From Bacteroidales bacterium (GTDB lineage: Bacteria; Bacteroidota; Bacteroidia; Bacteroidales; UBA932), in NCBI GenBank assembly GCA_017443845.1, contig JAFSXX010000047.1, positions 1 to 46,165 of the forward strand: a DNA stretch of 46,165 nucleotides, written 5' to 3'. Position 1 is the first letter of the stretch; each line of letters starts with the position of its first letter. The position numbers were made by a program, and so were the translations under genes. The notes beneath the pieces were generated by a model. It saw only the letters and a program-made list of their open reading frames with translations, was not told the DNA's origin and did not search any database. Below are positions 1 to 46,165 of this stretch, piece by piece.

Positions 1-2
1 TT

Positions 3-101
3 ACAGACACAACGCCTCTTGAAGACCTCTTCAACAAATCTAACCTCAATATTGACAAAGAACTTGACGGGTTCTATGAACCCACGTTGTTTGATTTTTA
101 A
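3..101 (+). CDS. C-terminal end of an unidentified protein (partial at window edge)
   Basis: An open frame enters from the left edge and ends at TAA (99-101), giving 32 residues that finish LDGFYEPTLFDF. The codons are AT-rich, unlike the genes from 609 onward. I do not recognise the family. The neighbouring palindrome at 113-132 and the foreign base composition make a transposase tail one possibility, but no transposase motif is visible. The frame is inferred only from its being open and reading as plausible protein. Confidence 0.35.
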   Translation, partial: TDTTPLEDLFNKSNLNIDKELDGFYEPTLFDF

Positions 102-112
102 CTTTTAACTAC

Positions 113-132
113 GTCCACAACTTTTAGTGGAC
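113..132. repeat. Short palindrome, possible IS end or terminator
   Basis: GTCCAC (113-118) and GTGGAC (127-132) are perfect inverted repeats around the 8-nt spacer AACTTTTA. It lies 12 nt after the stop of the left-edge gene and just before the next ORF. It could be a weak terminator or the terminal repeat of an insertion sequence. No target-site duplication can be judged because the partner end is outside the window. Confidence 0.35.
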
Positions 133-136
133 AGCA

Positions 137-511
137 ATGAATTTGGAGATAAAGAATCATTCCGAAACAAGAAAAATTCGCTTACCTGGATTCAGGATAG
201 GATGGAGGGCAGAAATAGACAGTGAATTAGTAGCTTCGCGGTGGTTTTTTGTTATGTATAAGGACGGTCAAAGAGTTGATGATCTTCGTCATTATTTTAA
301 TAAATTGTACCCTATTCCAGATTTTATTATTGGACCCGAAGAAGTCAAAATCTGTATTTTCTCCGTGGATCTGGAACAATCATACCTTGTTTACTATGGG
401 GACTATAAGAGAATTGATAACATATCCGGAGATTATTCTCTTCAAGTTTGCTGTAGTGTTTCAAACAAGTATACAATTATCAGTAACGCAATAGAGTTCA
501 GTATTCCTTGA
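137..511 (+). CDS. Hypothetical protein, AT-rich orphan
   Basis: A 124-residue ORF starting MNLEIKNHSE and ending in TGA at 509-511. The product has no signal peptide or membrane segment. It is rich in aromatic and hydrophobic residues spaced like short beta strands (for example RWFFVMYKDG and YLVYYGDYKR), so a small all-beta domain is likely, but no family is recognised. The AT-rich codons contrast strongly with the G+C-rich genes that follow, which suggests recent acquisition. It stands alone, with no clear partner. An overlapping 81-residue frame (249-494) looks like a shadow. Confidence 0.55.
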   Translation: MNLEIKNHSETRKIRLPGFRIGWRAEIDSELVASRWFFVMYKDGQRVDDLRHYFNKLYPIPDFIIGPEEVKICIFSVDLEQSYLVYYGDYKRIDNISGDYSLQVCCSVSNKYTIISNAIEFSIP

Positions 512-568
512 CCGTATATCAGTGTGATCTTTCACATTATAAGACACGAAGAATAATCGTTTTTATGC

Positions 569-576
569 TATCTTTG
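569..576 (+). promoter_or_regulatory. Bacteroidota -7 box for the DUF4199/GT2 pair
   Basis: TATCTTTG matches the Bacteroidota primary sigma -7 consensus TAnnTTTG, 32 nt ahead of the ATG at 609. No convincing TTTG -33 box is seen. It also marks the change from AT-rich to normal sequence. Confidence 0.55.
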
Positions 577-608
577 CATCGTAAAAGAGTCTCACTAAGA
601 TATCTGAT

Positions 609-1178
609 ATGACCGAATCAAATAATATGGAATCCAGTGCCTGGACTTCCGCGGCCAAGGATGCCGTTTTCCTCTCACTTTTCACAATCGTTCCCCAGCT
701 TATCAGCACACTTCTCACCAAGGGCGGAACAGAAACCGGTGTCCTCCAGACCATAGTCGGATTCCTGATATGGGTCGTCAAGTTCGGCGGCTCCATCTGG
801 TTCCTCTACCGCTGCATGAAGCTCTGGGCGGCCGATAATGACGTCCCGGTATTCGGACAGGGAATGAAGATTTGCCTCTTCTCCTCAATCATCTGCGCCG
901 CATTCGCATACCTGATGTACGCGGTTCTCTTTCCGGGCATGGTAGAAACCGTATTCGCACAGGTTACCGAACAGCTTTCATCCACTCCCCTTCCGTCAGA
1001 GGCTGAGACCATGCTTCTCAGGATGGAGGACAACTTCGCGATGATTTCATTCGTATCGACTCTCATCTGGTGCATCATCTGCGGCTGGTTATTCAGCGGT
1101 ATTATCTCTAGTTCACTCAAACGGGCCTCCACCCCTTTCGACGGCGACAGCCAAACACAGGATGACGAACTTCTCTAA
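609..1178 (+). CDS. DUF4199 family inner-membrane protein
   Basis: A 189-residue polytopic protein with four hydrophobic segments: about residues 20-37, 46-67, 85-110 and 145-168. This matches the DUF4199 family of Bacteroidota, whose function is not established. The stretch between the third and fourth segments is polar and probably extracytoplasmic. Only 6 nt separate its stop from the GT2 gene at 1185, and DUF4199 genes often sit directly upstream of such a DPM1-like transferase in Bacteroidales. A shared role in lipid-linked sugar handling is therefore likely but inferred. The family call rests on length, topology and neighbourhood. Confidence 0.75.
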   Translation: MTESNNMESSAWTSAAKDAVFLSLFTIVPQLISTLLTKGGTETGVLQTIVGFLIWVVKFGGSIWFLYRCMKLWAADNDVPVFGQGMKICLFSSIICAAFAYLMYAVLFPGMVETVFAQVTEQLSSTPLPSEAETMLLRMEDNFAMISFVSTLIWCIICGWLFSGIISSSLKRASTPFDGDSQTQDDELL

Positions 1179-1184
1179 AAGACA

Positions 1185-2138
1185 ATGGAACTCTCAATAG
1201 TAATATCTCTCTACAACGAGGAAGAATCCCTCCGCGAGCTGATCGACTGGATCGCACGCGCGCTCGAGGGAAAAGTCTCCTCCTATGAAATAATAATGGT
1301 GGACGACGGCAGCACCGACGGCTCATGGAACCTGGTGAAGGAACTTTCAGAGTCCCACCCCGAAATCCGCGGCATCCGTTTCCGGCGCAACTACGGCAAG
1401 TCGGCAGCCCTTTACGAAGGCTTCGCAGCCGCAAAGGGCGAGATCGTCGTAACGATGGACGCCGACCTTCAGGATGACCCCGAGGAGATTCCCGAGATGA
1501 TGAGGATGATCCGCGAGGATGGCTACGACCTGGTCTCCGGATGGAAAAAGAAGCGTTACGACAACGTCATCACCAAGAATATCCCGTCCAAGATTTACAA
1601 CGCCACAGCCCGCAAAGTCACCGGCCTCAAGTTGCACGATATGAACTGCGGCCTCAAGGCCTACCGCAACGAGGTGGTCAAGAGCATCGAGGTTTACGGC
1701 GACATGCACCGCTTCATCCCCTACCTCGCAAAGACGGCGGGTTTCAGCCGCATCGGCGAGAAGGAGGTACAGCACCAGGCCCGCAAATATGGAAAGAGCA
1801 AATTCGGGATGGAGCGTTTCATCCACGGATTCCTCGACCTGATGTCGGTATGGTTCCTGCAGCGGTTCGGCAAGAAGCCGATGCACTTCTTCGGCGGAGC
1901 AGGTACGCTTATGTTCCTGATCGGTACAATCATAGCCATCTGGCTCATCATCGAAAAGCTGGTGCTTCAGGGGGCCGGCCGCCACTTCCGTCCTGTCACC
2001 TCACAACCTCTGTTCTACCTTGCGCTGGTGGCTGTAATCGTCGGCGTGGTGCTGTTCCTTGCGGGATTCCTCGCCGAACTGGTATCGCGCAGCAGCCAGG
2101 AACGCAACAGATATAATATAAAGGAGACTATCCGCTAG
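1185..2138 (+). CDS. GT2 glycosyltransferase with two C-terminal TM helices (polyprenyl-phosphate sugar synthase type)
   Basis: A 317-residue GT-A fold enzyme. VDDGSTDGS (about residues 40-48) is the nucleotide-sugar site, and MDADLQDDPEEIP (about 91-103) carries the metal-binding DxD. Two hydrophobic helices near residues 232-262 and 275-302 place it in the GtrB/DPM1-like group, which transfers a sugar from UDP- or GDP-sugar to undecaprenyl phosphate at the cytoplasmic membrane face. The donor sugar cannot be read from sequence. It is probably co-transcribed with the DUF4199 gene 6 nt upstream. Its TAG stop overlaps the convergent GT39 stop by four bases at a CTAG palindrome. A GT39 enzyme across that junction could use its lipid-linked product. 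Confidence 0.85.
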   Translation: MELSIVISLYNEEESLRELIDWIARALEGKVSSYEIIMVDDGSTDGSWNLVKELSESHPEIRGIRFRRNYGKSAALYEGFAAAKGEIVVTMDADLQDDPEEIPEMMRMIREDGYDLVSGWKKKRYDNVITKNIPSKIYNATARKVTGLKLHDMNCGLKAYRNEVVKSIEVYGDMHRFIPYLAKTAGFSRIGEKEVQHQARKYGKSKFGMERFIHGFLDLMSVWFLQRFGKKPMHFFGGAGTLMFLIGTIIAIWLIIEKLVLQGAGRHFRPVTSQPLFYLALVAVIVGVVLFLAGFLAELVSRSSQERNRYNIKETIR

Positions 2139-3706
2139 ATTCCTTCGCCGTAACGCTCCTTCAGGGCGGGCAAATCAAGTGAAAAGACCACCGATCCGTC
2201 GTCGTTGGACGATACCGTCGTGATGAGGTCCACCATATCCCCGAGCGCAGGAATCAGAAAGAGTTCGGTCGAACTGTATCCCAGCATATCCACCACAACG
2301 AATCCCACTTTCCTGTCGAGGAAGAAGCGGGCCATCTCTTTCGAATCCCCGGTATAAGGGTAATTGCAGCAGTAGAACGAAGGAGCGTAATAGTGGAATA
2401 GTTCCGGCTTGCGGCAGCAGATGGCCACGGGGCTCATGCTTCCCGGATCGGGATTGAGGGACTGGATCTTTTCGGCCATGCTGAAATAGTAGTTGTAAGC
2501 CTGAGGATAGCCGGAAGTGGCCATCCTGCGCAGATCCCTGATCTGAATGAAGGAGAATGCGACAGTGGCGAAAGCCAGCGGCAGCATCACCAGCCATGGG
2601 CTTACCCCCTTTACAAACCTCCCTGCAAGAGTCTTTAAGCCATACCAGAAGCCTGCTATTACAATCGGGATATAGGGCACGGCATAGCGGTAGTCGTTCC
2701 CGGAATGCCATACCATGAAGATGGCGAGATTTGCGGCGAGGAATGCCAGGAAAGCCCAGCGCAGGGACTTCATGTTCCAAAGGCCGTAAACCACGACGGC
2801 AAGGATGAGGAATCCAGCAAGGACTGCAAGGAAATTGGGGGAATCGTTCCAGGAGGCTATCGAATCGGGAAAAAGAATGCGGCGGAAGCCGTTCAGGGTG
2901 GTGTCGTACAGGTTGATCCACGCCTTATGGAAAAGGCTTTCCGTACCGCTTACCTGCTCGAGGTCGGGCCGCCAGGGATTGACTACCATCACGGTGTCCA
3001 GATAACGGGATACGATGCCCAGTGACCGGTTGCGGAGCGACCAGGGCACTATCAGCGCAATCTGGGCCGCTGCGCTTACGCCTGCGCGGAGCCATTCCCT
3101 GCGGAACAGGAAGAAGACTACGACAGCGCCCATCACAGAGAGGCCGAGACCCCGGAAATAGTAGGCCGCCACAGCTGAAAGGGTGGCAATCCAGAACCAC
3201 AGGCCGAACCGGCGTACACCTTTGCCCAGGTGCCAGAGGGCGAAGAAGGCAAGGAGGACGAAGAACATATATCCTGTCTCCGACATGACTATGGTTGCAA
3301 AGCGTATCAGGCGGGGCGAAAGGATGCAGAGAAGAGTGACAAAACCGGCGAAGAGGAAATCCTCCGTCAGGCCTTTGAAGAGCAGGAAGACCACTGCCAG
3401 GGAGAGGAGCAGCAGCACTCCGTTGAGTATCTTGAAGGCCAGAAGGGAATCGAGTCCCATGCGGACCATCAGCGAAAGCAGGAAAGGATAGCCCGGAGGG
3501 AACTGGCTCGCGGGGAGATATTCCCCTCCGTATCCCACATCGGAATAGCCGTGGCCCGAAGCAAGATTCCGGGCCAGTGATATGTAGGTGGCATTGTCGC
3601 CGTTAAGGTCCAGCTTGGTGTCGAAGCAATAGCAGTAAACCGCGATTGCGGCAACCGCCAGAATGACGGCAACTACCGTCCTGAGTATTCTGGAGAGGGG
3701 CTTCAT
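2135..3706 (-). CDS. Polytopic GT39/ArnT-like glycosyltransferase
   Basis: About 523 residues with many hydrophobic helices and the N-terminal luminal motif NGDNATYISLARNLASG, followed by QFPPGYPFLL. This is typical of PMT/ArnT-like GT-C enzymes, which take a sugar from a polyprenyl-phosphate donor. The ATG at 3706 is preferred over an upstream start at 3739. It overlaps the TGA of the preceding GT2 gene by one base (TGATG), a translational-coupling arrangement, and is followed directly by the first membrane segment. It is last in the operon secA-lpdA-GT2-GT39. The acceptor, whether lipid A, protein or another glycan, is unknown. Confidence 0.8.
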   Translation of the reverse strand: MKPLSRILRTVVAVILAVAAIAVYCYCFDTKLDLNGDNATYISLARNLASGHGYSDVGYGGEYLPASQFPPGYPFLLSLMVRMGLDSLLAFKILNGVLLLLSLAVVFLLFKGLTEDFLFAGFVTLLCILSPRLIRFATIVMSETGYMFFVLLAFFALWHLGKGVRRFGLWFWIATLSAVAAYYFRGLGLSVMGAVVVFFLFRREWLRAGVSAAAQIALIVPWSLRNRSLGIVSRYLDTVMVVNPWRPDLEQVSGTESLFHKAWINLYDTTLNGFRRILFPDSIASWNDSPNFLAVLAGFLILAVVVYGLWNMKSLRWAFLAFLAANLAIFMVWHSGNDYRYAVPYIPIVIAGFWYGLKTLAGRFVKGVSPWLVMLPLAFATVAFSFIQIRDLRRMATSGYPQAYNYYFSMAEKIQSLNPDPGSMSPVAICCRKPELFHYYAPSFYCCNYPYTGDSKEMARFFLDRKVGFVVVDMLGYSSTELFLIPALGDMVDLITTVSSNDDGSVVFSLDLPALKERYGEGI

Positions 3707-4443
3707 CAGGCAAGATAACCCGGTTTGACAAGGCCCCACTTTGCGAGACGGTACCTGACCGAGACCCCTAGGACTCCGAATCCGTAAACCGTGCTCCGCT
3801 TAAGGTTGATGGAGGAGGCCTCGCCGAAATACCGCGTGGGGCAGGTCACCTCGCCTATCTCATATCCCTTGTAGAATACCTGGGCCAGCATCTGGTTGTC
3901 GAATATAAAGTCTTCGGAGTCGGCGCTGTAGTTGATATTCTCGAGGACTTCTCGGGAGAAAGCCCGGTATCCGGTGTGATACTCGCTGAGTTTCTGGCCC
4001 ATGAGGATATTCTGGAAAAGGGTCAGAAGGCGGTTAGCCACATATTTTATGCGGGGCATACCGCCCTTGATGGCGCCCTTGCCCAAAATCCTGGAGCCCA
4101 GGACGACGGGATAGACGCCGTATGCTATGATGCTGCAGATAGCCGTGATAAGCTTGGGAGTGTACTGATAGTCCGGATGGACCATTACAACGATATCGGC
4201 CCCCAGCGAGAGGGCCGTATCGTAACAGGTCTTCTGGTTGCCGCCGTAGCCGCGGTTGCGGTCGTGGACGATGACGTGCGAGATGCCGAGGTTCTTGGCG
4301 AGCGCCGCGGTATTGTCGCTGCTGCAGTCATCCACGAGGACGATGTCATCGACTATGGGAGGGACCTCGTCGAGAGTTCTCTTCAAAGTCTTTTCCGCAT
4401 TGAAAGCGGGCATTACGACAACTATCTTCTTATCGTTTATCAT
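3706..4443 (-). CDS. GT2 glycosyltransferase, soluble DPM1-like
   Basis: A 245-residue GT-A enzyme with the N-terminal strand VVVMPAFNAEKTL, LVDDCSSDNT (about residues 36-45) and a VMVHPDYQYTP segment where the usual DxD reads HPDYQ. No C-terminal membrane helices are evident, unlike the GT2 at 1185. It probably makes a polyprenyl-phosphate sugar or decorates an envelope glycan, as a partner of the coupled GT39 gene downstream. It begins 14 nt after lpdA ends, so it belongs to the secA-lpdA transcript. The altered DxD is common in this subgroup and does not by itself mean inactivity. Confidence 0.8.
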   Translation of the reverse strand: MINDKKIVVVMPAFNAEKTLKRTLDEVPPIVDDIVLVDDCSSDNTAALAKNLGISHVIVHDRNRGYGGNQKTCYDTALSLGADIVVMVHPDYQYTPKLITAICSIIAYGVYPVVLGSRILGKGAIKGGMPRIKYVANRLLTLFQNILMGQKLSEYHTGYRAFSREVLENINYSADSEDFIFDNQMLAQVFYKGYEIGEVTCPTRYFGEASSINLKRSTVYGFGVLGVSVRYRLAKWGLVKPGYLA

Positions 4444-4456
4444 AGACGGAGGCTTT

Positions 4457-5845
4457 CTAAATGTGTATCGCTTCGCCGTGGAGCGCTGCGGCTGCCTCCA
4501 TTATCGCTTCGCTCATCGAAGGGTGAGGGAATACCGACTTCATGATGTCGGAGGCCTTCACACCGAGGTTGCGGGCCGTGACTATGCCGCCCACCATCTC
4601 GGAGACGTTGGCGCCGACCATATGCGCGCCGAGAAGTTCGTCGGTTTTTGCATCGGCGATGAGCTTGATGAAGCCATCCCTCTCCCCTGCCGCGGTAGCC
4701 TTACCGGAAGCCGTGAAGGGGAATTTGCCCACCTTGTATTCGATTCCCTTTTCCTTTGCGGCACGCTCGGTCATACCAACCGAAGCCACCTCGGGAGTGA
4801 CGTATGTGCAGGCGGGGATGTTGTCGTAGCGGATCGGCTTGGGATTCAGGCCGGCGATGGCCTCGACGCAGGCGATACCCTCGGCGGAAGCCACGTGCGC
4901 AAGCGCCGGTGTCGGGATGATGTCGCCGATGGCGTAGAGTCCCTCGACGTTGGTGCGGTAATTGGCGTCCACCACCACCTTGCCGCGGTTCATCTCCACT
5001 CCGAGCTCCTCCAGACCGATGAATTCGGTATTGGGACGCACTCCGACTGCGGAGAGAACGATGTCGGCCTCGATGGTCTCCATTCCCTTCTTGGTCTCCA
5101 CCTCAAGTTTGCAGAGAGGATCGGAGATATCGACGCTCTTGACCTGCGAGGAGGTCATTACCTTCATTCCCGCCTTGCGGAAGCTGCGGCTTATCTGTGC
5201 GGAGACATCGTCGTCCTCCAGGGGCAGGATCCTGTCCTGGAACTCGATGATGGTGACATCCACGCCTAGGCTGCGGTAGAAGAACGCGAACTCGCTGCCG
5301 ATGGCGCCGGAGCCGATGACCGCCATGCTCTCGGGCAGATACTGGGGCGTGAGGGCCTGGAAATAGGATATGATCTTGTTGCCGTCGATCGGTGCGAAGG
5401 GGAGCGACACGGGACGGGCGCCGGTTGCGAGGATGATGTGGTCGGCCTCGTATATGGTCTCGTTGTTGTCGTTGTCCTCGACGCTCACGCGCTTGCCGGG
5501 GAGCACCTTTCCGGAACCTTCGATCACGGTGATCTTGTTCTTCTTGAAGAGATATGCGATACCGGAATTCATAGTCGCGGAGACGTCGCGGCTGCGGTTG
5601 ACCATAAGGTCGAGGTCGGCCTCGACATCCTTGGCCCTGAAGCCGTAAGCGTCGGCGTGCTTTGCGTAGGTGAATGCCTGGGCGCTCTTGAGGAGGGCCT
5701 TTGTAGGGATGCAACCCCAGTTGAGGCAGATTCCGCCGAGTTCGTTGCGCTCGACAACTGCAGTATTGAAGCCCAGCTGGGCAGCCCTGATGGCAGCAAC
5801 ATATCCGCCCGGGCCTGAACCGATAACAATTACGTCGTATTTCAT
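4457..5845 (-). CDS. lpdA: Dihydrolipoyl dehydrogenase (E3)
   Basis: A 462-residue flavin disulfide reductase. The FAD dinucleotide fold is GSGPGGYVAAIRAAQLG at the N terminus. The redox-active disulfide is C40/C45 in GGICLNWGCIPTK. An NAD-binding GSGAIGSEFAFFYRSLG follows, and the C-terminal HPSMSE motif (H441, E446) supplies the acid-base pair. It reoxidises dihydrolipoamide of 2-oxoacid dehydrogenase or glycine-cleavage complexes, producing NADH. No E1, E2 or lipoyl-protein gene is adjacent, so the partner complex lies elsewhere. It begins 15 nt after secA and precedes two glycosyltransferases, an operon without obvious functional logic. Confidence 0.95.
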   Translation of the reverse strand: MKYDVIVIGSGPGGYVAAIRAAQLGFNTAVVERNELGGICLNWGCIPTKALLKSAQAFTYAKHADAYGFRAKDVEADLDLMVNRSRDVSATMNSGIAYLFKKNKITVIEGSGKVLPGKRVSVEDNDNNETIYEADHIILATGARPVSLPFAPIDGNKIISYFQALTPQYLPESMAVIGSGAIGSEFAFFYRSLGVDVTIIEFQDRILPLEDDDVSAQISRSFRKAGMKVMTSSQVKSVDISDPLCKLEVETKKGMETIEADIVLSAVGVRPNTEFIGLEELGVEMNRGKVVVDANYRTNVEGLYAIGDIIPTPALAHVASAEGIACVEAIAGLNPKPIRYDNIPACTYVTPEVASVGMTERAAKEKGIEYKVGKFPFTASGKATAAGERDGFIKLIADAKTDELLGAHMVGANVSEMVGGIVTARNLGVKASDIMKSVFPHPSMSEAIMEAAAALHGEAIHI

Positions 5846-5860
5846 AGTATTAAGTATTTT

Positions 5861-8800
5861 CTAAAGATCTCTTCCGTGGCAGTTTTTGTACTTCTTGCCG
5901 CTTCCGCAAGGGCAAGGGTCGTTGCGGCCCACCTTCTTCTCGACGTGGACCGGGGTATTGGACTTCTGCTCAGAGCTGTTGGTCAGCAAGTCGGGACGGC
6001 TGCTCTTCATACGGCTCAGGTCGGTGTGCTTCTCGCGGGCCTCGGTAGCCACTGTGTCGGGATCCTGTTCCTGACGCAGGAAGAGGATGGCGCGCATAAG
6101 GAACGCCACCACGTCGCGGTTGATATTCTCGAGCACGGTGATGAAGAGGTCGAAGCTCTCGGTCTTATAGACGAGGATCGGGTCTTTCTGCTCGTAAGCC
6201 GCATTCTGGACCGACTGTTTGAGGTCGTCCATATCGCGCAGATGGTCCTTCCAGTACTCGTCGATGACGCGGAGGGTGATGGTCTTCTCCACGGCGCGGA
6301 TAATCTCCTTTCCATGGCTCTCATAAGCCTTGCGCAGATCGACGAGGATGGTATAGACCTTCTTGCCGTCGGATACCGGGAGGGCGATATTCTGGTAGAA
6401 CATGCGCTTGGTGTCGTAAACGTGCTTTATGATCGGCCAGGAGAGGTCGATGAGGGTGTCGCTGCGCCTCTGGAGGGTATTCTGAAGGCTCTGCTGGAGC
6501 GATTCGGAGAGTTTTGCGGCATTCATCTTGCCGTACTCCTCCTCGCTGAAATCGGGAGTCACTGCCACGGCCCTCATAAGCTCGTCGCAGAAATCCTGAT
6601 AAGGGATATCCTTGTTCTGGGAGACGAAGGTCTCGCACCAGTCGGTGATCATATTGAGCACATCCACGTCGATGCGCTCTCCGGTGAGGGCGCTGCGGCG
6701 CTTGGTATAGACCACTTCCCTCTGGGAGTTCATCACGTCGTCGTAATCGACCAGGCGCTTACGGGTGCCGAAGTGGTTCTCCTCGACCTTCTTCTGCGCG
6801 CGTTCTATGGCCTTTGCGAGCATCGGGGCCTGAAGGGCGTCGCCCTCTTCCATTCCCATGCTGTCCACCACCTTGGAGATGCGCTCCGAACCGAAGAGAC
6901 GCATCAGGTCGTCCTCGAGGGAGACATAGAAGATGGAACTTCCCGGGTCACCCTGACGGCCGGCGCGGCCTCGCAGCTGACGGTCCACGCGGCGGCTGTC
7001 GTGCCGCTCGGTGCCGATGATGGCGAGTCCGCCCGCGGCGCGTACCGACTCGGTCAGTTTGATATCGGTACCACGGCCCGCCATGTTGGTAGCGATGGTC
7101 ACGGTACCGGGCTCACCTGCGTGCGCCACGACCTCCGCCTCTCGCGCATGCTGCTTTGCATTCAGAACCTGGTGGGGAATTCCGCGCATACGGAGCATCT
7201 TGCTGAGCAGCTCGGAGATTTCGACCGAAGTGGTACCGACCAGTACCGGGCGGCCCTCCTTCACCAGTTCGGAAATCTTGGCTATTACGGCGTTGTATTT
7301 ATCTTTCTTGGTCTTGTAAACGAGGTCGGGCTGGTCGTCGCGGATGACGGGACGGTTGGTCGGGATGACCACCACGTCGAGTTTGTAGATATCCCAGAAC
7401 TCCTTTGCCTCGGTTTCCGCCGTACCGGTCATACCTGAGAGCTTGTGGTACATACGGAAGTAGTTCTGCAGGGTGATGGTGGCGAAGGTCTGGGTCGCGG
7501 CCTCGACCTTCACATTCTCCTTGGCCTCGACAGCCTGGTGGAGTCCGTCGCTCCAGCGGCGTCCCTCCATTATACGGCCGGTGCCCTCGTCCACGATCTT
7601 GACCTTGCCGTCGATGATGACATAATCGACATCCTTCTCGAACATTGCGTATGCCTTCAGCAGCTGGTCCACGGTGTGCATTCGCTCCGCCTTGAGAGAG
7701 TAATTCGAATTGAGCTCGTCCTTCTTCTGCTGCTTCTCCTCGTCGGAGATATCCATATGCTCGATGGCGGCGGTCTCCTCTCCGAGTTTCGGCATCAGGA
7801 AGAAGTCGGGGTCTCCCACGGCGTTCGCGAGGATGTCGTTACCCTTGTCGGTAAGTTCCACGGTGCGCTGCTGCTCGTCGATGACGAAGAAGAGCTCGTT
7901 GGTGATGATGCGCTGCTCGATGTCGCGGTCGGAGAAGGCGGCGCGGATAATCTTGCTCTCGGCGTTCTGCAGGATCTGCTTGATGCCGGGTTCGCTCAGG
8001 TATTTGATCAGGGGGCCGTATTTTGGAAGTCCCTTGTGGGCGCGCAGGAGGGCGATTTCGCCTTTGTCGGTAATCTCGCCGGCCGCAATCTCGCGCTTGG
8101 CCTCGTTGAGGAACTGGTTGACCAGTTTGCGCTGCTCCTCATAGAGTTTTTGGACATAGGGACGGTACTGGACGAAGGTCTCGTCGCCGCTGTGCTGCAC
8201 AGGTCCGGATATGATCAGAGGGGTACGGGCATCGTCGATCAGCACGGAGTCAACCTCATCGACGATGGCGAACTGATGCTTGCGCTGCACGAGGTCGTCG
8301 GGGTTGATGGCCATGTTGTCGCGAAGGTAGTCGAAGCCGAATTCGTTGTTGGTTCCGAAGGTAATGTCGGAGAGATATGCCTTCTTGCGCCCCTCGGAGT
8401 TGGGCTCGTGCTTATCGATGCAATCGACGCTCAGGCCGTGGAACATATAGAGCGGACCCATCCACTCGCAGTCTCGCTTGGCCAGGTAGTCGTTGACGGT
8501 GACCACGTGGACTCCCTTTCCGGCCAGTGCGTTGAGGAATACCGGGAGGGTTGCCACGAGGGTCTTTCCCTCACCCGTGGCCATCTCGGCTATCTTGCCG
8601 GAGTGGAGGACGATACCGCCGATGAGCTGCACGTCATAGTGGATCATGTCCCAGGTGATCTGGTTGCCGCCGGCCATCCAGCTGTTTTTCCAGACGGCGG
8701 TGTCACCGTCCATCGAGACGAAGTCGCGGCTGGTGCTCAGGTCACGGTCGAAGTCGGTGGCCTTGACGCGTATGGTGCTGTTCTGGGTAAAACGGCGGGC

Positions 8801-9151
8801 CGTGGATTTCATTATGGCGAAAGCCTCGGGAAGTATCTCGTTGAGAACCTCCTCGATCTTGTCGTCGATCTTTTTGATGAGGGTATCCAGTTCGGTGGCG
8901 AGTTTCTCCTTGGCGGAGACCTCTATCTCGACATCCTCCAGTTTGGTCCGGATGTCGGCGACCTGGGCCTCCTCGGGCGCGATGTAGTCCGCTATCTTCT
9001 TGCGGAGTGCCGCCGATGCCGCGCGGAGCTCGTCGTCCGAAAGTTTGTCAATGCGCTCATACTGCGCAAGGCACGCCTTGAGAGTCGGCGTCAGCTGCCT
9101 GATATCCCGCTCATCCTTAGAGCCGAAAAGTTTCTTCAGGAAATTTGCCAT
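5861..9151 (-). CDS. secA: Preprotein translocase ATPase SecA
   Basis: A 1096-residue SecA motor that drives unfolded preproteins through SecYEG. Visible motifs are Walker A MATGEGKTLVA (about residues 189-199), the DEAD-like VDEVDSVLIDDARTP (about 296-310), MAGRGTDIKL, and RQLRGRAGRQGDPGSS in the second ATPase domain. The C-terminal zinc site CPCGSGKKYKNCH uses C1080, C1082, C1091 and H1092. It is longer than the roughly 900-residue proteobacterial form, with inserted helical stretches around residues 340-480, as is common in Bacteroidota. It heads the operon secA-lpdA-GT2-GT39. The ATG at 9151 is followed by the expected MANFLKKLFGSKDERD start. Confidence 0.97.
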   Translation of the reverse strand: MANFLKKLFGSKDERDIRQLTPTLKACLAQYERIDKLSDDELRAASAALRKKIADYIAPEEAQVADIRTKLEDVEIEVSAKEKLATELDTLIKKIDDKIEEVLNEILPEAFAIMKSTARRFTQNSTIRVKATDFDRDLSTSRDFVSMDGDTAVWKNSWMAGGNQITWDMIHYDVQLIGGIVLHSGKIAEMATGEGKTLVATLPVFLNALAGKGVHVVTVNDYLAKRDCEWMGPLYMFHGLSVDCIDKHEPNSEGRKKAYLSDITFGTNNEFGFDYLRDNMAINPDDLVQRKHQFAIVDEVDSVLIDDARTPLIISGPVQHSGDETFVQYRPYVQKLYEEQRKLVNQFLNEAKREIAAGEITDKGEIALLRAHKGLPKYGPLIKYLSEPGIKQILQNAESKIIRAAFSDRDIEQRIITNELFFVIDEQQRTVELTDKGNDILANAVGDPDFFLMPKLGEETAAIEHMDISDEEKQQKKDELNSNYSLKAERMHTVDQLLKAYAMFEKDVDYVIIDGKVKIVDEGTGRIMEGRRWSDGLHQAVEAKENVKVEAATQTFATITLQNYFRMYHKLSGMTGTAETEAKEFWDIYKLDVVVIPTNRPVIRDDQPDLVYKTKKDKYNAVIAKISELVKEGRPVLVGTTSVEISELLSKMLRMRGIPHQVLNAKQHAREAEVVAHAGEPGTVTIATNMAGRGTDIKLTESVRAAGGLAIIGTERHDSRRVDRQLRGRAGRQGDPGSSIFYVSLEDDLMRLFGSERISKVVDSMGMEEGDALQAPMLAKAIERAQKKVEENHFGTRKRLVDYDDVMNSQREVVYTKRRSALTGERIDVDVLNMITDWCETFVSQNKDIPYQDFCDELMRAVAVTPDFSEEEYGKMNAAKLSESLQQSLQNTLQRRSDTLIDLSWPIIKHVYDTKRMFYQNIALPVSDGKKVYTILVDLRKAYESHGKEIIRAVEKTITLRVIDEYWKDHLRDMDDLKQSVQNAAYEQKDPILVYKTESFDLFITVLENINRDVVAFLMRAILFLRQEQDPDTVATEAREKHTDLSRMKSSRPDLLTNSSEQKSNTPVHVEKKVGRNDPCPCGSGKKYKNCHGRDL

Positions 9152-9196
9152 TATATGCTTTTAACTTTTGTTTTTGTCAGATTAGCAATGAACTGG

Positions 9197-9204
9197 CAAA
9201 TATA
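9197..9204 (-). promoter_or_regulatory. -7 box of secA promoter
   Basis: Read on the minus strand this is TATATTTG, a full match to TAnnTTTG, 45 nt before the secA ATG. No good -33 TTTG lies at the usual spacing. The inverted repeat at 9258-9400 lies upstream of it. Confidence 0.55.
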
Positions 9205-9257
9205 ACAAAAAGTATGCAAATAGGCACATCGGCTGCCGATGTGTCAGTTATATGCCT

Positions 9258-9400
9258 TCAGTCTGCACTCCTCCGGGGCACACCTGCGGCAAGGGAGGGT
9301 TCGATTCGCAGCAGACAAGTTATCCGCGCAGCGGATGACGCAGGATGGGAGACTCTACACCCTTCCGGCCACAGGTGTGCCCCGGAGGAGTGCAGACTGA
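9258..9400. repeat. 29-bp perfect inverted repeat around an 85-nt centre
   Basis: Arms 9258-9286 and 9372-9400 are perfectly complementary over 29 bp. Pairing continues imperfectly inward: a GGC match, a 3-nt bulge, then AAGGG against CCCTT. The centre holds a small 6-bp hairpin, ATCCGC-GCA-GCGGAT (9322-9336). The element starts 19 nt beyond the stop of the metal-exporter gene and lies before the secA promoter, so it could terminate or process the exporter mRNA. It lacks the GCGTTTGTTAGC loop of the other hairpins in this window. Its 143-bp length with long terminal repeats is MITE-like, but no target duplication is evident. Confidence 0.8.
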
Positions 9401-9419
9401 TGAATTATGACGTCAGATT

Positions 9420-10550
9420 TCAGAAGCCCAGCCAGTAGCAGGCGAATCCTACCACAAGAGCTACAGCCACATTGATGAGCTTTACCTTGAGGAAGCCGCG
9501 CTTGCTCTCGGCAAGGAGAGGCAGGCCGGCGTGGCCGTCCTGCGAGATGGAGCTGGCCAGCAGCACCGAGAAAGGCACTGCGCCGGTGGCGAAGAGAGTC
9601 ACGAACAGCAAGTGCGGGCCCGACTCTGGAATGATGCCGATCAACACGGCCAGGACTATCATAAGGGCCACATTGCTGTTTGTCCAGGAGGCGATGTCGA
9701 AAAAGTGCAGGCCGATGGTGATCAGAAGCAGTGTGCCGAAAGTCCAGCAGAAGACCTTCGGGAGGTGCCTGCGGACAACGTGGTCCCAGAGATGCTCCTT
9801 GATGAAATGCTCCTTGGCGGTCATTATGAACCACAGTACGAAGAGGCTCACCGCCGCAAAGATGAGGTTCAGCCAGTATTCATCGAAAAGATTGAGCCCT
9901 TCGGATGCGGCTTCGGCGACCTCTTCAGCCCCGTGCTCGTGCTCGTGCTCGAGCAGGCCGAACGCCAGTGCCACGATGAAGGCCGCGACGCCCAGCAGCA
10001 GCACGATTCTCTGCCACGAGGGGTGACGCATAATGCGGAGGCTCGCGTGGGGGCAGTCGGCATCGGGAGCGCAGTGGCCGGAGGCATCGTGGTGATGCTC
10101 GTCGCACTGGTGCATCTCGAAATCCTGGGGGCATGCCTCGGGGTCGGCCTTTTCCTTATTCTTGGTAAAGGCATTGATAACCAGGCCCACAACTATTGCC
10201 ACAGCACCGAGCAGAAGCATCAGGACCAATGTTTCGCGCGGAATGGTGGCCAGCATTACGAATGCCTCGTCGCCCGAAGATGCGATCATCGCAGCCACCA
10301 GGGCTCCGAGCCCCAGCAACCGGTGGGTATAAAGCGAAACGGCCGCGAAGCCACCCATACACCCGGGGATCAGGCCGAGCAGGGTTCCAAGCACCACCTG
10401 GCCGCTGCGCGAGCCGCGTAGGCGGTTGAACCAGCGTCCCTGCGACTGGATGTTGATATACTCGATCATCAGCATCATCACGATGACCATTCCGGTGATG
10501 AGGACCGAGTTGCGGAGGGAATCAAAGAAAATGTCGAGGAACTCTTCCAT
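9420..10550 (-). CDS. Putative 10-TM heavy-metal exporter (ArsP_2 / putative manganese transporter family)
   Basis: A 376-residue polytopic protein. Helical half-motifs such as LGLIPGCMGGFAAVSLY and IGIIPESGPHLLFVTLF are repeated in the N- and C-terminal halves, as in the putative 10-TM metal exporter family. The cytoplasmic or periplasmic linker at about residues 140-168 is rich in potential metal ligands: C140, H147, C149, H152-H154, H159, C160, C166 and H168. A second HEHEH cluster lies near residue 203. Transport of a divalent metal is inferred; the ion is unknown. It begins 4 nt after meaB and is last in the DUF1573-meaB-exporter operon. Confidence 0.75.
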   Translation of the reverse strand: MEEFLDIFFDSLRNSVLITGMVIVMMLMIEYINIQSQGRWFNRLRGSRSGQVVLGTLLGLIPGCMGGFAAVSLYTHRLLGLGALVAAMIASSGDEAFVMLATIPRETLVLMLLLGAVAIVVGLVINAFTKNKEKADPEACPQDFEMHQCDEHHHDASGHCAPDADCPHASLRIMRHPSWQRIVLLLGVAAFIVALAFGLLEHEHEHGAEEVAEAASEGLNLFDEYWLNLIFAAVSLFVLWFIMTAKEHFIKEHLWDHVVRRHLPKVFCWTFGTLLLITIGLHFFDIASWTNSNVALMIVLAVLIGIIPESGPHLLFVTLFATGAVPFSVLLASSISQDGHAGLPLLAESKRGFLKVKLINVAVALVVGFACYWLGF

Positions 10551-10554
10551 GGTT

Positions 10555-11682
10555 TCAGCTGTTTTCGCGGTACTTTTCTATGAGTTCGGATGCCGAGGTA
10601 AAGGACTCGAGACGGCCGTCAAGTACTGCATCCTCATATTCGGGGAGCAGTTTTTCGATGATGGGATTCTCGTAGAACATATTCTTGAGCGACTCGTTGA
10701 TGCTCTCGTACATCCAGTAGCGAGCCTGCTCGCGGCGGCGCTTCTCATAATACCCGTTGCCCTTCACCAGCGCGAAGTATTCCTCGATCTTCTGTTTGAT
10801 CTCGGGAAGGCCATCCTTGGTGACGGCCGACGAGGTGACGGCGGTGGGGATCCAGCCCGACTCCGTGGGCGGGAAGAGATGCAGCGCGTTCACATAAAGC
10901 ACGCGCGCCATCTGCGCCCTCTCGATATTGTTGCCGTCGGCCTTGGTCACATTGATAAGGTCCGACATCTCCATAATGCCGCGCTTGATGCCCTGCAGGT
11001 CGTCGCCCGCTCCGGAGATGAGCAGCAGGAGGAAGAAATCGGTCATCGAGTGGACCGCGGTCTCACTCTGCCCCACTCCCACCGTCTCCACGAAGATAGT
11101 GTCGAAGCCCGCGGCCTCGCAGAGCAGGATCGTCTCGCGCGTCTTGCGGGCCACGCCGCCCAGCGAACCGGCGCTCGGGCTGGGGCGGATGAAGGCGTTC
11201 GGGTCGTGGCAGAGGGTCTCCATACGGGTCTTGTCGCCCAGGATGCTGCCCTTGGTCTTCTCGGAACTCGGGTCGATGGCCAGCACCGCGAGTTTGTGCC
11301 CGCACGAGGTCATATACGACCCGAAGGCTTCGATGAAGGTGCTCTTTCCGGCTCCCGGCACACCCGTGATGCCGATTCGCATCGTCTTGTGGGCCGCCGA
11401 CTCCACCTGGCAGCGCTTGATGATCTCCTGCGCCACGAGGCGGTGCTCCGGGAGGTAGCTCTCCACGAGGGTGATGGCCTGGCTCAATATGGTCGTATTG
11501 CCGGCCAGGATGCCCTCCATATATTGATCGACGGTGAGGATCTCCGGCTTTTTCTTGTAGAATTTCTTTACATAGGGATTCATTATCGGAGGCTGTGCGA
11601 CCCCGGCGTTGACTATAAGGCTGCTGTCCTTATTGTCGTAATCCTTGAAAAAATCCCCCTGGTGTTCGACTTGGGAACTCAT
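10555..11682 (-). CDS. meaB: Methylmalonyl-CoA mutase chaperone GTPase MeaB
   Basis: A 375-residue G3E-type P-loop GTPase. Its Walker A is GVPGAGKST (107-115), with downstream IDPSSEKTKGSILGDKTRM, FVETVGVGQSE and the NVTKADG base-recognition motif. MeaB protects and helps load the B12-dependent methylmalonyl-CoA mutase, which works in propionate/succinate metabolism in Bacteroidales. The mutase genes are not in this window. The gene begins 1 nt after the DUF1573 gene ends, so the two are almost certainly co-transcribed. It carries an N-terminal extension of about 45 residues before the conserved core. Confidence 0.93.
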   Translation of the reverse strand: MSSQVEHQGDFFKDYDNKDSSLIVNAGVAQPPIMNPYVKKFYKKKPEILTVDQYMEGILAGNTTILSQAITLVESYLPEHRLVAQEIIKRCQVESAAHKTMRIGITGVPGAGKSTFIEAFGSYMTSCGHKLAVLAIDPSSEKTKGSILGDKTRMETLCHDPNAFIRPSPSAGSLGGVARKTRETILLCEAAGFDTIFVETVGVGQSETAVHSMTDFFLLLLISGAGDDLQGIKRGIMEMSDLINVTKADGNNIERAQMARVLYVNALHLFPPTESGWIPTAVTSSAVTKDGLPEIKQKIEEYFALVKGNGYYEKRRREQARYWMYESINESLKNMFYENPIIEKLLPEYEDAVLDGRLESFTSASELIEKYRENS

Positions 11683-11683
11683 A

Positions 11684-12811
11684 TCACTTTTTAATGGTAC
11701 CCGTCAGGAAAAGATTGAAGAGCGGCTTGGCCGGAGAGTTGGTAATCAGCGTAATGACCACCACATTCTGTCCCGAGAGGTTGGATGTATCGAATTTGAA
11801 TTTAAGTTTAGCTTCGGCTCCCGGCGCGATCGTCAGCGGGCTTTTGCCCGTAAACTGCATTCCGGCGCGGTCGGCCTCCACCTTGTGTATGACAAGCGGA
11901 GACTTGCCCGTATTCCTCACCACGTAAGCCGCATCGACCGTCTTGCCCTGGGCCACGGTCCCGAAATCGAAATAACTGGCGTCGGTGGCTATGGAGGCCG
12001 CATTCTCCTCCTGTTCCCTGGTGAGGTTGTTGAAATTGTCCTTGATGAATGTGGCGACGACGAACTTCACAGGGAAAACCTGTCCGTTGATGGAGAACTT
12101 GGAGACGAAATTCTGGCGCCCCCAGATCTGCGGATCCTGAGCCCCCGCATCGACCGTTATCCTCATCGTCGCTGAGCCCTGGGAGGGAATGGTTTCAGGT
12201 TCGATGGTTATCTTAAGGCCGCAGGAGGTCTCGACCGGCACCACGGTAATGGGCTGCGGGCCGAGATTGGCGACCGTTATCTTGTCGCTCTTGACGCTGC
12301 CCTGATCGACATATCCGAACTGCACCTCGCGGCTGCGGAAGCCCAGGCGGCCGATCCGCTCGGAGAAAATCTCGGTGGGCTTGCGCATCCTCTCGTGGGC
12401 ATATCCCCTGATGCGGAGGATCACCGGGCGGTTGACTCCGGAGACATATACCGTAAGGGTTTTGTCGAAGGGATAGGGTCCCTGGTCGTTGGTGAAGGTG
12501 ACATTCACATATCCGGTTCCGCCGGCCTTGACGGGGGCCTTTGTCCACTCCGGAGTGGTGCATCCGCACGAGGAGATGACATTGTGGATGACTATGGGCT
12601 GGTCGCTGATATTCGTGAAGTTGAACTTCCATTTGAGCGCCCCTTCGGAGAGCAGGACATCGCCGAAATCGTGGATCTTCTCATCGAAGGCGATGACTTT
12701 CTCCTCGGGAAGATATTCTCCTGAAGGATCCTGTGCAGCGGCCAGCCGGGGCATCACAAGCGCCAGGATTGCAGCGGCCACTGAAATGTATTTCTTGAGT
12801 GTCATAATCAT
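11684..12811 (-). CDS. Secreted DUF1573 domain protein
   Basis: About 375 residues. A signal peptide (TLKKYISVAAAILALVMPRL then AAAQ) precedes at least two beta-sandwich DUF1573 units. The first contains HDFGDV and ISSCGCTTPEW, with the conserved SCGCT cysteine motif. A later one contains FDFGTVAQGKTVDAAYVVRN. Such proteins are abundant in the Bacteroidota periplasm, but their function is not established. The start is placed at ATG 12811 (or 12805) rather than 13030, because this gives the signal peptide and follows the promoter box at 12828-12835; the upstream part would overlap the LysE gene. It is first in the operon with meaB and the metal exporter. Confidence 0.85.
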   Translation of the reverse strand: MIMTLKKYISVAAAILALVMPRLAAAQDPSGEYLPEEKVIAFDEKIHDFGDVLLSEGALKWKFNFTNISDQPIVIHNVISSCGCTTPEWTKAPVKAGGTGYVNVTFTNDQGPYPFDKTLTVYVSGVNRPVILRIRGYAHERMRKPTEIFSERIGRLGFRSREVQFGYVDQGSVKSDKITVANLGPQPITVVPVETSCGLKITIEPETIPSQGSATMRITVDAGAQDPQIWGRQNFVSKFSINGQVFPVKFVVATFIKDNFNNLTREQEENAASIATDASYFDFGTVAQGKTVDAAYVVRNTGKSPLVIHKVEADRAGMQFTGKSPLTIAPGAEAKLKFKFDTSNLSGQNVVVITLITNSPAKPLFNLFLTGTIKK

Positions 12812-12827
12812 ATTGACTATAATTTTA

Positions 12828-12835
12828 CAAAGATA
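12828..12835 (-). promoter_or_regulatory. -7 box of DUF1573-meaB-exporter operon
   Basis: The minus strand reads TATCTTTG, a full TAnnTTTG match, 16 nt before the ATG at 12811. It supports the shortened DUF1573 start and implies a very short leader. Confidence 0.6.
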
Positions 12836-12876
12836 TGAATAATCTTCGGAATTGAGTGTGGCGTACCACGATATGA

Positions 12877-13515
12877 TCAGAGGATCACAAGTTCGTAGAT
12901 GCCCTCGAATAGCGACACGAAGCCGCAGGCCGCGATAAGCGCCCCGGCGATGCGGTTCATAACCAGAAGCCCACGGAGACTGAACTTGCGGCGGAAGATA
13001 TTGGTGACACTGGTCAGCCCAAACCACCACAGAGCCTCGCCCAGGAAAACTCCCGAAAGCAGAACGAACATCGAGAGCGGCACGTCGAAGGCCGAAGAAT
13101 CGATTCCCGCGAAAGCGAAGACACTTAGCATCAGCACAAGCGCTCCCGGATTTGTAAGCGTGATGACGAACCCCTGCACTCCGTCGGTCAATTTGCCCGT
13201 CTGCTCGACCTTCTTTTCGCGAAGCAGCGAAAGGGGATTCTTGAAGAGCAGATTCATTCCCAGGAAGATGATGACGGCACCGCCGACAAGCAGCACCCAG
13301 GGCCTGTTGGTCTCCAGGAAATCAGTAACGAACGCCAGCGAGAAAAGCGTGATGGCCGCGAAAATCAAATCTGCCAGGGCAGCGCCCAGGCCAAGGGAAA
13401 AGCCGTTGAGCTGCCCCTTGCTCAGGGTCTTCTGTATGCACAGCATCCCAACCGGACCCAGGGGGACCGAAACGGCGATACCTACGATGAGGGCCTTTAT
13501 GAAGTTGACAAGCAT
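12877..13515 (-). CDS. LysE/RhtB family amino-acid exporter
   Basis: A 212-residue inner-membrane protein with about six hydrophobic helices. It has the family signature near the N terminus, VSVPLGPVGMLCIQKTLSKG, then GAALADLIFA and the central TLTNPGALVLML. LysE/RhtB proteins export amino acids or related small molecules by proton exchange; the substrate here is unknown. It has its own promoter box (13539-13546), and 65 nt separate its stop from the DUF1573 start, so it is probably a separate unit. Confidence 0.85.
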   Translation of the reverse strand: MLVNFIKALIVGIAVSVPLGPVGMLCIQKTLSKGQLNGFSLGLGAALADLIFAAITLFSLAFVTDFLETNRPWVLLVGGAVIIFLGMNLLFKNPLSLLREKKVEQTGKLTDGVQGFVITLTNPGALVLMLSVFAFAGIDSSAFDVPLSMFVLLSGVFLGEALWWFGLTSVTNIFRRKFSLRGLLVMNRIAGALIAACGFVSLFEGIYELVIL

Positions 13516-13538
13516 ACAGGAATAAGGAATAATAATTG

Positions 13539-13546
13539 CAAAGTTA
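13539..13546 (-). promoter_or_regulatory. -7 box of LysE gene
   Basis: TAACTTTG on the minus strand matches TAnnTTTG, 23 nt before the ATG at 13515. It lies back to back with the lnt promoter. Confidence 0.55.
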
Positions 13547-13569
13547 CCATATTCAACCGAAATTCTGAC

Positions 13570-13577
13570 TATTTTTG
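13570..13577 (+). promoter_or_regulatory. -7 box of lnt
   Basis: TATTTTTG matches TAnnTTTG, 16 nt ahead of the lnt ATG at 13594. The leader is therefore very short. Confidence 0.55.
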
Positions 13578-13593
13578 CATAAAACTGTCAGTT

Positions 13594-15228
13594 ATGAAAG
13601 ACAAGAGAGAACTTCGTCTGACCCTTTGGGGATTGGTGCTGCTCTTCATAGCGCTCACATCCCTGCCATTCCTTGTCCCCGGACTCGGATTCCTGGCCCT
13701 GGTGGGCTTCACCCCCCTGTTCTGCCTCGAAAAGATAATCTCCGACAAGAACGTCAAAGGCGGATGGTGGTTCTACTTCACCGCTTTCCTGGGATTCAAC
13801 ATCGCCGCCACCTGGTGGATATGGAACGTCTCCCCCGCCGGCAGCGTCGCCGCCATCATCCTCAACGCCCTGCAGATGGCCCTCATATTCCTCTGCTTCC
13901 GGGCATTCAAGCGCCGCTGCGCAAAGGGCGCGGGCTGGCTGCCGTATCTCTTCTTCACAGCCCTCTGGATCGCCTGGGAACACATATATGTCAACATCGA
14001 AATCTCCTGGCCCTGGCTCGTGCTGGGCAACTCCCTGGCAACCTCTCCCAAACTGGCCCAGTGGTACGAGATCACCGGAGTCGAGGGCGGAAGCCTCTGG
14101 ATACTGCTCTGCAGCTGGCTCACATTCGTACTTATAACCGGAATAACCTCCGGCAGGAAGGCCGCGGCCCGATGGACCGCAGCTGCCCTCGGCGCACTTG
14201 CCCTCATCCCCGCCTGCGCCTCACTGGTCCGCTACTACTCCTATCAGGAAAAGGGCGAGGCGGTGGAATGCGTCCTGGCCCAGCCCAACGTCGATCCTTT
14301 CATGAAATATGGCTACATCCCCCAGGACAAACTGGACGAGGCCCTTCTGAAGCTCTTCGACACGCAGATAACCCCGGAAACGCGCTACCTGATAACCCCG
14401 GAAACCTTCACATACGACCTGGACCTCAACATTCCCGACTCCAACCATTCGTTCGTCCGCTTCGAGAACTATATGAAGGAGCACCCCGGCGCCACTATGC
14501 TGCTGGGAGCCCTTACCCGCAGGATTTACGGCCCGTTACAGGAGAAGCCCTCTCCCACTGCCCGCAGGAGCGGCTCCATCTGGTACGATGTCTATAACTC
14601 GGCGATGACTATCGGCGGCGACGGGTTGATCGAATACTACCACAAATCGAAACTCGTCCCGGGTGTGGAGATCATCCCCTACCAGAATGCCCTCCCCTGG
14701 CTCGGCGACTTCCTTTCCAAATTCGGCGGCTCGACCAGCAGCTACGGCACGATGGAACGGATGAACGCCATAGGAGGCCTCGACGGCAACCGCGTAGCGC
14801 CCATGATCTGCTACGAATCGCTCTATGGCGACTGGTCCACCGCCGCGGTCCGCGACGGCGCCACCTTCCTGGCAGTGATCACCAACGACGGCTGGTGGGG
14901 CGATACCCCCGGTTATCACCAGCACTTCCGTTTCGCAGGCCTGAGGGCCATTGAAAACCGCCGCGACGTGGCGCACGTGGCCAACACCGGCATCTCCGGC
15001 TTCATCAACCAGAGGGGCGACGTACTCCAGAAAACTGGATGGTGGGTGGAGACTGCCATCCGCGGGGAGGTGCATACCAATGAGGTCCTCACATTCTTCT
15101 CCCGTCACGGGGACTATGTGGGACGCGCATCACAGTGGCTCGCGGCAGCCCTTATCCTTTTGCTTCTTCTGATTTCAGTTTGGGATAGGATATCCTCCCG
15201 TGGTATATCTGGCGCAGGGAAGCCTTGA
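13594..15228 (+). CDS. lnt: Apolipoprotein N-acyltransferase
   Basis: A 544-residue membrane enzyme that adds the third acyl chain to the N-terminal cysteine of lipoproteins. The N-terminal half (to about residue 215) has several membrane helices. A periplasmic nitrilase-fold domain follows, with the catalytic triad E270 (ITPETF), K351 (YHKSKLVP) and C406 (MICYES). The conserved stretches NDGWWGDTPGYHQH and RFAGLRAIENRR are present. A final hydrophobic helix (LAAALILLLLLISVW) anchors the C terminus. Its last 77 nt overlap the convergent HD-phosphodiesterase gene, so the C-terminal 25 residues are doubly coding. Confidence 0.95.
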   Translation: MKDKRELRLTLWGLVLLFIALTSLPFLVPGLGFLALVGFTPLFCLEKIISDKNVKGGWWFYFTAFLGFNIAATWWIWNVSPAGSVAAIILNALQMALIFLCFRAFKRRCAKGAGWLPYLFFTALWIAWEHIYVNIEISWPWLVLGNSLATSPKLAQWYEITGVEGGSLWILLCSWLTFVLITGITSGRKAAARWTAAALGALALIPACASLVRYYSYQEKGEAVECVLAQPNVDPFMKYGYIPQDKLDEALLKLFDTQITPETRYLITPETFTYDLDLNIPDSNHSFVRFENYMKEHPGATMLLGALTRRIYGPLQEKPSPTARRSGSIWYDVYNSAMTIGGDGLIEYYHKSKLVPGVEIIPYQNALPWLGDFLSKFGGSTSSYGTMERMNAIGGLDGNRVAPMICYESLYGDWSTAAVRDGATFLAVITNDGWWGDTPGYHQHFRFAGLRAIENRRDVAHVANTGISGFINQRGDVLQKTGWWVETAIRGEVHTNEVLTFFSRHGDYVGRASQWLAAALILLLLLISVWDRISSRGISGAGKP

Positions 15229-17182
15229 GCGACTCCTTGACCTGCCCTATCTCGGCAATCGAAATCTCAGCCTCGTTGAACTGACCCTCCGCTTGCTTGC
15301 CCGCCACGATGCGGTCCACCAGGTCGGAGATGGTCTGTTCGTTGTACTCCTTGAGGGAGCGTGAAGCGGCCTCGACCGAATCCGCCATCATCAGTATGGC
15401 CTGTTCGCGGGTGCGGGGCAGGATGCCGTTGTAGGTGAAGGGAGCCACATTTGCCGGGTCTCCCCCGTTGTTGCAATACTGGGTGTAGAAATATCCCGTC
15501 CGGGTGCGGCCGTGATGCGAGCGGATGAAGTCCGTGACCAGATCGGGAAGCCCCTGCTTGCGGGCCAGCGCCACACCGTCGTCAACGTGGGCTATTATAT
15601 AGCGCGCGCTGTCCTCCGGCGGGATGCCGTGGTGATATGAATTGTCGCCCGCGGTCTGATTCTCGGTGAAGCAGGAGGGATTCTCCATCTTTCCGATATC
15701 GTGATAGAGTCCACCCACCCTTGTGAGCATCGCGTCGGCCCCTATGCGGCGCGCAGCCTCCTCGGCCAGGTTGGCCACCTGGAGGGAGTGCTGGAAGGTG
15801 CCCGGCGCCTTGACGGAGAGTTCCCTGAGCAGAAGGTTGTCGCTGGTGTCGGTAAGGTCCCTGAGACGGTTATACGACACGAAGGAGAAGAGCCTCTCGA
15901 GCACGTGGAAGAAGGGATAGAGGAAAACCGTCAGGACGGCATTGACCAGCATCTTGGCTATATCGAGGCGGCGCATCACCATATAGTCGCCGTCGGACAT
16001 ATAATTGAAGGCCGAATAGACCGCCAGGAGCGAGAAAAAGACGAACGCGATATTGACGAACTGCAGCCAGCCGCGGCGGAAGCGCTGCGAAGTGAGCAGA
16101 AGGAGTCCGCCCGAAAGGGCATTCATAAAGAAGAGCTGCACGCCGTCCTCCGGGATTATCAGCAGAGGCAGCAGCGAGATGATATAGACAGTTGCGGAAA
16201 TCGGCTTGTCGAAGAAGGCGCTCATATAGAGGATGAGCACCGAGAAGGGGAAAATCATCAGCATCGGCTCGGCGTACTGGGTGATCAGGGCGCAGGCCAG
16301 GAATGCGGTGACATCGATAATTAGAACGAACAGCAGGCGCCTGAAATCGCCCAGGATAGGCCGTTCGACAAAGAATATGGTAAAGAAGAGCAGCGCCAGC
16401 AGCACGGCCACGAGCAACAGGTGGCTGGCCAGGATGGTCCAGATAGAGCCGGTATAGCCCAGACTCCGCTGATACTCCGCCTTGTAGGAGTCGAGCAGCT
16501 GCTCGATGTCGGCAGTCACCATCTCCCCCTTGGAGACAATGAGCTGCCCTTCGTAGATCATACCCTTGGTGGGCGATACGAAGTCCACCGACTCGCGGTG
16601 GAGCATCTCCGTGGTATTGTCGTCGTAGATAAGGTTCGGGGCCACGAGCGAGGCCAGGGTTCCGGCATCCACCAGGGAATCGACGGGCGATCCTGGGAAG
16701 CTGAACTCCAGTTCGGAGCGGATCCTGGTAAGGGCCGAGGCCACGGTGTAGATATCTGCGGCCGGAGCCTGCTCGAGCCTTTTATCCTTCTTGATCAGGA
16801 TTACCCCGTCGTCGTTGCCGGAGTCCATTTCGGCCACGATTCCGGTCTCGTAACAGGAGGCCAGAAGCGACGAGAGAGTATCGGCCACAGCGGGGCTGAG
16901 CGCTCCCGAAGCCGCAATCTGCCCGAGGGCCTCCATCCTGGAGTCATCGACCTTATCCTGGAATTCGTAGCAGGGCACGACCTCGGAGGCTTTCTCCTCT
17001 TTCTCGGAGAGGATCTCGGCGCTGGTCTTGAGTATCGGGAAATCCATGGGAGCCACGAGCGTCTCGTAGATCCACGGGCGGCCCTTCTGATATTTGTAAA
17101 TGAATTTTCCCCTCACCGGGAAGACGAGGATCATCACTACCGCGGCGATGAGGAATGCTATATATGGCCTGTATTTCTGCAT
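15152..17182 (-). CDS. 7TM-HD phosphodiesterase, PgpH-like (cyclic-di-AMP hydrolase type)
   Basis: A 676-residue protein. An N-terminal helix (YIAFLIAAVVMILVF) is followed by an extracytoplasmic region of about 230 residues, a cluster of seven membrane helices (about residues 255-440), and a cytosolic HD domain with YHDIGKM (about 490-497), SYHHG and RSHHGRTR metal ligands. This is the 7TM-7TMR_HD architecture of PgpH, which hydrolyses cyclic di-AMP in Firmicutes. The same activity is likely here but unproven. Its 3' end overlaps lnt by 77 nt on the opposite strand. It starts 6 nt after the outer-membrane barrel gene ends. Confidence 0.88.
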   Translation of the reverse strand: MQKYRPYIAFLIAAVVMILVFPVRGKFIYKYQKGRPWIYETLVAPMDFPILKTSAEILSEKEEKASEVVPCYEFQDKVDDSRMEALGQIAASGALSPAVADTLSSLLASCYETGIVAEMDSGNDDGVILIKKDKRLEQAPAADIYTVASALTRIRSELEFSFPGSPVDSLVDAGTLASLVAPNLIYDDNTTEMLHRESVDFVSPTKGMIYEGQLIVSKGEMVTADIEQLLDSYKAEYQRSLGYTGSIWTILASHLLLVAVLLALLFFTIFFVERPILGDFRRLLFVLIIDVTAFLACALITQYAEPMLMIFPFSVLILYMSAFFDKPISATVYIISLLPLLIIPEDGVQLFFMNALSGGLLLLTSQRFRRGWLQFVNIAFVFFSLLAVYSAFNYMSDGDYMVMRRLDIAKMLVNAVLTVFLYPFFHVLERLFSFVSYNRLRDLTDTSDNLLLRELSVKAPGTFQHSLQVANLAEEAARRIGADAMLTRVGGLYHDIGKMENPSCFTENQTAGDNSYHHGIPPEDSARYIIAHVDDGVALARKQGLPDLVTDFIRSHHGRTRTGYFYTQYCNNGGDPANVAPFTYNGILPRTREQAILMMADSVEAASRSLKEYNEQTISDLVDRIVAGKQAEGQFNEAEISIAEIGQVKESLKASLRQIYHGRISYPKLKSEEAKG

Positions 17183-17188
17183 TATTAT

Positions 17189-17896
17189 TTAAAGCATAAA
17201 CCTGATACCGGCGGTAAGCGCCATATGGTTGAGCGACTCATACTCGCCTTTCTCGAGTTCCTGGTCGAACGATTCGCTTCCCACTCCGATCCTGACTTTC
17301 CTGAGGGTTCCGGTCACTGCGGTGAACGATGCACCGACGGCGAACCTGGGGGTTATTGCGTAGTCATACCTGAGATCGGCGCCATAGCCGAGTGTCTTGC
17401 CGTTTACGCGGTAGTCGAGTCCCTGGAAGGTATGGTTCCTGTAGCTCAGATAGCCCAGGGAAATATCAATGAACATATTGTGCTTTCCGGCGACGTATCT
17501 GGAGGAGAGCTGGGGCGCCACATACATTATACCTATCTCTTCGGTGAGATTGGAGGCCGCTGTCGCATCCTGGGTCTTGACCTTGCCGGCATTGTCGAAA
17601 GAATGCAGATTATGATACGTAACTCCGAAGCCCAGGTTCGCAACGTACCAGGCGGCGTCGGCGCCTATCACGTATCCGGATTTGAGTTTTCTCATATGGT
17701 CGCGGAGGGCCGGGTCGATATCATCGCTGAGCCTTGCAGTCCGGTATCCCCAACCGCCCTGGACTGCAACGCGCAAGTGGGTGTTTTCGTAAGAACGTTC
17801 ACTTCGGGAAGCGTATGTCTGCGCCGATGTCCCGGGCGTCAGGACGAAAGAAAGAGAAAGCACCGCAAAGAGTGCAAGGAATCTGAAGCGTTTCAT
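17189..17896 (-). CDS. Outer-membrane beta-barrel protein
   Basis: A 235-residue protein. The signal peptide MKRFRFLALFAVLSLSFVL ends near TSAQ. Alternating hydrophobic/polar beta strands follow (for example LRVAVQGGWGYRTARL, IDISLGYLSYRNHTF, FAVGASFTAVTGTLRKVRIG), and the chain ends in a strand closing with phenylalanine and leucine (LTAGIRFML), as barrel proteins do. An eight-stranded OmpA-like or OmpW-like barrel fits the length. The function is unknown. It lies 6 nt upstream of the HD phosphodiesterase and is probably co-transcribed with it. Confidence 0.75.
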   Translation of the reverse strand: MKRFRFLALFAVLSLSFVLTPGTSAQTYASRSERSYENTHLRVAVQGGWGYRTARLSDDIDPALRDHMRKLKSGYVIGADAAWYVANLGFGVTYHNLHSFDNAGKVKTQDATAASNLTEEIGIMYVAPQLSSRYVAGKHNMFIDISLGYLSYRNHTFQGLDYRVNGKTLGYGADLRYDYAITPRFAVGASFTAVTGTLRKVRIGVGSESFDQELEKGEYESLNHMALTAGIRFML

Positions 17897-18042
17897 ATCG
17901 TTTTGGTTTTATGATTCTGCAATACCTTGCGAAAATAGCAAAAAAAATCGTATTATTGTGCAAGGATTGCCGTTTCGCCCGGCAAGCCGCCGGGGCGGTA
18001 CGGTATCCCGCTCCTGAACAAACCGACAAAGTACAAACGGAT

Positions 18043-18681
18043 ATGGCAGACAACTATCTCGAAAAACGCTATGACGAGGTCTTCGGCAGCGGCCGCAAGA
18101 CAGTCCGGAAGGTGGGCGGCAAGTCGCTCGATTCACTGCTGCTCAAGAACAGGAGCCACCGCGGATTCGACCACGAAGTTCCGGTGACGATGGAGCAGCT
18201 CCGCACTATCGCAGGCGTCAACGACAAGATACCTTCAGGCCGCAACCAGCAGGTACTGCGCTTCAGACTCGTAACCCGCGAAAACGGCGGAACGGAACTG
18301 CAGAAGCTGACAAAACTCGGAGCAGCCCTTCCCGAGCTGCACCTCCCCTTCCCCGGCACCGAGCCCGAGGCGTTCATAGTTATCTGCACCACCGTGCCGG
18401 AATCCAAATTCGTGGACATAGACCTGGGCATCTCGCTCCAGAGTATGCTCCTGAAGGCCGTGGAGATCGGCCTCAACGGCATCGCCATCGGCGCTTTCGA
18501 CAAGGCGGCCGTCCGCGAGCTGCTGGACCTTCCCCTCGACCCCGCCCTTCTGGTGGCCATCGGCAAAGGCACCGACAAAATCCAGCTTACCCGCATAACG
18601 CCGGACGCCCCCCACGCGTACTACCGCAAGGAGGGCATCCACTACGTCCCTAAGATTCACCTGGACGATCTGCTGATCTGA
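18043..18681 (+). CDS. Nitroreductase-family flavoprotein
   Basis: A 212-residue FMN-dependent nitroreductase-fold protein. LKNRSHRGFDHEVPVTMEQL is the N-terminal FMN-phosphate region. NQQVLRFRLV corresponds to the usual NxQxWrf segment, and the C-terminal half has LLKAVEIGLNGIAIGAF and VAIGKGTD. It probably reduces quinones, nitro compounds or flavin substrates with NAD(P)H. The ATG at 18043 is preferred over 17911, because the 44 upstream residues are basic, unlike the family, and overlap the intergenic region. It converges on the batD/E ORF, with only one base between the stops. Confidence 0.85.
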   Translation: MADNYLEKRYDEVFGSGRKTVRKVGGKSLDSLLLKNRSHRGFDHEVPVTMEQLRTIAGVNDKIPSGRNQQVLRFRLVTRENGGTELQKLTKLGAALPELHLPFPGTEPEAFIVICTTVPESKFVDIDLGISLQSMLLKAVEIGLNGIAIGAFDKAAVRELLDLPLDPALLVAIGKGTDKIQLTRITPDAPHAYYRKEGIHYVPKIHLDDLLI

Positions 18682-18682
18682 A

Positions 18683-21295
18683 TCAGATAACTTCCAGAGT
18701 GGAGTTTTCCACCCATCCCTGGCGGCCGTCGGAGAGTTCGATCTTGCGCCAGGTACCGAGTTCGTCGAGGAGGCGGACTTTGGTTCCTTCGTGCAGCACG
18801 AAGATGGACTTGCCGCCCTCGCCGGGGGAACTCTTTACCGATGAAACGGGCTGGACCATTATAGCGGAGTCAGTCCGCAGGGCGTCGCGGCGCTCGCTCA
18901 GCGAGAAGGCCAGGGTGCAGGCCGCGAAGAGCAGCGCGATGCAGGCGAAGATAAACGAGAGCCTGCGTCCGCGTTCGGAGCCCAGGAAACGGAATCCCAG
19001 GAAGAGCGCGGCCGCGACGGCAGCCAACAAGAGCGTGATCCACGCCCACGCATCTGCAGAACAGATATATTTGGCCTTGCGGATCCAGGTAACGAGGAAG
19101 AATTCCGGAATGGAATCTATCTTGTCCATCGTGCGGGCGGAGGCGATGGCCAGATTGTTGGCCGCATCCGAGTGGGACGGGTTCAGCTTGAGACACTTCT
19201 CATAATAGAGGATGGCGTGCGGAATGTCGCCCATCTTGTAACAGGTGTTACCCATATTATAGAAGAGGTCGGGAGAAGCCACACCCTCTGCGACTATCGA
19301 CTTGTAGCAGCCGAGCGCATTGGAGTATTCTCCTGCCGTATAGGCATCTTCCGCATTCTTCCACTGGAGCCTGACCGCATCCTGGCCGAAGGCGGGCGCC
19401 GTCAGCGCAAACATCAGTATCAGGGCTCCTGCAAGGCCCGAAGCCTTCTTAGATTGAATATTCTTCACCTTGGAATCGATTTCCGATATGACATTAACTG
19501 CCTCCTCGTAAAGCTTCTCACGCTCGGTACGGGCCGATTCGGGAGCATAGCGGGCCTCCTCGCAGGCATCTACGATGGCATTGAAGCGGTCGGCAAGGGG
19601 CTCGTCCACTCCGCGCGAGGTGAGCATCTCGCGGATATTCTCTTTCGAGAGGTCGGCCACGGGGATAGCGAGTTTGTCGGAGACATAGCCGAGCACGGCC
19701 TTGTGCAGTTCCTCATAAAAGGCGGTGGGCAGATCCTGCTTGAGGTAATCTCCGGCCTGCCTGAGACGGGCGCGGGCCATCTTGTTGGCCTTGCGGTTGC
19801 GCGACAGGACGACATCGCCGCGACGGGCCTCGAGCTTCCTGATGATTGCCGAAGCTGCGAAGAAGAGAGCCGCGACAAGCGCCAGAAGTCCCCAGAAGAG
19901 GGGCGAACCGGCGAAGAAAGAGCCGGCCTTGCGGAGCGAGGGAGCGCCTGTGCTGATAAAGCGGATATCCTCGGCGATGTTCTTCACATCCTGACGGTTG
20001 ACGCCCGGAACGGCTACGCCCGAGCCTGCGATCTCCTCACCTTTCTCCACGCTGACCGATATGGGTTCACTTGTCAGGGTGATATAGCGTCCCTTGGAGA
20101 TATCATAATAGGAGTACTCCACAGGTTCGATGGTGAAATCGCCGTGGCTTCGGGGGATGAACGGGAATTCGAATGTGCGCGTTCCCGAGAGGGCGTCGTT
20201 GCCGACCTTGTCAGAACTCTTCATATCGTACATCTCGAAATCGGGCGGCAGCACCACCTTGGGCGGCTCGAGCATCGAAATATTGCCGCGGCCCTTGATC
20301 GTCACGACGATGGATGCGGCCTCATTGGTCTTGAGGCTGCTCTTGCTCAATGCCGTCTCCATCTTGAAATCACCCACTCCGCCGCCGAACGAAGCCGGAG
20401 CTCCGGCCGGCAGCGCGCTCACATTGACCCTGATGGCCGGAGTGGAGATGCGCTTGCGGATGGTCTGGTACGAGTCGAAGAAACTGTCGAAGATGGAACG
20501 CGGAGCCGCATTGGATATGATGCGGATGGGGCACACCATCTCGGCCGGATTGATGGTCAGGGTGCCGACCTGCTGGGGAATCAGCATATAGCGGCGCAGG
20601 ACCGCGGTATTGTAGATCACTCCGTCCACATTCTCGCGGGTAAACTCGATATTCTGGGGAGTGAAGGTCTCCTTGCTCCAGAAGCCCTCGAAATCGGGGA
20701 AGCGGACATCCTCGAATCCGGCGATGTCGGCGCGGGTATAGAACTTTATGGTAGCCGTGGTGGGCTCGCCCTTGACCAGGTTGGTCTTGCCCATTATAAG
20801 GCGCAGGTAGATGTCCTTGTCGGAAACGGATCCGGTCACCATCGGGTCGGAAGCTGCGCTGCCGGCCTGCGGAGCTGTCTGCGACTGCTGCTGTTGCTGC
20901 TGCGACGAGGGGCTCGTCTCACCGCTGACCACCTCGATGGTGAAGGCCCTCGACGATACGGAGTTGCGGTCGATCTCGGCGGTTGCCGCGGGAAGGGTGA
21001 ATTTACCGGCGGCCTTGGCCTGCAGCACATAGGTACGGGTCTCCTGATGGGTCGAGGTCCGCTTGCCGTTGATTATGCTGGTGCTCGACATAGAGCCCGA
21101 CTGGGGGCCCCACACGACGGTAAAATCGGGGCTGCCGGGCCATTCGAAAGCCGACATCCGGCCGTCGGCCGTAAAAACCACGCGGAAAGTCTCATCCGTC
21201 GTCACTACCGTGGGCGCCTCGACCGTAAGGGTATTCTGGGCGAATGAGGTCAATGCGCCGCAAAGCATCAGCAAAAGAGTGAAAAGTCTTTTCAT
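18683..21295 (-). CDS. BatD-BatE fusion protein (aerotolerance operon)
   Basis: An 870-residue ORF joining two normally separate Bat proteins. Residues 1-20 form a signal peptide. About 20-450 is the BatD ectodomain (oxygen-tolerance family), followed by a membrane helix near 465-487 and a cytosolic stretch. Around 618-640 a second signal-like segment (GALILMFALTAPAFGQ) introduces the BatE part: TPR repeats (SNALGCYKSIV, YNMGNTCYKMG, YYEKCLKLNPSH), helices near 748-770 and 777-798, and an SH3-like tail (VHEGTKVRLL-type segment, DGRQGWVENS). It is last in the moxR-bat operon. The junction is open with no stop, so the fusion reads as real rather than two adjacent genes. Confidence 0.88.
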   Translation of the reverse strand: MKRLFTLLLMLCGALTSFAQNTLTVEAPTVVTTDETFRVVFTADGRMSAFEWPGSPDFTVVWGPQSGSMSSTSIINGKRTSTHQETRTYVLQAKAAGKFTLPAATAEIDRNSVSSRAFTIEVVSGETSPSSQQQQQQSQTAPQAGSAASDPMVTGSVSDKDIYLRLIMGKTNLVKGEPTTATIKFYTRADIAGFEDVRFPDFEGFWSKETFTPQNIEFTRENVDGVIYNTAVLRRYMLIPQQVGTLTINPAEMVCPIRIISNAAPRSIFDSFFDSYQTIRKRISTPAIRVNVSALPAGAPASFGGGVGDFKMETALSKSSLKTNEAASIVVTIKGRGNISMLEPPKVVLPPDFEMYDMKSSDKVGNDALSGTRTFEFPFIPRSHGDFTIEPVEYSYYDISKGRYITLTSEPISVSVEKGEEIAGSGVAVPGVNRQDVKNIAEDIRFISTGAPSLRKAGSFFAGSPLFWGLLALVAALFFAASAIIRKLEARRGDVVLSRNRKANKMARARLRQAGDYLKQDLPTAFYEELHKAVLGYVSDKLAIPVADLSKENIREMLTSRGVDEPLADRFNAIVDACEEARYAPESARTEREKLYEEAVNVISEIDSKVKNIQSKKASGLAGALILMFALTAPAFGQDAVRLQWKNAEDAYTAGEYSNALGCYKSIVAEGVASPDLFYNMGNTCYKMGDIPHAILYYEKCLKLNPSHSDAANNLAIASARTMDKIDSIPEFFLVTWIRKAKYICSADAWAWITLLLAAVAAALFLGFRFLGSERGRRLSFIFACIALLFAACTLAFSLSERRDALRTDSAIMVQPVSSVKSSPGEGGKSIFVLHEGTKVRLLDELGTWRKIELSDGRQGWVENSTLEVI

Positions 21296-21308
21296 ATCCT
21301 GTTCCTCA

Positions 21309-22130
21309 CTACCAATTCTTTTCCTTTTGTTTGGACTTCATCATCAGGGCCTTCTCCTTGTTGACTTTTTCCTGGGTCTCCTTCTCCTTGTCCTGGATGG
21401 CCTGCAGTATCTGCTGGGCGTCCTGCTGGCTTATCTTGGGCTGAGGCTGCTGTCCCTGCTGATCCTGCTGATCCTGTCCGGGATCCTGATGGTGGTTCTG
21501 GTTCTGGTCCTGGTTCTGGTCGTTATTCTGGTCTTTGTTCTGGTCCTGATTGTCGTTCTGATCCTTATTCTGATCGTTGTTGTCCTTGTTCTGATCCTGA
21601 TTTTGATTTTGATTCTGATTCTGATCCTGGTTCTTATCCTGGTTTTGGTCGTTATTCTGGTCATTATTCTGACCGTCGCCGTCCTGGTTCTGCTGCTCGT
21701 TCTCGAGCATCTTCTGGGCGTACGCCAGATTGGCCTTGGTCCCCATATCGCCGGGGTTGCGGCGGAGGGCGTTCTTGTAGGCCTCTATCGCGCCCTGCCA
21801 GTTCCGCTGGGCGAGCATCGAGTTGCCCGCGTTGTGGTAGCGCTTTGCCACGTCGGCAGGCTTGCGGACCAACGAATCCTGCACCGCCGCGAAGGCTTTG
21901 TCGGCCTCGGCGTAATTCTGCATCCGGTAATAGGTATTGCCCAGATTGTAATTGGCCGCAGCCGAGAGGGAGTCGGCGACCAGGGCCTTCTTGTAGGAGA
22001 TCTCACACTCCTGATACTTATCCTTTGAGAACTGCCTGTTGCCGCGGCGCACCTCGCGCCTCTCATTCTGTGCCAGGGCCGATACGGTGCAGAGCGTCAA
22101 GGCCGTCAATATCATCAAAAACCTTTTCAT
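21309..22130 (-). CDS. batC: BatC: TPR protein with an Asn/Gln/Asp-rich tract
   Basis: A 273-residue exported protein. The signal peptide (residues 1-20) is followed by TPR repeats (about 22-145; YNLGNTYYRMQNYAEADKAF). A striking tract at about 146-231 is made almost only of D, Q and N with scattered K, in QDQNQDQNKD-type units. A charged helical tail (QQDAQQILQAIQDKEKETQE) ends it. BatC acts with the vWA proteins BatA and BatB in the envelope. Its ATG overlaps the batB stop (ATGA). The low-complexity repeat is likely length-variable between strains. Confidence 0.9.
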   Translation of the reverse strand: MKRFLMILTALTLCTVSALAQNERREVRRGNRQFSKDKYQECEISYKKALVADSLSAAANYNLGNTYYRMQNYAEADKAFAAVQDSLVRKPADVAKRYHNAGNSMLAQRNWQGAIEAYKNALRRNPGDMGTKANLAYAQKMLENEQQNQDGDGQNNDQNNDQNQDKNQDQNQNQNQNQDQNKDNNDQNKDQNDNQDQNKDQNNDQNQDQNQNHHQDPGQDQQDQQGQQPQPKISQQDAQQILQAIQDKEKETQEKVNKEKALMMKSKQKEKNW

Positions 22131-23143
22131 CTCTTCTGATCCTTGCTGAAAATATTCCTGCGCGCCTTGACCTGCGGCACCAGAGCCTCCAGCAGGAGGA
22201 AAAAGAGCGCCAGCGCGAAGAAATACATATACTGTTCGTTGAAATCCTCGAAGACCACCGAACTGAAGGCCTCCTTCTCGAGGGAACGGATGTCCTCGAT
22301 AATGGGGTTGAGTCCGAATTCGCCGTTGCCGGCGCGGACATATTTGCCGTTGCCGATTCCGGCTATCTGGACGAGGATATCCTCATCGAGTTTCGAGACC
22401 ACTATGTTGCCGTCCTTGTCCTTCATCAGGCCGCCCTCGTAGGGGATCGGCTTGCCGGCGGGCGAGCCTACGCCCACGCAATAGATGCGTATGCCGGTCT
22501 CGGCCACGCTCTTGGCCACCTCGAGCACGTCGCCTTCGTGGTCCTCACCGTCGGTGATGAGGATTATGGCACGGCTCTTCTCGCTCTGGGTGCTGAAACT
22601 CATCGCGCAGGTGGAAATGGCATCGGCAAGTGCGGTTCCCTGTACCGGGACGGAGCCGGTATTGGTGGAATTGAGGAATATCTTGGCCGAAACATAATCG
22701 GTGGTGATAGGCAGCTGGACAAAGGCCTGCCCGGCGAAGACCACCAGGCCGACACGGTCGCCGGTGAGACGGTCCACAAAGCGGGATATCGCCAGTTTGG
22801 AACGCTCCAGGCGGTTGGGCGAGTAATCCTCTGCCAGCATCGAGTTGGAGACGTCGAGGGCTATCATCACCTCTGCCCCCTTGCTCTCGTGCTCCTTGAG
22901 GCGGGCGCCGGTCTGAGGACGGGCGAGGCCTATGGTAAAGAAGAGCCAGGCGAGGGCCAGAAGCGTAATCTTGAGCCATCCCTTTCCGGTGGAGGCGTCA
23001 GGCATAAGCCTCTCCACCAGGGCCGGGTCGCCGATCTTCTCGATCTTCTTCCTGCGGTTTGAGAGCCATAGGGCATATCCCACGAAAAGCAGCGGGATAA
23101 CCAGCAGCAGGAACAGATATGCGGGTTGTGCGAGATATATCAT
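22127..23143 (-). CDS. batB: BatB: membrane-anchored vWA-domain protein
   Basis: A 338-residue protein. An N-terminal helix (about residues 5-28), a second helix (about 57-76), then a von Willebrand A domain whose metal-ion-dependent adhesion site is DVSNS (D97, S99, S101) with LITDGEDHEGD further on. A C-terminal helix (about 312-327) follows. BatA/BatB heterocomplexes are thought to act in the inner membrane, facing the periplasm, in stress tolerance. It starts 1 nt after batA and overlaps batC by four bases. Confidence 0.93.
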   Translation of the reverse strand: MIYLAQPAYLFLLLVIPLLFVGYALWLSNRRKKIEKIGDPALVERLMPDASTGKGWLKITLLALAWLFFTIGLARPQTGARLKEHESKGAEVMIALDVSNSMLAEDYSPNRLERSKLAISRFVDRLTGDRVGLVVFAGQAFVQLPITTDYVSAKIFLNSTNTGSVPVQGTALADAISTCAMSFSTQSEKSRAIILITDGEDHEGDVLEVAKSVAETGIRIYCVGVGSPAGKPIPYEGGLMKDKDGNIVVSKLDEDILVQIAGIGNGKYVRAGNGEFGLNPIIEDIRSLEKEAFSSVVFEDFNEQYMYFFALALFFLLLEALVPQVKARRNIFSKDQKR

Positions 23144-23144
23144 A

Positions 23145-24134
23145 CTAAGTCAGCCTCCTCAATACGAAAAACCTGAATACGAGTTCGAGCAGCAGCGCGA
23201 TGAGCGCTATCAGCGCGAAGTCCATGAATTTCTCCGAATATACGGGGAAGCTCTCCACCGTGGTGCGGTTCTTCTCCATCCTGTTGATCTCTCCGTATAT
23301 CTCAAGGAGCTTCTTGTTGTCGGTGGCCCTGAAATACTTGCCTCCGGTCTGGGATGCGATATCCTTCAGCAGGGGTTCGTCGATTTCGACGGGAATCTGC
23401 TGGAGCTGCACTCCCCACGGGGTCATCACTGGATAGGGGGCCGTTCCCATCGCGCCTACGCCGATGGTATAGACGCGGATGCCGTAGGTGGAAGCGATCT
23501 CCGCCGCCATTGCGGGGGTGATCTCACCCCTGTTGTTGACTCCGTCCGTAAGCAGGATGACCACCTTGCTCTTGCCGTCGGAATCCTTCAGGCGGGCCAC
23601 CGCCGTAGCGAGGCCGTTGCCGATGGCGGTACCGTCCTCGATAAGCCCCGTCTCGATCTCCTTCATCAGGTTGATGAGCGTGACGCGGTCAGTGGTAAGG
23701 GGGCACTGGGTGAAGCTCTCGCCGGCGAAGACCACTATTCCCATACGGTCGGAGGGTCGGCTCGAGATAAACTCCAGCGCTATGTTCTTGGCCGCGCCGA
23801 TGCGGTCCGGGGTGAAGTCGCGCGCCAGCATCGAGGTGGAGACGTCCATCGCCAGCACTATGTCGATGCCCTCGGTATCGACCTTCTCAAAGTCGGTCGA
23901 GGAGCGCGGACGGGCGATCGCCACGATAAGGGCGGCGGAGGCGATGAAGCGGAGCGCGAAAGGGATATGGCGCATCCATACTCCGGAAGCGGATCCCTTT
24001 CCCTTCCACTGGGTCCCGGAGGGAACCGTAAGGGTGGCACGGCGCCCCTTGAGGTCGCGCCAAATATACCACGCCAGGAGCGGGATCAGGAGCAGCAGGA
24101 GCCAGAGCAGTTTGGGATATTCGAAAAACATCAC
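23145..24134 (-). CDS. batA: BatA: membrane-anchored vWA-domain protein
   Basis: A 329-residue paralogue of BatB with the same layout: two N-terminal helices (about 8-25 and 57-75), a vWA domain with DVSTS (D97, S99, S101) and LLTDGVNNRGEI, and a C-terminal helix (ALIALIALLLELVFRF). Its ATG overlaps the preceding gene's stop (ATGA), indicating coupled translation within the operon. Confidence 0.93.
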   Translation of the reverse strand: MMFFEYPKLLWLLLLLIPLLAWYIWRDLKGRRATLTVPSGTQWKGKGSASGVWMRHIPFALRFIASAALIVAIARPRSSTDFEKVDTEGIDIVLAMDVSTSMLARDFTPDRIGAAKNIALEFISSRPSDRMGIVVFAGESFTQCPLTTDRVTLINLMKEIETGLIEDGTAIGNGLATAVARLKDSDGKSKVVILLTDGVNNRGEITPAMAAEIASTYGIRVYTIGVGAMGTAPYPVMTPWGVQLQQIPVEIDEPLLKDIASQTGGKYFRATDNKKLLEIYGEINRMEKNRTTVESFPVYSEKFMDFALIALIALLLELVFRFFVLRRLT

Positions 24135-25081
24135 TTGTCCTCCCCTTCTGCCTTCTCATCCTCCAGCTGCTGCATGAACGTCGCATTGACGAAACTCACC
24201 GCAGTGGGGATCGCCTCCTCGTTCTCCTGTTCGGAGGCGTTGTGCTTTGCGAATTTGACATAGTCGGCGGTGGTAAAGAGATCCTTTATCTTCTCCATCA
24301 GACGCTCGTCTATCTCCTTGTCCTTCAAGGAGTCGAAAATCTCGGCGGAGGTCTGTTCCATAGCCTGGAAACCGTACCTGCCCACCATATACTGGCGCAG
24401 GACATCGGTCACGGCAGTGTAGAACATCTTCTGCTTCCCGTTCTGGTACAACTTCTGGGAGCGTATCTTCTCAAGCGAGCGGAGCGCCACGATATGGGGC
24501 GGATCGACCACCTTGGGACGGCCGAAGAAGTCCTTATCCTGGCTGCGGTTATGCAGGAAACGGATCAGGGCCCAGACGGCAGTCACTATCACAAGCGCGA
24601 GGAGCGCCCACGGAAAAGCCTCGGCAGCCGTAATGGGATATTTCATCTGCCCCTTTATGTCATAAGGCTCGAAAGTGGCCGTATCGACGGGGATCGTATT
24701 CACGTTAAGGACCGGCGAGGTGAAGGTCAGGGTATCCACCCTGTCGTCAGGACGGCGCACCAGCGCCACAAGCGGAGGCAGGGCTACCGCACCGCTGTCG
24801 AACGATGTGAGTATCGCACTGAGTTCCAGGATTCCCTTGCGGACCTTGGTGGAATCATATCTGAATCCGCCAAGCACCTCGACACCCGGCGCGATGGGTT
24901 CTTCGGGAACGAGGAAAGCGGCATCCTTCGCATCTCCCAATTCGAGCGAGGCGCTCCAGCGCACCTGGTCACCTATCAGTATCGAATCCCTTTCCAGACG
25001 GGTCGAAAGGGCCGGCTCCTGCGCCAGGATTCCAGTGCAGGAGAGCATCGAAAGGGTAGTTATTATCAAAAATCTTTTCAT
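24131..25081 (-). CDS. Bat-operon exported membrane protein of unknown role (DUF4381-like position)
   Basis: A 316-residue protein. The signal peptide MKRFLIITTLSMLSCTGILA ends at AQ. A beta-rich ectodomain of about 130 residues recalls the first repeats of BatD. One membrane helix lies at about 156-175, followed by a charged cytosolic tail that includes FYTAVTDVLRQYMVGRYG. Proteins of this kind regularly sit between the DUF58 and batA genes in Bacteroidota. The ATG at 25081 is chosen over 25261 because it gives the signal peptide and avoids overlap with the DUF58 gene. Confidence 0.78.
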   Translation of the reverse strand: MKRFLIITTLSMLSCTGILAQEPALSTRLERDSILIGDQVRWSASLELGDAKDAAFLVPEEPIAPGVEVLGGFRYDSTKVRKGILELSAILTSFDSGAVALPPLVALVRRPDDRVDTLTFTSPVLNVNTIPVDTATFEPYDIKGQMKYPITAAEAFPWALLALVIVTAVWALIRFLHNRSQDKDFFGRPKVVDPPHIVALRSLEKIRSQKLYQNGKQKMFYTAVTDVLRQYMVGRYGFQAMEQTSAEIFDSLKDKEIDERLMEKIKDLFTTADYVKFAKHNASEQENEEAIPTAVSFVNATFMQQLEDEKAEGEDK

Positions 25082-25089
25082 TCTCTTCG

Positions 25090-25971
25090 CTATGCCCTGT
25101 TCTTGAAAAACGATATCAGTTCCCTGACATAATCCTGGTCGGTGGCGATGCTCACCGAATCGACACGGTATTTGTTGAGCATCTGACGGGTCGCATTGCG
25201 GAGCGATTCGTCCCACTGAGCATAATTCTCGCGCATCTGCCGGGAAGATGTATTCACCCACATCCTGCGGCCGGTCTCGGCATCCCTGACGCAGAGGAGC
25301 CCCACATCGGGAATCTCCCGTTCACGGGGGTCGTAGATATTGATGACCGAGAGGTCGTGGCGGCCCGCCGCGATCTTGAGGGCGTCCTCATAGCGCGGCC
25401 GGCCGTCCTCCCCGGCATCCATAAGGTCGGAGAGCAGGAAGGCCGTGCAACGCTTCTTGATGGCATTGGTAAGATACCGGAGAGCCTCTCCGATATCCGT
25501 ACCGTTGTCCTGGGGCCGGAACTCGATGAGTTCGCGGATTATGTGCAGCAGGTGGCTGCGTCCCTTCTTGGGCGGGATGAATTTCTCCACCCTGGAGCTG
25601 AAAAAGAGGGCGCCCACCTTATCGTTGTTGATGGAGGCGGAGAAGGAGAGCACGGCGGCCACCTCGGCCATCAGGTCGCGCTTGGTCCGGACCGTGGTGC
25701 CGAAATCGCGGGATCCGCTGACATCTATCAGCAGCACCACAGTCAGCTCGCGCTCCTCCTCGAATACCTTTACATAAGGGGAGCGGAGCCTGGCGGTGAC
25801 GTTCCAGTCCATGTTGCGGACGTCGTCGCCGTACTGATATTCGCGTACCTCGCTGAATGCCATTCCGCGCCCCTTGAAGGCGGAGTGGTATTCGCCGGCG
25901 AAAATCTGACGGGACAGGGCCCTGGTCCTGATCTCGATCTTCCTTACCTTCTTTAACAGTTCGTTATCCAT
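25090..25971 (-). CDS. DUF58 domain protein of the moxR-bat operon
   Basis: A 293-residue cytosolic protein with the DUF58 signature: FKGRGMAFSEVREYQYGDD, then RNMDWNVTARL. A degenerate vWA-like site, LLIDVSGSRDFG, follows. DUF58 proteins accompany MoxR AAA+ ATPases and are thought to be their partners or substrates. Its ATG overlaps the moxR TAA by one base (TAATG). Confidence 0.92.
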   Translation of the reverse strand: MDNELLKKVRKIEIRTRALSRQIFAGEYHSAFKGRGMAFSEVREYQYGDDVRNMDWNVTARLRSPYVKVFEEERELTVVLLIDVSGSRDFGTTVRTKRDLMAEVAAVLSFSASINNDKVGALFFSSRVEKFIPPKKGRSHLLHIIRELIEFRPQDNGTDIGEALRYLTNAIKKRCTAFLLSDLMDAGEDGRPRYEDALKIAAGRHDLSVINIYDPREREIPDVGLLCVRDAETGRRMWVNTSSRQMRENYAQWDESLRNATRQMLNKYRVDSVSIATDQDYVRELISFFKNRA

Positions 25972-26963
25972 TACGGAACCTCTACTGCATTAAGGATCTC
26001 TGAGATAATCTGCTCGGAAGTGACATTCTCGGCCTCGGCCTCGTATGTCAGGCCGATGCGGTGGCGGAGCACCTCATAGCACACGGCGCGGACATCCTCG
26101 GGGATGACATAGCCGCGGCGGTTGATGAACGCGTATGCCTTGGCCGCGAGCGAGAGCGAGATGCTGGCGCGGGGCGATCCTCCGAACGAAATCATATTGG
26201 CGAGCTTTCCGAGACCGCACTCCTCAGGGTTGCGGGTCGCGAAGACGATATCGACGATATATTTGACGATCTTATCGTCCATATAGATATCCTTCACCAC
26301 CTTGCGGGCGCGGATTATATCCTCGGGCTTGAGGGCCGTGGAGGGCTTGGGGAACTCGCCGAGATTGTTCATCCTGATGATGAGTTTCTCCTCCTCCTTC
26401 TTGGGATAGCTGACCACCACCTTGAGAAGGAAACGGTCCACCTGCGCCTCGGGCAGAGGATAGGTTCCCTCCTGCTCGATAGGGTTCTGGGTCGCCATCA
26501 CCAGGAACGGCTCGGGAAGTTTGAAGGTCTCCTCGCCTATTGTCACCTGACGCTCCTGCATCGCCTCGAGAAGGGCCGACTGCACCTTTGCCGGGCTTCG
26601 GTTGATCTCGTCGGCAAGGATGAAGTTTGCGAAGACGGGGCCTTTCTTCACCTGGAACTGCTCGCTCTTCTGGCTGTAGATCATCGTACCGATGAGGTCG
26701 GCCGGGAGGAGGTCAGGGGTGAACTGTATGCGGCTGAACTTCGCATCCACAATCTGTGCGAGGGTGTTTATGGCAAGGGTCTTGGCCAATCCGGGAACAC
26801 CTTCGAGAAGGATGTGGCCGTCCGCGAGAAGGCCGATGAGGAGGTCTTCGACGAGCTGCTTCTGACCGACTATGACCTTGTTCATCTCCATCTTTATGAT
26901 ATCGACGAAGGCACTTTCCTGCTGGATCCGGTCGTTAAGCTCCTTGATGTTTACGCTGTCCAT
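25971..26963 (-). CDS. moxR: MoxR-family AAA+ ATPase
   Basis: A 330-residue AAA+ ATPase. Walker A is GVPGLAKT (55-62), Walker B ILADEINRSPAK, sensor 1 ATQNPIEQEGTYPLPEAQVD with the adjacent arginine finger region, and a C-terminal lid domain follows. MoxR proteins are chaperone-like and help assemble vWA-domain or metal-containing complexes. It heads the bat operon. The ATG at 26963 (MDSVNIKELND) is chosen because the longer reading from 27038 would cover the divergent truA start and both promoters. Confidence 0.93.
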   Translation of the reverse strand: MDSVNIKELNDRIQQESAFVDIIKMEMNKVIVGQKQLVEDLLIGLLADGHILLEGVPGLAKTLAINTLAQIVDAKFSRIQFTPDLLPADLIGTMIYSQKSEQFQVKKGPVFANFILADEINRSPAKVQSALLEAMQERQVTIGEETFKLPEPFLVMATQNPIEQEGTYPLPEAQVDRFLLKVVVSYPKKEEEKLIIRMNNLGEFPKPSTALKPEDIIRARKVVKDIYMDDKIVKYIVDIVFATRNPEECGLGKLANMISFGGSPRASISLSLAAKAYAFINRRGYVIPEDVRAVCYEVLRHRIGLTYEAEAENVTSEQIISEILNAVEVP

Positions 26964-26984
26964 ATTTTGTATCTGAAAGTTTTG

Positions 26985-26992
26985 TAATTTTG
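26985..26992 (+). promoter_or_regulatory. -7 box of truA-exbB-exbD-tonB
   Basis: TAATTTTG matches TAnnTTTG. A TTTG at 26966-26969, 15 nt upstream, may be the -33 element with tight spacing. The truA ATG is 22 nt downstream. Confidence 0.55.
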
Positions 26993-26998
26993 TGTCGT

Positions 26999-27006
26999 CA
27001 AATTTA
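26999..27006 (-). promoter_or_regulatory. -7 box of moxR-bat operon
   Basis: The minus strand reads TAAATTTG, 36 nt before the moxR ATG. It interlocks with the truA promoter, so the two divergent units share about 50 bp of control region. Confidence 0.5.
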
Positions 27007-27013
27007 GCAAATA

Positions 27014-27769
27014 ATGCGTTACTTCCTGCGTCTTTCATACAATGGTTCCGCCTTCAGCGGCTGGCAGGTCCAGGAGAATGCCCGCAGTGTGCAGGGCGAA
27101 CTCGAAAAGGCTCTCTCCATACGCTGCAAGGAGGCTGTCTCCGTCACCGGAGCCGGCCGGACCGATGCCGGAGTGAATGCCAGCGGCTATATCGCCCACT
27201 TCGATTCGGCCTGCGAAATCGAGAAAGATGCAAGCGCATTTCTCTACAAAATAAATGCCATTCTGCCCCAGGAAATTGTGGTCGAAAACGTATGCCGCGT
27301 GGCAGACGACGCGCACGCCCGGTTCGACGCCGTAAGCCGCACTTACCGTTACCGCCTGCATAACCTGAAAGACCCCTTCGCGGACCGTTCGCTGCCATTT
27401 TACTACCCCCTCGACGTCGAGGCGATGAACGAGGCGGCCTCGCATCTTCTGGGCCGGAAAGACTTCACCTGTTTCGAGAAGACGGGCGGCGACAACAAGA
27501 CCTCCATCTGCGAGGTGTCGGTATGTCGCTGGAGTGTCACGGACGCATCCCATTTCGTATTCGAGATGACTGCGGACCGATTTTTGCGGAACATGGTGCG
27601 TGCCACGGTGGGAACCCTGCTCGAGATAGGTCGGGGCAGGCGTCCCGTGGAGTGGATCGACGAGGTGCTGGCCTCCGGGGACCGCTGTGCGGCCGGACAG
27701 AGCGTCAAGGGCGAGCCGCTCTGCCTGTGTGAGATCAAGTACCCTTATCCATTGAACTGGATTTTGTAA
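27014..27769 (+). CDS. truA: tRNA pseudouridine(38-40) synthase TruA
   Basis: A 251-residue enzyme that converts uridines 38-40 of the tRNA anticodon arm to pseudouridine. The catalytic aspartate is D51 in GAGRTDAGVNA. LSYNGSAFSGWQVQ at the N terminus and FLRNMVRATVGTLLEIGRG near the C terminus are family hallmarks. The stop lies 26 nt before exbB, so the genes may be co-transcribed. Confidence 0.95.
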   Translation: MRYFLRLSYNGSAFSGWQVQENARSVQGELEKALSIRCKEAVSVTGAGRTDAGVNASGYIAHFDSACEIEKDASAFLYKINAILPQEIVVENVCRVADDAHARFDAVSRTYRYRLHNLKDPFADRSLPFYYPLDVEAMNEAASHLLGRKDFTCFEKTGGDNKTSICEVSVCRWSVTDASHFVFEMTADRFLRNMVRATVGTLLEIGRGRRPVEWIDEVLASGDRCAAGQSVKGEPLCLCEIKYPYPLNWIL

Positions 27770-27795
27770 CAGTAAATAATTAAAACTATTCAGAT

Positions 27796-28515
27796 ATGAT
27801 TCTTTCCTATTTTCTCCAGAGCGAAGCAGTCGAAGAGGTGGCTGCTGCAGTGGAACCCGTCCAGCAGGAGATGTCGTTCTCGCTTCTGGGAATGGCAGCC
27901 AAGGGCGGCTGGCTGATGATTGTGCTGCTCATCCTTTCGATTATCGCCATCTACATCTTCGCCAGCAAGTGGGTCGCCATCCGCAAGGCCGGCCAGATCG
28001 ACAAGAACTTCATGAAGGACATCAACGACTACATCCTCGACGGCAAGCTGCGCTCCGCGAAGGCGCTCTGCAAGAGGAACGACTCCCCTGTCTCCCATAT
28101 GGTCGAGAAGGGAATCTCCCGTCTTGACAAGCCCCTGGGCGACATCCAGGCCGCTGTAGAGAATGTGGGCAGCCTCGAGGTCGCAAGGCTCGAGAAAGGC
28201 ATGCCTATCCTCGCAGCGATTTCCGGAGGCGCCCCGATGATCGGATTCCTCGGAACCGTCATCGGTATGGTGCAGGCCTTCTTCAATATGGCGCAGGCGG
28301 GCAACAATGTCGATATCACCCTCCTTTCCGGAGGTATCTACACTGCTATGATCACCACCGTCGGCGGCCTTATCGTAGGTATTCTCGCATACTTCGGATA
28401 CAACATCCTCTCGGCCAACATCTCGAACGTAGTCTTCAAGATGGAGAACAGTACTGTCGAGTTCCTCGACACAGTCCTCGCAAAGCAGAACCAGACCGAC
28501 ACAGAACAGGAGTAA
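27796..28515 (+). CDS. ExbB/TolQ-type proton-channel protein
   Basis: A 239-residue MotA/TolQ/ExbB family protein. An N-terminal stretch of about 35 residues is followed by a helix at about 39-57. A cytosolic loop (about 60-140) precedes two conserved helices: the GAPMIGFLGTVIGMVQAF segment and ITTVGGLIVGILAYFGYN. With ExbD it forms the inner-membrane motor that uses proton-motive force to energise TonB. It is first in the trio exbB-exbD-tonB. Confidence 0.92.
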   Translation: MILSYFLQSEAVEEVAAAVEPVQQEMSFSLLGMAAKGGWLMIVLLILSIIAIYIFASKWVAIRKAGQIDKNFMKDINDYILDGKLRSAKALCKRNDSPVSHMVEKGISRLDKPLGDIQAAVENVGSLEVARLEKGMPILAAISGGAPMIGFLGTVIGMVQAFFNMAQAGNNVDITLLSGGIYTAMITTVGGLIVGILAYFGYNILSANISNVVFKMENSTVEFLDTVLAKQNQTDTEQE

Positions 28516-28519
28516 GACT

Positions 28520-28933
28520 ATGAGTATCAGACGTTCCACAAAGGCTGACGCCTCGATTTCGATGTCCTCGATGACGGACATCGTCTTCCTGCTGCTGATA
28601 TTCTTCCTGGTCACCTCAACCCTTGTCAACCCCAACGCCCTGAAGCTCCTGCTCCCCAAGAGCACGGGCCAGGTGGCCGCCAAGGCTACGGTCAGCGTTT
28701 CGATAAAGCACTACCCCGAACGCAACGCGGTATCGTACCACATCAACGGCGACCAGAAGCCGGTGCGTTTCGACGAAATCGAACCCGAGATCTGCGAACT
28801 GCTCGCCGACCAGGACGACCCCACATTCTCGATCTATGCCGACGAGACCGTTCCGGTCAAGGAGGTGGTGGCACTGATGAATATCGCCAAGCGCAATCAT
28901 TTCAAAGTCATAATGGCGACTTCGCCTGAGTAA
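28520..28933 (+). CDS. ExbD/TolR-type motor protein
   Basis: A 137-residue protein. A single N-terminal helix carries the conserved proton-carrying aspartate D20 (SSMTDIVFLLLIFFLVTS). A periplasmic ExbD fold follows (FDEIEPEICELLADQDD, VPVKEVVALMNIAKRN). It starts 4 nt after exbB and pairs with it. Confidence 0.92.
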   Translation: MSIRRSTKADASISMSSMTDIVFLLLIFFLVTSTLVNPNALKLLLPKSTGQVAAKATVSVSIKHYPERNAVSYHINGDQKPVRFDEIEPEICELLADQDDPTFSIYADETVPVKEVVALMNIAKRNHFKVIMATSPE

Positions 28934-28944
28934 AATCCTTTGTT

Positions 28945-29706
28945 ATGCTGGGTTTGGAGACCGACGGTAAATCAAGGGCGGCGGGCATCATCTCGACGGT
29001 GGTGTTCCACCTGCTCCTGCTGCTGGTGACTGTCACCAGCGGTCTCCGCTATGTCTATCCCCCGCCGCCGGAAAAGACCATCCTGGTTGAGTTCGAGCCC
29101 GAGAAGGAGATAAAGCCCATCGAGGTGGCCGCCGGCAAGGAGCCCCGGACCCCGGACCCCGACCCTTCGAAGCCGGTCACACTCGTGCAGAAATCCGAAT
29201 CTCCGGTGGCCACCGGCAAAAAGCAGAATTATTCGAAAGAGGCCACCGTCGGTGACAAGGGCGACGTGGAGGTTCCCGAGCCGGAGCGCAAGAAGGAAAT
29301 CAACCAGCGGGCCCTCTTCTCCGCAGCGAACAATAATCAGAAAGACACCCTCGCGCCACAGACGGCGGACAAGATTACCGATGCCCTCAATGCCGGGCAC
29401 GCCGCCGGCAATACCCACACCGGTTCTTCGGTGGGTGAGCCCTCCGCAAAGCTTGAGGGGCGCAGCGTCATGGGATCACTCCCGCTTCCCTCCTACCGCG
29501 TGCAGGATGCCGGTACCGTTACGGTAAAGGTCCTGGTGGACCGCAACGGAAACGTGGTAGATGCCAAGCCCCTGCGCAGCACCACTCCCAACTCGGCTCT
29601 GCTGAAGGCCTCGGTCGATGCGGCCTATAAGGCCAAATTCAACACCAGCGAAAGCGCTCCCGACCTCCAGGAGGGCACAATTACCTATAAGTACAAATTG
29701 CGTTAG
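28945..29706 (+). CDS. TonB-family energy transducer
   Basis: A 253-residue protein. An N-terminal anchor helix (about residues 13-31) is followed by a proline/charge-rich spanner that begins PPPPEKTILVEFEPEKEIKP, and a C-terminal TonB-type domain of about 80 residues (VKVLVDRNGNVVDAKPL, ending YKYKLR). It would couple the ExbB/ExbD motor to outer-membrane TonB-dependent transporters. Its TAG stop is directly followed, in the same frame, by a hydrolase remnant at 29707-29835. Confidence 0.88.
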   Translation: MLGLETDGKSRAAGIISTVVFHLLLLLVTVTSGLRYVYPPPPEKTILVEFEPEKEIKPIEVAAGKEPRTPDPDPSKPVTLVQKSESPVATGKKQNYSKEATVGDKGDVEVPEPERKKEINQRALFSAANNNQKDTLAPQTADKITDALNAGHAAGNTHTGSSVGEPSAKLEGRSVMGSLPLPSYRVQDAGTVTVKVLVDRNGNVVDAKPLRSTTPNSALLKASVDAAYKAKFNTSESAPDLQEGTITYKYKLR

Positions 29707-29835
29707 GCTTTCCCTATGCCATCGCTGGCGAAGGGGCTGGCCAAGGCCGGAATCGGATCCATAAGGTTCGATTTCAACGGGCACGGCAAGAGTGAGGGAC
29801 GGATGCGGGATATTAGCCTACCACGAAATGATTAA
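29707..29835 (+). pseudogene. Alpha/beta-hydrolase remnant
   Basis: The frame from ATG 29716 to TAA 29833-29835 encodes 39 residues including LAKGLAKAGIGSIRFDFNGH then GKSEGRMRD. This closely resembles an internal stretch of alpha/beta-hydrolase (dienelactone-hydrolase/esterase-like) proteins just after the first conserved strands. The upstream catalytic-fold start and all downstream parts, including the nucleophile serine, are missing. The remnant ends exactly where the hairpin at 29836 begins. It is in the same frame as tonB, separated only by the tonB stop and three codons. It is unlikely to be functional. Confidence 0.7.
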
Positions 29836-29902
29836 GCCCTCCTAAAGCATAGCCCCCCTGGCAGCGTTTGTTAGCGCCAGGGGGGCTATGCTTTAGGAGG
29901 GC
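29836..29902. repeat. Conserved-loop hairpin, copy A
   Basis: Arms 29836-29862 and 29876-29902 pair perfectly over 27 bp around the loop AGCGTTTGTTAGC (29863-29875). The loop is shared with copies B and C near 39200, while the arms are different. It lies between the tonB side (+) and the end of the eight-gene minus-strand operon, 23 nt beyond the NimA-like stop, so it could end transcription from both sides. No T-tract follows on either strand. Confidence 0.88.
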
Positions 29903-29925
29903 AAACCGAGAGAGAGAATCAAAGA

Positions 29926-30408
29926 CTATTTCTCGCGGACGCGTTTTCCGGTGCAGTGCTCTATAGTAAACTCAAGGACATTGGCCCTGGGGGCGTTGTT
30001 CGCCATATCCTTCTCGATATCGTAGCCCTCGGGGAAATACTTTGCGCCGAGGAGGCGGAGATACTTATCCTTTTCCGCATCGTCTTCCATAATCGTTATT
30101 CGGCCGAAGCAGATGACACTGTTGACGTGATACCACCAGTCGCCGGGCTCCTTCTGCGGATTGTCTATGACTGTGAAGCAGGCCTTGTCACAAGATCTGA
30201 CCGCATCGATCTTATGGCCCTCCTTGGCACAGTGGAAATAGAGTTTGCCATCCCCGAGGACGAAATTGATGGGAATCGAATAAGGATAGCCGCCGTCCCC
30301 TATGACGGAGAGGAATCCCCTGTAAGCACTCTTAAGGATATCGATACACTCTCCTTCGGAAAGCTGCTGCTTGAACCGGCGCATCGGCCGGAAGTCCATA
30401 TCAGTCAT
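29926..30408 (-). CDS. NimA-like pyridoxamine-phosphate-oxidase-fold flavoprotein
   Basis: A 160-residue split-barrel protein. MRRFKQQLSEGECIDILKSA, YPYSIPINFVLGDGKLYFHC, AKEGHKIDAVR and CFTVIDNPQKEPGDWWYHVN match the 5-nitroimidazole-resistance (Nim)/PPOX group, which binds FMN or a related cofactor. The physiological substrate is unknown, and resistance cannot be assumed. Its first codons overlap the DUF362 gene by 8 nt; an in-frame ATG at 30399 would avoid this. It is the last gene of the long minus-strand cluster. Confidence 0.85.
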   Translation of the reverse strand: MTDMDFRPMRRFKQQLSEGECIDILKSAYRGFLSVIGDGGYPYSIPINFVLGDGKLYFHCAKEGHKIDAVRSCDKACFTVIDNPQKEPGDWWYHVNSVICFGRITIMEDDAEKDKYLRLLGAKYFPEGYDIEKDMANNAPRANVLEFTIEHCTGKRVREK

Positions 30409-31537
30409 TGTGCGGAGTCTCCTGGGAAGAGAGCTGCACGGCCTCCTGGACGAAAGGCTTCAGATCCTTTGCCGCATCTGCGGCGGTGATGCGTGCCCCG
30501 CCGTTGTCGAGGTCGATCAGCACATAGCGGTCATTACCCATTCCGAGTTCCTTCATATAGGAGAGCTGGCGGAGTCCGTGACGGGTCTCGATACGCTCCA
30601 CAAGATCGTGGTGCTCCTGTTCGGTCATAGCATAGATGATATCGACACAGGCCTGGTCGATGGCAAGGATATCGGTCGAGGAAAGGATACCGACATTCGG
30701 GGTCACGACAGGCTCCGCAGCGACGCCTTCACAATCGCAGGAAACCGACATATTGCGCATAACATTGACATAAGTCACTTTTTTGCCGAAATGATCTATC
30801 GTAGCCTTGGTGGATTCGGTCATACGCTCCATGAATTCCTCCTCCTTGATATCCCACTGATCGGGCTGGCCCGGGGTGGTATGGATCCACGCCTTGCCGA
30901 TGCGGCCGTCGGCGCAACCGATACCTATATTCTTGTTGCTGCCTCCGAAACCGCCCTGGGTGTGTCCCTTGAAATGGGTCAGGGCTACCATAGAATCATA
31001 ATTAAGGATATGGCTTCCCATCGACATCTTGTCGAACCACTTGCCGCCTTTGACCTCCAGGGTGACAGTATCTTCCTCGTCCATGATATCGACGGGGCAG
31101 AAATTCCAACCATTGACCTCGAGGGTCTTGCGATGGGCCTCGGTAGTGTAACGGTCGCCCTCGTAATAAGTATTGGTCTCGATGATGCTGGCATCGGGAA
31201 GATCCTTTGCCAGAAGCGCCTTCACCCACTCACGCGGAATGATATTCGGGCCGTTCTGTTCGCCGGTATGGAGTTTCACACCAACCTTGCCGGTAATCTC
31301 GCCGCAAACCTGCTCATACGCCTTGATGAGGCCTTCGGCCGAGAGCTCGCGGGTAAAATAAACCACTGATTCTTCGCCAGTGCGATCTTCCATAGGGATA
31401 TACTTCTCCCCGCCGGTACCGGCGACCGGCTTGGAAGCCTCCTTCTTGCCCTTACCTGTGCAGGCAACCACTACAACGGCACAAACGGCCAGCGCAGCAA
31501 CAACATAAATAATACTCATAAAACTTTTCATAATCAT
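30401..31537 (-). CDS. DUF362 domain protein, probable lipoprotein
   Basis: A 378-residue protein. An N-terminal hydrophobic stretch ends in VVVVACTGKGKK with a lipobox-like cysteine at C26. The DUF362 core follows (VGVKLHTGEQNGPN, LTHFKGHTQGGFGGSNKNIG, and cysteines in GIGCADGRIGK and SVSCDCEG). DUF362 proteins are often linked to iron-sulfur or redox chemistry, but the activity is unknown. No ferredoxin CxxCxxC motif is seen. Its ATG overlaps the Nudix stop (ATGA). Confidence 0.85.
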   Translation of the reverse strand: MIMKSFMSIIYVVAALAVCAVVVVACTGKGKKEASKPVAGTGGEKYIPMEDRTGEESVVYFTRELSAEGLIKAYEQVCGEITGKVGVKLHTGEQNGPNIIPREWVKALLAKDLPDASIIETNTYYEGDRYTTEAHRKTLEVNGWNFCPVDIMDEEDTVTLEVKGGKWFDKMSMGSHILNYDSMVALTHFKGHTQGGFGGSNKNIGIGCADGRIGKAWIHTTPGQPDQWDIKEEEFMERMTESTKATIDHFGKKVTYVNVMRNMSVSCDCEGVAAEPVVTPNVGILSSTDILAIDQACVDIIYAMTEQEHHDLVERIETRHGLRQLSYMKELGMGNDRYVLIDLDNGGARITAADAAKDLKPFVQEAVQLSSQETPHND

Positions 31538-32685
31538 TTCTTTCCAAAAAACTTCTTGTATTCCAACTCGAAATTGGGAGTAAAAACCTTCTTGCCGAAA
31601 TTGGCGGCAAGTTCCTCAGGTGTCCAGAAACGTCCTTCTTCGAGCTCGTCGCTTGGCACCGGGGTCACATCGCTCACGGCGCGGTAAACATAGACATACT
31701 CCCTGTCGCGCGCGGACTCGAAAATGTACTTGCCCAGCAGCACCGGCTCAAAGGTCTCAAGCCCTATCTCCTCCCTCACCTCGCGCCTGAGGGCATCCCC
31801 TACCGGCTCTCCGAATGCGATGTGGCCGCCGACGGCGGTATCCCACTTCCCGGGCTGGATCTCCTTCCAGTCGGGCCGCTTCTGCAGATAAAGCGCACCG
31901 TCGCCGTTGAACAGATGCAGATGCACCACCGGATGAAGCAGTTTCGTGCCGTTATGGCACTCCTTGCGCGTAGCCTTGCCGACAGTTACGCCGCGCTCGT
32001 TGACCAGAGGCAGCATCTCGAAGGGATCGTCCCTTTTTACGGGCGCGGATTCGAGGCGGCCGGTCTCTTCCGAAGGCACCTTCGCGGCAGTCTCCCGAAC
32101 TGCTGAAACATCATCCGCTACCGGCCTGGCCGAATGATGATTATGGATATGTACCGGCCTGGCCTGGGCCTGCGCGAGGGTCAAAGGCAAAGGCTCGTAG
32201 GAGACCTCGACAATCTCGACCTCACGGTTGCCGGCCGGCAATCCCGAAGTCACCGTCTCCCCCGCTCCGCGACCGGCTATGGCCTTTGCGACCGGCGAGA
32301 AGAATGAGACCAGCCCTTTGGCAGCATCGGCCTCATCGGCCCCGACGATACGGAAAGTCCGGTTCTTGCCGCCGTTGATACGCACCGTCACATAGGCTCC
32401 GAATCCCACCCTGCCGGGCTGCTCCCCTATCTGGGGAACGACCGCGGAAGATATCCTCTCCTCGAGGAGTTGGAGTTTGGCATTCAGATAATTGCGGGTG
32501 ATGCGGAGATCCGTCTCGTTGCCCGAGGCCGAGTCTCTACGGGCGATGATATCTTCCCTCTCGGCATTGAGCGACGCGAGCCCCTCGGGAGTGACCAGAT
32601 TGGCGACCCCGTCGGGAATCCAGGCCCTCTGCTCCACAGCGGGAACCTCTTCGATATCTCCGTCCTTAACGAATCCCCGGCTCAT
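31534..32685 (-). CDS. GreA-type elongation-factor domain fused to a Nudix hydrolase
   Basis: A 383-residue two-domain protein. Residues about 28-165 resemble GreA/GreB: TPEGLASLNAEREDI begins a coiled-coil-like segment, and GFGAYVTVRINGG, FRIVGADEADAAKGLVSFFS, PVAKAIAGRGAGE form the C-terminal Gre fold. A variable linker (about 168-222) with HIHNHH follows. Residues about 223-383 form a YfcD-like Nudix domain with a perfect Nudix box at G287-L309 (GHIAFGE, then RREVREEIGL). Whether the Gre part still enters the RNA polymerase secondary channel is unknown. The N-terminal coiled coil is shorter than in GreA. It is coupled to the DUF362 gene by ATGA. Confidence 0.85.
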   Translation of the reverse strand: MSRGFVKDGDIEEVPAVEQRAWIPDGVANLVTPEGLASLNAEREDIIARRDSASGNETDLRITRNYLNAKLQLLEERISSAVVPQIGEQPGRVGFGAYVTVRINGGKNRTFRIVGADEADAAKGLVSFFSPVAKAIAGRGAGETVTSGLPAGNREVEIVEVSYEPLPLTLAQAQARPVHIHNHHSARPVADDVSAVRETAAKVPSEETGRLESAPVKRDDPFEMLPLVNERGVTVGKATRKECHNGTKLLHPVVHLHLFNGDGALYLQKRPDWKEIQPGKWDTAVGGHIAFGEPVGDALRREVREEIGLETFEPVLLGKYIFESARDREYVYVYRAVSDVTPVPSDELEEGRFWTPEELAANFGKKVFTPNFELEYKKFFGKK

Positions 32686-32691
32686 ATGGCT

Positions 32692-33729
32692 CTATTCTTT
32701 GACACAGCGGACCGAGCGCGCGGTTCCGCGATACGCACCGAATCCGCCGTTGATATTCCCCTCCCAGTCGAAAAGCTGCGAACGGGCGAGGCAGTTTACA
32801 GGCTTCGAAGCCCAATAGTATCCATACTGCCCCACTCCGCCGTACGTTCCGTCGATGCCGCTGCGGAAGCCCGCGGCGGGGGTCCATATCTTGTGCGAGG
32901 CATCGGCCCTGTCGGTCGATACCATTCCGCGGCCTTCTGCATCCCATTGGGGATCGGCACCCAGCACATTGCCGGAGGAGGGAACCTTCCATCCTGCGGG
33001 ACAGGGGTCATATTTTGTCTTTTCGGATGCCCATCGGGTATTGTCGGCAACGGGCGCACCAGTATAAAGCCAGTCACAGTTGGCATCGTCCCATAGCAGG
33101 AAAACGGTAGGATTGTAACGGGTATATTCGACCGTACCGGTATAGCTGTCGGAAGCTACAGGTTTGGGCCAGCGAAGCGTGGTGTGCGCCTCCTTCTTCC
33201 CATCGACGGAGAGAGGTCCGGGGAAGGGATCCTTGCGTCCCCATTGATAGAAGAGCCCGAGGGCCAGCGGATTGCCCGGTTCCGCACTGAGGGCTCCGAG
33301 ATTGCGGTCCATCATAATGACATTCCCCTTGGCATCCTGCTGATAGCACCCTTTCCCGGGATCGTAATCGGTCACCCAGATATGCCACGACCAGAGGATA
33401 TTGCCGTTCTCATCCTCAACCGCAACCATAGCATTGCCGGCCGATCCGGCCGTAAGGGAGATGATACCGGTCTCTTTCGAGAATGAGACCGAAGCGACGA
33501 TATCGCCCGGTTTGACCTTATTGTCGGCACCGGCAGACTCCCAGAAGACTCCGGCATCGACGGGTACGCCCTTGACGGTATCCCGGCTGCAGCCCTGCAG
33601 ACGGGCGTCGAATTCGAGTTTCGCTCCCGGACGGACCATAAAGCAATTGGCGGGAACGGCGACCTGGGCCCGGGCGCAGACCAGGGCAGCGAGCAAAAGG
33701 GCGACAGCTGTAAAAATTCTCTTATTCAT
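32692..33729 (-). CDS. Exported FISUMP-domain protein
   Basis: About 345 residues. The signal peptide MNKRIFTAVALLLAALVCAR leads into a beta-rich region, then a Fibrobacter succinogenes major paralogue-type (FISUMP) domain marked by MMDRNLGAL, GLFYQWGRKDPFPG, YDPCPAGWKVPSS and a C-terminal GTARSVRCVKE. Such domains occur on secreted or surface proteins of Bacteroidota and Fibrobacteres, and their ligand is unknown. The ATG at 33729 is preferred over 33876, which would overlap the LOG gene and lacks a signal peptide. Confidence 0.8.
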   Translation of the reverse strand: MNKRIFTAVALLLAALVCARAQVAVPANCFMVRPGAKLEFDARLQGCSRDTVKGVPVDAGVFWESAGADNKVKPGDIVASVSFSKETGIISLTAGSAGNAMVAVEDENGNILWSWHIWVTDYDPGKGCYQQDAKGNVIMMDRNLGALSAEPGNPLALGLFYQWGRKDPFPGPLSVDGKKEAHTTLRWPKPVASDSYTGTVEYTRYNPTVFLLWDDANCDWLYTGAPVADNTRWASEKTKYDPCPAGWKVPSSGNVLGADPQWDAEGRGMVSTDRADASHKIWTPAAGFRSGIDGTYGGVGQYGYYWASKPVNCLARSQLFDWEGNINGGFGAYRGTARSVRCVKE

Positions 33730-33745
33730 ATCACGGGGCACGGAA

Positions 33746-34318
33746 TCAATCCTCAAGTGCATTAATCTTTTCGAGCAGTTCCTCAAGGGTATCGCAGAAT
33801 ATGGGGAGGGCGTCATCGCCACCCGGGATGAAACCGTCGGACGACATCCTGAGGAACTGCGCCTTGAGCGAGTCATAATAACCTTTATGGTTCAATAAGA
33901 AAACCGGCTTGGAATTTACGCCGGTAGTGCGTTCCACCATATGTCCGAGCAGTTCGTCGAGAGTGCCCCATCCGCCAGGCAGGGCGACGCAGCAGGTGCA
34001 GAGTTCCGACATCACCTTCTTGCGCTCGGCCATATCCTTGACCAGCATCAGATGGGTCACATCCCTGCGGATAAGTTGCTCGGAAGTGGCGTAGTGATTC
34101 TCTTTATGCCCCTTGAAGCCCTTGGGGAAGACGCCGTAAACAATTCCTCCCGCGCCAAGGGCGCCGTCGGCAAGGGATTTCATAGTGCCGACAGTCGATC
34201 CGCCATAGACCAGCGCGATGTGCGCCTCGGCCAGTTTGCGGCCGAAGCGGTACGCGAGGTCGCAGAACTCCTTGGATTTGCCGGGATTGGCTCCCAGATA
34301 TACGGCTACTTTCTTCAT
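33746..34318 (-). CDS. LOG-family nucleotide 5'-monophosphate phosphoribohydrolase
   Basis: A 190-residue Rossmann-like protein. Its defining motif is PGGWGTLDE (114-122), with MAERKKVM just before it and VYGGSTVGTMKSLADGALGA in the N-terminal half. Family members cleave nucleoside 5'-monophosphates to base and ribose 5-phosphate (cytokinin-activating type in plants). The bacterial role is usually nucleotide salvage. It starts 3 nt after parC, within the minus-strand cluster. Confidence 0.9.
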   Translation of the reverse strand: MKKVAVYLGANPGKSKEFCDLAYRFGRKLAEAHIALVYGGSTVGTMKSLADGALGAGGIVYGVFPKGFKGHKENHYATSEQLIRRDVTHLMLVKDMAERKKVMSELCTCCVALPGGWGTLDELLGHMVERTTGVNSKPVFLLNHKGYYDSLKAQFLRMSSDGFIPGGDDALPIFCDTLEELLEKINALED

Positions 34319-34321
34319 ATC

Positions 34322-37108
34322 CTAAAAGAGTGTGAGGTCATACGGATCCTTTACCACGTGGGGGATTTCCTGCTCAGGCTCAGGCTCGTTTGCAGGCTCG
34401 GTCTCTGCTGCGGGTTCGGACTCCTCAACCGGAGTATCGGGCTCCTCTTCGGGCTCGGGTTCCGGCTCAGGAATCTCCTTCTCGAGAGGCTCGATGAACT
34501 CCACCTTGCCGATATCCTTTGCCGTCAGGCGGCGTCCCTTGGCCTTGAGGCCATATTTCTCCACGAATTCCTCGACGTCGATCTTCTCCGGGTCCTTATC
34601 CTTGCTCTTGCCCTTGAAGGTCACCTGCGCCTGCGGGAACATATCGTCGGTGATGGCCACAAACCTGGAGCCGGACTCTTCGGCGATGAACGAAGCGGGG
34701 TTGACATTGTTGTATGGCTCAAAGGAGAAGCGCTTGATATAGAACATCTTGACCGACCCGTCGTAATAGATGGCCGAATAGACCTTCGCCGGATCGAATT
34801 TCTCGATACGGAGAATCTCTCCCTGATAGCGGTTGCTCAGATCGTATGAAGTAGTATAGTAAGTTCCGTTGCTCAGGACCACGAGCACCAGGTCGTCCTG
34901 CATGAACTCGCCCAGATAGATACCGGAACCGGAGTCATTCAGGCGGTTGACATCAGTGTCGAACCATATCTCCTTGCCTCCCAGGGTCGAAACGCCCTTG
35001 GACTTGAGGGTTATGCGCTGGATGGTATTCTGCTTGGTGACGAGGTTTCCCATCGAAGAGCGACCCTTGATCATAAGTTTCGCGAAGTCGAACTCCTCGG
35101 AGAGTTTCTTGATCTTCGGACGCGGCTTGTAGGCTATCCTGAGGACCTCCGCCTCGCCGTTGCCGTTGGAGGTGAACCATACCACGTAGGAGTTCGGAGT
35201 CCCCTTTGTGAGGTTGTACATCTTGTCGCGGGTTATACCCGTGATCGAGAACCTCTTGGCATAATAGGCTCCCTGGCGGCCGTCCCGGTAGATGACATTA
35301 TATACGGTGCGTTCGTCCCTGCGGTTGAATACGGCCGCGTGGATTATATCTTTTCCCACGAAGAGTTTGTCCTTGACCTTGGTCACCATATAGTCACCGT
35401 TCTTCATAAAGACTATGATCTCGGCGATATCGGAGCAGTCGCAGATGTACTCCGCATTCTCGATCTTTTTCTGGTCGGTTCCCACGAATCCGTCCGCCTT
35501 GTTGGCATAGAGCTTCGCATTGGCCGCGATGGCCTTCTCGGCCTGGATCTGCTCGAACGTGGCGATTTCGGTGCGGCGCGGCCAGGCGGCGCCATATTTC
35601 TTCTTGAGCTGCTGGAAGTACCTGACGGTAAAGTCGGTAAGGTGCTCCAGATTGTTGCGGACCTCGTCGATATTGGCCTCGATGCCGCGGATGCGCTCCT
35701 CGGCCGCCTTGATATCGAATCTGGATATCTTCCTGACAGGTTTCTCGACCAGCTTCGCGATGTCGGCCGGAGTTATCTCGCGGCGCAACATATCCTGATA
35801 CTGCTTCATCCCCGCCTCGACGTCGGCGAGCTGCTGTTCCCAGGATACGGCGTCGTTCTCGAGGATGCGGTACACCTTCTTCTCGAAGAATATCTTCTCG
35901 AGCGAAGAGTAGTGCCAGTCGGCCTCGAGTTCATCGAGCTGGATATTGAGCTCCTGCTCGAAGAGGTCCTTGGTATGGAATGCGTTGTATTTGAGGATTT
36001 CGTCCACTCCCATAAAATGAGGGTGGCGGTCCATGATGACACAGGCATTCGGGGAGACGGCCACCTCGCAGTTGGTGAAGGCGTAGAGGGCGTCGATGGT
36101 CTTGTCGGGCGAGACGTCGTTCTGCAGTTGGATGTTGATATCCACGGTATCGGACGACATGTCATCGACCTTCTTGATCTTGATCTTGCCCTTGTCGGAG
36201 GCCTTTATGATCGAGTCGATGAGGCTCTCGGTGGTCTGTCCGTAAGGAATCTCGGTAATCGAGAGGGTGCGCTTGTCCACCTTCACGATGCGTGCGCGGA
36301 TCTTGACCTTGCCCCCGCGCAGGCCGCGGTTGTATTTCGAGCAGTCGATCAGGCCGCCGGTGGGAAAATCGGGATAAATCTCGAATTCCTTCCCCCTGAG
36401 GGCCGCCACGCTGGCGTCGAGAAGTTCGTTGAAGTTATGCGGGAGGATCTTTACGGCGAGACCTACGGCGATTCCCTCGGTGCCCTGGGCGAGCAGCAGC
36501 GGGAATTTCATCGGCAGCACCACCGGTTCCTGGTTGGTTCCGTCGTAGGAGGGCACCCACTCGGTGATCTTCTTGTTGAAGGCCACCTCAAGCGCGAATT
36601 TGCTCAGGCGGGCCTCGATATAACGCGAAGCCGCCGCAGCGTCACCGGTGAAGATATTGCCCCAGTTTCCCTGACAGTCGATCAGATATTCCTTCTGTCC
36701 GAGTCCTACCAGCGCATCCTTGATGGAGGCGTCGCCGTGGGGGTGGTACTTCATCGTGTCGCCCACGATTCCGGCAACTTTGTGGTAATGGCCGTCGTCC
36801 ACCTTCTGCATCGCGTGCAGGATACGGCGCTGGACCGGCTTGAGGCCGTCCTCTATGTGAGGCACCGCGCGGTCGAGTATGACATAGGAGGCGTAGTCGA
36901 GGAACCAGTCCTTGTACATTCCCGAGAGTTTGTACTTGTTCTCGCCCTCCGCCACCAGGCGGTCGTATTTGTCGGTATCGGCCGCATTGAGATCGTCGTC
37001 GTCCAGGATCTCCCCGGCCTCCTCCTGCTCCTCCTGCTCTTCGGCCTGTCCTGCCGCCTCTTCGTCGATGAAATCTTCTTCGTACCCTTCGAGATCTTCC
37101 TTACTCAT
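34322..37108 (-). CDS. parC: DNA topoisomerase IV subunit A
   Basis: A 928-residue type IIA topoisomerase A subunit. The catalytic tyrosine is Y163 in AAAASRYIEARLS. The helix-turn-helix region has MKYHPHGDASIKDALVGLGQ, so the residue equivalent to GyrA Ser83 is alanine. A beta-pinwheel C-terminal domain of reduced size and an E/P-rich tail follow. The first roughly 48 residues form an acidic extension (EEQEEQEEAGEILDDDD). ATG 37108 is preferred over TTG 37114. The parE gene is not in the window. It lies 14 nt after era and 3 nt before the LOG gene. Confidence 0.93.
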   Translation of the reverse strand: MSKEDLEGYEEDFIDEEAAGQAEEQEEQEEAGEILDDDDLNAADTDKYDRLVAEGENKYKLSGMYKDWFLDYASYVILDRAVPHIEDGLKPVQRRILHAMQKVDDGHYHKVAGIVGDTMKYHPHGDASIKDALVGLGQKEYLIDCQGNWGNIFTGDAAAASRYIEARLSKFALEVAFNKKITEWVPSYDGTNQEPVVLPMKFPLLLAQGTEGIAVGLAVKILPHNFNELLDASVAALRGKEFEIYPDFPTGGLIDCSKYNRGLRGGKVKIRARIVKVDKRTLSITEIPYGQTTESLIDSIIKASDKGKIKIKKVDDMSSDTVDINIQLQNDVSPDKTIDALYAFTNCEVAVSPNACVIMDRHPHFMGVDEILKYNAFHTKDLFEQELNIQLDELEADWHYSSLEKIFFEKKVYRILENDAVSWEQQLADVEAGMKQYQDMLRREITPADIAKLVEKPVRKISRFDIKAAEERIRGIEANIDEVRNNLEHLTDFTVRYFQQLKKKYGAAWPRRTEIATFEQIQAEKAIAANAKLYANKADGFVGTDQKKIENAEYICDCSDIAEIIVFMKNGDYMVTKVKDKLFVGKDIIHAAVFNRRDERTVYNVIYRDGRQGAYYAKRFSITGITRDKMYNLTKGTPNSYVVWFTSNGNGEAEVLRIAYKPRPKIKKLSEEFDFAKLMIKGRSSMGNLVTKQNTIQRITLKSKGVSTLGGKEIWFDTDVNRLNDSGSGIYLGEFMQDDLVLVVLSNGTYYTTSYDLSNRYQGEILRIEKFDPAKVYSAIYYDGSVKMFYIKRFSFEPYNNVNPASFIAEESGSRFVAITDDMFPQAQVTFKGKSKDKDPEKIDVEEFVEKYGLKAKGRRLTAKDIGKVEFIEPLEKEIPEPEPEPEEEPDTPVEESEPAAETEPANEPEPEQEIPHVVKDPYDLTLF

Positions 37109-37122
37109 AGTCAAAACCTGTA

Positions 37123-38037
37123 TTAATCAAGAATATAGCCGAACTTCTTCAACTTCCTGCGATCTTCCCGCCAGTTGGGCTCGACCTTTACAAATGTCTG
37201 CAAAAAAACTTTCTTTTCAAAGAAGGACTCCATCTCCAGACGTGCCTCGGTGGCCACTTTCTTGAGCGCCTTTCCCTGGTGTCCGATGATGATACCCTTC
37301 TGCGAATCGCGCATCACGTTGATGACCGCGCTTATGTCGTAACGTTCCTCTCCCTCCTTGAACTCCTCTATCACGACCTCCGTGCAATAGGGAATCTCCT
37401 TGGTATAGTTCGTCAATATCTTCTCGCGGATAATCTCCGAAGCGAAGAAACGCATCGACTTGTCGGTAAACTGCTCCTTGTCGTACCAGGGCGGGCTGAC
37501 GGGCAGGAGCTCCACGATATGGTCGAAAAGGTTCTCCAGATTGAACTTCTCGAGGGCCGATACCGGGAAAACCTCCGCCTTGGGCACGAGCGCCTTCCAC
37601 TCCTCCATCAGGGTCAGCACCTCGTCCTGCCTGCCGAGGTCGATTTTGTTGAGCACTACCAGCACGGGGCATTCCAGGCGGTTGAGAGCCTCGACATATT
37701 CGATGTTCTTGTCCTTCTTCTCCACTATGTCGGTGACATAGAGGATTATGTCGGCATCGCCGATCGCCGTCTGGACGAAGTCCATCATACTCTCCTGCAG
37801 ACGGTAACTGGGCTTCAGGATGCCGGGCGTGTCGGAATAGACTATCTGGTAATCCGGCCCGTTGACGATGCCCATGATGCGATGGCGCGTGGTCTGCGCC
37901 TTGGCGGTCACTATCGAGAGTTTCTCTCCCACCAATGCGTTCATCAGCGTGGATTTGCCCACGTTCGGATTGCCTATGATATTGACGAATCCGGCGCGGT
38001 GCTGCTTCTTCGGAGTTTGTTCCCTGTTCTCTTCCAT
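37123..38037 (-). CDS. era: Ribosome-assembly GTPase Era
   Basis: A 304-residue GTPase that binds the 3' end of 16S rRNA. G1 is GNPNVGKST (22-30), G3 DTPG (69-72) and G4 NKID (130-133). The C-terminal KH domain contains IIIGHQGKALKKVATEAR. It starts 18 nt after rluB ends and is followed by parC. Confidence 0.96.
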   Translation of the reverse strand: MEENREQTPKKQHRAGFVNIIGNPNVGKSTLMNALVGEKLSIVTAKAQTTRHRIMGIVNGPDYQIVYSDTPGILKPSYRLQESMMDFVQTAIGDADIILYVTDIVEKKDKNIEYVEALNRLECPVLVVLNKIDLGRQDEVLTLMEEWKALVPKAEVFPVSALEKFNLENLFDHIVELLPVSPPWYDKEQFTDKSMRFFASEIIREKILTNYTKEIPYCTEVVIEEFKEGEERYDISAVINVMRDSQKGIIIGHQGKALKKVATEARLEMESFFEKKVFLQTFVKVEPNWREDRRKLKKFGYILD

Positions 38038-38055
38038 CCTGTGCCTTGTTTGGGA

Positions 38056-39060
38056 TTACTCGAACGAGCCCATCTTGAGTTTCGAAATCTCCGCCTCGGT
38101 GAGGAAACGCCAGTCGCCGCGTTTGAGCGCCTTCTTCGTCAGGCCGGCGAAATAGACGCGGTCGAGCTTCTTGACCTTGTATCCCAGATGCTCGAATATA
38201 CGGCGCACGATGCGGTTGCGGCCGGAATGGATCTCTATCCCTATCTGGGATTTCTCATCCTCGACATAAGAGAGGGAATCGGCGTGAATCTCGCCGTCCT
38301 CGAGGGTTATGCCCTTGAGAATGGCATCGAAATCCTCCTTTTTGAGGTTCCTGTCGAGGAATACGTGGTATATCTTGCGCGCACCGTAGGAAGGATGCGT
38401 GAGTTTCTCGGTCATCTCGCCGTCGTTGGTGAACATCAGCACACCGGTGGTGGCCTTGTCGAGCCTTCCCACCGGATAGATGCGCTGGGGGCACCTCGTG
38501 GCGGGAATGAGATCCATCACCGTCTTCTCGGCGTGGGGATCCGATACGGTGGTGACATAATCCTTGGGTTTGTTCATCACCAGATAGACCTTGGTCTCGC
38601 CCTTGATGCGTTCGCCGTTGAAGCGGACATCGTCGTCGTAGCGGACCTTGTGGCCGAGTTCCGTTATGCGTTCGCCGTTTACCGTAACAAGCCCCGTCTG
38701 GATGAACTCGTCGGCCTCCCTGCGGGAGCAGATGCCCGAGTTGGCGATGAACTTGTTGAGTCTTACGAACTCCTGGGTCTCAGGACGCACGGGCTTCTTC
38801 TCGACGGGCTTCGCAGCGCGGACTGCGGGTTTTACAGCGCGGGCTCCGGATTTGTAGCCTCCGCGGGAAGCGAACTTCCCTTCGGTCCCGGTTTTAACCG
38901 ATGAGGGCGCACTCTTTGACCTGGTCGAAGGACGTCCTGCCGGAGCACTTTTGCCGCGTCCTGCCGAAGGACGACCTGCCGCGCTCCTGCCTCCCCTGTT
39001 CGATAAACTCCTGCCGCGACCATTGCCGGTCGTCTTTCCGCTGCGTGTATCTTTTTCCAT
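38056..39060 (-). CDS. 23S rRNA pseudouridine synthase, RluB type, with basic N-terminal tail
   Basis: A 334-residue protein. Residues 1-95 are a low-complexity basic tail rich in R, S, G, K and A. An S4 RNA-binding domain follows (about 98-145; RLNKFIANSGICSRREADEF), then the RsuA/RluB catalytic domain with D201 in VGRLDKATTGVL and KIYHVFLDR. It isomerises a uridine in 23S rRNA. The long basic tail, common in Bacteroidota members, probably aids RNA binding. It is first in the cluster rluB-era-parC-LOG-FISUMP-GreA/Nudix-DUF362-Nim. Confidence 0.9.
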   Translation of the reverse strand: MEKDTRSGKTTGNGRGRSLSNRGGRSAAGRPSAGRGKSAPAGRPSTRSKSAPSSVKTGTEGKFASRGGYKSGARAVKPAVRAAKPVEKKPVRPETQEFVRLNKFIANSGICSRREADEFIQTGLVTVNGERITELGHKVRYDDDVRFNGERIKGETKVYLVMNKPKDYVTTVSDPHAEKTVMDLIPATRCPQRIYPVGRLDKATTGVLMFTNDGEMTEKLTHPSYGARKIYHVFLDRNLKKEDFDAILKGITLEDGEIHADSLSYVEDEKSQIGIEIHSGRNRIVRRIFEHLGYKVKKLDRVYFAGLTKKALKRGDWRFLTEAEISKLKMGSFE

Positions 39061-39099
39061 TGTTTAATCTCGATTGTATCTTATTGAACTATAATCCTG

Positions 39100-39107
39100 C
39101 AAAAATA
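39100..39107 (-). promoter_or_regulatory. -7 box of the rluB-era-parC cluster
   Basis: The minus strand reads TATTTTTG, 39 nt before the rluB ATG. The -33 element is unclear. Confidence 0.55.
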
Positions 39108-39146
39108 ACATTTTCCGGCAAATAATCCTAATAGGCGCCCCGTCAA

Positions 39147-39215
39147 AGGCCCTTCGAAGCACTGTCCCCCGGGGTGCGTTTGTTAGCCCCCGGGGGACAG
39201 TGCTTCGAAGGGCCT
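39147..39215. repeat. Conserved-loop hairpin, copy B
   Basis: Arms 39147-39174 and 39188-39215 are perfectly complementary over 28 bp. The 13-nt loop is TGCGTTTGTTAGC (39175-39187), differing from copies A and C only at its first base. The arm includes the TTCGAA and CCCCCGGGG segments. The loop points in the + orientation. Confidence 0.88.
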
Positions 39216-39234
39216 CGTGGAAGATTGCCAGCCT

Positions 39235-39303
39235 CCGGAGTGCGGGGTGTTGCCTCACGGGGGCTAACAAACGCTCCCCGTGAGGCAACACCCCGCACTT
39301 CGG
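39235..39303. repeat. Conserved-loop hairpin, copy C (inverted relative to B)
   Basis: The stem pairs 39239-39262 with 39276-39299 (24 bp, perfect). After one G-T mismatch it continues for 3 bp more (39235-39237 with 39301-39303). The loop 39263-39275, read on the minus strand, is AGCGTTTGTTAGC, identical to copy A. Only 19 nt separate it from copy B, giving a back-to-back pair. Confidence 0.87.
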
Positions 39304-39309
39304 TAATTA

Positions 39310-39341
39310 TTTGCAATTCTCGGCGACAACGGCTATATTTG
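39310..39341 (+). promoter_or_regulatory. Complete Bacteroidota promoter of the FtsX-type permease
   Basis: TTTG (39310-39313) and TATATTTG (39334-39341) are 20 nt apart, the canonical -33/-7 arrangement. A strong purine-rich ribosome-binding site, GGAGGA (39355-39360), precedes the ATG at 39367. Confidence 0.7.
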
Positions 39342-39366
39342 CAACAAATACAATGGAGGATTGAGG

Positions 39367-40560
39367 ATGAGAGATTTTCTTGAAACCGCTTTGGATGCGA
39401 TCCGCACCAACAAGCTAAGGTCGGTTCTGACCATACTTATCATCGCCGTAGGCATCACTTCACTCGTCGGCATTCAAACCGCCATAGAGGTACTTTCGCG
39501 TGAACTCTCTGACAGTTTCAGCCGGATGGGCGCAGCCAGGCTCACCGTCACCGCAGCCGAAAAAGCCCCGCCGCTGACCGTCCGCCAGGCCCGCGACTTC
39601 ACCGCGTCCATAATCGGCGAGGGAGACATCGCAGCCAGCATAAGCATCCCGGTCGACGCCCTTGCCAGAGCCTCGTCGGAAGGGAAAACCACCGACCCGG
39701 TAATAACCTTGACCGCCTCCGACCCGCATTGGCTCCAATGCAGCGGAAACACCCTCGCAGCCGGCCGGAACTTCACCCGCAGGGAGATGACGGAAGGGGC
39801 TGCGGTATGCCTGATAGGCGCCTCCATCGCCTCCAAGATAGCCGGAGGTGAAGCGGATGCCATCGGACGCGAAATATCTTTCGGCCGCGGCACCTACCGA
39901 GTCATAGGGACAATCGAAAAGCGCGGGGCAGGGTTCGCCCCAGGAGCGGGATGCGAGGCGGTCATCCCGCTGGCCAATGCCACAGGACAGCTTACGGGTG
40001 AGGGATCCGCCTGCACCGTCACCCTCCTGGCCGCCGAGACCGGCACCGGCAGCGCGAAGGAAACCGCCCGCAACACGATGCGGAGAATCAGGAGGCTCGC
40101 TCCCGACGCCCCCGATGACTTCGAAATCAAATCGGGAGACTCGCTCGGGGAGACACTCGGCTCGCTCGAATCCAAGCTTTCCGCAGCCGCCCTCGCGATA
40201 GGGCTCATAACCCTCCTGGGAGCCGCAGCAGGCTTGACGAACATAATGCTGGTCTCGGTCCGGGAGAGGCGCTCCGAGATAGGCCTCCGCAAAGCCATCG
40301 GAGCCAGGAAAGACATGATAGCAAGGCAATTCCTGTTCGAATCGTTCCTTATCTGCCAGGCGGGAGGGGTAATCGGCGCCATCCTGGGCACCGCTGCGGG
40401 AAACACGGTCGCCGTCATACTTGGCGGAAGATTCCTGCTGCCCGTCAAATGGCTGGCGGCATCGATCCTGATCTGCACTGCCGTCAGCCTCCTGTCCGGA
40501 TTCCTGCCTGCCAGGAAGGCATCAGAGATGGACCCCATAGAGGCGCTCAGACAGACATGA
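39367..40560 (+). CDS. MacB/FtsX-type ABC transporter permease
   Basis: About 397 residues. An N-terminal helix (about 16-36) is followed by a periplasmic MacB-PCD-like domain (to about 270) and three C-terminal helices of the FtsX domain, with SVRERRSEIGLRKAIGARKD between the first two. It ends RKASEMDPIEALRQT, the usual tail of this family. ATG 39367 fits the ribosome-binding site better than TTG 39361. Such permeases normally work with an ATPase and a periplasmic adaptor, yet neither is adjacent, so partners must be encoded elsewhere. Confidence 0.88.
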   Translation: MRDFLETALDAIRTNKLRSVLTILIIAVGITSLVGIQTAIEVLSRELSDSFSRMGAARLTVTAAEKAPPLTVRQARDFTASIIGEGDIAASISIPVDALARASSEGKTTDPVITLTASDPHWLQCSGNTLAAGRNFTRREMTEGAAVCLIGASIASKIAGGEADAIGREISFGRGTYRVIGTIEKRGAGFAPGAGCEAVIPLANATGQLTGEGSACTVTLLAAETGTGSAKETARNTMRRIRRLAPDAPDDFEIKSGDSLGETLGSLESKLSAAALAIGLITLLGAAAGLTNIMLVSVRERRSEIGLRKAIGARKDMIARQFLFESFLICQAGGVIGAILGTAAGNTVAVILGGRFLLPVKWLAASILICTAVSLLSGFLPARKASEMDPIEALRQT

Positions 40561-40594
40561 TGACCGCCTGGAGCGGCATTACTGAAAAGAAAAG

Positions 40595-42337
40595 CTAAAA
40601 GATAGACTCCTTGTCCTTGATATCCTTGACCCTGAGCTGGATGTTGGCGATGCCGCGGTAGTAGTTCTCCGCAATCGAGTAGCAGATATCCACGGGGTTG
40701 CCGTTCTGGATGTGGTCGAAGTGCTCCGACAGGTTGAAGGCGATCGCCGGGATGTAGCGGTAAGGTTCGTCCTCCTGAATGAGCTCAAGGCGCATATGCT
40801 TCATCTCGCCCGAATCCGCGGCGCCCACCTTGCGGCCGTTGCCGTTGTCATAGACATTCTCTGTGATGAATACCGGCGACTGGTTGCCGGGGCCGAATGG
40901 CTGGAAGGATTTCAGGAGGCGGAAGAACTTGGGGGTTATCTGCTTGAAGTCGAGATATGAATCGATCTGGATGACCGGAGTCAGCTGGACCGCAGCTATC
41001 TTCTCGGCCACATAAGTCTCGAAGCGGCGGCAGAATTCATCGAAATTCTCCTCCTTGATGGTGAGGCCGGCGGCGTAGGTGTGGCCTCCGAAGTTCTCCA
41101 GAAGGTCGGCGCAAGACTCGATGGCCTCATAGAGGTCGAAGCCCGAGACGGAACGGGCCGAACCGGTGATGAATCCGTTGGATTTGGTCAGGACGATAGT
41201 GGGCCTGTAGTACGCCTCCACAAGGCGCGAGGCGACGATTCCGACCACTCCCTTGTGCCACTCCGGATTGTAAACGATGGTGGACTTGCGGTTCTTGAAA
41301 TCGGGGAGCGCCTCGACCATCCTGAGCGCCTGCTCGGTAATCTTGCGGTCGATCTTCTTGCGGTCGTCGTTGTGGGCGTTGATGGCCTCGCCTATCTCGA
41401 GCGCGTCCTCGTCATCCCTTGCGGTGAGCATATCGACCGCTGTGCGGCCCGACTCCATACGGCCTGCCGCATTGATGCGCGGGCCTATCTTGAAGACGAT
41501 CTCGTCGATGGTGATGGCGTGCTTCTCGAGTCCGGAGAGCTTTATGATGGATTTGAGGCCTTTACGGGGATTCTCGTTGAGCTGTTTGAGGCCGAAGTGG
41601 GCCAGGACGCGGTTCTCGCCCGTCACGGAGACCAGGTCGGAGGCGATGCTGACTGCCAGCAGATCGAGCAGCGAAAGGATCTTCTCGAACGGAATGCCGA
41701 AGCGCTGCGAATAGGCCTGCACCAGCTTGAATCCCACTCCGCAGCCGGAGAGGTCGTCGAAGGGATAATGGCAGTCCTCGCGCTTGGGGTCGAGCACCGC
41801 CACTGCCGGGGGAAGCTCCACGTCGGGCAGATGGTGGTCGCAGATTATGACGTCGATTCCCAGGCTCTTGGCATATTTGACCTTCTCGACGGCCTTGATT
41901 CCGCAGTCGAGGGTGATAATCAGGGTGCAGCCCAGTTCGTGGGCGCAGTCGATGCCCTTGTAGGAGAGGCCGTATCCCTCGTCGTAACGGTCGGGGATAT
42001 AGTACTCCAGAAGCGTCGTAAACTCCCTCAGGAAGGAATAGACGAGCGAGACGGCGGTGGTGCCGTCCACATCGTAGTCGCCGTAGATCATTATGCGTTC
42101 CTTCCCCTCCACGGCATTGTGAAGGCGCTCCACCGCCTGCTCCATATCCTTCATCAGGAAGGGGTCGTGGAGCATCGAGAGGTCGGGGCGGAAGAATTCG
42201 CGGGCCTTGGCGAAGGTATCGATGCCGCGCTGGACAAGAAGGTTGGAGAGAACCTGGTCGATGCCAAGCTCCTGCGACAACTGGCGTACCGCCGCCGGAT
42301 TGCCCTGCTCCTTAACTATCCACTTCTTGTCTGTCAT
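40595..42337 (-). CDS. recJ: Single-stranded-DNA-specific exonuclease RecJ
   Basis: A 580-residue DHH-family 5'-3' ssDNA exonuclease of recombination and mismatch repair. Motifs are DYDVDG (87-92), DCG (LDCGIKAVEK), CDHHLPD (DHH at 167-169) and the DHHA1-domain GGHTYAAGLTI. ATG 42337 (MTDKKWIVKEQG) is preferred over TTG 42346. The promoter box at 42344-42351 lies only 6 nt upstream, implying an almost leaderless transcript. It converges on the permease gene. Confidence 0.93.
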   Translation of the reverse strand: MTDKKWIVKEQGNPAAVRQLSQELGIDQVLSNLLVQRGIDTFAKAREFFRPDLSMLHDPFLMKDMEQAVERLHNAVEGKERIMIYGDYDVDGTTAVSLVYSFLREFTTLLEYYIPDRYDEGYGLSYKGIDCAHELGCTLIITLDCGIKAVEKVKYAKSLGIDVIICDHHLPDVELPPAVAVLDPKREDCHYPFDDLSGCGVGFKLVQAYSQRFGIPFEKILSLLDLLAVSIASDLVSVTGENRVLAHFGLKQLNENPRKGLKSIIKLSGLEKHAITIDEIVFKIGPRINAAGRMESGRTAVDMLTARDDEDALEIGEAINAHNDDRKKIDRKITEQALRMVEALPDFKNRKSTIVYNPEWHKGVVGIVASRLVEAYYRPTIVLTKSNGFITGSARSVSGFDLYEAIESCADLLENFGGHTYAAGLTIKEENFDEFCRRFETYVAEKIAAVQLTPVIQIDSYLDFKQITPKFFRLLKSFQPFGPGNQSPVFITENVYDNGNGRKVGAADSGEMKHMRLELIQEDEPYRYIPAIAFNLSEHFDHIQNGNPVDICYSIAENYYRGIANIQLRVKDIKDKESIF

Positions 42338-42343
42338 ATCCGG

Positions 42344-42351
42344 CAAATATA
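42344..42351 (-). promoter_or_regulatory. -7 box of recJ
   Basis: The minus strand reads TATATTTG, a full consensus match, ending 6 nt before the recJ ATG. If used, transcription would begin at or within a few bases of the start codon. Confidence 0.45.
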
Positions 42352-42383
42352 CTACAATTTGCCCAAGTATGTAAAAAAAAGAT

Positions 42384-42391
42384 TACTTTTG
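42384..42391 (+). promoter_or_regulatory. -7 box of lysS
   Basis: TACTTTTG matches TAnnTTTG, with TTTG at 42358-42361 as a possible -33 element 22 nt upstream. The lysS ATG is 20 nt downstream. Confidence 0.55.
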
Positions 42392-42410
42392 CATCTCTAA
42401 CAAAAAGATT

Positions 42411-43946
42411 ATGGAACTGGAGCTCAACGAACAGGAAATCATCAGGCGCAACTCGCTCAACGCGCTCAGGGAACTCGGCATCAACCCCTACCCCGCAGCC
42501 GAATACAAGGTCAACACCGACACTCAGGCCATCAAGGATGGATATGACCCCGAAAAGGGCAATTTCGACGATGTGGTCATCGCCGGCAGGATAATGAGCC
42601 GCCGCATAATGGGCGCGGCATCGTTCATGGAACTGCAGGACGAGAAAGGACGCATCCAGGTCTATGTCAAGCGCGACGAGATCTGCCCCGGTGAGGACAA
42701 GACGATGTACAACACCGTCTTCAAGAAACTCCTCGACATCGGAGACATCGTGGGTATCAAGGGCTTCGCCTTCATCACCCAGACCGGCCAGCTCTCCGTG
42801 CACGCCAAGGAGCTCACCCTGCTGAGCAAGTCGCTCAAGGTGCTTCCCATCGTCAAGGAGCAGGACGGCAAGGTGTTCGACGCATTCGCCGATCCCGAGC
42901 TCCGCTACAGGATGCGCTATGTGGACCTCATCGTCAACCCGCAGGTGAAGGAGACCTTCATCAAGAGGGCCAAGATCGTGGCCACGATGCGCGAATATTT
43001 CAACGAGGCGGGCTGCCTCGAGGTGGAGACCCCCATACTGCAGGGCATTCCCGGCGGCGCTACCGCACGCCCCTTCATCACCCACCACAACGCGCTGGAC
43101 ATCGACCTCTATATGCGTATCGCCAACGAGCTCTACCTCAAGCGCCTCATAGTTGGAGGCTACAACGGAGTCTATGAGTTCGCCAAGGACTTCCGCAACG
43201 AGGGAATGGACAAGACCCACAATCCGGAATTCACCTGCATGGAGATCTACGTAGCCTACAAGGACTACAACTGGATGATGACCTTCGTGGAGAAGATGCT
43301 GGAGAAGATCGCCGTCGCAGTCAACGGGACCACGAAGGTGGAGATCTCCGGCAACGAAGTGGACTTCACGGGCCCCTACCGCCGCCTCCCCATCCTCGAT
43401 GCCATCAAGGAGTACGCCGGAGTGGATGTCAAGGGAATGGACGAGGAGCAACTCCGCGCCACCTGCAAGAAGCTCAACGTGGAGATCGAACCCTCGATGG
43501 GCAAGGGCAAGCTGATCGACGCCATATTCGGCGAGTACTGCGAGAAGAATCTCATCCAGCCCACATATATCATCGACTATCCGGTGGAGATGTCGCCCCT
43601 TACCAAGCGTCACCGCAACGACCCCACCCTCACCGAGCGCTTCGAGCTCTTCGTCTGCGGAAAGGAACTCGCCAACGCATACTCCGAGCTCAACGACCCC
43701 ATCGACCAGCTGGAGCGTTTCGAGGACCAGGCGCGCCTAAAGAGCAAGGGCGACGACGAGGCGATGTTCATCGACTACGACTTCGTCCGCGCGCTCGAGT
43801 ACGGAATGCCACCGACCTCCGGACTCGGAATGGGTATCGACCGTCTCACGATGTTCATGACCGGCCAGACAGCCATCCAGGATGTGCTCTTCTTCCCCCA
43901 GATGAGGCCCGAGAAGAGATCGTCCGCCCAGAAGGAAGAAGAGTAG
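42411..43946 (+). CDS. lysS: Lysyl-tRNA synthetase, class II
   Basis: A 511-residue class II synthetase that charges tRNA-Lys. An N-terminal OB-fold anticodon-binding domain (about 55-150; [20 protein letters not shown]) is followed by the catalytic core with motif 2 FRNEGMD (about 261-267) and motif 3 [12 protein letters not shown] (about 470-481). The length is normal for the bacterial enzyme. The TrmH-type gene begins immediately after its stop. Confidence 0.97.
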
Positions 43947-44747
43947 ATGGAAGGCGTTATCACCTCCTCACAGAACAGCAAAATCAAGGATCTGCTCTCC
44001 TTGCGCGACAAGTCACGCCTGCGCAGGGAGAGCGGGCTTTTCGTAGTCGAGGGAGCGCGCGAGTTCGTCAGGGCGCTGCGCTGCGGTTTCGAGGCTCGCA
44101 GTGTCTTCTATTGCGCGAAGTATCTCAGGGACGGCTCGACGGCCGCCTATATCGAGAGTTGCGGGGGCACCCCCTTCGAAGTCTCGGAGCAGGTCTATGA
44201 CAGGATAGCCTGCCGCGAGGGAGCCGAGGGTGTGGTGGCGGTGATGAAGTCGCGTTACCCTGCCCTGGAGGATATCTCGTTCAAGGGCGCTCCGCTCATA
44301 CTGGTGCTCGAAAGCGTCGAGAAGCCGGGCAATATCGGCGCAGTCCTGCGTACCGCGGACGCGGCGGGAGCCGATGCGGTCATCGTCTGCGACCCGCGCA
44401 CCGACCTCTACAACCCCAATCTCATCCGCGCCAGCCTGGGAAGCATTTTCTCGGTCAAGACCGTGGCCTGCACCTCGGAAGAGGCCGCCGCCTGGCTCAG
44501 GAAGAACGACATACAGATCCTGACCGCACAGCTGCAGGATTCAAAACCATACTACGATACCGATATGAAGGGCGGCACAGCCATCGTGATGGGCACCGAG
44601 GATGCGGGGCTTTCCGACTTCTGGCGCAACTGCTCCGACGCCCACATCAGGATTCCGATGAACGGCTTGATGGATTCCCTCAACGTCTCGGTATCGGCCG
44701 CCATTCTCTGCTTCGAAGCAGTAAGGCAGAGGAATTCGGACAAATAA
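43947..44747 (+). CDS. TrmH/SpoU-family RNA 2'-O-methyltransferase
   Basis: A 266-residue protein. A substrate-binding N-terminal domain is followed by the SPOUT knot with its three motifs: VEKPGNIGAVLRTADAAG (about 125-142), VMGTEDAGLS (about 212-221) and PMNGLMDSLNVSVSAAI (about 237-253). It methylates ribose 2'-OH in 23S rRNA or tRNA using S-adenosylmethionine; the target nucleotide is not predictable. The ATG directly abuts the lysS TAG, so expression is coupled to lysS. Confidence 0.9.
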   Translation: MEGVITSSQNSKIKDLLSLRDKSRLRRESGLFVVEGAREFVRALRCGFEARSVFYCAKYLRDGSTAAYIESCGGTPFEVSEQVYDRIACREGAEGVVAVMKSRYPALEDISFKGAPLILVLESVEKPGNIGAVLRTADAAGADAVIVCDPRTDLYNPNLIRASLGSIFSVKTVACTSEEAAAWLRKNDIQILTAQLQDSKPYYDTDMKGGTAIVMGTEDAGLSDFWRNCSDAHIRIPMNGLMDSLNVSVSAAILCFEAVRQRNSDK

Positions 44748-44779
44748 GGACATCGCCGTGATGGCAAAGGTCCATTTTT
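44748..44779 (+). terminator. Weak possible terminator after the TrmH-type gene
   Basis: GGAC (44748-44751) pairs with GTCC (44770-44773), and GCC (44755-44757) with GGC (44763-44765), with internal mismatches. A TTTTT run follows at 44775-44779. The stem is imperfect, so this is tentative. Confidence 0.3.
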
Positions 44780-44819
44780 ATTCACTAAACTTTTTTATTA
44801 TGACCCACTCATTTTTTTT

Positions 44820-45407
44820 GTGGCCAGCTTGGTCGTAGCAGGTCTTTCGGCACTCATCGCCGCCCTCACATTCATCTATTTCCTCAACCGCGAAAGGATT
44901 TTCGAAAAGAGAATCTCACGCTATCTGAAAGAAAAGGAGGCTGTACCGAGGGATGCGGTGGAATTCGTCCTCCGTCTGGCCAAAGACATCCTGGACGACA
45001 TGACTCTCAGCGGTGACAATCCGCAATTGCTGGCCCGGCGGCTCAGGAGGAGCATACTCTCCGAAGAGAAAGAGGACGAGAGTCTCGTGAGCTCCATCCA
45101 GAGACTCATCAATTACAGGTACTACGGTATCGCCGATCATCTCAGGGAAATCTGCCCCGAACTGACGGAAGACGATATCAACATGTGCTCCTTCATCTGC
45201 ATGAGCCTGCCAAACCACAGCCTCCAGTTCATTTTCGAGTACAGCAACTCGGCAAGCCTGTACAACCATCGCTCGCGGATCCGGCGCAAATTGGGAATCA
45301 CCGACTCCAACGTCTCGCTCGAAGAACATCTACAGGGCATCGTCGAAAAGCTCCGGGCGCAGAATTCCAAAAGAGAAATATTTTCGCTGCGGAAGAGAAA
45401 ATTTTGA
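44820..45407 (+). CDS. Small membrane-anchored protein with an HTH-like C-terminal domain
   Basis: From GTG 44820 the ORF gives 195 residues: an N-terminal helix (SLVVAGLSALIAALTFIYFL), a charged helical middle and a C-terminal part (about 112-180). There, ELTEDDINMCSFICMSLPN and NHRSRIRRKLGI resemble the atypical HTH seen at the end of Bacteroidota TPR/DUF6377-type regulators. The start is uncertain. An ATG at 44800 lies in another frame and enters an eight-T run (44812-44819); one extra T would join it to this ORF and give a natural MTHSFFFVASLVVAG start. DNA binding is inferred only. Confidence 0.65.
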   Translation: MASLVVAGLSALIAALTFIYFLNRERIFEKRISRYLKEKEAVPRDAVEFVLRLAKDILDDMTLSGDNPQLLARRLRRSILSEEKEDESLVSSIQRLINYRYYGIADHLREICPELTEDDINMCSFICMSLPNHSLQFIFEYSNSASLYNHRSRIRRKLGITDSNVSLEEHLQGIVEKLRAQNSKREIFSLRKRKF

Positions 45408-45454
45408 CTATATTTACCCGGATAAAGTGCGAAACAAAATTAAAACACAAATAT

Positions 45455-45985
45455 ATGTCACTCAACAAAGTACTACTGATTGGAAACGTAGGGAAGGATC
45501 CTGAAATCAGACACCTCGAATCCGGGGCCTCGGTGGCCTCGTTCACCCTCGCCACCTCGGAGCGATTCCGCGACCGCAACGGCGAACTCCGCGAGAACAC
45601 GGAATGGCACAACATCGTCGCCTGGCGGCAGCTGGCCGACCTTGCAGCCAATTACATCCGCAAGGGAACCCAGATTTACGTAGAGGGTTCGATCCGCACC
45701 CGCTCGTGGGACGACCAGAACGGAGCTAAGCGCTACACCACCGAAATCATGGCCAACAGCATACAGCTGCTCGGCCGGCGCGGCGACAATCCCGCAGCCG
45801 ACGGCGCACCGGCTCCCGCTCCGGCTCCCGCAGCCCAGAGGCCCGCTCCCACCCCCGCTCCCTCCTATTCGGCGCCTGCCTATTCCGCTCCCAGGCCGGA
45901 GCCCCAGCCCCACGTCCAGTCCACTCCGATGATCCAGCCCGAGGACCTCACCGCCGACAGCGGCACCGACGACCTCCCGTTCTGA
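45455..45985 (+). CDS. ssb: Single-stranded DNA-binding protein
   Basis: A 176-residue SSB. The N-terminal OB fold starts SLNKVLLIGNVGKDPEIRH and includes WHNIVAWRQLADLAANYIRK and QIYVEGSIRTRSWDDQNG. A proline/alanine-rich linker (about 112-160) follows, then the acidic tip DDLPF that recruits partner repair proteins. The ATG at 45455 is set by homology of the N terminus; the frame is open further upstream but overlaps the preceding gene. Confidence 0.95.
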   Translation: MSLNKVLLIGNVGKDPEIRHLESGASVASFTLATSERFRDRNGELRENTEWHNIVAWRQLADLAANYIRKGTQIYVEGSIRTRSWDDQNGAKRYTTEIMANSIQLLGRRGDNPAADGAPAPAPAPAAQRPAPTPAPSYSAPAYSAPRPEPQPHVQSTPMIQPEDLTADSGTDDLPF

Positions 45986-46005
45986 CAATCAGCCTAAGAC
46001 TACGG

Positions 46006-46020
46006 CGCTGAGATTCAGCG
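46006..46020. terminator. Small hairpin after ssb
   Basis: CGCTGA-GAT-TCAGCG forms a 6-bp stem 20 nt after the ssb stop and 8 nt from the predicted group II intron boundary. There is no T-run. It may be a remnant of the ssb terminator split off by the intron, or part of the intron's target site. Confidence 0.35.
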
Positions 46021-46089
46021 TATTGCAATAGAGTAGGAGGAAAGCAAAAGTAGTGAGTTTTCCTCCTACTTTTGTTTTCCGACCTCTCA

Positions 46090-46123
46090 CACCACCGTAC
46101 GTGCCGTTCGGCATACGGCGGTT
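46090..46123 (-). ncRNA. Group II intron domain V
   Basis: On the minus strand, ACCGCCGTA and TACGGTGGT form the lower stem. TGCC/GGCA forms the upper stem with loop GAAC, and a small bulge separates the two stems. The catalytic triad position reads CGC, followed by CGTAT. The size is about 34 nt, as expected for domain V. Confidence 0.8.
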
Positions 46124-46125
46124 CC

Positions 46126-46164
46126 TTACACTCTGTGCAATTGAGCATAGTAGTCCATTAGGCA
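46126..46164 (-). CDS. C-terminal end of the intron-encoded reverse transcriptase (partial)
   Basis: An open minus-strand frame enters from the right edge and ends at TAA (46126-46128), reading CLMDYYAQLHRV. It stops just upstream of domain V, where intron-encoded reverse transcriptases end. Only 12 residues are visible, so the assignment depends on context. Confidence 0.4.
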   Translation of the reverse strand, partial: CLMDYYAQLHRV

Positions 46165-46165
46165 A

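Follow-up and report, generated by a model that had tools for sequence, protein, structure and literature searches.

Introduction

The closest described relatives of the elements reported here are the REP, BIME and REPIN palindromes and the HUH transposases associated with them. The excerpted text of a REP survey (PMC3733652) defines the tags GTAG and CGTC, and that of an HUH survey (PMC6006769) reports a subclass, rich in Bacteroidetes, that has atypical secondary structures at its flanks. A second term of comparison is quasi-palindrome template switching, which, according to the excerpted text of PMC8794818, can introduce several compensatory changes in a single event, extend the stem and leave the loop conserved; the same process is discussed for perfect palindromes in the portion consulted of a study on Nematomorpha (PMC6649704). 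Here, we describe hairpins that combine features of both, found in a window of 46,165 nucleotides (the whole stretch of DNA that was analysed) from a Bacteroidales genome. We favour, with a probability of roughly one half, the reading that they are non-autonomous REP-like palindromic insertion elements whose arms are renewed by quasi-palindrome template switching.

Hairpins with a Constant Tip

The first-pass annotation had reported three hairpins with a common loop, and all three were recovered in the window (Table 1). In each of them the arms enclose the tip NGCGTTTGTTAGC, which forms an 8-nt loop beneath two closing G-C pairs, and as single-stranded DNA they fold with z-scores of –11.5 (w1), –11.8 (w2) and –10.3 (w3), none of 200 shuffles being as good. 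On the evidence of arms, tip and folding, constant-tip hairpins with variable, self-matching arms are real. The second and third hairpins form an inverted pair (39147–39303) with 19 nt between them, the inverted-repeat arrangement of REPINs and BIMEs, unlike w1 and a fourth copy elsewhere in the genome, which occur singly.

Table 1. Hairpins and associated features located in the window.
Feature	Position	Strand	Arms	Tip or cap	Context
w1	29836..29902	+	29836–29862 with 29876–29902; perfect, 27/27 Watson-Crick	AGCGTTTGTTAGC, 29863–29875	neighbours convergent
w2	39147..39215	+	39147–39174 with 39188–39215; perfect, 28/28 Watson-Crick	TGCGTTTGTTAGC, 39175–39187	neighbours divergent
w3	39235..39303	–	39235–39262 with 39276–39303; 28 bp, 27/28 Watson-Crick, one A.C mismatch	39263–39275, minus strand	
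Family C copy	9258..9400	+	~30 bp, unlike those of other copies	cap ~9300–9359	intergenic
Hydrolase-like gene remnant	29716..29823	+			directly before w1

Distribution of the Tip

The exact 12-mer of the tip occurs four times in the genome (2,055,367 bases; a draft assembly in 57 contigs, 93% complete), against about 0.25 occurrences expected by chance on simple arithmetic and none in the reversed-sequence control, and all four occurrences lie within hairpins. The fourth copy lies on contig C13, with a tRNA gene on one side and a thymidine-kinase-like gene (a name read by eye) on the other; it is decayed, its stem containing one mismatch, one bulge and one wobble pair. The objection foreseen in the first-pass annotation, namely that the 12-mer might be found mostly without arms, therefore fails in this genome. 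Among 60 relatives, 11 further occurrences are spread over eight genomes, and in none of them does perfect pairing of the arms at the loop exceed 5 bp; two, both in the congener G031, sit within inverted arms that match imperfectly (20/31 and 24/34 aligned), and their folding does not surpass that of shuffles (z –0.40 and –0.97).

A pattern fitting all four copies matched only this genome among 393 genomes of the order, and in the GTDB contigs it gave one match, which lacks long arms. A covariance model built from the four copies, run on 40 genomes of the genus, recovered this genome and one weak match in G031 (28 bits). Since the 12-mers of the relatives lack long perfect arms and the two G031 copies fold like shuffles, the strict 13-nt-tip family appears to be confined to this genome, G031 holding a possible older relative. 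A phage or plasmid origin was considered and rejected: the viral contigs gave only four chance matches, without arms, and no match to one cap pattern, and phages and plasmids gave no match (the queries being w1, for phages only, and one family B copy, described below). In the accessible text of the open-licence PubMed Central literature on REP transposases, template switching, quasi-palindromes and palindromic elements no such family was found, and the nine papers of that collection containing the 12-mer have titles and abstract openings unrelated to bacterial repeats.

Sister Families with Larger Caps

The window hairpins are not the sole example of their plan: in a sample covering 1,342,839 bases here and 336,725 bases in G031, sister families carry larger constant caps (~50–75 nt) on variable self-complementary arms, and one of their copies lies in the window. 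Family B (cap ~66–75 nt) was analysed in 14 copies, four from this genome and ten from G031, with perfect arm runs outside the cap model of 23 bp (locus L113), 28 bp (L054) and 25 bp (L171); in 400 kb of the relative G003 it was not found, apart from one weak match (E 0.089). Family B′ (cap ~50 nt) has arms in three of five cap matches and none in the other two. Family C (cap ~60 nt) comprises seven copies, all in this genome and all long-armed, with a mean pairwise cap identity of 0.92. Four copies in G031 (L161, L162, L169 and L172) have arms in common.

Two other repeats were noted. The CCACGAAATGAA repeat is unrelated and follows the reverse plan, with constant arms and a variable loop; one of its stem positions is A-T in eight, G.T in two and G-C in one of 11 sampled copies. 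A pair of hairpins with the tip AGCTTGCT, known from two copies, apparently combines a constant tip with differing arms.

Insertion Sites

Judging from the orthologous gaps of several congeners, which lack them, the hairpins are insertions, empty sites having been defined for w2 and w3, for copy 4 and for one family B copy. The gap that holds w2 and w3, between an rluB-like pseudouridine-synthase gene and an FtsX/MacB-type gene (Pfam), measures 306 nt, and its hairpin-free counterparts measure 90 nt in G021, 103 nt in G029 and 89 nt in G015, the only three relatives with reliable gap lengths, five others having been excluded for a wrong start codon. By eye, the gap of G018 resembles these hairpin-free congeners, and that of G031 contains other genes, including an HUH-like frame. 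The aligned flanks of copy 4 lie 126 nt apart here vs 55 nt in G031, and at L054, where the copy belongs to family B, comparison with G031 reveals a clean insertion of ~157 nt. The gene remnant that precedes w1 has no second copy in its own genome, and the hydrolase-like gene has intact-looking relatives in G063 and G004. A separate observation concerns the tRNA-Met terminator, where the end of the tRNA recurs in inverted form at p ≤ 0.003 in three of 21 loci tested (one additional locus being too short) and at p = 0.037 at the locus of this genome; palindrome growth at this terminator is suggestive only.

Covariation of the Arms

In the alignment of the four copies 93.9% of the cells pair, and of the 30 stem pairs 21 have changed on both sides, one on one side and seven never, the remaining one departing through unpaired cells only; none of 500 shuffles reaches this. 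Sliding the alignment by 1–3 columns drops pairing to 39–54%, a control biased in favour of the structure, which was derived from the same four copies. The tip is the best-preserved part of the element; several arm positions adjacent to the loop are common to the copies, and the outer arms differ. Some relatedness between the arms of different copies is thus visible next to the loop.

The arms of a copy match each other far better than they match those of other copies, with mean scores of 19.8 v 7.4 in family A (six copies), 19.4 v 7.1 in family B (14 copies: the 12 of 22 matches that span the cap, plus two added by hand) and 29.6 v 9.9 in family C (seven copies), where the highest score between copies and the lowest within a copy are both 23 and the arms of L053 and L083 are clearly related. 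Two outside sources of arm sequence were rejected. Other loci find no support in the 1.68 Mb sampled, where perfect-arm copies match nothing over more than 15 bp except the partner arm, and copying from the host flanks is unsupported at L054, a clean site to which both arms came with the insertion. A comparison with G031, intended to tell which of the ancestral arms had been copied in w1–w3, gave no significant result (best uncorrected p 0.036).

CGGAG Feet

Thirty copies (six of A, 14 of B, seven of C and three of B′, leaving out the two armless B′ matches) were scanned over 45 nt on either side of the cap. The word CGGAG lies to the right of the cap in 18 of the 30 and to the left in 11, against 2.8 and 2.1 expected from shuffles; copies within a family being related, these and the other counts are not independent events. 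The REP tags are not enriched at the feet: GTAG occurs in two right and four left flanks (4.8 and 5.0 expected) and CGTC at one right and four left (4.0 and 5.4 expected). In L161_410, L162, L169, L172, L175 and L109 the word is identical on both sides and hence unpairable. In the near-perfect L113 and L100 the left foot is CGGAG and the right one its reverse complement, within stems of at least 28 pairs, as would be predicted where one arm overwrites the other; this favours arm-to-arm copying over a function as RNA. Family C has GGAG at the same left position in five of seven copies, three of which carry an unpaired CGGAA on the right, L100 having the complement. The CGGAG foot is absent from the perfect stem of w2 and from copy 4; w1 has a GGAG/CTCC pair, whose reading as a foot is only suggestive.

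Transposase Genes

Four genes in the genome match PF01797 (Y1/HUH, RAYT-like), three of them above the Pfam cut-off. Three of the four were compared with NCBIfam, and each matches the model for the REP-associated tyrosine transposase with a score short of the cut-off. The flanks of these three of the four, inspected in this 93% complete genome, hold other repeats, and no transposase linked to the hairpin copies was found.

Proposed Origin and Renewal of the Hairpins

Between copies the tip (13 nt) or cap (~50–75 nt) is conserved, together with the CGGAG foot in the wider group, and the stem is conserved merely as a stem. According to the favoured reading, at the replication fork the strand would fold at the hairpin and the polymerase would copy one arm from the other; a mutation in a single arm would either be lost or be carried over to the partner arm, and the two would drift as a pair. 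Tip and foot would be held by recognition, and a Y1/HUH (RAYT-like) enzyme might, more speculatively, move the folded single strand in trans. The arms are inherited on movement and diverge later, because those of L054 came with the insertion and four G031 copies have theirs in common. Of the three causes proposed in the first-pass annotation, arm-to-arm template switching is the best supported, on the strength of the reverse-complemented feet of L113 and L100. Its assertion that ordinary processes cannot yield constant loops with covarying arms was too strong, template switching being a published route to them in the excerpted text of PMC8794818. Template switching alone does not explain why the tip is far better preserved than the arms, and no insertion was encountered whose alleles differ by a single conversion.

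Selection alone could also account for paired arms, if an HUH/Y1 transposase required a single strand folded into a long hairpin that bears this tip and only paired changes survived, with no special copying involved. The constancy of tip and cap, the tip being the best-preserved part, and the presence of four Y1 gene matches fit this explanation, as does the fact that the four G031 copies with common arms indicate that arms travel with the element. We nevertheless consider it rather unlikely, since the four copies show nearly no one-sided changes, in L113 and L100 the foot on one side has turned into the reverse complement of the foot opposite, and imperfect copies (L161, L162, L169 and L172) have also moved. 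The non-Watson-Crick cells counted over families A and B (12 G.T, eight A.C and 54 other) do not separate copying from selection.

A function at the RNA level, as a terminator, an mRNA-end hairpin or a structured RNA, would suit w1, which lies where two convergent genes end, and likewise copy 4, located downstream from the tdk-like kinase gene. It is improbable in view of w2 and w3, which lie upstream of both adjacent genes: contexts that differ in this way fit badly with a single common transcriptional role. Furthermore, the sequence read by eye has no T-run after the stems, as an intrinsic terminator would; no Rfam family reaches its gathering score, the low-threshold look-alikes being mostly microRNA precursors; and the stems of w1–w3 are devoid of G.T pairs. 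That caps are alike while arms differ completely could also mean that the tip or cap inserted into the middle of pre-existing palindromes, an explanation to which we give even less credit, the orthologous gaps being palindrome-free and G031 lacking both arms at the L054 site. An artefact of assembly or amplification, conceivable in a draft assembly of this kind, is the least credible of all, with one tip at several within-contig loci carrying different arms and with sister families present in both genomes sampled.

Families defined by tip and foot only would escape repeat finders that cluster palindromes on their stems. If arm-to-arm copying is true, covariation, which usually serves as proof that a structure is under selection, can arise without selection on structure, and dispersed copies with a constant cap and different arms offer a natural test bed for separating copying from selection. 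More tentatively, and at some distance from the favoured reading, the 13-nt-tip, B, B′ and C families of this one genome might constitute a class of mobile palindromes in its own right among bacteria, cap-and-arm elements, in which a constant tip and CGGAG feet would be recognised on folded single-stranded DNA and a free stem would be renewed arm-to-arm.

Comparison with Known Systems

The analogy with REP and BIME drawn in the first-pass annotation holds: the palindromes are insertions between genes, two of them form an inverted pair and the genome carries Y1/HUH genes. Like the REP/BIME/REPIN palindromes and their RAYT (TnpA-REP, Y1) enzymes, the present elements are intergenic, inserted and palindromic, with a short foot word and inverted pairs, and, as in RAYT systems, the inspected Y1 genes of the genome (three of four) have their own repeats around them. 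They differ in that the stems are long and free in sequence under a constant tip or cap, the foot is CGGAG rather than GTAG or CGTC, and no linked Y1 gene was found. Moreover, REPs are short stem-loops in many dispersed intergenic copies, whereas the 13-nt-tip family has stems of 24–28 bp and four copies; the sister families are more numerous, yet their stems are also long. With quasi-palindrome template switching, described in PMC8794818, PMC3820800 and PMC7202029, the hairpins have in common perfectly complementary arms and two-sided changes under a kept loop; that is, however, a mutation process and not an element, and it leaves dispersal and the constant tip unexplained. The coding palindromes of Nematomorpha mitochondria (PMC6649704) are likewise long, near-perfect inverted repeats kept despite change, for which template switching has been proposed, but they lie in coding DNA and the portion consulted reports no common tip. 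Finally, the Rickettsia palindromic elements, compared through their description in the same portion of PMC6649704, are, like those reported here, selfish palindromic insertions, with the difference that their arm identity is reportedly lost over time.

Other Repeats and Hairpins in and Around the Family

Besides the three constant-tip hairpin copies (w1, w2 and w3), several palindromes of other kinds are found in the window and at the sampled loci (L-numbers in the table). The copy w1 directly follows a remnant of a hydrolase-like gene, and the 22 nt separating the two include CCACGAAATGA, which is an arm word of a different repeat in the same genome. In the congener G031, reading by eye places an HUH-like frame between GCCCAATGG..CCATTGGGC repeats in the gap between the pseudouridine-synthase and FtsX genes, the same gap that w2 and w3 occupy in the window's genome.

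Features recorded in the window and at sampled loci
Feature	Location	Strand	Remark
Family C (sister family) copy	window 9258-9400		arms ~30 bp plus constant cap
Hydrolase-like gene remnant	window 29716-29823		immediately ahead of w1
Group II intron match	window 46028-46123	(-)	Rfam, 44.6 bits; contig edge
Hairpin of this match, found again	L108 9633-9675
tRNA-Met terminator hairpin	L038 18783-18851		own-genome contig C13; lengthened by inverted copy of tRNA 3' end
Long near-perfect hairpin pair	L055 5124-5187; L079 3863-3927		common tip AGCTTGCT
Long-cap palindrome, separate type	L105 13044-13185; L105 18920-19066; L066 596-744		repeated
CGTCGTCCCA..TGGGACGACG palindrome array	L055 ~7160-7650		directly past Y1 transposase gene

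Inverted copies comparable to that of the tRNA-Met terminator are present at some orthologous tRNA-Met loci (p<=0.003 in 3 of the 21 tested). The arms of the two AGCTTGCT-tip hairpins differ in part; those of the separate long-cap palindrome, which are GTGACGTCGGG-like, are similar among the copies seen. Among known systems, the array adjoining the Y1 gene resembles a CGTC-tagged REP array.
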